Position numbers and translations under genes: made by a program. DNA of 29,490 nucleotides from a virus, in IMG/VR virus record IMGVR_UViG_3300010230_000002, positions 1 to 29,490 of that record; one strand, 5' to 3'. Below the pieces are notes generated by a model, which was given only the letters and a program-made list of their open reading frames with translations, did not search any database and had not been told where the DNA came from. Position 1 is the stretch's first letter. Every line of letters starts with the position of its first letter. Below, piece by piece: positions 1 to 29,490 of this stretch.

Positions 1-1
1 T

Positions 2-1111
2 GAGTTCTACTCTGCTGACCCAGACTCAGACATCTACAAGGTCTACTGGGACGGCAAATTAACCCCTGAAGAGAAAGAGTGGACTAAGGATATTAAGAAG
101 CTCTATAACTTTGAAGTTAACTCAAGACAGATGGCTTGGTGGCGTTGGAAGATGCTCGAAGGCATCAAAGACGAATCCTTGATGTACCAAGAGTTTCCGC
201 CTACTGAGGACTATGCCTTTGTGATGACTGGCACTAGTTTCTTCTCTATAGCCCGTTGCACAGATGCAGCCAAGATTTCTAAGAAGCTCTCCTTTGATAA
301 CTACCGCTATGTCTTTGGGGCTAACTTCCAAGACACCCAAGTAGTCAAGTCAACTGAGCGCTTGGCTACCTTAAAGGTATGGGAAGAGCCTGTAGACACC
401 GCCTACTACGTCATTGGTGCTGACCCAGCTTACGGGTCAAGCGACTGGGCTGATAGGTTCTGTATCCAAGTTTATCGTTGCTACTCGGACGGTATGGAGC
501 AAGTCGCTGCCTTTGCGACCTCTGAACTCAACACCTACCAGTTTGCTTGGGTCATTGCTCACTTGGCTGGCGCATACAAGAACTCAACCCTTAACTTGGA
601 AGTCAATGGACCGGGACAAGCAGTTATCAATGAGCTGAGAAACTTAAAGCGCCAAGCGGCTGCTATGGCTGGCGAGATTGGTCGGCAACTCATGGATGTC
701 TATGGTTCGATGTCCAACTACATCTGGAGACGCAACGACACAATGGGTGGAATGTCCAACTCTATTGGCTGGCTAACAACAACCCAAACCAAAGAACGCA
801 TGATGACTTACATGAAGGATTACTTTGAACGCGGGATGATGGCGGTCTACGACATGGACACCTTGGAAGAGATGAAGACTATTACCCGTGAGGGCGGTGG
901 TATCGCTGCTTCTGGTCGCAACAAAGACGATAGGGTCATCGCCTCTGCTCTGGCGGCTGCTGCCTATGCCGAGCAACTACAACCTCGCTTGACCGCTATG
1001 AGAATTACCCGTGCAGTCTCTCGCGCCATTGAGGACAAGACTCCCGAAGAGGTGGCTGTTGGTCGCAACGTATCTGATTACTTGAAGAGGATTGGTGTCT
1101 ATGGAACATGA
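2..1111 (+). CDS. terL: Terminase large subunit, 5'-truncated by the window edge
   Basis: The frame is open from base 2 to the TGA at 1109-1111, giving 369 residues with no start, so the internal ATG at 131 is not the true start. This is the C-terminal part of the DNA-packaging motor. An RNase H-like nuclease is visible: D141 in IGADPAYG, E200 in LEVNGPGQ and the Asp pair D309-D310 in NKDDRVIASALAAAAY (numbered from base 2) fit the acidic metal-binding triad of TerL nucleases. The aromatic segment SRQMAWWRWKMLEG and TGTSFF are typical of the stretch after the ATPase. The Walker A and B motifs must lie left of the window. It overlaps the next gene by 11 bases. Confidence 0.9.
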   Translation, partial: EFYSADPDSDIYKVYWDGKLTPEEKEWTKDIKKLYNFEVNSRQMAWWRWKMLEGIKDESLMYQEFPPTEDYAFVMTGTSFFSIARCTDAAKISKKLSFDNYRYVFGANFQDTQVVKSTERLATLKVWEEPVDTAYYVIGADPAYGSSDWADRFCIQVYRCYSDGMEQVAAFATSELNTYQFAWVIAHLAGAYKNSTLNLEVNGPGQAVINELRNLKRQAAAMAGEIGRQLMDVYGSMSNYIWRRNDTMGGMSNSIGWLTTTQTKERMMTYMKDYFERGMMAVYDMDTLEEMKTITREGGGIAASGRNKDDRVIASALAAAAYAEQLQPRLTAMRITRAVSRAIEDKTPEEVAVGRNVSDYLKRIGVYGT

Positions 1112-1901
1112 GAACCTAACAATCGTTTCTGTCTATGGTCACAACGATGGGGCAAGTGCTATCCCCTCAATTGTCAAGTCTGTCCGAGAGCTGCCGGGTT
1201 CACAAGGGATGCTCCTGTCTATCTCTAAGCCTGAGAATCTTCCTGAAGACATTGTTTGGCACAGAATAGGTTTTCTAGACTACATGATGTATTCGGTCTT
1301 TATCATGCACAGCCTGTATGCGTTCATTGATACCGACTACTGCCTGATTGTCCAAGACGATAGTTGGGTGCTAAACGGGGCTAACTTCAAGCCTGAATAC
1401 TACGAATACGACTATATCGGTGGAGTCTCACACGCTGCAATGGTCGGCAATCAGCTCCTTCTACAAGGTTCATGGCACGACAAATTCCCACGAACTCTTG
1501 TTCAAAACGGGGGCTTTTCTTTGCGTAGCAAGCGTTTTCTTGAAGCTCCAAATAAGCTCGGCATTGTCCACAACCATGCCCAAGACATTCACCTCTGGAA
1601 TGAGGATGTGCAACTGTCTTGCCTGAAGCGCCACACTTTTGCTGAACTCGGTATGAAGTACGCCTCAGAGAAAACTATCCGAGACTTCTCCATTGAGAAC
1701 GTCATCCCCACATTCCATGATGACTTTGACTTTGGCAGACTTGTAGGTTGCCACTCAACTTCTCGCAAACTTGTTTCAGACACACACATACTGGTAAACC
1801 CTATATGTGTCACCTCACATAGAGAGCCAGACTTTCTATCCTTCTTGCAATCCATTGGATACACCATCGAGTATGTTGCCAGTAACCATACCCAAGCGTG
1901 A
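1101..1901 (+). CDS. DUF5672-like glycosyltransferase-fold protein
   Basis: The product is 266 residues and resembles DUF5672 proteins, a glycosyltransferase-like family often found among surface-sugar genes. Visible marks are YCLIVQDDSWVL near residue 82, EYDYIGG near 108, QNGGFSLRSKRFLE near 135 and NEDVQLS near 167, matching the family's acidic, GGFSLR and EDV boxes. I chose ATG 1101 because AAGAGG ends 10 bases upstream; a TTG at 1092 would sit on the SD itself. It lies inside the terminase-portal segment and overlaps the terminase stop, so it is expressed with late genes. A role in sugar modification of host envelope or virion is inference; donor and acceptor are unknown. Confidence 0.7.
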   Translation: MEHENLTIVSVYGHNDGASAIPSIVKSVRELPGSQGMLLSISKPENLPEDIVWHRIGFLDYMMYSVFIMHSLYAFIDTDYCLIVQDDSWVLNGANFKPEYYEYDYIGGVSHAAMVGNQLLLQGSWHDKFPRTLVQNGGFSLRSKRFLEAPNKLGIVHNHAQDIHLWNEDVQLSCLKRHTFAELGMKYASEKTIRDFSIENVIPTFHDDFDFGRLVGCHSTSRKLVSDTHILVNPICVTSHREPDFLSFLQSIGYTIEYVASNHTQA

Positions 1902-2271
1902 ACTGCTTAGAGTCATCAAGCGGTTTGTCAAAGACCAAAACAGAGGCATCTCTGTCAAGCTCTTTGCCGAGCTGTGTGGTGTTGACAAGGAGCATTTGCT
2001 TGATGTGTTCTTTTATCGCATCCGACCTCTGACCGAATATATGCAGATACGAGTCAGTAAAGGCTACAACTCATGGCTAAAAGGCGAAGTAGCCGTGATG
2101 CAAAACAGAGACAAGACACGGTTCGTGGAATACAGACGCGAACCAAAGCCCCGACTAGCCCGTACAACGGGACTACACCTAGTCAATGGGGAAATAAAGA
2201 TTAAGGTAGGGGTGGCTAATCGCGGTGATTACTCAGGTCAGACCTTAGATGAAGCACTTGAAAGGGGATAA
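1873..2271 (+). CDS. Small phage protein with helix-turn-helix look
   Basis: The product is 132 residues from ATG 1873, which lies inside the end of the preceding gene. Residues about 27-62 (GISVKLFAELCGVDKEHLLDV and onwards) have the spacing of a helix-turn-helix, followed by a basic middle (RDKTRFVEYRREPKPRLAR) and a C-terminal NGEIKIKVGVANRGDYSG segment. A GTG at 1807 in the same frame would add 22 residues but would overlap the upstream gene by 95 bases. The position just after terminase is where small terminase subunits or late regulators can sit. DNA binding is plausible but I cannot assign a job. Confidence 0.6.
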   Translation: MLPVTIPKRELLRVIKRFVKDQNRGISVKLFAELCGVDKEHLLDVFFYRIRPLTEYMQIRVSKGYNSWLKGEVAVMQNRDKTRFVEYRREPKPRLARTTGLHLVNGEIKIKVGVANRGDYSGQTLDEALERG

Positions 2272-2273
2272 CT

Positions 2274-2771
2274 ATGGCTGTGCTAAAAGACTATAAATGC
2301 GACAAACACGGATACTTTGAGAGCTTTGAGGCTAAATGCCCGATGAAGAGCTGCTCTGAAGATGTCTATGTTGTCTTCTTGCAAGCTCCGGGACTTATCT
2401 CGGACACGACCAAGAAGAACGACAAAAACATCAAACAACTCGCTATGGAATTTGATATGACTGATGTCAAGTCCACACGCGAGGGTGAGAATCAAGCAGG
2501 GTTTTTTACCCGTAAGAACAAGACTTCTAAGCGCCAGCTTGAGAAAGAGGCTAAGATTGCCGCAGAGCGTCCAAGAGAGCCAAGACCGGGGGACGCTGCT
2601 ATCTGGGGTGGAGACAGCCGTTATAGTATGAGCAATCTACTCAGAGGCAATGCGGTTAGACCAGTCCGAGATGAAGCGGTATCTATTTTGCCTAAAGATG
2701 TAGGAAATTTGACTGGACCTAAGATGGCTAGTTATACTGCCGACCATGAAAACCTAAGTCTGAAGAAATAA
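2274..2771 (+). CDS. Zinc-ribbon-like phage protein of unknown function
   Basis: The product is 165 residues with a clear SD block (AGGGGATAACT) before the ATG. The N-terminus has C9, H12, C22 and C27 in YKCDKHGYF...AKCPMKSC, the layout of a small zinc-ribbon as in FmdB-type regulators. The middle is lysine-rich (TRKNKTSKRQLEKEAK, near 79-94) and the C-terminal third is low in structure. Its last base is the first base of the portal start (TAATG), so the two are probably translationally coupled. A packaging or head-assembly role is suggested only by its neighbours. Confidence 0.65.
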   Translation: MAVLKDYKCDKHGYFESFEAKCPMKSCSEDVYVVFLQAPGLISDTTKKNDKNIKQLAMEFDMTDVKSTREGENQAGFFTRKNKTSKRQLEKEAKIAAERPREPRPGDAAIWGGDSRYSMSNLLRGNAVRPVRDEAVSILPKDVGNLTGPKMASYTADHENLSLKK

Positions 2772-4396
2772 TGCGGATACCATCCAACGAACTTCTTAGA
2801 GAACAGTTCTACCGTGACTTGATTGAAAAGTGCATGGTGTCCTTGCAAGAGCGCAAAGGTGACTACGCCTCTCTGCGTTCTTTCTTTCTCTTTGGTTCTG
2901 GTCCTGATGAGTCTCCGACCATCTTTAACAAAATCTATCCCCACATTGACCAACTAACATCGTTCCTCTACTCAGCAGAAACGACACGGTTCTCCATCAA
3001 TGTCGGGGCTTCTGTCCCAGACCAAGAACAAATTAAAGTCCCTCGCCTGACGCTTGCGCTCAATGACGAGTGGCTTAACTCCAACGCAGACCAAGTATTT
3101 AGTTCAGCACTTACTTGGTCACTTGTCTTTAACTCGACCTTCATCAAACTGGTCTACAACAACGGCATACACCCGTACATGGTAGAACCCGCCAGTATTG
3201 GTGTACTCAGAGAAGACACACCCTATACAGACCGGCAAGAAGCCCTCGTTCAAACTTACTACATTACCAAGTCTGAGCTTTACAACCGGCTGTATTCCCA
3301 CCCCAAGCGCGAATCAATCGTCAAGCGCATTACGACTAGCGTACACAGTAAGACTGAAGACTTGCCAGAAGGCGTCGACCGCATCATCATGTCGCAGTCA
3401 AACCCCACCATCTACGGCAATGTGAACCTAGACCTCTCAGGCATGAACCGCTACAAGGCGCGTGTGGCTGAAGAAACAGTCAAGATGTATGAGCTGTGGG
3501 TATGGAATGACGAGACTGAAGACTATCAATGCGTCACGATGGCTGACCCTGACATCTTCATCTACGACAGACCCGGTGCATCTATGTTCCTCAAGGGTGA
3601 ACTACCCTTTGTGCAGATATGTCCTAACCCACAGTACGACTATTACTGGGGACAGTCTGAAGTACAACGCCTAGTATTCTTGCAACAGTTACGCAATAAC
3701 CGCATGACTGAGATTCTTGACTTGCTCTCTAAACAAGTTAACCCGCCAACAGCCCTCACAGGCTTCACAGGCATCTTGGATGAGAAGAACTTTGCCCTGA
3801 ATCGTGCTGGTGGACTACTAGCAAGCGATATGCCCAATGCAAAGGCTGAGAGATTAGCCCCTGATATGCCGTCATCTCTCTTTGAAGTGATACATGAAGT
3901 GGACGCAATGTTCTCGGAAGCCTCTGGCATCTCCTCTGTACTGCAAGGAAAAGGCGAATCTGGTGTTCGTTCTTCTGGTCACGCATCCCAATTAGCCCGT
4001 TTAGGGTCTAGTAGAGCCAAGAAACGCGCCCTGATTGTGGAAGATTCGCTAGAAAAGGTGGCTACGTTATACCTAAAACTGATGCAAGCGTATGACAAGA
4101 CCCACTTCAAAGACGATGAAGGGCATCAATTTATTGCCGAACAGTTCACCAAAGACTATGTGGTCAAGGTGGATGCCCACTCTAACTCGCCAATCTTTAC
4201 AGAAGACTTGCGCCAGTTGGCATTTAACTTGTTTAAAGCCAAAGCTATTGATACAGAATCCTTGCTTGACTTACTTGAGCCACCAATGAAACAATTGCTC
4301 AAAGACAAGTTGAAGAAGAAAGAGCAAGCAGCCGCTAGTCAACCTCAACAGCAAGAAGCGCCCCCTAAAGGCAAACCTGATTTGAAGGCAATGTAA
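2771..4396 (+). CDS. Portal protein (podovirus-like head-tail connector)
   Basis: The product is 541 residues, a usual size for podoviral portals, which form the dodecameric ring through which DNA is packaged and ejected. Supporting marks are the N-terminal helical start, the segment FIKLVYNNGIHPYMVEP near residue 123, the WGQSEVQRLVFLQQLRNNRMTEI helix near 292 that matches the portal stem/tunnel region, and SGHASQLARLGSSRAKKRALIVE near 404. The C-terminus is a Gln/Ala/Lys-rich tail (AAASQPQQQEAPPKGK), common in portals. The call rests on sequence style plus position between terminase and capsid genes. Confidence 0.8.
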   Translation: MRIPSNELLREQFYRDLIEKCMVSLQERKGDYASLRSFFLFGSGPDESPTIFNKIYPHIDQLTSFLYSAETTRFSINVGASVPDQEQIKVPRLTLALNDEWLNSNADQVFSSALTWSLVFNSTFIKLVYNNGIHPYMVEPASIGVLREDTPYTDRQEALVQTYYITKSELYNRLYSHPKRESIVKRITTSVHSKTEDLPEGVDRIIMSQSNPTIYGNVNLDLSGMNRYKARVAEETVKMYELWVWNDETEDYQCVTMADPDIFIYDRPGASMFLKGELPFVQICPNPQYDYYWGQSEVQRLVFLQQLRNNRMTEILDLLSKQVNPPTALTGFTGILDEKNFALNRAGGLLASDMPNAKAERLAPDMPSSLFEVIHEVDAMFSEASGISSVLQGKGESGVRSSGHASQLARLGSSRAKKRALIVEDSLEKVATLYLKLMQAYDKTHFKDDEGHQFIAEQFTKDYVVKVDAHSNSPIFTEDLRQLAFNLFKAKAIDTESLLDLLEPPMKQLLKDKLKKKEQAAASQPQQQEAPPKGKPDLKAM

Positions 4397-4569
4397 TGGC
4401 AACACAACAGTTAACACCAAAAGCAGACCAGCCCGTTGTAACAACCAAAGAACTTGGTCGCGCAGAACGCTCTGGTGCGGGTGGAAATTTGCAATACAAA
4501 AATGTTGATGTTAGAGTCAACCCCGCAGCAAAAGCAATGCGCTCAATGCGCCAGATTAGCAGAACTTAA
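4396..4569 (+). CDS. Short conserved-looking phage protein (57 aa)
   Basis: An ATG overlapping the portal stop (TAATG) opens a 57-residue frame ending at TAA 4567-4569. It starts MATQQLTPKADQPVVTTKE and contains ELGRAERSGAGGNLQYKNVDVRVNP, ending with a basic MRSMRQISRT. I do not recognise a domain. The tight coupling to the portal gene, ordinary codon use and the SD of the next micro-gene immediately after its stop support it as real. Confidence 0.6.
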   Translation: MATQQLTPKADQPVVTTKELGRAERSGAGGNLQYKNVDVRVNPAAKAMRSMRQISRT

Positions 4570-4580
4570 AGGAGTACATG

Positions 4581-4625
4581 ATGTACGGTAAAAAATCTAA
4601 GCGCGGTCGCAAGTCCTGTCGCTAA
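4581..4625 (+). CDS. Tiny basic peptide 1
   Basis: AAAGGAG at 4568-4574 precedes two adjacent ATGs (4578 and 4581). The second has the better 6-base spacing and encodes MYGKKSKRGRKSCR, 14 residues with eight Lys/Arg and one Cys. It resembles the peptide encoded 80 bases downstream (shared GRKS core), which argues for coding rather than chance. Very small Lys/Arg-rich peptides can neutralise packaged DNA, as in microvirus J proteins, but that role is only an analogy here. Confidence 0.5.
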   Translation: MYGKKSKRGRKSCR

Positions 4626-4629
4626 ACGG

Positions 4630-4666
4630 TTTCCCCGAAAGGGAAAAGGGTGTGGCTTCCTTCCCT
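4630..4666 (+). promoter_or_regulatory. Two mutually exclusive hairpins between micropeptide genes
   Basis: TTTCCC (4630-4635) can pair with GGGAAA (4641-4646) across a five-base loop. The same GGGAA run, extended as AGGGAA (4640-4645), can instead pair with TTCCCT (4661-4666). The second stem ends just before an ATG at 4668. The arrangement looks like a small attenuator or mRNA switch, but no U-tract follows either stem and no ligand or leader peptide logic is visible. Confidence 0.3.
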
Positions 4667-4703
4667 AATGAAAAGGTCGCCGCCTTCAACTTTGGAGAAG
4701 ACT

Positions 4704-4742
4704 ATGCGTAAAGCTCGTAAAGGTCGTAAGAGCCGCAAGTAA
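4704..4742 (+). CDS. Tiny basic peptide 2
   Basis: GGAG at 4694-4697, in TTTGGAGAAGACTATG, sits at normal SD distance before ATG 4704, which encodes MRKARKGRKSRK, 12 residues with nine Lys/Arg. An in-frame ATG at 4668 would give 24 residues but has no SD. The GRKS core and charge match the peptide at 4581, suggesting a tandem duplication. It is the last coding element before a hairpin cluster and a new promoter, so it ends the portal transcription unit. Confidence 0.5.
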   Translation: MRKARKGRKSRK

Positions 4743-4744
4743 TT

Positions 4745-4783
4745 AACGGGGGGCAACCCCTGTTGATTGCACGGTTTGACCGT
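4745..4783 (+). terminator. Hairpin cluster, possible weak terminator
   Basis: AACGGGG (4745-4751) pairs with CCCCTGTT (4757-4764, one bulged T), and ACGGT (4771-4775) pairs with ACCGT (4779-4783) around a TTG loop, followed by the moderately T-rich TCATATTCCTTT. The hairpins lie between the last portal-operon micro-gene and the promoter at 4826, where a terminator or processing site would be expected. The T-tract is poor, so termination is only inferred. Confidence 0.4.
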
Positions 4784-4825
4784 TCATATTCCTTTGGGGG
4801 GCTGGAATCCAAACTTGCTCCCCAC

Positions 4826-4853
4826 TTGACAAACTACAATAGTCTGATTTAAT
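4826..4853 (+). promoter_or_regulatory. Sigma70-like promoter for the capsid unit
   Basis: A perfect -35 box TTGACA (4826-4831) is separated by 16 bases from TTTAAT (4848-4853), one mismatch from TATAAT. It is followed about 30 bases later by the start codon of the scaffold-like gene at 4883. This is the clearest host-type promoter in the rightward arm and sits in the largest spacer of that arm. It suggests the scaffold and capsid genes can be transcribed separately from the packaging genes. Confidence 0.65.
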
Positions 4854-4882
4854 CGCGACTGTTGAACAGATAGAGGGAACTT

Positions 4883-5386
4883 ATGGCAACCGATGCAAAC
4901 ATGATGGACTTGATTCGCTCACAGCAAGGTGGAGCAGGGACAACTCCCCCTGCAATGACTCCTGAAGCGGGAATGTCCGATGCGTCAACGCCACCAATGT
5001 CTTCCCCAATGTCTACGCCTGAACCCAAGATGGGAAACAAAGAAGGCGCTCTTGTCAACATCAGCATGGCAATGGATTTGATTGAACAAGCCTTGCCAAG
5101 CCTCGGTAGCGAATCTATCGAAGGTCAAAAAGCCCTAGCTGCTATACGCGCTCTTACAGGACTCTTAGGACCGAAGAAACAAAAAACTGGTGAATTACAG
5201 CAGTCTGAGATTATTCAGATGCTACAAAACTTGCCACAAGCTGGTGGTGCTACACCAGAAGGTCGTGCAATGTCTCAAGCCCCGGCTGTTCCAAACTTAC
5301 CGCCAATGCCGGGCGCAGCCCCTAGCCCCATGTCAATGCCGGGTGCTGGTGGAGGCGGTGCTTCTCCTCAACCAACTCCAATGTAA
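4883..5386 (+). CDS. Pro/Met/Gly-rich head-assembly protein, scaffold-like
   Basis: The product is 167 residues with low-complexity ends rich in Pro, Met, Gly and Ala (AMTPEAGMSDASTPPMSSPM; PGAAPSPMSMPGAGGGG). The helical core at about 50-95 (ALVNISMAMDLIEQALPSLG, GQKALAAIRALTGLLG) could form a coiled or helical bundle. An AGAGGGAAC SD precedes ATG 4883, and it is the first gene after the promoter at 4826. Position just before the capsid group and the disordered composition suggest an assembly factor, but no homologous scaffold motif is recognised. Confidence 0.6.
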   Translation: MATDANMMDLIRSQQGGAGTTPPAMTPEAGMSDASTPPMSSPMSTPEPKMGNKEGALVNISMAMDLIEQALPSLGSESIEGQKALAAIRALTGLLGPKKQKTGELQQSEIIQMLQNLPQAGGATPEGRAMSQAPAVPNLPPMPGAAPSPMSMPGAGGGGASPQPTPM

Positions 5387-5395
5387 GGAAAAATC

Positions 5396-5581
5396 ATGGA
5401 TTTGTTCAAACCCCGTGGTGCTAACAGCCCACGCAGACCTACAGACAACAACCAACAAAATGGTGTTGTAACCAACACACCTCGGTTCTCCCAATTCGGT
5501 GGATTGAATGGTGCAAACGCCACTGGACCTAAGAACAAGATGCAAGTTCAAAAGCCCGGTGACGGTAAAAAAGTAATTTAA
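5396..5581 (+). CDS. Short hypothetical phage protein (61 aa)
   Basis: The product is 61 residues with a good SD (AAGGAAAAATC before the ATG). It is Asn/Gly/Pro/Lys-rich (RGANSPRRPTDNNQQNG; GPKNKMQVQKPGDGKK) and probably disordered. It sits between two scaffold-like genes, 9 bases after the first. I do not recognise it. The C-terminal style (GxGKKV ending) is echoed by the 78-residue protein at 20829, which ends GGGKKVY, so both may belong to a class of short disordered virion proteins. Confidence 0.6.
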   Translation: MDLFKPRGANSPRRPTDNNQQNGVVTNTPRFSQFGGLNGANATGPKNKMQVQKPGDGKKVI

Positions 5582-5599
5582 TTTCGTTAGGGGATAACT

Positions 5600-6130
5600 A
5601 TGAGTTTAGAAGACATGAGTTTTGAGCAACGCGACCAAATGGCGTTGCTTATGCGTGAGTTGTCAGACAATCCTGAGACTCGGAAAGAAATTCTGCGCCT
5701 GACCCGTAAAGTCAAGCCCGGTCTAGTAATTCCTGAGTTGGATATTGAAGACCACACATCTTCTGCCGTTTCTAAAGTTCATCAAGAACTTGAACAGATG
5801 AGAGCAGAGAAGCGCGAACAAGACGCTGTGAACGACCTTAACAAACGCAGAATGAGTTTGATTAAAAAAGGTCTGATTCGAGACGAAAGCGAAATTGAAC
5901 AAGTTGAAAAAATAATGCTTGATAAGGGCATTACCAATCACGAATCGGCTGCGGAATACTGGGACTGGATGAAACAGTCTGCTGTACCCACACCGACTGG
6001 CTACAACCCAAGTGCTGTTGCTAAGTTCGACTTAGGTAAATACTATAAGAACCCAGTAATGGCAGCGCGGGACGAAGCCTCAAAAGCGCTCAATGAGTTG
6101 CGGAGAAATCCACGACCCATTGGTTTGTAA
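5600..6130 (+). CDS. Charged helical protein, candidate scaffold
   Basis: The product is 176 residues preceded by an AGGGGATAACT SD block. It is strongly helical and charged, with a coiled-coil stretch at about 55-115 (SSAVSKVHQELEQMRAEKREQ; DLNKRRMSLIKKGLIRDESEIEQVEKIM). A WDWMKQ motif follows and then a conserved-looking C-terminus (FDLGKYYKNPVMAARDEASKAL). Position immediately upstream of the major capsid gene, length and high charge all fit a scaffolding protein. There is no sequence signature beyond that. Confidence 0.6.
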   Translation: MSLEDMSFEQRDQMALLMRELSDNPETRKEILRLTRKVKPGLVIPELDIEDHTSSAVSKVHQELEQMRAEKREQDAVNDLNKRRMSLIKKGLIRDESEIEQVEKIMLDKGITNHESAAEYWDWMKQSAVPTPTGYNPSAVAKFDLGKYYKNPVMAARDEASKALNELRRNPRPIGL

Positions 6131-6158
6131 ACAGGGGATTTTTTTCTAGGAGATAACT

Positions 6159-7160
6159 ATGCCTATAGGTGGCGGTATCGTTCCAGCAACGGGTTCAACT
6201 CAATACACCGAGTTAACTTACGTCACAAGACGTGCGTTTATCCCCAAGCTGGTAGTACAACTTTATAACTCTACGCCCTTGATGGCGGCTTTGATTGCTA
6301 ACAGTCAAACTGCTTCTGGTGGTGTTTCATCTGTAACCGTTCCCGTTCAGGGCGCTCAGTTTGTTAACGCTCAATGGTCTGACTACTCTGGTTCATTCAA
6401 CCAGCCTTCAGTCCAGCAAGGTGCTTTCAATGCTGAATTTGACCTGAAGCTGATGATTGCTCCCGTGCCGTTCCTCGGTATGGAAGGTGCAGTTCAGCAA
6501 GACGCTGCAATCATTCCATTGATTGAAGCCCGTATGAACGATGCGACAAACGTGATGATGGACGCAATGGCTACAGCCTTGTACACCAACAGCACTAACA
6601 CGCAACAATTCACAGGACTCCCTGCTGCTGTTTCTGCCTCTGGCACTTACGGCAACATTTCACGTTCTGCATACACTTGGTGGCAGTCAAAGGCTTACAC
6701 AGCCGGTAACGTCAACCCAACTCGTCAAAACATCTTGCAGTACATCTCTGGTACTGTGAAGAACGGTGCTGAAGTGCCTTCTTTTGGTGTTTGCGGATTT
6801 GGCACTTGGACATTACTTGCTCAAGACTTTGTTGGTCAAGAGCAATATGTAATCACACCCGGTGGTGGTTTTGATGGTGATTCCAATGGACCTCAAGCAG
6901 CTTTCCGCGCTTTGATGGTTGCTGGCGTTCCAATCTATCCAGACCCATACTGCCCAGAAGGTACTGTGTACTTCCTGAACACTAACTACTTGTCTTTGTA
7001 TGTTCACGAGCAAGGTTCGTTTGTGTTTACAGGATTTGAGTCCACACTCCCGAACTGGCAAATTGGCTATGTTGGCGCTGTTTTGATGATTGCGGAAATG
7101 GTTTCGACCAAGCCAAAATCTATGGCAGTAGTGTCTGGTTACAACTCTTTGTCACTATAA
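6159..7160 (+). CDS. Major capsid protein, HK97-fold type
   Basis: The product is 333 residues with a strong SD (AGGAGATAACT ATG), as expected for the most abundant virion protein. The N-arm FIPKLVVQLYNSTPLMAALI, the segment SVTVPVQGAQFVNAQWSDY, the helix IPLIEARMNDATNVMMDAMATALY near 128-151 and the C-terminal block GYVGAVLMIAEMVSTKPKSMAVVSG match the architecture of HK97-like capsids of aquatic podoviruses. There is no obvious prohead protease gene nearby, so a separate scaffold is probably used. Confidence 0.85.
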   Translation: MPIGGGIVPATGSTQYTELTYVTRRAFIPKLVVQLYNSTPLMAALIANSQTASGGVSSVTVPVQGAQFVNAQWSDYSGSFNQPSVQQGAFNAEFDLKLMIAPVPFLGMEGAVQQDAAIIPLIEARMNDATNVMMDAMATALYTNSTNTQQFTGLPAAVSASGTYGNISRSAYTWWQSKAYTAGNVNPTRQNILQYISGTVKNGAEVPSFGVCGFGTWTLLAQDFVGQEQYVITPGGGFDGDSNGPQAAFRALMVAGVPIYPDPYCPEGTVYFLNTNYLSLYVHEQGSFVFTGFESTLPNWQIGYVGAVLMIAEMVSTKPKSMAVVSGYNSLSL

Positions 7161-7173
7161 GGAGCAATAAACC

Positions 7174-7500
7174 ATGTCATTAAGCACCAATAAAATCATC
7201 CTAGCAAGCGCACAAACCAACACGGCTGGTGCGTATTTCTTAACCACAACCATCACGTCTACTAGCACCGGCAACGGTACTGTTATTCCTGCTGGCGTGT
7301 ATATCATGTTCCCACAAGCAAACACTTCTGTAGTTGCTTACAACGGCTCTTCTAACGCAACTGTTATGGCTGCGAATACTGGTGGCGTTGTTATCTCTGA
7401 TGGTGTGAACGTATATGCCAAGTCAACCGCAACTGCTGATACTGTGACTCTGTTGGCTACCAATGGTGGTCAAGCAGTCGGTAGCACATACGCAAGTTAA
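7174..7500 (+). CDS. Small beta-rich head protein, decoration candidate
   Basis: The product is 108 residues, 13 bases after the capsid gene with a GGAG SD. The sequence is almost free of charge and rich in Thr, Ser, Ala, Val, Asn and Gly (TSTSTGNGTVIPAGVYIMFP), which fits an all-beta virion surface protein. Genes in this place often encode capsid decoration proteins. No specific family is recognised. Confidence 0.6.
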   Translation: MSLSTNKIILASAQTNTAGAYFLTTTITSTSTGNGTVIPAGVYIMFPQANTSVVAYNGSSNATVMAANTGGVVISDGVNVYAKSTATADTVTLLATNGGQAVGSTYAS

Positions 7501-7509
7501 GGAGACTAT

Positions 7510-7962
7510 ATGGCTAATCCAGATGCAGTCGGTCAACTAAACCTAGACAGTTTTAGTAATGGTCGTATTGGCGTTGTAAGAGCTACTACTTTGAACACGA
7601 CTGGTAACGGAGTTGTTACCATTCCTATTCTTGGCGGTGGCTTGACCAACGGTGGAGGGGTAGCCAATTCTGGAGGAATCATTGTTCGTAGAGTTACGTT
7701 TCAAAATTCTTCTGGTAATGTGTCTAATGCTAACGTCAGCATTTCAACTACAAGTGATGGTGCAAACTTAGTTACGGCAAACACCGTACTAACAGCACTC
7801 AGCACGGTTGGTCGTTATGTTGACATCAATGCGGCAGCACCCTTCACAAGTAACATAGTTCCCGGTAACGTAACTCAATGCCTATTTGTGAACGTCAATG
7901 CTATTGCCAACAACGGCAATACTGTTGATATTTGCGTATATGGCGATGTCGTGAGCTTCTAA
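7510..7962 (+). CDS. Beta-rich structural protein of unknown function
   Basis: The product is 150 residues with AAGGAGACTAT as SD. It is Asn/Thr/Val/Gly-rich with alternating hydrophobics (GGIIVRRVTFQNSSGNVSNA; TQCLFVNVNAIANNGNTVDI), suggesting a beta-sandwich. It follows another small beta protein and precedes the head-tail adaptor, so it is probably a virion component such as a head fibre or decoration protein. The exact role cannot be told from sequence alone. Confidence 0.6.
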   Translation: MANPDAVGQLNLDSFSNGRIGVVRATTLNTTGNGVVTIPILGGGLTNGGGVANSGGIIVRRVTFQNSSGNVSNANVSISTTSDGANLVTANTVLTALSTVGRYVDINAAAPFTSNIVPGNVTQCLFVNVNAIANNGNTVDICVYGDVVSF

Positions 7963-7965
7963 TCC

Positions 7966-8304
7966 ATGCAAACCCTATATGTGACAAACAAGTGGGAAAA
8001 ACCCATAACATTCAACTACGAGTTCAAACCGTATACCTTCCCTGTGGGGGAAACGGTGGAAGCTCCAGAGGATGCCGTTTGTCACATATTTGGTCATGGT
8101 GACCCAAATAAAGAAAATTACATGGCGAGGTTGTCGCTAATTCAAACAAGAAATGACATTCCTGAAGGTTTGAAAATCTTGTCTAAATTTGAAATCTCTG
8201 ACAAACCGCCTGTGAAAAACCACTCGTTATCCCCGGTGGTTGAAAGAGTACCTCTGCCTTCCAAGAAGGTGGGGGGAAAAGTCAACTCTGAACACGATGG
8301 ATAA
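7966..8304 (+). CDS. Hypothetical head-region protein (112 aa)
   Basis: The product is 112 residues starting MQTLYVTNKWEKPITFNYEF, 3 bases after the preceding stop. The first ~70 residues look like a compact beta domain (FPVGETVEAPEDAVCHIFGHGD), and the C-terminus is Lys/Pro-rich. No strong SD is seen, so translation may be coupled to the upstream gene. It sits directly before the adaptor gene and may be a connector-associated factor. I do not recognise the family. Confidence 0.55.
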   Translation: MQTLYVTNKWEKPITFNYEFKPYTFPVGETVEAPEDAVCHIFGHGDPNKENYMARLSLIQTRNDIPEGLKILSKFEISDKPPVKNHSLSPVVERVPLPSKKVGGKVNSEHDG

Positions 8305-8307
8305 CAC

Positions 8308-9156
8308 ATGGCTCAAACACTCCAAGGCTATCTCACGCAAGTTAGATATTTGCTGCATGACGCGCAAGCTAACTTCTACACTAATGACCAGCTAATCGGC
8401 TATATCAATAGTGGGCGTGAGCGTGTCGTGCGCGACACAGGGTGTCTGAGAACCGTTCAAGTATCGCAAACTCCTTGCACTCCCGTAGCGGGTGGAAGCA
8501 ACCCAGTTATCTGGTCGGCTGGATTGACCGTAACAACTAACAGTTACGTCTTCTCTAGCATCTATATTTACAAAGTTGTAACTGGTGGTGTACTTGGCTC
8601 GACCGCGCCGCCGTATCCATCAGCAAATTACGTCTATCCACCGACAACAACTTTTACAGATGGCACGGCTACTTTGCAGTATGCAGGACCTTGTGAGGTC
8701 ATTAACTTTGCTGCCCTGCCGTCAGGTGTGCAGACGCTAGATGTTTTGAATATCAATTTGTATTGGGGAAACTCAAGAATCCCATTACGTTATTTACCTT
8801 GGACTGACTTTAATGCTCAATTGCGTTATTGGCAGAACAATGTTCAGCGACCTATTTGCTTTAGCATTTATGGTCAATCTCAAATTTATGTCGGACCAGT
8901 ACCAGACCAAGCCTATGTAATTGACTTGGACACGGTTATTCTGCCAACTGCTATGGTCAATTTGACCGATACAGATACCATCAATGACCCATACGATACT
9001 GTTGTTCAGTTCTATGCGGCTCACCTTGCCAAATACTACGAGCAGTCGTTTGGTGAGGCTGAAATCTATTTGCAGCAGTACAAGCAAAAAACTCAATCGG
9101 TATTGGTATCTGTGTTTACAAGAAGGATACCAACCCCGTACTCCACACCGTTTTAA
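8308..9156 (+). CDS. Head-tail adaptor / tail tubular A-like protein
   Basis: The product is 282 residues. The start TLQGYLTQVRYLLHDAQANFYTNDQLIGYINSGRERVVRDTGC has the pattern of phage adaptor proteins that dock under the portal: a short helical domain, then TNDQL and a helix with an Asn/Arg pair. A middle beta domain carries RYLPWTDFNAQLRYWQ and the SQIYVGPVPDQAYVIDLD motif. The C-terminal helix (YDTVVQFYAAHLAKYYEQSFGEAEIYLQQYK) is also typical. The place between head genes and the large tail-nozzle gene supports the call. Confidence 0.75.
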   Translation: MAQTLQGYLTQVRYLLHDAQANFYTNDQLIGYINSGRERVVRDTGCLRTVQVSQTPCTPVAGGSNPVIWSAGLTVTTNSYVFSSIYIYKVVTGGVLGSTAPPYPSANYVYPPTTTFTDGTATLQYAGPCEVINFAALPSGVQTLDVLNINLYWGNSRIPLRYLPWTDFNAQLRYWQNNVQRPICFSIYGQSQIYVGPVPDQAYVIDLDTVILPTAMVNLTDTDTINDPYDTVVQFYAAHLAKYYEQSFGEAEIYLQQYKQKTQSVLVSVFTRRIPTPYSTPF

Positions 9157-9159
9157 GAT

Positions 9160-11136
9160 ATGGCAGCCGCAGAGCAAAAAAAATCCTACGAGGTTGTCAA
9201 ACAGTTCAAGGGTGTAAACACCAAGGCGAACAGAACGGCTATTGGAGACGATGAGTTCTATTGGCTTGAGAACGCTATGCCTATTGGTTATGGCAACCTC
9301 AAGATTACGCCTACCTACTCCAATGTCGGTAGCGTCACTTTCTCCAATACAGTCACTTTCTACTGTTCAGCCAACATTGGTTTGATTGATTACTTGGTTG
9401 CGTTTGAAGCAGATGGCTCGGCTGAGTATGTGCGCTTGGACACAAATGCCAAGGGAACAATTGGCGCTGCTGGAACTTTTAGCGGTTCAGGGGTCAATAT
9501 CTCCCAATGGAAGAATGACCGTATTCTGATTGGTGACCCTGCAAAGGGTTATTTCACTTGGGATGGAACAAACTTAATCTTTATTGGCTCTGTAGGGCAG
9601 ATTGGTATTGTTCAAGGCGGTACAGGATACACCTCTGCGCCAGCAGTCATCATCTCAGCGCCCAATTCGGCTAATGGCGTACAGGCTACGGCTGTAGCAA
9701 CCATCACGGCTAACGTGGTGTCCTCTATTACGATTACAGAGGCGGGAACAGGCTATACAAGCTCTCCAACGGTCACATTTAATGGTGGCGGTGGCTCTGG
9801 TGCTAATGCGGTATCAGGAATTACTACATTTGCAACGGGAACAGTCTCAGTCTTAGTGACTGCTGGTGGCACAGGTTATACCAATGCGTCTAACCTGACT
9901 GTCACTATTGCTGGTGGCGGTGGTGCTAATGCGGCTGCTCAAGGCATTGTTGCTGGTGGCATCGTTACCCAAGTCGTGATGACTAATGTCGGTAGTGGGT
10001 ATACCAACGCATCCAATATCACCGTGACCATTGCGGGTGGTGGTGGAACTAACGCCACAGCCAAGGCAATCATCAATACTGAGCCAGTAGTCGGCATCCA
10101 GTCGTTCTCAGGGCGTGTTTGGATAGCCAATGGACGCACAGTTACCTATTCAGGCGCAGGGTCGTATAGCGACTTTACGAGCGTCTCTGCGGGTACGGTT
10201 ACTCTGACTGACGCAACCTTGCACGGCAATATTACTCAGCTACTCTCGGCTAACAACTTCCTCTACATCTTTGGCGATGACTCTATTAACGTCTTCTCGG
10301 ATGTGCGGGTGACAAATGCTGGCACAACGCTGTTTACCAATACCAACGTGAGCGCGTCTGTTGGCTCTAAGCTGCAGTACGCCATTTACCCTTATTTCAG
10401 GTCTGTTTTGTTTATGAACAATTACGGCATTTATGCTTTAGTAGGTTCTACAACAACCAAAGTCTCAGATGCTCTTGATGGGGTTTTCCCTAACATTGAC
10501 TTTACTGCGCCTGTTTATGCGGGTCAGGTGTTGTTGAACAACATTCTGTGCGCTGCCTTTAACTTCCGCTATACGGGTGGACTCGGAACTTCTAGCTCTA
10601 GTCGGTACATACAAGCTATCTTCTTTGAGAAAAAGTGGTTCTTTACAAGTGCTGGTAGCGACTTGGCTTACATCGCTTCTGCGCCTTTGGCTGGCAAGAT
10701 TAACCTCTACGGCACAAACGGCAACTCTTGTGTGCGTCTGTATTCGGATTCGTCTTCCAATATAGCAAGTTATGTGCAGACATCTCTCAATCCAATGAAA
10801 GACCCGATTCGCACTAAGCAAGCCTTGAAGGTTGGCATTGAGGCTACCTTGACGAGTGCTGCCGAATTGACGGTAACAGTTGACTCTGAAACTGGGTCAA
10901 GTTTGCCCGTTGCACTTGGACAATTAGTCACTTGGGTTAATAATCTGAGTAATGTGATTTCTTGGACAAACAACAGTTCTGCGGTAATCACTTGGTATGG
11001 CGGTGGCGGGTATACCCTATACAAGACTGACGCAAAGCAATGGGGTAAGTATTTGGGCATGACCGTTACATCAACGGGTGCAAATTTTGTAATCAATGGG
11101 TTCGAATACGAACACGAATTAAGAGTGAGGTTCTAA
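9160..11136 (+). CDS. Tail nozzle / P22 gp10-like tail hub protein with GxGYT repeats
   Basis: The product is 658 residues. The N-terminal FKGVNTKANRTAIGDDEFYWLENAMPIG and the propeller-like blocks (NDRILIGDPAKGYFTWDG; FSGRVWIANGRTVTYSG; NNFLYIFGDDSINVFSD) match the tail nozzle or tubular-B style proteins that follow adaptors in podoviruses. Inserted at residues about 150-307 is a run of GxGYT...P/N...VT...GGGG repeats resembling surface-exposed beta repeats of fibres or adhesins. The C-terminal half is beta-rich (SSAVITWYGGGGYTLYKTD). It probably caps the portal-adaptor stack and carries the fibres. Confidence 0.7.
   Translation: MAAAEQKKSYEVVKQFKGVNTKANRTAIGDDEFYWLENAMPIGYGNLKITPTYSNVGSVTFSNTVTFYCSANIGLIDYLVAFEADGSAEYVRLDTNAKGTIGAAGTFSGSGVNISQWKNDRILIGDPAKGYFTWDGTNLIFIGSVGQIGIVQGGTGYTSAPAVIISAPNSANGVQATAVATITANVVSSITITEAGTGYTSSPTVTFNGGGGSGANAVSGITTFATGTVSVLVTAGGTGYTNASNLTVTIAGGGGANAAAQGIVAGGIVTQVVMTNVGSGYTNASNITVTIAGGGGTNATAKAIINTEPVVGIQSFSGRVWIANGRTVTYSGAGSYSDFTSVSAGTVTLTDATLHGNITQLLSANNFLYIFGDDSINVFSDVRVTNAGTTLFTNTNVSASVGSKLQYAIYPYFRSVLFMNNYGIYALVGSTTTKVSDALDGVFPNIDFTAPVYAGQVLLNNILCAAFNFRYTGGLGTSSSSRYIQAIFFEKKWFFTSAGSDLAYIASAPLAGKINLYGTNGNSCVRLYSDSSSNIASYVQTSLNPMKDPIRTKQALKVGIEATLTSAAELTVTVDSETGSSLPVALGQLVTWVNNLSNVISWTNNSSAVITWYGGGGYTLYKTDAKQWGKYLGMTVTSTGANFVINGFEYEHELRVRF
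9614..10080 (+). repeat. Coding repeats: GxGYT beta modules in the nozzle gene
   Basis: At least four copies of a module beginning GGTGYT, GTGYT or GSGYT occur, at roughly 9617, 9748, 9868 and 9994. Each is followed by VTI/VTF and, in the last three, a Gly-rich GGGG(S/A/T). The last two copies are very similar at DNA level (ACCAATGCGTCTAAC versus ACCAACGCATCCAAT), suggesting recent duplication. Such repeats can expand or contract by recombination and change the exposed surface of the tail. Confidence 0.7.
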
Positions 11137-11137
11137 C

Positions 11138-12268
11138 ATGGCAGTTCCATATACCTTTGGTAGCGCAACAACAAGTATTCCTCTGTCTCAACTAGACAGT
11201 AACTTTGCTACAACCATAACGCTTGGCAACACAGCTATTCAGTTAGGTAACACCGTTACTACGCTAAACAATATGACGTTGGCTAATGTGACCATATCTA
11301 GTGGCACAAGTAATCTTGCAGCAACCGCAATTACTAACGGCACATCAAATGTGACTATTGCATCATCTGGTGGCAATATTTCAATGGCAACAAATGGCAC
11401 TACTGCGATTACTATTGATACTTCACAGATTGTGGGGATTGGTACTACTTCGCCAAGCACTTATTCCTCTAGATTTTCTGTCAATGGCAATTCTACTGGA
11501 CGGATGATGAACATTGACAACGCTGGCGCAAACGGTGCGAACGTAGGTTTCTCCAACAATGGAACAGATGTCGGCTTTATTGGTAGTGCCAAGTGGGTAG
11601 CAAATGGTACGCTGACTGATTTTGCAATTGGTTCTATCAACAACCTTATTTTCTCTCAAAACGGTAATGAACGTGCGCGTATCGACTCTGGCGGTAGTCT
11701 GTTGGTAGGGATGACAACCACTAGTGTAAGCACAACAGGTGGAGTTGCCATCATTGGGTCGGCAGGTGCGCAATCATATCTTTTAAACTGTAGTACAACA
11801 GGCGCTGGCACTTCAATGGCGTTGTTTTATTCAAGTTATTCAGTAGCAAACCAAACAAAATTTGAAGTTGATGCCGCAGGTAATGTTAAATCACGCACAA
11901 ATTCATATGCGGGTTTTTCTGACGAACGCTTAAAGCAAAACATAACTCCCGCTTCTTCTCAATGGAATGACATTAAATCTTATGATGTTGTGAAATTTCA
12001 AATGAAATCAGAGCAGTTTTCTGACGAAGAAAACCCTTGGATGATTGGTGTCGTTGCACAACAAGTTGAACAAACAAGTCCCGGTCTTGTAGATGTTGAC
12101 CCAAAAGACGGCATGAAAACCGTTAAGTATTCCATTTTGTACATGAAAGCCGTAAAAGCACTTCAAGAAGCAATGACAAGAATTGAAACACTTGAAGCCA
12201 AAGCAGACACACAAGCCGAAACAATCAACGCACTAACCGCCCGCATTGTGGCTCTAGAGGCTAAATAA
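11138..12268 (+). CDS. Tail fibre with C-terminal S74 intramolecular chaperone
   Basis: The product is 376 residues. The first ~240 are Thr/Asn/Gly-rich beta repeats (NMTLANVTISSGTSNLAATA) typical of trimeric fibres. From S261 the sequence SDERLKQNI opens an S74 peptidase/chaperone domain, with GVVAQQVEQTSPGLVDVD, YSILYMKAVKALQEAM and a C-terminal coiled coil (TRIETLEAKADTQAETINAL). In this family the domain trimerises the fibre and cleaves itself off before the Ser, here releasing about 116 residues; the Ser-Lys dyad is present. The protein probably binds the host surface. The stop overlaps the next start. Confidence 0.85.
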   Translation: MAVPYTFGSATTSIPLSQLDSNFATTITLGNTAIQLGNTVTTLNNMTLANVTISSGTSNLAATAITNGTSNVTIASSGGNISMATNGTTAITIDTSQIVGIGTTSPSTYSSRFSVNGNSTGRMMNIDNAGANGANVGFSNNGTDVGFIGSAKWVANGTLTDFAIGSINNLIFSQNGNERARIDSGGSLLVGMTTTSVSTTGGVAIIGSAGAQSYLLNCSTTGAGTSMALFYSSYSVANQTKFEVDAAGNVKSRTNSYAGFSDERLKQNITPASSQWNDIKSYDVVKFQMKSEQFSDEENPWMIGVVAQQVEQTSPGLVDVDPKDGMKTVKYSILYMKAVKALQEAMTRIETLEAKADTQAETINALTARIVALEAK

Positions 12269-12597
12269 TGAGTACCAATGCTTTTACCAAACTTGGTAAC
12301 ACCGTAGCGTTTCTCGCTAATACGGCTGCGCCTACTGCTGTGCAATGCGTATCTACTACTCTCGGTGGCAACCAATACCGCATCATCAACTCTGGCTCTG
12401 TTGTCGTATTCCTTGGCTACGGCTCAAGCGCTACTGATGCTGCCAACAACTGTGCGGTTGTCTCGACTACAGGACCATCATTTCCTCTGCTTGCTGGAAC
12501 TGATGAGATTCTTACTTTTGTGCCAAACGCTTACTTTACGGGCATTACGGCTAGTGGCAACGCCACTATCTATATCACGCCCGGAGATGGGATGTAA
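12268..12597 (+). CDS. Small beta protein between fibre genes
   Basis: The product is 109 residues whose ATG overlaps the S74 fibre stop (TAATG). It has the blocks NQYRIINSGSVVVFLGYGSS and NATIYITPGDGM. Both recur in the 112-residue protein at 21065 (NQYMIVNTGNNDVFVHTSSN; ALVYITPGEGL), so the two are paralogues. The all-beta, low-charge composition suggests a virion surface protein, perhaps a fibre tip or head fibre. The function is unknown. Confidence 0.6.
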   Translation: MSTNAFTKLGNTVAFLANTAAPTAVQCVSTTLGGNQYRIINSGSVVVFLGYGSSATDAANNCAVVSTTGPSFPLLAGTDEILTFVPNAYFTGITASGNATIYITPGDGM

Positions 12598-12599
12598 TC

Positions 12600-13526
12600 A
12601 TGTTAAAGACAGTAGCAACACTTGGCGGTAGTGGAGGCGGTAGTGGCACAGTAACGAGCGTAGGCACGGGTACTGGGCTTACTGGTGGTCCTATTACGAC
12701 TACAGGCAATATATCGCTTGCCAATACTGCTGTTGTTGCTGGCTCTTATGGAACTGCAACCCAAGTCTCTCAAGTCACCATAGATGCACAGGGTCGCATT
12801 ACTAGCGCATCCAACGTAACCATTGCTATTGCCAATTCTGCGGTGTCTGGTCTTGGCACGATGTCAACTCAGAACGCCAATGCTGTAACCATTACTGGTG
12901 GCACAGAGGGCAATGTCACATACACGAATGTCACTATCAGTAGTGGCAATGCAACGCTGACCAACGTAACGGCTGGCAACGTCAATATTACATACAGAGG
13001 CGCAAGCTCTAATACTGGTGCGCTCAATGTCGGTGGAAATTTGTCATCTTCTGACATTGGCATTATTTCTAGTTTTGTTGGAAATGCTACTACATACGCT
13101 TATATAGCTGTTCAAAATACTAACAACAGCAACACTTCTTATGCCAGCGTTGCAACCATCAATGATGGATTTAATGCTTATGTTGAGTTGGGAACAAATA
13201 GTTCGACTTATAGCAATACTGCTGCTGGCTTTCCAAACAATGTTGTATCTTTGCCTAGCTCATCATTTATGGTTGGGTATGGTGGCAACGTAGCAATTGC
13301 GACATGGACTGCAAATGCTGTTCATTTCCTTGCTAATGCAAACGCATCGACAACTAGCGCAATGGTTATTAATGGAAATAACTCTGTGACCATTAACACA
13401 CTTGGTCAGACTACTTCTGCTACGGCTACCTTTGGAACAGCTAGTTTGCCATTAACGCCAGCAGGATATTTGCAATTTACTTTGGCTAACTCTACTGTTA
13501 TCAAAGTTCCTTACTACGCCTCATAA
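12600..13526 (+). CDS. Second tail fibre-like protein
   Basis: The product is 308 residues. The N-terminus has the common fibre pattern GSGTVTSVGTGTGLTGGPIT, then NISLANTAV, YGTATQVSQVTIDAQGRIT and SNVTIAIAN, known from many phage fibre repeats. The middle repeats TNVTISSGNATLTNV, which echoes NVTISSGTSNLAA of the S74 fibre. No chaperone domain is visible; the end LPLTPAGYLQFTLANSTVIKVPYYAS is a compact beta tail. It probably assembles with the fibre at 11138. Confidence 0.7.
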   Translation: MLKTVATLGGSGGGSGTVTSVGTGTGLTGGPITTTGNISLANTAVVAGSYGTATQVSQVTIDAQGRITSASNVTIAIANSAVSGLGTMSTQNANAVTITGGTEGNVTYTNVTISSGNATLTNVTAGNVNITYRGASSNTGALNVGGNLSSSDIGIISSFVGNATTYAYIAVQNTNNSNTSYASVATINDGFNAYVELGTNSSTYSNTAAGFPNNVVSLPSSSFMVGYGGNVAIATWTANAVHFLANANASTTSAMVINGNNSVTINTLGQTTSATATFGTASLPLTPAGYLQFTLANSTVIKVPYYAS

Positions 13527-13527
13527 G

Positions 13528-13761
13528 ATGCAATTCCAAGACATATTCAATTTAGTCGGTGGGGCGCTACTACTCGGTGTGGGTTGGTGGTGTCGTGAGA
13601 TATGGGACTCTGTAAAGAGACTCAAGGATGGTCTGCAAGCTATTGAGGTTGACTTAGCTAAGAACTATGCGACCAAGCAAGACATTAACTCACGCTTAGA
13701 CAAGATTGATTCTGTGCTAGAGCGCATCTTTGACCGCCTTGATGGAAAGGCAGACAAGTGA
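13528..13761 (+). CDS. Membrane-anchored coiled-coil protein (77 aa)
   Basis: The product is 77 residues. A hydrophobic N-terminal segment (IFNLVGGALLLGVGWW, about 6-21) is followed by a charged coiled coil (VKRLKDGLQAIEVDL and INSRLDKIDSVLERIFDRLDGK). This is the plan of many small phage membrane proteins, including pinholins and inner spanins, but no specific signature is present. It follows the fibre genes by one base, and its stop overlaps a GTG start. Confidence 0.6.
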   Translation: MQFQDIFNLVGGALLLGVGWWCREIWDSVKRLKDGLQAIEVDLAKNYATKQDINSRLDKIDSVLERIFDRLDGKADK

Positions 13762-14096
13762 ATTTCGATACTTTGTCAGCCGTTGAATATGGAAACAATG
13801 ACTCATTGCAAGAGTTTTTGTTTGAGAATGGCTTACAGCACAAACTGTTTCAAGAAGTGTTTATGGACGGTGGAGTGAGTGTGCCTGTCTATCCTTTGAT
13901 TGACGCTGAGACATCTAATCTAGATGATTGGCTTCTTGCTCACCAAGTAGAGCATCAAGCCTTTTCCTCATTGTTGGGTTTGAATAATCCATTCAATATG
14001 TTGGATGTGGACTTCAACAATGAATCAGATTTTTATGATTGGCTGGCTAGTCACTTGTATATACATCAACAAATTGCTTCTTCACTAGGACTGTAA
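13758..14096 (+). CDS. Triplicated WL..H...HQ..LGL repeat protein
   Basis: The product is 112 residues from a GTG that overlaps the previous stop (GTGA). Three tandem ~35-residue repeats are visible: SLQEFLFENGLQHKLFQEVF (about 16-35), DDWLLAHQVEHQAFSSLLGL (about 55-74) and YDWLASHLYIHQQIASSLGL (to the end). They are joined by Asp/Asn-rich linkers. Repeats 2 and 3 carry HxxxH, and the first is degenerate. The protein is acidic and probably all-helical. I know of similar short repeat proteins in aquatic phages but no assigned function. Confidence 0.65.
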   Translation: MNFDTLSAVEYGNNDSLQEFLFENGLQHKLFQEVFMDGGVSVPVYPLIDAETSNLDDWLLAHQVEHQAFSSLLGLNNPFNMLDVDFNNESDFYDWLASHLYIHQQIASSLGL

Positions 14097-14098
14097 TC

Positions 14099-14608
14099 AT
14101 GGCAACAACAGCAGAAGTCGGAACACCATTGAAGCCCAAAGAGGCTCAACCTGACATTGGAGTGTTAGACGCCATAAAGAAGACTCGCGGAGAAGACGAG
14201 GGCAAGTCTATGAACGCTTTGCAAGTCGTTCAGGCTTCTATGGCTAACCAGTTACCGCCCGGAGTCACGATGGATACGCTCTTGCGTAAGTTGGCTTCTG
14301 CTCTCCAAGACCCAAATAACAAGTTAGTTCAGATTGGAAACTCTGCTTTTCTAGTCACTTTGGTTGGTGACGGGGTAGTAGAGTTCCATACTTTCTCTGC
14401 TGAACAACCTCAGAAGTTGCTCAAAAACTACATAGGTTTGGCTAATACGTTAAAAAAACAAGGCATTAAGAAGGCTACGACTTACTCTGACAGACCTGAA
14501 TTTGTAGACCTTGCAAAGAAGAGTGGCTTGCCTGTAAAGGTGGGTCAAAGTCAAAAGATGATGGGCAACGAGATGAAGCCTGTCTATACATTTGAATTGG
14601 ACTTGTAA
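14099..14608 (+). CDS. Hypothetical protein (169 aa) upstream of ejection proteins
   Basis: The product is 169 residues. The N-terminus is disordered (TPLKPKEAQPDIGVLDAIKK). Residues about 70-169 look like an alpha/beta domain (KLVQIGNSAFLVTLVGDGVVEFHTFSAEQPQKLLKNYIGLANTLKKQGIKKATTYSDRPEFVDLAKKSG), reminiscent of small N-acetyltransferase-like folds seen in phage virion genes, but no acetyl-CoA loop is evident. The stop overlaps the next start (TAATG). A structural or virion-associated role is inferred from context only. Confidence 0.55.
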   Translation: MATTAEVGTPLKPKEAQPDIGVLDAIKKTRGEDEGKSMNALQVVQASMANQLPPGVTMDTLLRKLASALQDPNNKLVQIGNSAFLVTLVGDGVVEFHTFSAEQPQKLLKNYIGLANTLKKQGIKKATTYSDRPEFVDLAKKSGLPVKVGQSQKMMGNEMKPVYTFELDL

Positions 14609-15327
14609 TGCCAGCAGTACCTTTTATCATTTCTTTTATAGTTGAAGAAGCTATTGGCGCTGCTGTACTTGAATCTGTTGGCAATGCAATTCTTAGCAAA
14701 GCAATTACAAGTAGCATAAGCGGTGCTATTTCGGCTGAAGTTCAGGGTGGAGATGCTGGCAAAGGCGCTGAGAGAGGACTTGTTGGAGGTCTTGTTGGTG
14801 GCGCAGTCGGAGAAGCTGTTTCTGGCGCACCCGCAGAGATTGACCCCGTAACTGGCGTAACTGAAGCCCCTGCAACGGGAGTTCAAGCTACAGATGCCTC
14901 GCAATACGCAAAACCTATTGGTAGAGGTGCTGGCTCGGCTGCTGGAACTCTTGCTACTGGTGGCACACCTAAACAAGCTATTGTCGGTGGACTGGTTACT
15001 GGTGGACTAGATGTTGCTTATGGAGACACTAAAGGTGACCCGTTGGCTGGTGCTGAGAAAGCAGTAATTGGCAGAACCTTGACAGATTATTTTGCACCAT
15101 CTCCAACTAGAAGCGCACAGACTGTTGGTGGTGGCACGTCTGCCCCAGAACCCACAAGCGTAACAACAACTGGGGCTGGACAAGCACCGGGTTCTCAGGC
15201 GTTGGCTCAAGCACTAAGACTTGGTGACCCCGGAGCGCCTATCCTTGGGTCTAGCGATAAAGAAACGGGTGACAAAAAGTCTGGTTGGAACGTGGAGTCT
15301 CTAAGATATATGGGTCAGGAGAGTTAA
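14608..15327 (+). CDS. Gly/Ala-rich internal virion-type protein 1
   Basis: The product is 239 residues. The first ~85 are amphipathic and hydrophobic (PFIISFIVEEAIGAAVLESVGNAILSKAI; RGLVGGLVGGAVGEAVSG), followed by Pro/Thr/Gly-rich linkers and a second Gly-rich stretch (GSAAGTLATGGTPKQAIVGGLVTGG). Such composition is common in ejection proteins that leave the head and insert into the envelope. It heads a group of four such genes ending at 20392. No enzymatic domain is seen. Confidence 0.55.
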   Translation: MPAVPFIISFIVEEAIGAAVLESVGNAILSKAITSSISGAISAEVQGGDAGKGAERGLVGGLVGGAVGEAVSGAPAEIDPVTGVTEAPATGVQATDASQYAKPIGRGAGSAAGTLATGGTPKQAIVGGLVTGGLDVAYGDTKGDPLAGAEKAVIGRTLTDYFAPSPTRSAQTVGGGTSAPEPTSVTTTGAGQAPGSQALAQALRLGDPGAPILGSSDKETGDKKSGWNVESLRYMGQES

Positions 15328-16380
15328 ATGAAGAAAATTGCCAAACTGCTTAAAGCAGACCTCAACGGTAGTAGCGACTTAGCAGCTATTGCTGCTATGT
15401 TGTCTAGCAAAGGTCGTGGAAACGATACGTTGCTTGCTCACATTACCCCTAGAGAAGCTCAAATTCTTAAAGCTGCTGGCGGTTCTGGCACAACCAACCC
15501 TGATACTGGTTTGCTAGAATTCTATGATGGCGAGACATATGACTATGGTCCTACACCGACTTCTGGTGAAGTGGCTGCACAACAATTTCCCGACTATGGT
15601 CCTGCATCAACAGATACAACGTCTGGATTGCCCTTTTCGACTGGTCCAGAACCTCTTACAGACACCCCTGTAGCTCCTACTTCAGCCGCTTATTCAGCTC
15701 CTTCTGCGACTCAATATGGCGCTAGTTATGGCTTTCAACCGACTGGTGGAGTTGGCGCACAAGCTCAAATGCCAACAGATTTTGGTCCTCCAACACCGCC
15801 TTCGTTAGGTCTTGGATATGGTGTGCGGGACACCGTAACTCCATCGGCAGCTTTAGAAACTTCTTCCCGCCCCCCAGAAAAATCACTTTTTGACAAACTG
15901 ACCACAGAGCAAATGGTTCGACTAGGGTTAACTGGTGGTCTAGGACTCTATGGCGCTACCCAAGCTAAGAAGGGCGCACAGCAAGCGCAACAAGCAGCCG
16001 GAGAGCAAAAAGCTATTGGCGCACCTTACCAAACTAAAGGTCAAGAGTTACAACGCGCAGCACAGGCTGGCGAGTTAACTCCAACAGGACAACAGTCATT
16101 ACAAGCCCTGCAAGCCCGTCTAGCACAGGGCGCAGAGTCTCGCGGTGGCGTAGGTGCAGCTCAAGTGGCTGCACAGACTGAAGCCTACCGCCAACAGTTA
16201 CTGTCTCAGCAGTACAACCTCGGATTACAAGTTAGTAATATAGGTGACCAGATTGCTTTGGGTGCTATTAGAACTGGCTTGCAAGCAGACCAAGCATTGA
16301 ACCAAGCAAGTACAAACTTCTATACTAACTTGGCTGCAATTGGCGCTGGCATACCAATAGCTCAGACGAGGACTGCGTAA
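15328..16380 (+). CDS. Internal virion-type protein 2, Gln/Ala-rich
   Basis: The product is 350 residues with SD GGAGAG before the ATG. The order is a compact N-terminal helix region (about 1-50), a low-complexity Pro/Tyr/Gly/Thr middle (DYGPTPTSG, DYGPASTDT, YGASYGFQPTGG) to about 180, then a Gln/Ala-rich helical C-terminus (GAQQAQQAAGEQKAIGA; QSLQALQARLAQGAESRGG). The end (ALNQASTNFYTNLAAIGAGIP) is mildly hydrophobic. It fits a proximal ejection protein or internal core component. Its stop overlaps the next start. Confidence 0.55.
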   Translation: MKKIAKLLKADLNGSSDLAAIAAMLSSKGRGNDTLLAHITPREAQILKAAGGSGTTNPDTGLLEFYDGETYDYGPTPTSGEVAAQQFPDYGPASTDTTSGLPFSTGPEPLTDTPVAPTSAAYSAPSATQYGASYGFQPTGGVGAQAQMPTDFGPPTPPSLGLGYGVRDTVTPSAALETSSRPPEKSLFDKLTTEQMVRLGLTGGLGLYGATQAKKGAQQAQQAAGEQKAIGAPYQTKGQELQRAAQAGELTPTGQQSLQALQARLAQGAESRGGVGAAQVAAQTEAYRQQLLSQQYNLGLQVSNIGDQIALGAIRTGLQADQALNQASTNFYTNLAAIGAGIPIAQTRTA

Positions 16381-17909
16381 TGGCTGAACAAACACCTGAC
16401 ATTGTTCCTGAGTTGGCTGAACTAAGAAAGCCTTATGTTTTGCCTATGCCAGACCCTTTTAGAACCCAAACAAGCGCTGCGGTTACGGGGGACACTATGC
16501 CAAAAATTGATAAAAAGGCATTAGGACAAACGGGTACTCGTGGAGAAATGACAAACATTCGGCAACAACAAGCAGATTTGTTGCAACAGGAAGCCGAGTC
16601 TAAAAGATATATTGGTGAGCAAGAGCAGCAAATTGCTGAGTACAAAGCTAAAGGTCAAGCAGACATAGCAAGGCAAGAAAGCGAACAAGCTAGACAAATT
16701 TCTCAATCTGTAGAAACTTTTAGAGAAAAAAATCCTGCTCCAGAGCTTGCGCCAACAAAAGACAACATTCAATCTTTGTCCACTTTGTTTGGCTTGATTG
16801 GTGTTATTGGCATGGCTATGGGCGGTGCTGGAAAGATGTCTGCAACCGCGTCATTAAACGCTATGGGCGGCATGATGAAAGGTTGGCAGCAAGGTCGTGC
16901 TGACTTGTGGAAACGAGAGGTGCAAGAGTTTGACAAGAATATGCTTACTTGGAAATCCAAGTTAGACGATGCAATGAAGAAAGCTGAAGCAGCATACAAA
17001 GTCTTGCCTTACAACAGAGCAGAGGCAGAATCAAGACTTAATGAAGTAATTACTACTTTGGGTAGCGCCGTATTAAAAGAGAAAAACAGATTACAAGGCT
17101 TTGAGCCAACTTACAAGATGCTTGAGAACTTGCATAAAGATTCTGAGTTTGTAATGAAAGAGTCTGGTGCTGAGCGCAGACATAAAGAAACTATTGCTTC
17201 ACAAAAAGACCTTGAAACAATGCGCGAGAAAGCGGCTTCTGAAAGAGCCGAGGACGCTGCTAGACAAAAACTAATGGAAGATGTTAGAAAGCGTCAGCTT
17301 GGACCAATAGAGAAAAAAGGGGCAGAAGCAAAGGCTTTGAAACCTCCAGCAAAAATCATAGAAGGCTATATTGCAAATACGCAGCTCAAGACGGACGTAG
17401 AAGATATTGCTAAAGACTTAAAAAATCCCAAACTGCAAGAACAAATTAAAAAGTACAGAGCAGAAGCATTTTTGACAGAAGAAGGAAAGATATTGAACCA
17501 GATAATTTCTGGTGATATTCCTACTGAGCTACGTCAGTTCTTGACAAAAATTCGTGATGTGCGTAATAACTACTACCTCAACATTTCTGGTAAAGCTGTT
17601 ACTGGTGGCGAGGCATTGCGTAACTATGGTGTTGTTCCTCAACCCGGTGATTCCGCAGAAGTAATGATGGACAAACTAAAAGGTATGTCTAAGCGTATTG
17701 GTGACCAAGTTTCTGGTATGCAGCAGTTGTTTAAGTTGCCAGACATTCAGCTTGCTCCGGGTGCGCCAACATCTTTGAGAGCAAATGAAGATTACTCATT
17801 GCGTGGCGCAGGAACATTAGAGTACAGCTCTGTTGAAGAAGTTAACGCAGCAAAGTTACCTAGCGGAACAAGAGTCATGATTAATGGCAGATTGGCAGAG
17901 GTGGAGTAA
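16380..17909 (+). CDS. Internal virion-type protein 3, long coiled coil
   Basis: The product is 509 residues. A long charged coiled coil at about 55-115 (IRQQQADLLQQEAESKRYIGEQ; QADIARQESEQARQISQSVE) is followed by a short hydrophobic Gly-rich segment at about 135-165 (LFGLIGVIGMAMGGAGKMSA) that could enter a membrane. More charged helices run to about 400. The C-terminus is more compact (EVNAAKLPSGTRVMINGRLAEVE). It lies between other ejection-type genes and shares their composition. Confidence 0.6.
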   Translation: MAEQTPDIVPELAELRKPYVLPMPDPFRTQTSAAVTGDTMPKIDKKALGQTGTRGEMTNIRQQQADLLQQEAESKRYIGEQEQQIAEYKAKGQADIARQESEQARQISQSVETFREKNPAPELAPTKDNIQSLSTLFGLIGVIGMAMGGAGKMSATASLNAMGGMMKGWQQGRADLWKREVQEFDKNMLTWKSKLDDAMKKAEAAYKVLPYNRAEAESRLNEVITTLGSAVLKEKNRLQGFEPTYKMLENLHKDSEFVMKESGAERRHKETIASQKDLETMREKAASERAEDAARQKLMEDVRKRQLGPIEKKGAEAKALKPPAKIIEGYIANTQLKTDVEDIAKDLKNPKLQEQIKKYRAEAFLTEEGKILNQIISGDIPTELRQFLTKIRDVRNNYYLNISGKAVTGGEALRNYGVVPQPGDSAEVMMDKLKGMSKRIGDQVSGMQQLFKLPDIQLAPGAPTSLRANEDYSLRGAGTLEYSSVEEVNAAKLPSGTRVMINGRLAEVE

Positions 17910-17911
17910 TC

Positions 17912-20392
17912 ATGGGCGTTAAATTTATAGACGAACAACAGCCTCAAACCAAGGGTGTAAAGTTTCTTGATGAAACCAAAGAAGCTCCACAGCCAACATT
18001 TTTGGAAAGAGCCAAGAAGGTTGGTGAAGAATCTCTGACGGGAGGTATATTTGGCGCTGCTGCTCCAGAAATGATGCAAGCAACGGGTCAAGGAATCAAA
18101 AGAATTGGTCAAGCTGCTGGTCCTTATGGACGTATACCCACCGCAGTAGGAAGCGCCATAGAAGCGGGTGGGACAGCCATGAAAGGCGCAAGACCCGCTA
18201 GTTTCTTTACTGGAACTATTGCTGGCGCTGGTGGTGAGACTGCTGGTCAAATATATGAATCTAAATATGGTCCGGGTCTTGGGGCAGAAACGGTGCGTTT
18301 GTTAGGCGCTACCCTTACCCCCGTGCCTCTTGAGTTTTTAGGAACACAAACAGGAAAATTAATAGGCACTTTGGCTGGCAAGTTTGTGCCGGGTATGACT
18401 ACGGCTAAGACTGTTGGTCAATTGCTGCAAGAACAAAACATCAAGCCTCAAAGTATTACGGCAGAACAAAGAGCGTTCATTGAAAAGAAAATACTTGAAA
18501 TTCGTGGCGGTAAAAGCTCTGTTGATGCGGAAAAAGAAATAGCGGATATGCTGAAGGCTGGCGCTGGCAAAATAACTCAGCAAGCCGCCATGACTGCTGA
18601 CCAGCTTGAAGCATCAGCAAGAAGTCAATCTCAATCAATTTTGTCTGAGGCGCAGCAAACAGCGCAAAGAATTCGTGATAGCGCACGGGCGTTGAGTCCT
18701 GCTCAGAGACAGATTTCTGAAGCAGATGCCCAGTCTGTTTTGCAAAAAGGTCAACAAGAGGCTGCTCGGATAGAAAAACAGTTTCGTGACCAAATTGCTG
18801 AGATGAGAAGCAAAGCGGGTAGATTGACTACTAGAGCAGCAGAAGGTACTCAAGAAGCTCAAAAGTCTTTAGCGGCTATTGGCACACCTCAAACTCCTAC
18901 TGAAACAGGGCGCTCCATAAGAGATGCCGCTACGCCTATTTTTGAAAATCTTAAAAAGGTTCGCTCTGACAATGCTGAAAAGTTTAAGGGTGAAGCGTTT
19001 GGCGAGGCTTTAAATAAAGAGAAGGCTGGTCAAAGAGTTTCTGATACGCAAGCATTTAAAGACGCTCTTACAGCTATAGCAAACGCTATTAAAAATCCTG
19101 AAACAAAACTAAGAAATGTCTCTATTAACGAGGTTGAATCTCAACTGTTAAAGGTGAAAAGAGCGCTTGACCCAACAAAAGAAGTTGAAGGCGCTGTGGT
19201 TGGTGAACCAGTTAGTTTTCAGGGCTTAGAGAACCTAAGAAGATTTTTGCGTGATAGAGCCTATGGTTTACCCGCAGAAGGGTTTGACGCTATTGGACAG
19301 AAACAAGCTGGTGAACTTGCTGATGCAGTAGAGGCAATACAAAAACAATTTTCTCCAAAGATAAAAAAATTCCTTGAGCAGTACAAAGCTGACTCTGAAC
19401 CGCTAAACAGATTTAAAACAAAGCTAGGCGAAGCTCTTGTTGGCAAGGAAGAGTTTGATATGACTCGCTTTGCTACCGACCCCGCAGAGCTAGCAAACAA
19501 AGTTTTTAAATCAGAGACAAGCGTAAAAGACTTGATGCAGTTGCTTGGCAAAGACGCTAGAAGCGCAGAGCAATTTGCTAGGGGCGTTGTTGCAAACAAG
19601 TTGCAAGATGCCTCTAGTAAAGACATACAAAAGTTTGTCACCAGTAATGCTGATTGGTTAAATCAGTTTCCTCAATTAAGACAACAGCTAGAGTTAGCAG
19701 CTACAACGATGGGTCGCGCAGAGGGCTTTGGCGGGGCAAGAACTACTCTTGCTGACACGCTTAGAACCGGCGCTACAAAACTTGCGGATGTCATCCCCTC
19801 TAAGACTGGTGCTGTGTTATCAAAAGCAGAGCAAGAGGCGCAGAAAGCGGCTGAACAACGCATCAAGAGCGCTGCAAAAGGTTTGAAGGGCGAGAAGAAG
19901 TTGGCTGCCGGAGTTGTCAAGGAAGCAGAAACCAAGGCTGCTGACGTTACCAAAGCGGCTGGCGCTGAAGCTGGAAAGATTCGCGCAGATGCTCAAGCCC
20001 GTGCAGACACAATTCTCAAGGGTACAACTGATGCTGACATAGCCCGACAGATTATTGTTGGTACAGACGATGCCGCATGGAAAGAAATGTCACAGATTAT
20101 TTTGTCTACGCCCGGTGGCAAAGAAAAGTTATCTGACGCTGTTCATCAAATTCTTGCCAAGAAAGCTCAAAGCAGCTTAAAAGGCGCTATGAATGAGTGG
20201 GAATATATAGGTCAACGATTGATTGATAACAATTTAATGTCTGCTGAAAAGGTGGCTCAGACTGCTGCCAAGATGCAAGAGATATTTGTTGCCCCTGTTG
20301 ACTTGCGTCAAAAGTCAACTATGGTTCAACGATTGATGAGAAATGCAATTGTTGGATACGCTGCTCCGGCAGCAGTAAGGGTGTTGGACTAA
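17912..20392 (+). CDS. Large internal virion/ejection protein
   Basis: At 826 residues it is the largest protein here. It begins with a duplicated motif, GVKFIDE and GVKFLDE, 13 residues apart. Gly/Ala-rich, weakly hydrophobic segments follow at about 40-160 (GGIFGAAAPEMM; FFTGTIAGAGGETAGQIYE). The next part is coiled coil, about 190-320 (ILSEAQQTAQRIRDSARALS), then a helical domain with ENLRRFLRDRAYG. A second Ala/Lys coiled coil lies near 630-700 and ends in GTDDAAWKEM. Length, place after fibres and composition match the large ejection proteins of podoviruses. I see no lytic transglycosylase motif. Confidence 0.65.
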   Translation: MGVKFIDEQQPQTKGVKFLDETKEAPQPTFLERAKKVGEESLTGGIFGAAAPEMMQATGQGIKRIGQAAGPYGRIPTAVGSAIEAGGTAMKGARPASFFTGTIAGAGGETAGQIYESKYGPGLGAETVRLLGATLTPVPLEFLGTQTGKLIGTLAGKFVPGMTTAKTVGQLLQEQNIKPQSITAEQRAFIEKKILEIRGGKSSVDAEKEIADMLKAGAGKITQQAAMTADQLEASARSQSQSILSEAQQTAQRIRDSARALSPAQRQISEADAQSVLQKGQQEAARIEKQFRDQIAEMRSKAGRLTTRAAEGTQEAQKSLAAIGTPQTPTETGRSIRDAATPIFENLKKVRSDNAEKFKGEAFGEALNKEKAGQRVSDTQAFKDALTAIANAIKNPETKLRNVSINEVESQLLKVKRALDPTKEVEGAVVGEPVSFQGLENLRRFLRDRAYGLPAEGFDAIGQKQAGELADAVEAIQKQFSPKIKKFLEQYKADSEPLNRFKTKLGEALVGKEEFDMTRFATDPAELANKVFKSETSVKDLMQLLGKDARSAEQFARGVVANKLQDASSKDIQKFVTSNADWLNQFPQLRQQLELAATTMGRAEGFGGARTTLADTLRTGATKLADVIPSKTGAVLSKAEQEAQKAAEQRIKSAAKGLKGEKKLAAGVVKEAETKAADVTKAAGAEAGKIRADAQARADTILKGTTDADIARQIIVGTDDAAWKEMSQIILSTPGGKEKLSDAVHQILAKKAQSSLKGAMNEWEYIGQRLIDNNLMSAEKVAQTAAKMQEIFVAPVDLRQKSTMVQRLMRNAIVGYAAPAAVRVLD

Positions 20393-20598
20393 TGGCTAAG
20401 AAGCAAAAGGGTATCAACCCTGACCTAGAACAAGCCATCTCCGATATGCTCAAGGCGGTCATGGTTGACCCAACTGCAAGCATTACAGACAAGACCAAGG
20501 TGATTGACCGCGCCCTAAAACTTGAGGCTATCAAGCTCAAGATGTCGGATGATGAGTGGGGTGCTGGCTTTGCTAATGTTGATGAAGAAGACGAATAG
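20392..20598 (+). CDS. Small acidic-tailed phage protein (68 aa)
   Basis: The product is 68 residues and its ATG overlaps the previous stop (TAATG). The sequence starts with a basic MAKKQKG, contains the helical TDKTKVIDRALKLEAIKLKM and ends with an acidic DEWGAGFANVDEEDE. Similar short proteins accompany structural genes of aquatic phages. The function is unknown; a small adaptor or terminase-type role is possible but nothing decides it. Confidence 0.6.
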   Translation: MAKKQKGINPDLEQAISDMLKAVMVDPTASITDKTKVIDRALKLEAIKLKMSDDEWGAGFANVDEEDE

Positions 20599-20635
20599 GG
20601 TTAGACTATGGTTTTCATCAATAAAGGGGATAAGT

Positions 20636-20857
20636 ATGGACGGGATTGCTTTGGTCAGATTAGCTTTAGGCGTTATCACAGACCGGCTCATCACGATTTT
20701 GGTTCTAATTTCGACCAGCATCATGTGTGGGTGGACAATGTGGAATCCGACATGGGAGCGTGTGACCACACTTGCGATATTCGTGATTTTCAGTTACCTT
20801 TTAGTAAGAGTCAAAGAAAGGACTTCAAATGAGCAAGAGCAGACCACAACAACGTGA
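20636..20857 (+). CDS. Two-TM small membrane protein (73 aa)
   Basis: I chose ATG 20636 because AAGGGGATAAGT provides an SD. The 73-residue product starts MDGIALVRLALGVITDR and has two hydrophobic segments (about 16-32, ITDRLITILVLISTSIM, and about 42-57, VTTLAIFVIFSYLLV), then a polar Gln/Glu/Thr tail. Size and topology suit a holin-like or other small phage membrane protein. A true 3-TM holin lies further downstream, so this could be a helper or antiholin. A different frame from 20608 overlaps it and lacks such features. Confidence 0.6.
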   Translation: MDGIALVRLALGVITDRLITILVLISTSIMCGWTMWNPTWERVTTLAIFVIFSYLLVRVKERTSNEQEQTTTT

Positions 20858-21065
20858 TAGCAGCTTTAACCAACAAGTTGCTAAATCAATTCGTCCACAG
20901 TTACCCCGCGACGGTAGCGCAGGACTACAGCGCTGGCAGCCCGGTGAATTGCCTACTGGTGGCTATCGTTCAGTCATTGATATGTCTGGCAACAAGTTTC
21001 CCACTACTGGTCCTTTGAACACCAAGACTTCATCGACTTCTGGTGGTGGCAAGAAGGTGTACTAA
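20829..21065 (+). CDS. Short disordered phage protein (78 aa)
   Basis: The product is 78 residues, overlapping the end of the membrane protein by 29 bases and the next start by one (TAATG). It is rich in Ser, Gln, Pro, Gly and Arg (QQVAKSIRPQLPRDGSAG; GYRSVIDMSGNKFPTTGPLNTK) and ends GGGKKVY. The ending recalls the 61-residue gene at 5396. No domain is recognised. It is probably a small virion-associated protein. Confidence 0.55.
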   Translation: MSKSRPQQRDSSFNQQVAKSIRPQLPRDGSAGLQRWQPGELPTGGYRSVIDMSGNKFPTTGPLNTKTSSTSGGGKKVY

Positions 21066-21403
21066 TGGCTAACAACATTCCCTTTCAGCCTATGGGCAAA
21101 ACAACTGTGCTCACCGCTACGACAACAACAAGCACGGTCACTGTTACCGCAGATAGTCCTGTCAATCAATACATGATTGTGAACACGGGAAATAATGATG
21201 TGTTTGTCCACACAAGCTCTAACAGTGCTATCACGGTAACTAGACCGACTGCCGGCAATCCTCAGTACGGCTTCTGTGTTGCTGCAAACAGTTACAAAAT
21301 CATAACTAATTCGCAATCGTCAGCGAACGTCAGCATTTATGTAGCTGGTGTAGCAAACACAGGTACGGCGCTGGTTTACATTACCCCCGGTGAGGGCTTG
21401 TAA
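21065..21403 (+). CDS. Small beta protein, paralogue of the one at 12268
   Basis: The product is 112 residues, beta-rich with almost no charge (TTTTSTVTVTADSP; NVSIYVAGVANTGTA). The block NQYMIVNTGNNDVFVHTSSN and the end VYITPGEGL match NQYRIINSGSVVVFLGYGSS and IYITPGDGM of the product at 12268-12597. This indicates an ancient duplication, with the copies about 8.5 kb apart. Like its paralogue it is probably exposed on the virion. It precedes the lysis cassette. Confidence 0.6.
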   Translation: MANNIPFQPMGKTTVLTATTTTSTVTVTADSPVNQYMIVNTGNNDVFVHTSSNSAITVTRPTAGNPQYGFCVAANSYKIITNSQSSANVSIYVAGVANTGTALVYITPGEGL

Positions 21404-21429
21404 GGTAAGTCATTGACCCGTTCTCTCTC

Positions 21430-22119
21430 TTGTTGGCAGCACAGACGGCTTATGGTTTTATCAAAAGCGGTTGCGAGATGCTTCACCAAGGGAGAATGGA
21501 GCTTGAGGGCGCAAAGAAGACCGTTGAGGGTGTCCTCGATGATGTCAAAGCAATCAAGGGTATTTGGCAATGGTTCGTTGGTTTATTTGTCTCTAAGCCA
21601 AAAGCAGAGTTACCAAAGCCAGTCACCAAGGCAAAAGTCGCTGCCAAGCAGAAGTCTTATGAAGAGCTGGAACTCAAGCTCATTAGCGACATTGGGACAA
21701 ACCTCGGTGTCCTCTTTGACACGCAACAACAGATTACAAACTTCTATCGTGAACTAGAAGAGGAGTCCAAGACTAAATTCAATCCAGAGCAAAACACATC
21801 AAAGAAAGCCATTGAGAGAGCTTTGATTGAGTTGCAGATGGAAAAGTTGATGGAACAGACTAGGGAAGCGATGGTATATGCCCCGCCTGAGCTGAAGGAT
21901 TTGTACAGCAGATTCTTGAAGATGCACGATAAGATTGAGAGAGAACAGGAGTGGGCTAGGTCAGAGATGATTCGTAGGGCTAGGTTGGCAAGGTGGAAGA
22001 AGGAACAGGATGAAATCCAGTTTGTTGAATTTACGAGTGGGGTAATTGCCGTGATGTTCATATCTTTACTTTTTGGGTGGCTAATGTGGCAACTGCGCGT
22101 CTTGTCGGATGGATTTTGA
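21430..22119 (+). CDS. Tail-anchored coiled-coil membrane protein; start uncertain
   Basis: The product is up to 229 residues. Features in order are an N-terminal helix (QTAYGFIKSGCEML), a possible amphipathic patch (IKGIWQWFVGLFVSKP, about 43-58) and long charged helices (LEEESKTKFNPEQ; KMHDKIEREQEWARSEMIRRARLARWKKEQ). A C-terminal TM segment follows (SGVIAVMFISLLFGWLMW, about 204-221). TTG at 21430 is used here, but no SD supports it; ATT 21412, with AAGG just upstream, or ATG 21478 are alternatives. It opens a run of lysis-region membrane genes. The role is unknown. Confidence 0.55.
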   Translation: MLAAQTAYGFIKSGCEMLHQGRMELEGAKKTVEGVLDDVKAIKGIWQWFVGLFVSKPKAELPKPVTKAKVAAKQKSYEELELKLISDIGTNLGVLFDTQQQITNFYRELEEESKTKFNPEQNTSKKAIERALIELQMEKLMEQTREAMVYAPPELKDLYSRFLKMHDKIEREQEWARSEMIRRARLARWKKEQDEIQFVEFTSGVIAVMFISLLFGWLMWQLRVLSDGF

Positions 22120-22253
22120 GTGCGCTGTCTTTGTGCATCATTGTTGCGACAACTTCAATTGCCTACATAGAAACGCTATACATGAAGGCGCAGCTCAAAC
22201 GAGAGATTAAGGAACTTCGTAAACTTAAACAGGAACTAAAGGAAAACAAATGA
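22086..22253 (+). CDS. Membrane-anchored coiled-coil micro-gene, spanin-like
   Basis: A GTG-started frame of 55 residues overlaps the end of the previous gene by 34 bases and the holin start by four. GGGTGG lies upstream as SD; GTG 22077 would add three residues. The product has one N-terminal TM segment (LVGWILSALSLCIIVATTSI, about 6-25) and a charged coiled-coil tail (LKREIKELRKLKQELKENK). That is the topology of an inner-membrane spanin, and it lies directly before holin and endolysin. Spanin identity is inferred from topology and position. Confidence 0.55.
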   Translation: MATARLVGWILSALSLCIIVATTSIAYIETLYMKAQLKREIKELRKLKQELKENK

Positions 22254-22648
22254 TTCCAATAGGCGCACTTTTAGACATTGGTGGGAAGATACTAGATAAG
22301 GTATTTCCTGACCCTGCTCAAGCTGAGCAAGCCAAGCTCAAGCTGTTAGAGATGCAGCAAAACGGTGAGTTAGCAAAACTCAATGCCGACGTTGCCGAGT
22401 CCCATGAGTTGACAGAAAGACTCAAAGCAGACATGGGTTCTGACTCTTGGTTGTCCAAGAACATTCGTCCAATGACCCTAGTGTTTATCCTAATCACGTA
22501 CACAACCTTTGCAATGATGTCTGCATGGGATATTGAGGTAAACAACAACTATGTAGAGTTGCTTGGTCAATGGGGAATGTTGATTATGTCTTTCTACTTT
22601 GGTGGTAGAACGCTAGAGAAAATCATGGACATGAGAGCTAAGAAATGA
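22250..22648 (+). CDS. Holin, 3-TM GTA-release family type
   Basis: The product is 132 residues. It begins IPIGALLDIGGKILDKVFPDPAQAEQAKLKLLEMQQNGEL, continues with DSWLSKNIRPMTLVFILITYTTFAMM and ends in MSFYFGGRTLEKI. This order (N-terminal GGKILD...PDPA helix, RP before the main TM, final GRT) matches the 'holin of 3TMs, for gene-transfer release' family. Hydrophobic segments lie at about 74-93 and 102-118, plus a weak N-terminal one. It forms the inner-membrane hole that lets the endolysin out. It overlaps both neighbours by four bases (ATGA). Confidence 0.8.
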   Translation: MIPIGALLDIGGKILDKVFPDPAQAEQAKLKLLEMQQNGELAKLNADVAESHELTERLKADMGSDSWLSKNIRPMTLVFILITYTTFAMMSAWDIEVNNNYVELLGQWGMLIMSFYFGGRTLEKIMDMRAKK

Positions 22649-23097
22649 ATTTAAGCGAACACTTCAGCCTTGACGAAGCAACGTATAGCGAGACAGCTAT
22701 TCGGATGCACATTAGTAATCAGCCAAATGAACAGCAGTTAGCCAACATGAAGTCTGCTGCTCAACAACTGGAGGCAGTTAGAAATGTTACTGGAGCATTA
22801 CGTGTCAATTCTTGGTTGCGTCTCCCTGATGTTAATGTCGCTGTGGGTGGAAGCAAGGTATCAAGCCACATGGATGGTTGGGCTATTGATTGTTCTAGCA
22901 ATAGTCATACTCCTTTCGAGTTATGCAAACTAGTCAAAGAGGCTAGCATCAAGTTTGACCAAATGATTCACGAGTATGGGCGTTGGATGCACATCTCCTT
23001 TGCGCCTGAGATGCGCCAGCAAGAGTTGACAATCTACAAGCCTGAAGGAAAATACAAGATGGGGATACTGACAGAGGAGCAATATCATGGCAGCTAA
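22645..23097 (+). CDS. Endolysin, peptidase M15 type
   Basis: The product is 150 residues. NLSEHFSLDEATYSETA is the usual start of M15 (VanY/DacA-like) phage endolysins. The zinc ligands are visible as H75 (VSSHMDGWA), D82 (AIDC) and H116 (WMHISF), with E110 in MIHEYGRW as the likely catalytic base. It would cut peptide cross-bridges of peptidoglycan after holin triggering. There is no signal peptide, consistent with holin-dependent release. The ATG overlaps the holin stop. Confidence 0.85.
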   Translation: MNLSEHFSLDEATYSETAIRMHISNQPNEQQLANMKSAAQQLEAVRNVTGALRVNSWLRLPDVNVAVGGSKVSSHMDGWAIDCSSNSHTPFELCKLVKEASIKFDQMIHEYGRWMHISFAPEMRQQELTIYKPEGKYKMGILTEEQYHGS

Positions 23098-23236
23098 AAA
23101 AGGTCTGTACTACAACATCAACAAGCGTAGGAAAGCGGGACTCCCTGCTAAGAAGCCCGGTCAAAAGGGTTACCCTACTGCTGAAGCATTTAAGCGCTCT
23201 GCAAAGACCGCTAAAAAACGTAAGGCGAAAAGATAA
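23087..23236 (+). CDS. Short basic phage protein (49 aa)
   Basis: The ATG lies 11 bases inside the endolysin gene and the frame ends with TAATG into the next gene. The 49-residue product starts MAAKKGLYYNINKRRKAG, has LPAKKPGQKGYPTAEAFKRSA and ends TAKKRKAKR. GAGGAG upstream serves as SD. Small Lys/Arg-rich proteins with NIxxKRKAG and PTAxAFK are frequent in aquatic phages, with no known function; nucleic-acid binding is plausible from charge. Confidence 0.65.
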   Translation: MAAKKGLYYNINKRRKAGLPAKKPGQKGYPTAEAFKRSAKTAKKRKAKR

Positions 23237-23643
23237 TGGCTGAAAAAGAAACTCTTGACCCACACGGATTTCCAATTGAAATGGACAGACCCGTGGTCTT
23301 TGAAGAAGGCAAGTTAGACCCTCATACCGAGCTGTCTATTACCGTGCCAGCCCAAGAATTAGGGTTACAGGGTGAAGGCTTCTATAACGTGCCAAGCATC
23401 TACGATGGCGTCATCTATGACCCTGACAAACAATTTGATGTCATACGGGAAAGAGTACAGAAACAAGCTCAGACTGGGTTTAAATACCCTAACTTTCCAA
23501 CTGTGGAAGAAGCCGTGACTGCCGCCAAAGCTCGAAGCGAATACTTCAACCAAGCTAAAGAACAAATGCTTAGAGACGCTGTTGAGAAGCAACGTCAACA
23601 ACTAATTCTTAGAATAATGCAAAGCAGGGAAGGTGTGCTATGA
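23236..23643 (+). CDS. Hypothetical protein (135 aa) with phage FYNVPSIYDG domain
   Basis: The product is 135 residues. The core GFYNVPSIYDGVIYDPDKQFDVI and FPTVEEAVTAAKARSEYFN resembles a small domain (aromatic-N(I/V)PS-G, then EEA...A..RS..) found in many phage virion or host-takeover proteins. The C-terminus is a charged helix (EKQRQQLILRIMQ). It overlaps both neighbours by one to four bases, so it is translated with the basic proteins around it. The function is unknown. Confidence 0.6.
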   Translation: MAEKETLDPHGFPIEMDRPVVFEEGKLDPHTELSITVPAQELGLQGEGFYNVPSIYDGVIYDPDKQFDVIRERVQKQAQTGFKYPNFPTVEEAVTAAKARSEYFNQAKEQMLRDAVEKQRQQLILRIMQSREGVL

Positions 23644-23870
23644 CAAGCAGAAAAAGTACTAATCTCTCTGTCGGCAGAGGCGAGAAGTTGTCTGTCCGAG
23701 CCGGTGGTGGCTTGACTGCTAAAGGTCGGGCTAAGTACAACAAAGCTACCGGAAGCAAACTCAAAGCACCAACCAAGTCAGGACCTCGCCACAAGTCTTT
23801 CTGCGCCCGTTCTAAGAACTGGAAGGGTGAACGAGGCAAAGCAGCCCGTAAGCGTTGGGGTTGCCGTTGA
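23640..23870 (+). CDS. DUF6321-like basic protein
   Basis: The product is 76 residues, about one third Lys/Arg. GGGLTAKGRAKYNKATGSKLKAP, HKSFCARSKNWKGERGKAARKRWGC and the final Cys-Arg match my memory of the DUF6321 family of small phage proteins. Two Cys (in KSFCARS and WGCR) may bind metal. It is translationally linked to its neighbours (ATGA at the start, TTGA at the end). DNA or RNA binding is likely from charge but unproven. Confidence 0.65.
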   Translation: MTSRKSTNLSVGRGEKLSVRAGGGLTAKGRAKYNKATGSKLKAPTKSGPRHKSFCARSKNWKGERGKAARKRWGCR

Positions 23871-24385
23871 GTCACCCTGCACAACTAGAGTTTGTCTCCT
23901 TTGTCAGAGAGAAACTCCCACAATATTTTGTTAACAAACGAGTGCTAGAGGTCGGCAGCCTTGACCTCAATGGTTCAATACGTCAATTCTTTAAGAACTG
24001 TGCTTACCTTGGCGTTGACCTTGGCATAGGTGCGGGAGTTGATTTGGTAGCAAAAGGTGAAGAGCTGGTCTTCCCTGACAACAGCTTTGATGTGATAGCT
24101 AGTTGCGAATGTTTTGAGCATAACCCTGAGTGGGTTAAGACATTCAACAACATGGCGAGGATGGGGTGCGGGTTGGTTTTCTTCTCCTGCGCTACAACCG
24201 GCAGAGCCGAACACGGCACACGCAAGACAAACCCACAAGATGCACCGTTCTGCGGAGATTACTATCGCAACCTTACAGAGCAAGACTTTAAAGACAACTG
24301 TGACATGAGCAAGTTCGTTGAGTACCAGTTTGGTGTTAACGAAATTGCCCATGACTTGTACTTTTATGGTGTCTTGAGAAGCTGA
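23867..24385 (+). CDS. Class I SAM-dependent methyltransferase
   Basis: TTG 23867 overlaps the previous TGA (TTGA) and gives SHPAQLEFVSFV at the N-terminus, a natural family start; an in-frame TTG at 23855 is less likely. The product is 172 residues. Motif I is VLEVGSLDLNGS (26-37), followed by YLGVDLG, a motif II-like FPDNSFDVIASCECFEH and a later helix, as in Methyltransf_11 proteins. The target is unknown: sugar, lipid or small molecule. A DNA-methylase NPPY/DPPY motif is absent. It closes the rightward arm and overlaps the opposing gene by 22 bases. Confidence 0.75.
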   Translation: MSHPAQLEFVSFVREKLPQYFVNKRVLEVGSLDLNGSIRQFFKNCAYLGVDLGIGAGVDLVAKGEELVFPDNSFDVIASCECFEHNPEWVKTFNNMARMGCGLVFFSCATTGRAEHGTRKTNPQDAPFCGDYYRNLTEQDFKDNCDMSKFVEYQFGVNEIAHDLYFYGVLRS

Positions 24386-25152
24386 CCTTCAAAGGCGTAT
24401 GTGCCGACATGAGCTAGGTCTACCCAAGGCGCTGCCCACACTTTGAAGCCATGCTCTCTAGCCTTCTTACAGAAGTAGTAGTCCTCAGAGAGTAAGAGTC
24501 CTGATTCATCTTCTATGCAAGTAGCAAAGAACTCATTGACCTTCTCACCGTTCTGTGGGTTCTGAATGTCCATAACATTGTTGAGGTAGGTAGGTAGTTT
24601 CCCGACTAGACCCTCATAGACCTCGCGCTTGATGAGCATGAAGCCTGTGCCGCCATTCCAAATTTCCAAGGGTTCACCGATTGGAACTGTTACTGTTTCC
24701 TCATAGTTCACAAGGTTTACTACAAAGTTGCCTGTATGGTTCTTTAGTTCGCTGTCAGGCACACCGGCAGCCATAGCGTTGCGTACTGTCTGCCAATTGA
24801 TTTCCTTCTTGGGATAGATGCCACAAATGATGTCCTTGTCGGCTTCAATCATTGGCAATATCTGTTCAGGGATAAAGCGAATGTCTGAGTCTATGAAGAG
24901 CATGTGGGTGCATTTAGACTTCAGGAAGGCGTTAGCCAAGAGGTTGCGTCCTCGCTGTATTAGAGACTCATTAAAGAGGAAAGAGAAGGTTACATCTATG
25001 CCAGTATTCATGGCTAGTTTTTGTAGCTGTAAACAGCCTTGTGTGAAGTAACCAAAGCATTGACCACCGTACATTGGTGTTGCTACAAAGATGTGGTTCT
25101 TCTCTGGCGGTATTTCTACTGTGCCGATTGATGGGATGTCGATTGTTTCCAT
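24364..25152 (-). CDS. Glycosyltransferase with DxD motif
   Basis: The product is 262 residues with an AGGA SD before the ATG. A GT-A type core is visible: HIFVATPMYGGQ (20-31), a helix with LIQRGRNLLANAFL, THMLFIDSDIRF with D88-S-D90 as the metal/nucleotide-sugar site, CGIYPKK, WNGGTGFMLIKREV and LSEDYYFCKKAREHG (catalytic-type acidic loop). It ends with a likely metal His in LAHVGTYAF. The family occurs in phages and is Anp1-like. Substrate and target are unknown; virion, DNA or host-surface modification are all possible. Confidence 0.75.
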   Translation of the reverse strand: METIDIPSIGTVEIPPEKNHIFVATPMYGGQCFGYFTQGCLQLQKLAMNTGIDVTFSFLFNESLIQRGRNLLANAFLKSKCTHMLFIDSDIRFIPEQILPMIEADKDIICGIYPKKEINWQTVRNAMAAGVPDSELKNHTGNFVVNLVNYEETVTVPIGEPLEIWNGGTGFMLIKREVYEGLVGKLPTYLNNVMDIQNPQNGEKVNEFFATCIEDESGLLLSEDYYFCKKAREHGFKVWAAPWVDLAHVGTYAFEGQLLKTP

Positions 25153-25176
25153 GTGTGTCCTGTTGGTTTAATAAGT

Positions 25177-25199
25177 GGGGCTACCCGAAACGCTGCCCC
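25177..25199 (-). terminator. GC hairpin between RusA and glycosyltransferase genes
   Basis: GGGGC (25177-25181) pairs with GCCCC (25195-25199) around a 13-base loop, in the 56-base gap between the rusA stop and the glycosyltransferase start. There is no clear T-tract on the minus strand, so termination is weak or absent. It may attenuate transcription from the recombination genes into the glycosyltransferase. Confidence 0.25.
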
Positions 25200-25208
25200 G
25201 TCACGTTC

Positions 25209-25595
25209 CTAACTGTCCTCTAGGGACTCGGCTTCGGGATGCCGGGGGGTTATTTCTTCTATGACTACATGAAGCAGACCGCCTTTGATTTGCTCTCCTC
25301 GAATCATCTCAATGTGGTCAACTTGGAAGTCGTTGTCAAACACTCCAGCGTGTTCTAGTGCATCAAGTACCGCTTTGATACGGTTGTCGATGTCTATTTT
25401 TCTCTTGTCTCTAGGACGCAGAATTAGTGTTAGTTTCAATTTTTTGTCCCCAAACTTAGGAATGTTGTTTTCAATTACAAATACTTGCACAGCTTCTCTA
25501 AACTCCCTTCCCTTGGCGCTCATCACCATGTGACCTCGAAAGTTACGGTAATAGGTGTTAACGCTTGGGGGAAATGGGAGAAAGAAACTAGCCAT
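25209..25595 (-). CDS. rusA: RusA-family Holliday junction resolvase
   Basis: The product is 128 residues from the ATG that overlaps the upstream TGA (TGATG). It starts MASFFLPFPPSVNTYYRNFRG, typical of RusA. Catalytic positions D68, D70, K74 and D89 (KIDIDNRIKAVLDAL, then GVFDND) have the same spacing as D70, D72, K76 and D91 of E. coli RusA, so the enzyme looks active. It would resolve four-way junctions produced by phage recombination or replication. It follows a single-strand-binding-like gene in the recombination operon. Confidence 0.88.
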   Translation of the reverse strand: MASFFLPFPPSVNTYYRNFRGHMVMSAKGREFREAVQVFVIENNIPKFGDKKLKLTLILRPRDKRKIDIDNRIKAVLDALEHAGVFDNDFQVDHIEMIRGEQIKGGLLHVVIEEITPRHPEAESLEDS

Positions 25596-25882
25596 CAAAA
25601 GGGAATTTCAGAGTCTTTTGGATAAGACCGTGCTGGTTTGTCAGTTACCTCTTTAGGGTACTGCTGCTGTTGTTTGTTCCAGTTAGGGTCGTTCAACTTG
25701 ATGTTGTAGTAAGGTCCAAAGCCAGCATCGTTCTCCCATGCACCAAAGGTAATGACTTGACCTTGGTACATGAATGTGCCTTTCCAGTCTGGCTCTGACG
25801 AACCCTGCTTCTTGTAGGTGTTCTTTGTCATGCGCCCTTTCATCTCTTGCGGGACAAACGGGGGTTTCTTTTGGTTTTCCAT
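25595..25882 (-). CDS. SSB-like small protein with acidic/hydrophobic C-tip
   Basis: Start ATG 25882 is chosen because AAAGGA lies 6 bases upstream. The product is 95 residues: a basic N-terminus (MENQKKPPFVPQEMKGRM), a short beta domain at about 33-67 (DWKGTFMYQGQVITFGAWEN and GPYYNIKLND), a Gln-rich linker and the tip KDSEIPF. The tip imitates the DDDIPF tail by which bacterial SSB binds partner proteins. Place between RecT-side genes and RusA supports a single-strand DNA-binding or recombination accessory role. The core is shorter than a normal OB fold, so this is inference. Confidence 0.55.
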   Translation of the reverse strand: MENQKKPPFVPQEMKGRMTKNTYKKQGSSEPDWKGTFMYQGQVITFGAWENDAGFGPYYNIKLNDPNWNKQQQQYPKEVTDKPARSYPKDSEIPF

Positions 25883-25892
25883 AATTTTCCTT

Positions 25893-26063
25893 TCAACGGT
25901 AGATATATCGGGCATACTCGCGCCCACCCTCTTTAACCATAGTTGTAAGGATTGGATGTCCTTGCTTCCTAAGATATTCGATATGGGCTGCAAGCCTGAA
26001 TGAGCCATAGTTATTTAATGCGTCCATCGGGGTTAGTGAGCCAATATTTTGCAAGTGCTTCAA
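25893..26063 (-). CDS. Helix-turn-helix micro-gene in the RecT-SSB gap
   Basis: A TTG overlapping the recT stop (TTGA) opens a 56-residue frame ending 10 bases before the SSB-like start. It reads KHLQNIGSLTPMDALNNYG, then SFRLAAHIEYLRKQGHPI and GREYARYIYR. This is the LTPxEAL..YG..RLAARI..LRK.GH pattern of the HTH_39-type domain common in phage recombination regions. ATG inside (SLTPM) is too late for the domain. It is likely a small DNA-binding protein, either a regulator of this operon or a partner of recombination. Confidence 0.7.
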   Translation of the reverse strand: MKHLQNIGSLTPMDALNNYGSFRLAAHIEYLRKQGHPILTTMVKEGGREYARYIYR

Positions 26064-26911
26064 AATATTTTCTCGTTGGCTTCCATGTCGGCTACGAACT
26101 GGGACGCTGGTGACTTTGGGTGTTGGTTTACCCCTTGATTCGCAAGCTCTGCTCTAATTTTGATTTTGTCAAAACTGCTGAACTTCTCAGTTACAGTCAT
26201 ATTAGCTTCAGCTAACTTGGCTACTTTCTCTGTACGCTGCTCATCAGACAGCTTTGATGAAGCCATAACTTTGCCTACAAGTTCTCCATATCCTGCAATC
26301 CATCCTTCAGGCGTATGGAAAGAGGCATAGATTTGACCGTCAGGCAAGATAAGGGAGTAGTCACCACCGGTGTCTTCTATGACCTCTACGGGCTGTTTAA
26401 CGTCTTCTACAACGCCCATGTGCTTTGGCATAGGGCTATCAAAGTCCATGACCTCTTCTGTGGCGTAGTGTCCCAAGATACAAGCCGGATAGATAGAGCG
26501 TACAGCCCTAGAGATAACCCTAGCTCTGAGCATATCTTCAGGATACTTAGACCATCCTGAACCCTCGCGGTAGATACCGGCTTGCCTTGCCATCTCGATA
26601 GTCCATTCAACGGTAAGAGTACCGCCTTGTGGGTGCTTGAATGTCCCCTTGACTGCCTTGGGTGTGACTACATCCCATTGGACAGAGCCACCAGAGAGTT
26701 GGAAACGGGCGAGGATTGCTTGGGACTTCAGGGCTGGTTTGCCTTGGATGATGTCGTACTCTTGCACGACAGAGGCGGGGTGCTTGTTTTCTGCTTGGGC
26801 TACAAGCATTACAGCCATGACTTGCTCTTTAGTCTTAAAGCCGTAAAAGCCTGATTTAACGATACTGTCAGCCATGACTGTCATGTCTGATACAGGGATG
26901 ATGTTACTCAT
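26060..26911 (-). CDS. recT: RecT-family single-strand annealing protein
   Basis: The product is 283 residues with SD TTGGAG. Typical RecT parts are KTKEQVMAVMLVAQAENKHPASVVQEYDIIQGKPAL (27-62), the beta core (WDVVTPKAVKGTFKHP and TVEWTIEMARQAG) and WSKYPEDMLRARVISRAVRSIYPACI followed by YATEEVMDF. The C-terminus is variable and charged, as usual. It coats resected single strands and anneals homologies, partnered by the exonuclease encoded upstream at 28256. The start lies downstream of the TTCCTAACTA leader motif. Confidence 0.85.
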   Translation of the reverse strand: MSNIIPVSDMTVMADSIVKSGFYGFKTKEQVMAVMLVAQAENKHPASVVQEYDIIQGKPALKSQAILARFQLSGGSVQWDVVTPKAVKGTFKHPQGGTLTVEWTIEMARQAGIYREGSGWSKYPEDMLRARVISRAVRSIYPACILGHYATEEVMDFDSPMPKHMGVVEDVKQPVEVIEDTGGDYSLILPDGQIYASFHTPEGWIAGYGELVGKVMASSKLSDEQRTEKVAKLAEANMTVTEKFSSFDKIKIRAELANQGVNQHPKSPASQFVADMEANEKIF

Positions 26912-26994
26912 GTAAATTTCTCCAAAATAGTTAGGAATGTTTCTATGACTGAGGATGCAGCCATTACATATATTGCGATGTCTTGCGTAGTCAC
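26908..26994 (-). CDS. Micro-ORF (28 aa) between early genes
   Basis: A GTG overlapping the upstream stop (GTGA) begins a 28-residue frame that ends by overlapping the recT start (ACATGA). Its sequence includes TTQDIAIYVMAASSVIETFL and ends ILEKFT, a mostly hydrophobic helix. It fills the only gap between these two genes with coupling overlaps at both ends, but it also contains the leader motif and the recT SD, so it may be only a leader. Coding is uncertain. Confidence 0.35.
   Translation of the reverse strand: MTTQDIAIYVMAASSVIETFLTILEKFT
26928..26937 (-). promoter_or_regulatory. Leader motif TTCCTAACTA before recT
   Basis: This exact minus-strand copy lies 16 bases before the recT ATG. 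Here it also falls within the 28-residue micro-ORF. Confidence 0.5.
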
Positions 26995-27182
26995 AAGTCC
27001 CTCGCTTTCAACATTGCTTCAGCCACCATGTAAGCCCGTTGAGCAAACTCTTCTGGCGTTGCTTTGAGTGATGGTTCGGCAATCATTCCTTGCAAAGCCT
27101 TGGCTGCAAAGTAATCCCTGAGACTCATGCCGTGAGACATAGAGCCAGTCTTAGGGTCGTGGACGTTAGGAAATGCGTTCAT
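26991..27182 (-). CDS. Small phage protein (63 aa) with SLRDYFAAKAL motif
   Basis: Start ATG 27182 is chosen because AAGGAAGG precedes it; the longer frame from 27224 would run back into the previous gene. The product has the SMSHGMSLRDYFAAKALQGMI motif and a helical C-terminus (ATPEEFAQRAYMVAEAMLKAR). This short domain is widespread in phage and prophage early regions with no known function. It overlaps the preceding gene by 17 bases. Confidence 0.7.
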   Translation of the reverse strand: MNAFPNVHDPKTGSMSHGMSLRDYFAAKALQGMIAEPSLKATPEEFAQRAYMVAEAMLKARDL

Positions 27183-27348
27183 CTTTGACCTTCCTTCCGG
27201 GCTTTGCCTTTGGTGTACCGTCAACCTTCAAGCCCCACCGAGCTTCTTCTAGCTTGTCTATGCGTTGTAGAGCTTGAGCAAACAAGTCTTCTAGCATGAC
27301 TACTTCTTGCTCTAGGCGCTCTAATCGTTTTGTTTTGAATAGCAGCAT
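27166..27348 (-). CDS. Short coiled-coil protein (60 aa)
   Basis: The product is 60 residues, 2 bases after the exonuclease stop, with AAAGG as SD. It is a leucine-rich coiled coil (LERLEQEVVMLEDLFAQALQ; RIDKLEEARW) with a basic tail (PKAKPGRKVKDERIS). It could be a small oligomeric accessory of the exonuclease or of the next gene, but no family is recognised. Confidence 0.6.
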   Translation of the reverse strand: MLLFKTKRLERLEQEVVMLEDLFAQALQRIDKLEEARWGLKVDGTPKAKPGRKVKDERIS

Positions 27349-27350
27349 GA

Positions 27351-28256
27351 TTAACCTTTCACTAAGAATCTACGGCTGCCAGCTACTTCCCGAACATAGG
27401 ATTTGTAGACATCTGGCATGGACTGCTCAAAGAGCTTGGCATCAAACTTCATGCTGCCTTTTGCACTTTTCCAAGTGGCAAGGACTCGCCCGTCTAGGGT
27501 TACCAACTCGCTGTTGACCCCCATAAATTTCTGTATTTCCACTTTGAGCTTCTCTTCCTCGTCTTCCCACTTCTTGAGCTGGTCTTTGGTGTAGTTCAAG
27601 GCTTGGCACATCTGCTCTAGGCTTTGTGGTGCGGTGATAGAAGTAGGTGCGGAGACAGAGTAGATTAGCTTTGCTTGCTCGGTAGTCTCAGGTTCAGGGT
27701 ACTGCTTAGACGCAACGTGCGCCCAGAACTTCGCCATATCTTTGATGAGCTGCTCTTTCTGTGCTTCTTCAATGGTGAACTTAAACACTTCAAAGTTTTG
27801 TCCCCCAAATAGAACAGCCAGCACAATGTCTGAGATATTGTGGACTGCCGCTTCATGGATGAGTTGCGCCATATCAGCCGCAGGGATGATGTTGGCTTCG
27901 GTGTCGAACTTGTTGCGTACAGCAGCGTTGTAGTTTTTGACTTCCACAAGCGTTTGTCCGTCAGTCGAGATGAAGTCGAAATGGGAACGCATCCAAGTCT
28001 CTTTCGGGTGAGTGAGCGCATAGTCTGCTTCCTTCAATTCCATGCCCAGTTTGGCACTTGCAAGTTGTCCAATGATGGGCTGCATCACATGACCCATTTG
28101 GACTACTTCAACCTCTGACAAGTCTGGTCTATCCTTAACCCCTAGCTTCTCTAGGACAGCATCATTACCGCGTCCATTGGCTGCCATACGGCTATCGCCT
28201 GACCACCAAGCAGAGTTGCGTATCTCTGGTGCAAAGTCGTTTCTATCATTTGCCAT
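27351..28256 (-). CDS. YqaJ-type phage exonuclease/recombinase nuclease
   Basis: The product is 301 residues with strong SD AAGGAG. A PD-(D/E)XK nuclease core is visible: D94 in SHFDFIS, then E106 and K108 in TLVEVKNYNAAV. The upstream helix QMGHVMQPIIGQL has the expected His but a Gln (Q59) where many relatives have Glu. A central alpha/beta region (ADMAQLIHEAAVHN, DIVLAVLFGG) and a C-terminal coiled coil (LKKWEDEEEKLKVEIQKFMG) follow. It would resect double-strand ends for the RecT protein encoded downstream. The TTCCTAACTA leader motif precedes it. Confidence 0.8.
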   Translation of the reverse strand: MANDRNDFAPEIRNSAWWSGDSRMAANGRGNDAVLEKLGVKDRPDLSEVEVVQMGHVMQPIIGQLASAKLGMELKEADYALTHPKETWMRSHFDFISTDGQTLVEVKNYNAAVRNKFDTEANIIPAADMAQLIHEAAVHNISDIVLAVLFGGQNFEVFKFTIEEAQKEQLIKDMAKFWAHVASKQYPEPETTEQAKLIYSVSAPTSITAPQSLEQMCQALNYTKDQLKKWEDEEEKLKVEIQKFMGVNSELVTLDGRVLATWKSAKGSMKFDAKLFEQSMPDVYKSYVREVAGSRRFLVKG

Positions 28257-28560
28257 GATTGCTCTCCTTAGTTAGGAAAAATACTGCTTCACCCAATGCG
28301 GTAACGACAAGGGTTGCTCTTGCGTACAGCTCTGTGTACTTCTCAAGGTCATCAGTCAACTGCTCAATCTTGTCATTGAGTTCAGCCTTAGAGTGGATGC
28401 ACTTCTTGAGGGCTAGTTCTAGGTTGTTGGATTCGTCTTGCACTTCTCTGAGAAACTCTTTGTCTTTCTCAGCTTGTGTGTGTAAGTCTTTGATGGTGTC
28501 TTTTAGTTCTCTGTTCTCTTGAATCTTTCTAACAAGAGAGTCTTGCAGCTTAGTTGCCAT
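28246..28560 (-). CDS. Coiled-coil protein (104 aa)
   Basis: The product is 104 residues, almost entirely heptad-like (NRELKDTIKDLHTQAEKDKE; NDKIEQLTDDLEKYTELYAR) with a short hydrophobic C-terminal helix (ATLVVTALGEAVFFLTKE). It overlaps the previous stop by 11 bases and the exonuclease start by 11. No family is recognised; an oligomeric accessory or inhibitor is possible. Confidence 0.6.
   Translation of the reverse strand: MATKLQDSLVRKIQENRELKDTIKDLHTQAEKDKEFLREVQDESNNLELALKKCIHSKAELNDKIEQLTDDLEKYTELYARATLVVTALGEAVFFLTKESNHGK
28269..28278 (-). promoter_or_regulatory. Leader motif TTCCTAACTA before the exonuclease gene
   Basis: On the minus strand this exact 10-mer lies 12 bases before the ATG at 28256, directly against AAGGAG. 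It is one of three exact copies. Confidence 0.5.
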
Positions 28561-28774
28561 TTGGTGTCTCCTCGGCTTGATTTAGTTCAAACAACTTTGC
28601 ATCCATGCCACACTCGCCATCAGCAAGGCGCATGGATTCGCAATATTTGTAAGTGGATTCGCCAGTAACTAGATTGATGTTCTCGGATGCTTTGCACCGG
28701 TCATAGTTGGCGATTAAAGAGCTGCTCTTGCTGGCGAGATGCCATTTGCAGTCAACACAGATTAAAGGCTTCAT
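28550..28774 (-). CDS. Cys-rich small phage protein (74 aa), probably zinc-binding
   Basis: The product is 74 residues with SD AAAGGGG. Cysteines occur in ICVDCKWH (C6, C9), YDRCKAS (C27), KYCESMR (C45) and GECGMD (C55). The order CxxC...C...NLVTGE...YC..MR...CG is a pattern I know from short phage proteins of unknown function, likely folding around zinc. It is the first gene leftward of the promoter-like repeat at 28808 and carries the leader motif TTCCTAACTA 15 bases before its ATG. Confidence 0.65.
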   Translation of the reverse strand: MKPLICVDCKWHLASKSSSLIANYDRCKASENINLVTGESTYKYCESMRLADGECGMDAKLFELNQAEETPNGN

Positions 28775-28789
28775 GTTTCCCCTTTCGGA

Positions 28790-28799
28790 TAGTTAGGAA
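28790..28799 (-). promoter_or_regulatory. Leader motif TTCCTAACTA before the Cys-rich gene
   Basis: This exact minus-strand copy lies 15 bases before the ATG at 28774 and about 10 bases downstream of the -10-like TACATT of the repeat. Confidence 0.5.
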
Positions 28800-28807
28800 T
28801 GAGTAAG

Positions 28808-28851
28808 TAATGTATCACAGTTATGATGATTAGTCATTGTATTTATTAATC
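28808..28851. repeat. 44-bp inverted repeat, copy A
   Basis: This block is the exact reverse complement of 29447-29490. It begins TAATGTATCACAG and ends TTATTAATC on the plus strand, and it lies in the spacer between a 21-residue micro-gene and the Cys-rich gene. It contains the near-palindrome ATGATTAGTCAT and the leftward promoter candidate. The match stops at 28852 on the inner side; on the outer side it could be longer but the window ends. Confidence 0.95.
28809..28837 (-). promoter_or_regulatory. Leftward promoter candidate inside repeat copy A
   Basis: On the minus strand ATGACT (28837-28832), a 17-base spacer and TACATT (28814-28809) preceded by TGA form an extended -10 promoter (TGATACATT). 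It would start transcription near 28800, just before the leader motif and the Cys-rich gene. The -35 is weak (4 of 6 to TTGACA). Confidence 0.4.
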
Positions 28852-28871
28852 GGTTTGTCCTTTCTGATAGT

Positions 28872-28937
28872 TTATTTGTCAACAAGTACCAAGAAAATAA
28901 TAAACGCAATAAACGCAACAAAGAGTATCTCAGGCAT
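28872..28937 (-). CDS. 21-residue single-TM micropeptide
   Basis: An ATG overlapping the stop of the Cys-rich 79-residue gene (ATGCCTGA) opens a 22-codon frame. The peptide is a single hydrophobic helix (PEILFVAFIAFIIFLVLV) ending Asp-Lys. It looks like a membrane micropeptide; the DNA has the tandem ATAAACGCA twice because of the repeated V/I-A-F-I. No SD is visible, so coupling to the upstream gene is needed. It could be chance in an AT-rich spacer, but codon-level coupling and a perfect TM composition favour coding. Confidence 0.45.
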   Translation of the reverse strand: MPEILFVAFIAFIIFLVLVDK

Positions 28938-29169
28938 TGTTTGACGGGCAATCTAGGCAATGGGTTGGTCTGTCATTGCAAATGCCAAGGTGCTTGCACT
29001 CGTAGGGATGTTGGGGAATACGCGCAAAGGCTTCGTCCTCTAGCTCTTGGTCTTCTAACTCGCGTATGGTGCGCTTGCGCCATACAGACTTACGGGCGCG
29101 GCATCCATCCTCGCAATCTTGCAAGCATAGGCGCGTATGGGGGTAATGACAATCAGTTTGGTCACGCAT
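28930..29169 (-). CDS. Cys/His-rich small protein (79 aa)
   Basis: The product is 79 residues with eight Cys in two clusters: N-terminal (C7, C15, C19, C23 in DCHYPHTRLCLQDCEDGCRAR) and C-terminal (C58, C64, C71, C74 in YECKHLGICNDRPTHCLDC). They are joined by an acidic helix (TIRELEDQELEDEAF). This suggests two zinc sites. The ATG overlaps the stop of the 37-residue gene upstream by eight bases. I do not know the family; small zinc proteins of early phage regions often act on host regulators. Confidence 0.6.
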   Translation of the reverse strand: MRDQTDCHYPHTRLCLQDCEDGCRARKSVWRKRTIRELEDQELEDEAFARIPQHPYECKHLGICNDRPTHCLDCPSNNA

Positions 29170-29275
29170 GGCGTATGTCTCCAGTCATAATTAATGCAAG
29201 GGTTATCAGATACACGGGGGCGTTATGCCCCTCGCGTACACGGTCAAGCAGCTTATGGGCATCAGCTAGGGTCAT
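29162..29275 (-). CDS. Micro-gene (37 aa)
   Basis: The frame from ATG 29275 encodes 37 residues starting MTLADAHKLLDRVREGH, with NAPVYLITLALIM as a short hydrophobic stretch, and ends TGDIRHA. It overlaps the upstream gene by 14 bases (ATGACCCTAGCTGA) and the downstream one by eight (ATGCGTGA), a typical coupled chain. No SD of its own is visible. The function is unknown. Confidence 0.5.
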   Translation of the reverse strand: MTLADAHKLLDRVREGHNAPVYLITLALIMTGDIRHA

Positions 29276-29429
29276 TGGGTTTCACCGTTGGTGTCCATCC
29301 AAAACGCCGCCATGTCTGAGTTATATCGGTGCGCGAGGCGGGTACATAGTCAAACCCTTGCGCGAGTAAGCGCGTAGGGCGCGTAGGGGTGCGCGTTGGG
29401 GCTATCGGGGTGAGCTTTGGTTTAAGCAT
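29262..29429 (-). CDS. Short phage protein (55 aa) with FGWTP motif
   Basis: ATG 29429 has GAGGT as SD. The 55-residue product starts with a Pro/Thr/Arg-rich MLKPKLTPIAPTRTPTRPTR and continues GFDYVPASRTDITQTWRRFGWTP. The pattern F.YVPASRTD...TW.RFGW.P is one I associate with very short proteins of aquatic phage early regions, so this is very likely a real gene. The function is unknown. It is the first gene of the leftward cassette next to repeat copy B. Confidence 0.7.
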   Translation of the reverse strand: MLKPKLTPIAPTRTPTRPTRLLAQGFDYVPASRTDITQTWRRFGWTPTVKPNDPS

Positions 29430-29446
29430 TGGCAACCTCATAAAAA

Positions 29447-29490
29447 GATTAATAAATACAATGACTAATCATCATAACTGTGATACATTA
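29447..29490. repeat. 44-bp inverted repeat, copy B, at the window edge
   Basis: This is the exact reverse complement of 28808-28851, ending at the last base of the window. It lies 18 bases upstream of the ATG at 29429. In this orientation the promoter-like ATGACT (29461-29466), 17-base spacer and TACATT (29484-29489) point rightward, out of the window. The repeat may continue beyond the edge. Confidence 0.95.

Follow-up and report, generated by a model that had tools for sequence, protein, structure and literature searches.

A perfect 44-bp inverted repeat ending at a scaffold gap in a viral record is very probably a fold-back chimera of a conserved element

Near position 29,490 of IMG/VR virus record IMGVR_UViG_3300010230_000002, two arms at 28808-28851 (copy A) and 29447-29490 (copy B) are exact reverse complements of each other (44/44), with 595 nt between them. 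Does this repeat belong to the phage, and if not, how did it arise? The stretch analyzed here, referred to as the window, comprises bases 1-29490 of the record. A first-pass annotation of the window had described the repeat as perfect and as enclosing four leftward open reading frames of 55, 37, 79 and 21 codons, and both descriptions hold: the match is exact, and the reading frames are present in the record and conserved in relatives (Table 1), with the 55-codon frame reaching 59 codons if started at an upstream ATG. When the arms are lengthened inward, the inverted match extends to 49 nt at 96%. Shuffling the last 5 kb 100 times by dinucleotides gave a longest inverted match of 19 nt, so the 44-bp match cannot be attributed to chance.

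Table 1. Positions of the two copies, the neighboring genes and the proposed junction elements within the window
Feature	Position	Strand	Remarks
74-aa gene, downstream of copy A	28550..28774	-	Kept in relatives; no PHROG/Pfam match
Copy A, intergenic element	28808..28851	-	Same place in 25 relatives
TTAATC, inner end of copy A, proposed annealing site	28846..28851	+	Also in the native B site of relatives
21-aa small gene	28872..28937	-	Collinear in relatives
79-aa cysteine-rich small gene	28930..29169	-	27 IMG/VR loci encode a 79-aa product at 63-91% identity
37-aa small gene	29162..29275	-	Collinear in relatives, identity up to 100%
55-aa small gene	29262..29429	-	Collinear in relatives
TTAATCTTTTTATGA, true 3′ end of upstream small gene (..LIFL, stop)	29438..29452	-	L017 identical, other relatives close
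GATTAA, native 3′ end, proposed fold-back primer	29447..29452	+	Native in relatives as TTAATC (gene strand)
Chimeric 38-nt contig tip, reverse complement of 28808-28845	29453..29490		Without counterpart in 22 read-through relatives; adjoins Ns

The position of copy B within the full record bears directly on this question. The parent record is 31,991 bases long; position 29490 is followed by exactly ten Ns (29491-29500) and then by 2,491 more bases that carry leftward genes and are homologous to relatives. Because the record runs on past the ten Ns, the window edge is a scaffold gap rather than a genome terminus, with the 44 bases of copy B closing a contig. The small gene that lies upstream of the 55-aa gene is found beyond this gap, with the next contig starting inside it. 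A second 10-N gap in the record (31114-31123, corresponding to 5115-5124 in L004 numbering) falls inside a gene, and at this gap all seven aligned relatives have just three bases, GAT, indicating that ten Ns are a nominal length. Masked sequence would also appear as N, although masking of exactly ten bases at both of these places is unlikely. The record contains a further N gap at about 31726-31743 (L004 5727-5744).

To place both copies in context, we gathered about 35 related IMG/VR contigs by scanning with the repeat as a pattern and with the 79-aa product as a protein query. Both ends of the region are present on 19 of these contigs and the B end only on a few more, though some contigs are near-duplicates (e.g. 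L018-L020) and not all are independent. The search of relatives proposed in the first-pass annotation, for the repeat pair as well as the cassette, gives a consistent picture: the small genes keep the same order and orientation throughout, and the second repeat is missing. When the 44-mer was scanned with up to 10 mismatches allowed, no contig yielded more than one copy of the element, and every copy lay at site A, ahead of the 74-aa gene. A DNA search of a collection of named phages returned no match to 28500-29490. Judged by major capsid protein, the closest annotated phages are Bacteriophage sp. MW202753 and MW202825 from Manatee Spring (92% and 89% identity, respectively); they have no DNA match to this interval either and are uninformative on the repeat.

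At the B site itself, 22 IMG/VR relatives read unbroken from the upstream small gene (MQSRYIFDKVNQ...) toward the 55-aa gene, and copy B is found in none of them (0/22). The nearest relative, L017, is identical to the present record over the 30 bases before and the 34 bases after the stretch that differs. On the gene strand, L017 reads GATTTGGTTTGCGCCATAATCTTTGTCGTG TCAGTAGCCCTG TTAATCTTTTT ATGAGGTTGCCAATGCTTAAACC, and in the present record GATTTGGTTTGCGCCATAATCTTTGTCGTG is followed by ten Ns, by 38 nt of copy B and finally by TTAATCTTTTT ATGAGGTTGCCAATGCTTAAACC. Only TCAGTAGCCCTG has been replaced, which in L017 forms part of the end of the upstream gene (..FVVSVALLIFL, stop). The hexamer TTAATC is native both to the B site and to copy A, at whose inner end it lies (TATTTATTAATCGGTTT), and the 44-bp repeat thus resolves into 38 copied bases plus a 6-base shared junction (TTAATC/GATTAA). 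Among random inverted junctions within 2 kb, 0.18% share at least six bases (chance 0.0018).

We conclude from these observations that the assembled record does contain the repeat but the phage almost certainly does not, copy B being very probably a technical chimera. In the phage, the 3′ end of the small upstream gene (..IFVVSVALLIFL, stop) would directly precede the 55-aa gene, as it does in relatives. During amplification or library making, a plus strand ending 3′ at GATTAA (29447-29452), within the upstream gene, could have folded back on itself and annealed, across 595 bases, to the TTAATC that closes copy A on its inner side (28846-28851). Extension of the paired end by a polymerase for 38 nt would then yield the reverse complement of 28845-28808, and the chimeric read would become a contig tip that the assembler linked across the nominal 10-N gap to the next contig. 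We infer both the origin of copy B by fold-back priming and the preparation step at which it occurred. Copy B could form the end of a contig only if chimeric molecules made up a good share of the reads there. An error of assembly overlap alone was also considered and set aside: a match of six bases falls short of the k-mer overlap that an assembler needs, making a chimeric read the likelier source.

Published chimera profiles are consistent with such an origin. Among chimeras from multiple displacement amplification (MDA), 85% are inverted, 83% of the inverted ones join segments less than 10 kb apart, and most junctions have 2-21 complementary bases (Lasken and Stockwell 2007, PMC1855051). Copy B shares this profile, being an inverted join of segments less than 10 kb apart (about 0.6 kb here) with short junction complementarity, and in both cases the junctions are consistent with 3′-end priming on a nearby strand. 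Hairpin chimeric reads also form at the end-repair step of library preparation (MicroSEC, PMC8674242), where, as proposed for copy B, one single strand forms a hairpin through two short inverted matches and is filled in by a polymerase. The MicroSEC chimeras, however, were described for FFPE human DNA, with a hairpin filter operating within 200 bases (PMC8674242); the loop here is 595 bases.

Several rival readings were weighed against fold-back priming. One is an invertible segment, in which the 600-bp cassette is flipped between TTAATC and GATTAA in part of the population and the contig joined the two forms. A flip between these six-base repeats would give exactly the B junction, although a real 44-bp match would exist in neither form. 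Neither the B-type junction nor its reciprocal was found in IMG/VR using strict patterns, and every relative shows the same single orientation. Six bases are, moreover, far shorter than the crossover sites of known recombinases. We regard an inversion as very unlikely, and there is a similarly slim chance that a low-frequency flipped small-gene cassette really exists in the phage population and was caught in assembly. RecE-like and RecT-like genes lie nearby, and no recombinase was seen among the proteins tested, which cover part of the genes. The related proposal of a mobile cassette with terminal inverted repeats was rejected, as relatives carry the small genes without a second repeat. Neither the invertible nor the mobile cassette raised by the first-pass annotation is thus borne out, its enclosed genes having one orientation in all relatives and the repeat occurring as a single copy, always at site A.

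Alternatively, copy B could be a real inverted duplicate of a promoter/operator element, inserted ahead of the 55-aa gene in one strain. Operators do occur repeated in phages, copy A is a genuine conserved element, and exact identity over 38 nt does not by itself distinguish a technical copy from a real duplication of very recent date in one strain. Such a duplicate, however, would face rightward between genes that run leftward on either side and would interrupt the upstream gene in its conserved end, and its stopping at a scaffold gap would be a coincidence. No relative carries a second copy, and the duplicated regulatory module suggested earlier is a highly improbable reading. A real repeat would mean that a highly conserved phage leader element had been duplicated in inverted orientation, perhaps within an invertible module. 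The remaining reading, a genome-end hairpin or terminal inverted repeat, draws its sole point from copy B stopping at the window edge. The 2,491 further bases after the gap, their homology to relatives and the unbroken sequence of relatives here leave this reading with a negligible probability, and the continuing record rules out a genome-end hairpin; the edge that had been taken as a possible genome end is a gap inside a longer record. Among the options first listed for the repeat, only the assembly or fold-back hairpin is thus supported by comparison with relatives.

As a caution for similar data, where a perfect inverted repeat runs up to a stretch of Ns in a metagenomic scaffold, the first suspicion should fall on a contig tip made by fold-back, which can be tested on related contigs without reads.

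Copy A and the four small genes, by contrast with copy B, are real. Copy A, a strongly conserved intergenic element, matches at 43/44 positions in L005 and L007, even though the protein encoded downstream is only 38% identical. In an alignment with 25 relatives, GATTAATAAATACAATGRCTAATC is nearly unchanged, and the bases flanking it occur in two main forms, ATGA..TCAT and ATGG..CCAT. The interval 28790-28862 (minus strand) holds a short dyad whose two halves change together: it reads ATGA-CTAATCA-TCAT in most relatives and ATGG-CTAATCC-CCAT in others. The sequence upstream of copy A differs among the relatives in this alignment, so copy A also marks a mosaic boundary. Judging from its place and conservation, copy A probably serves the leftward early genes as a promoter/operator or leader. 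A sigma-70 scan did not call it a promoter; by eye, it contains ATGACT-17-TACATT with a TGA just before the second hexamer, which is only a weak extended -10 candidate. A leader peptide encoded by a short frame in copy A (ATG ACT AAT CAT ...) was considered but set aside: the frame differs in length and residues from one relative to another and has no ribosome site at a normal distance ahead of it.

The gene content of the small-gene cluster varies among relatives by gain or loss. L006, for example, has frames of 291 aa (2201-3076) and 193 aa (3419-4000) inside the cluster, at places flanked by the 58-aa and 37-aa genes and by the 79-aa and 28-aa genes. None of the small proteins tested matched Pfam or PHROG. 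Immediately downstream of the cluster, on the minus strand, are genes for a RecE-like exonuclease (27351-28256) and a RecT-like annealing protein (26060-26911). Finally, many leftward genes are preceded by a recurrent leader, roughly TTCCTAAC..(A)AAGGGGTAAACC-ATG, with examples at 28775-28800 and at 3912-3942, 4628-4662 and 5746-5775 of L004. This is probably a shared ribosome-binding leader.
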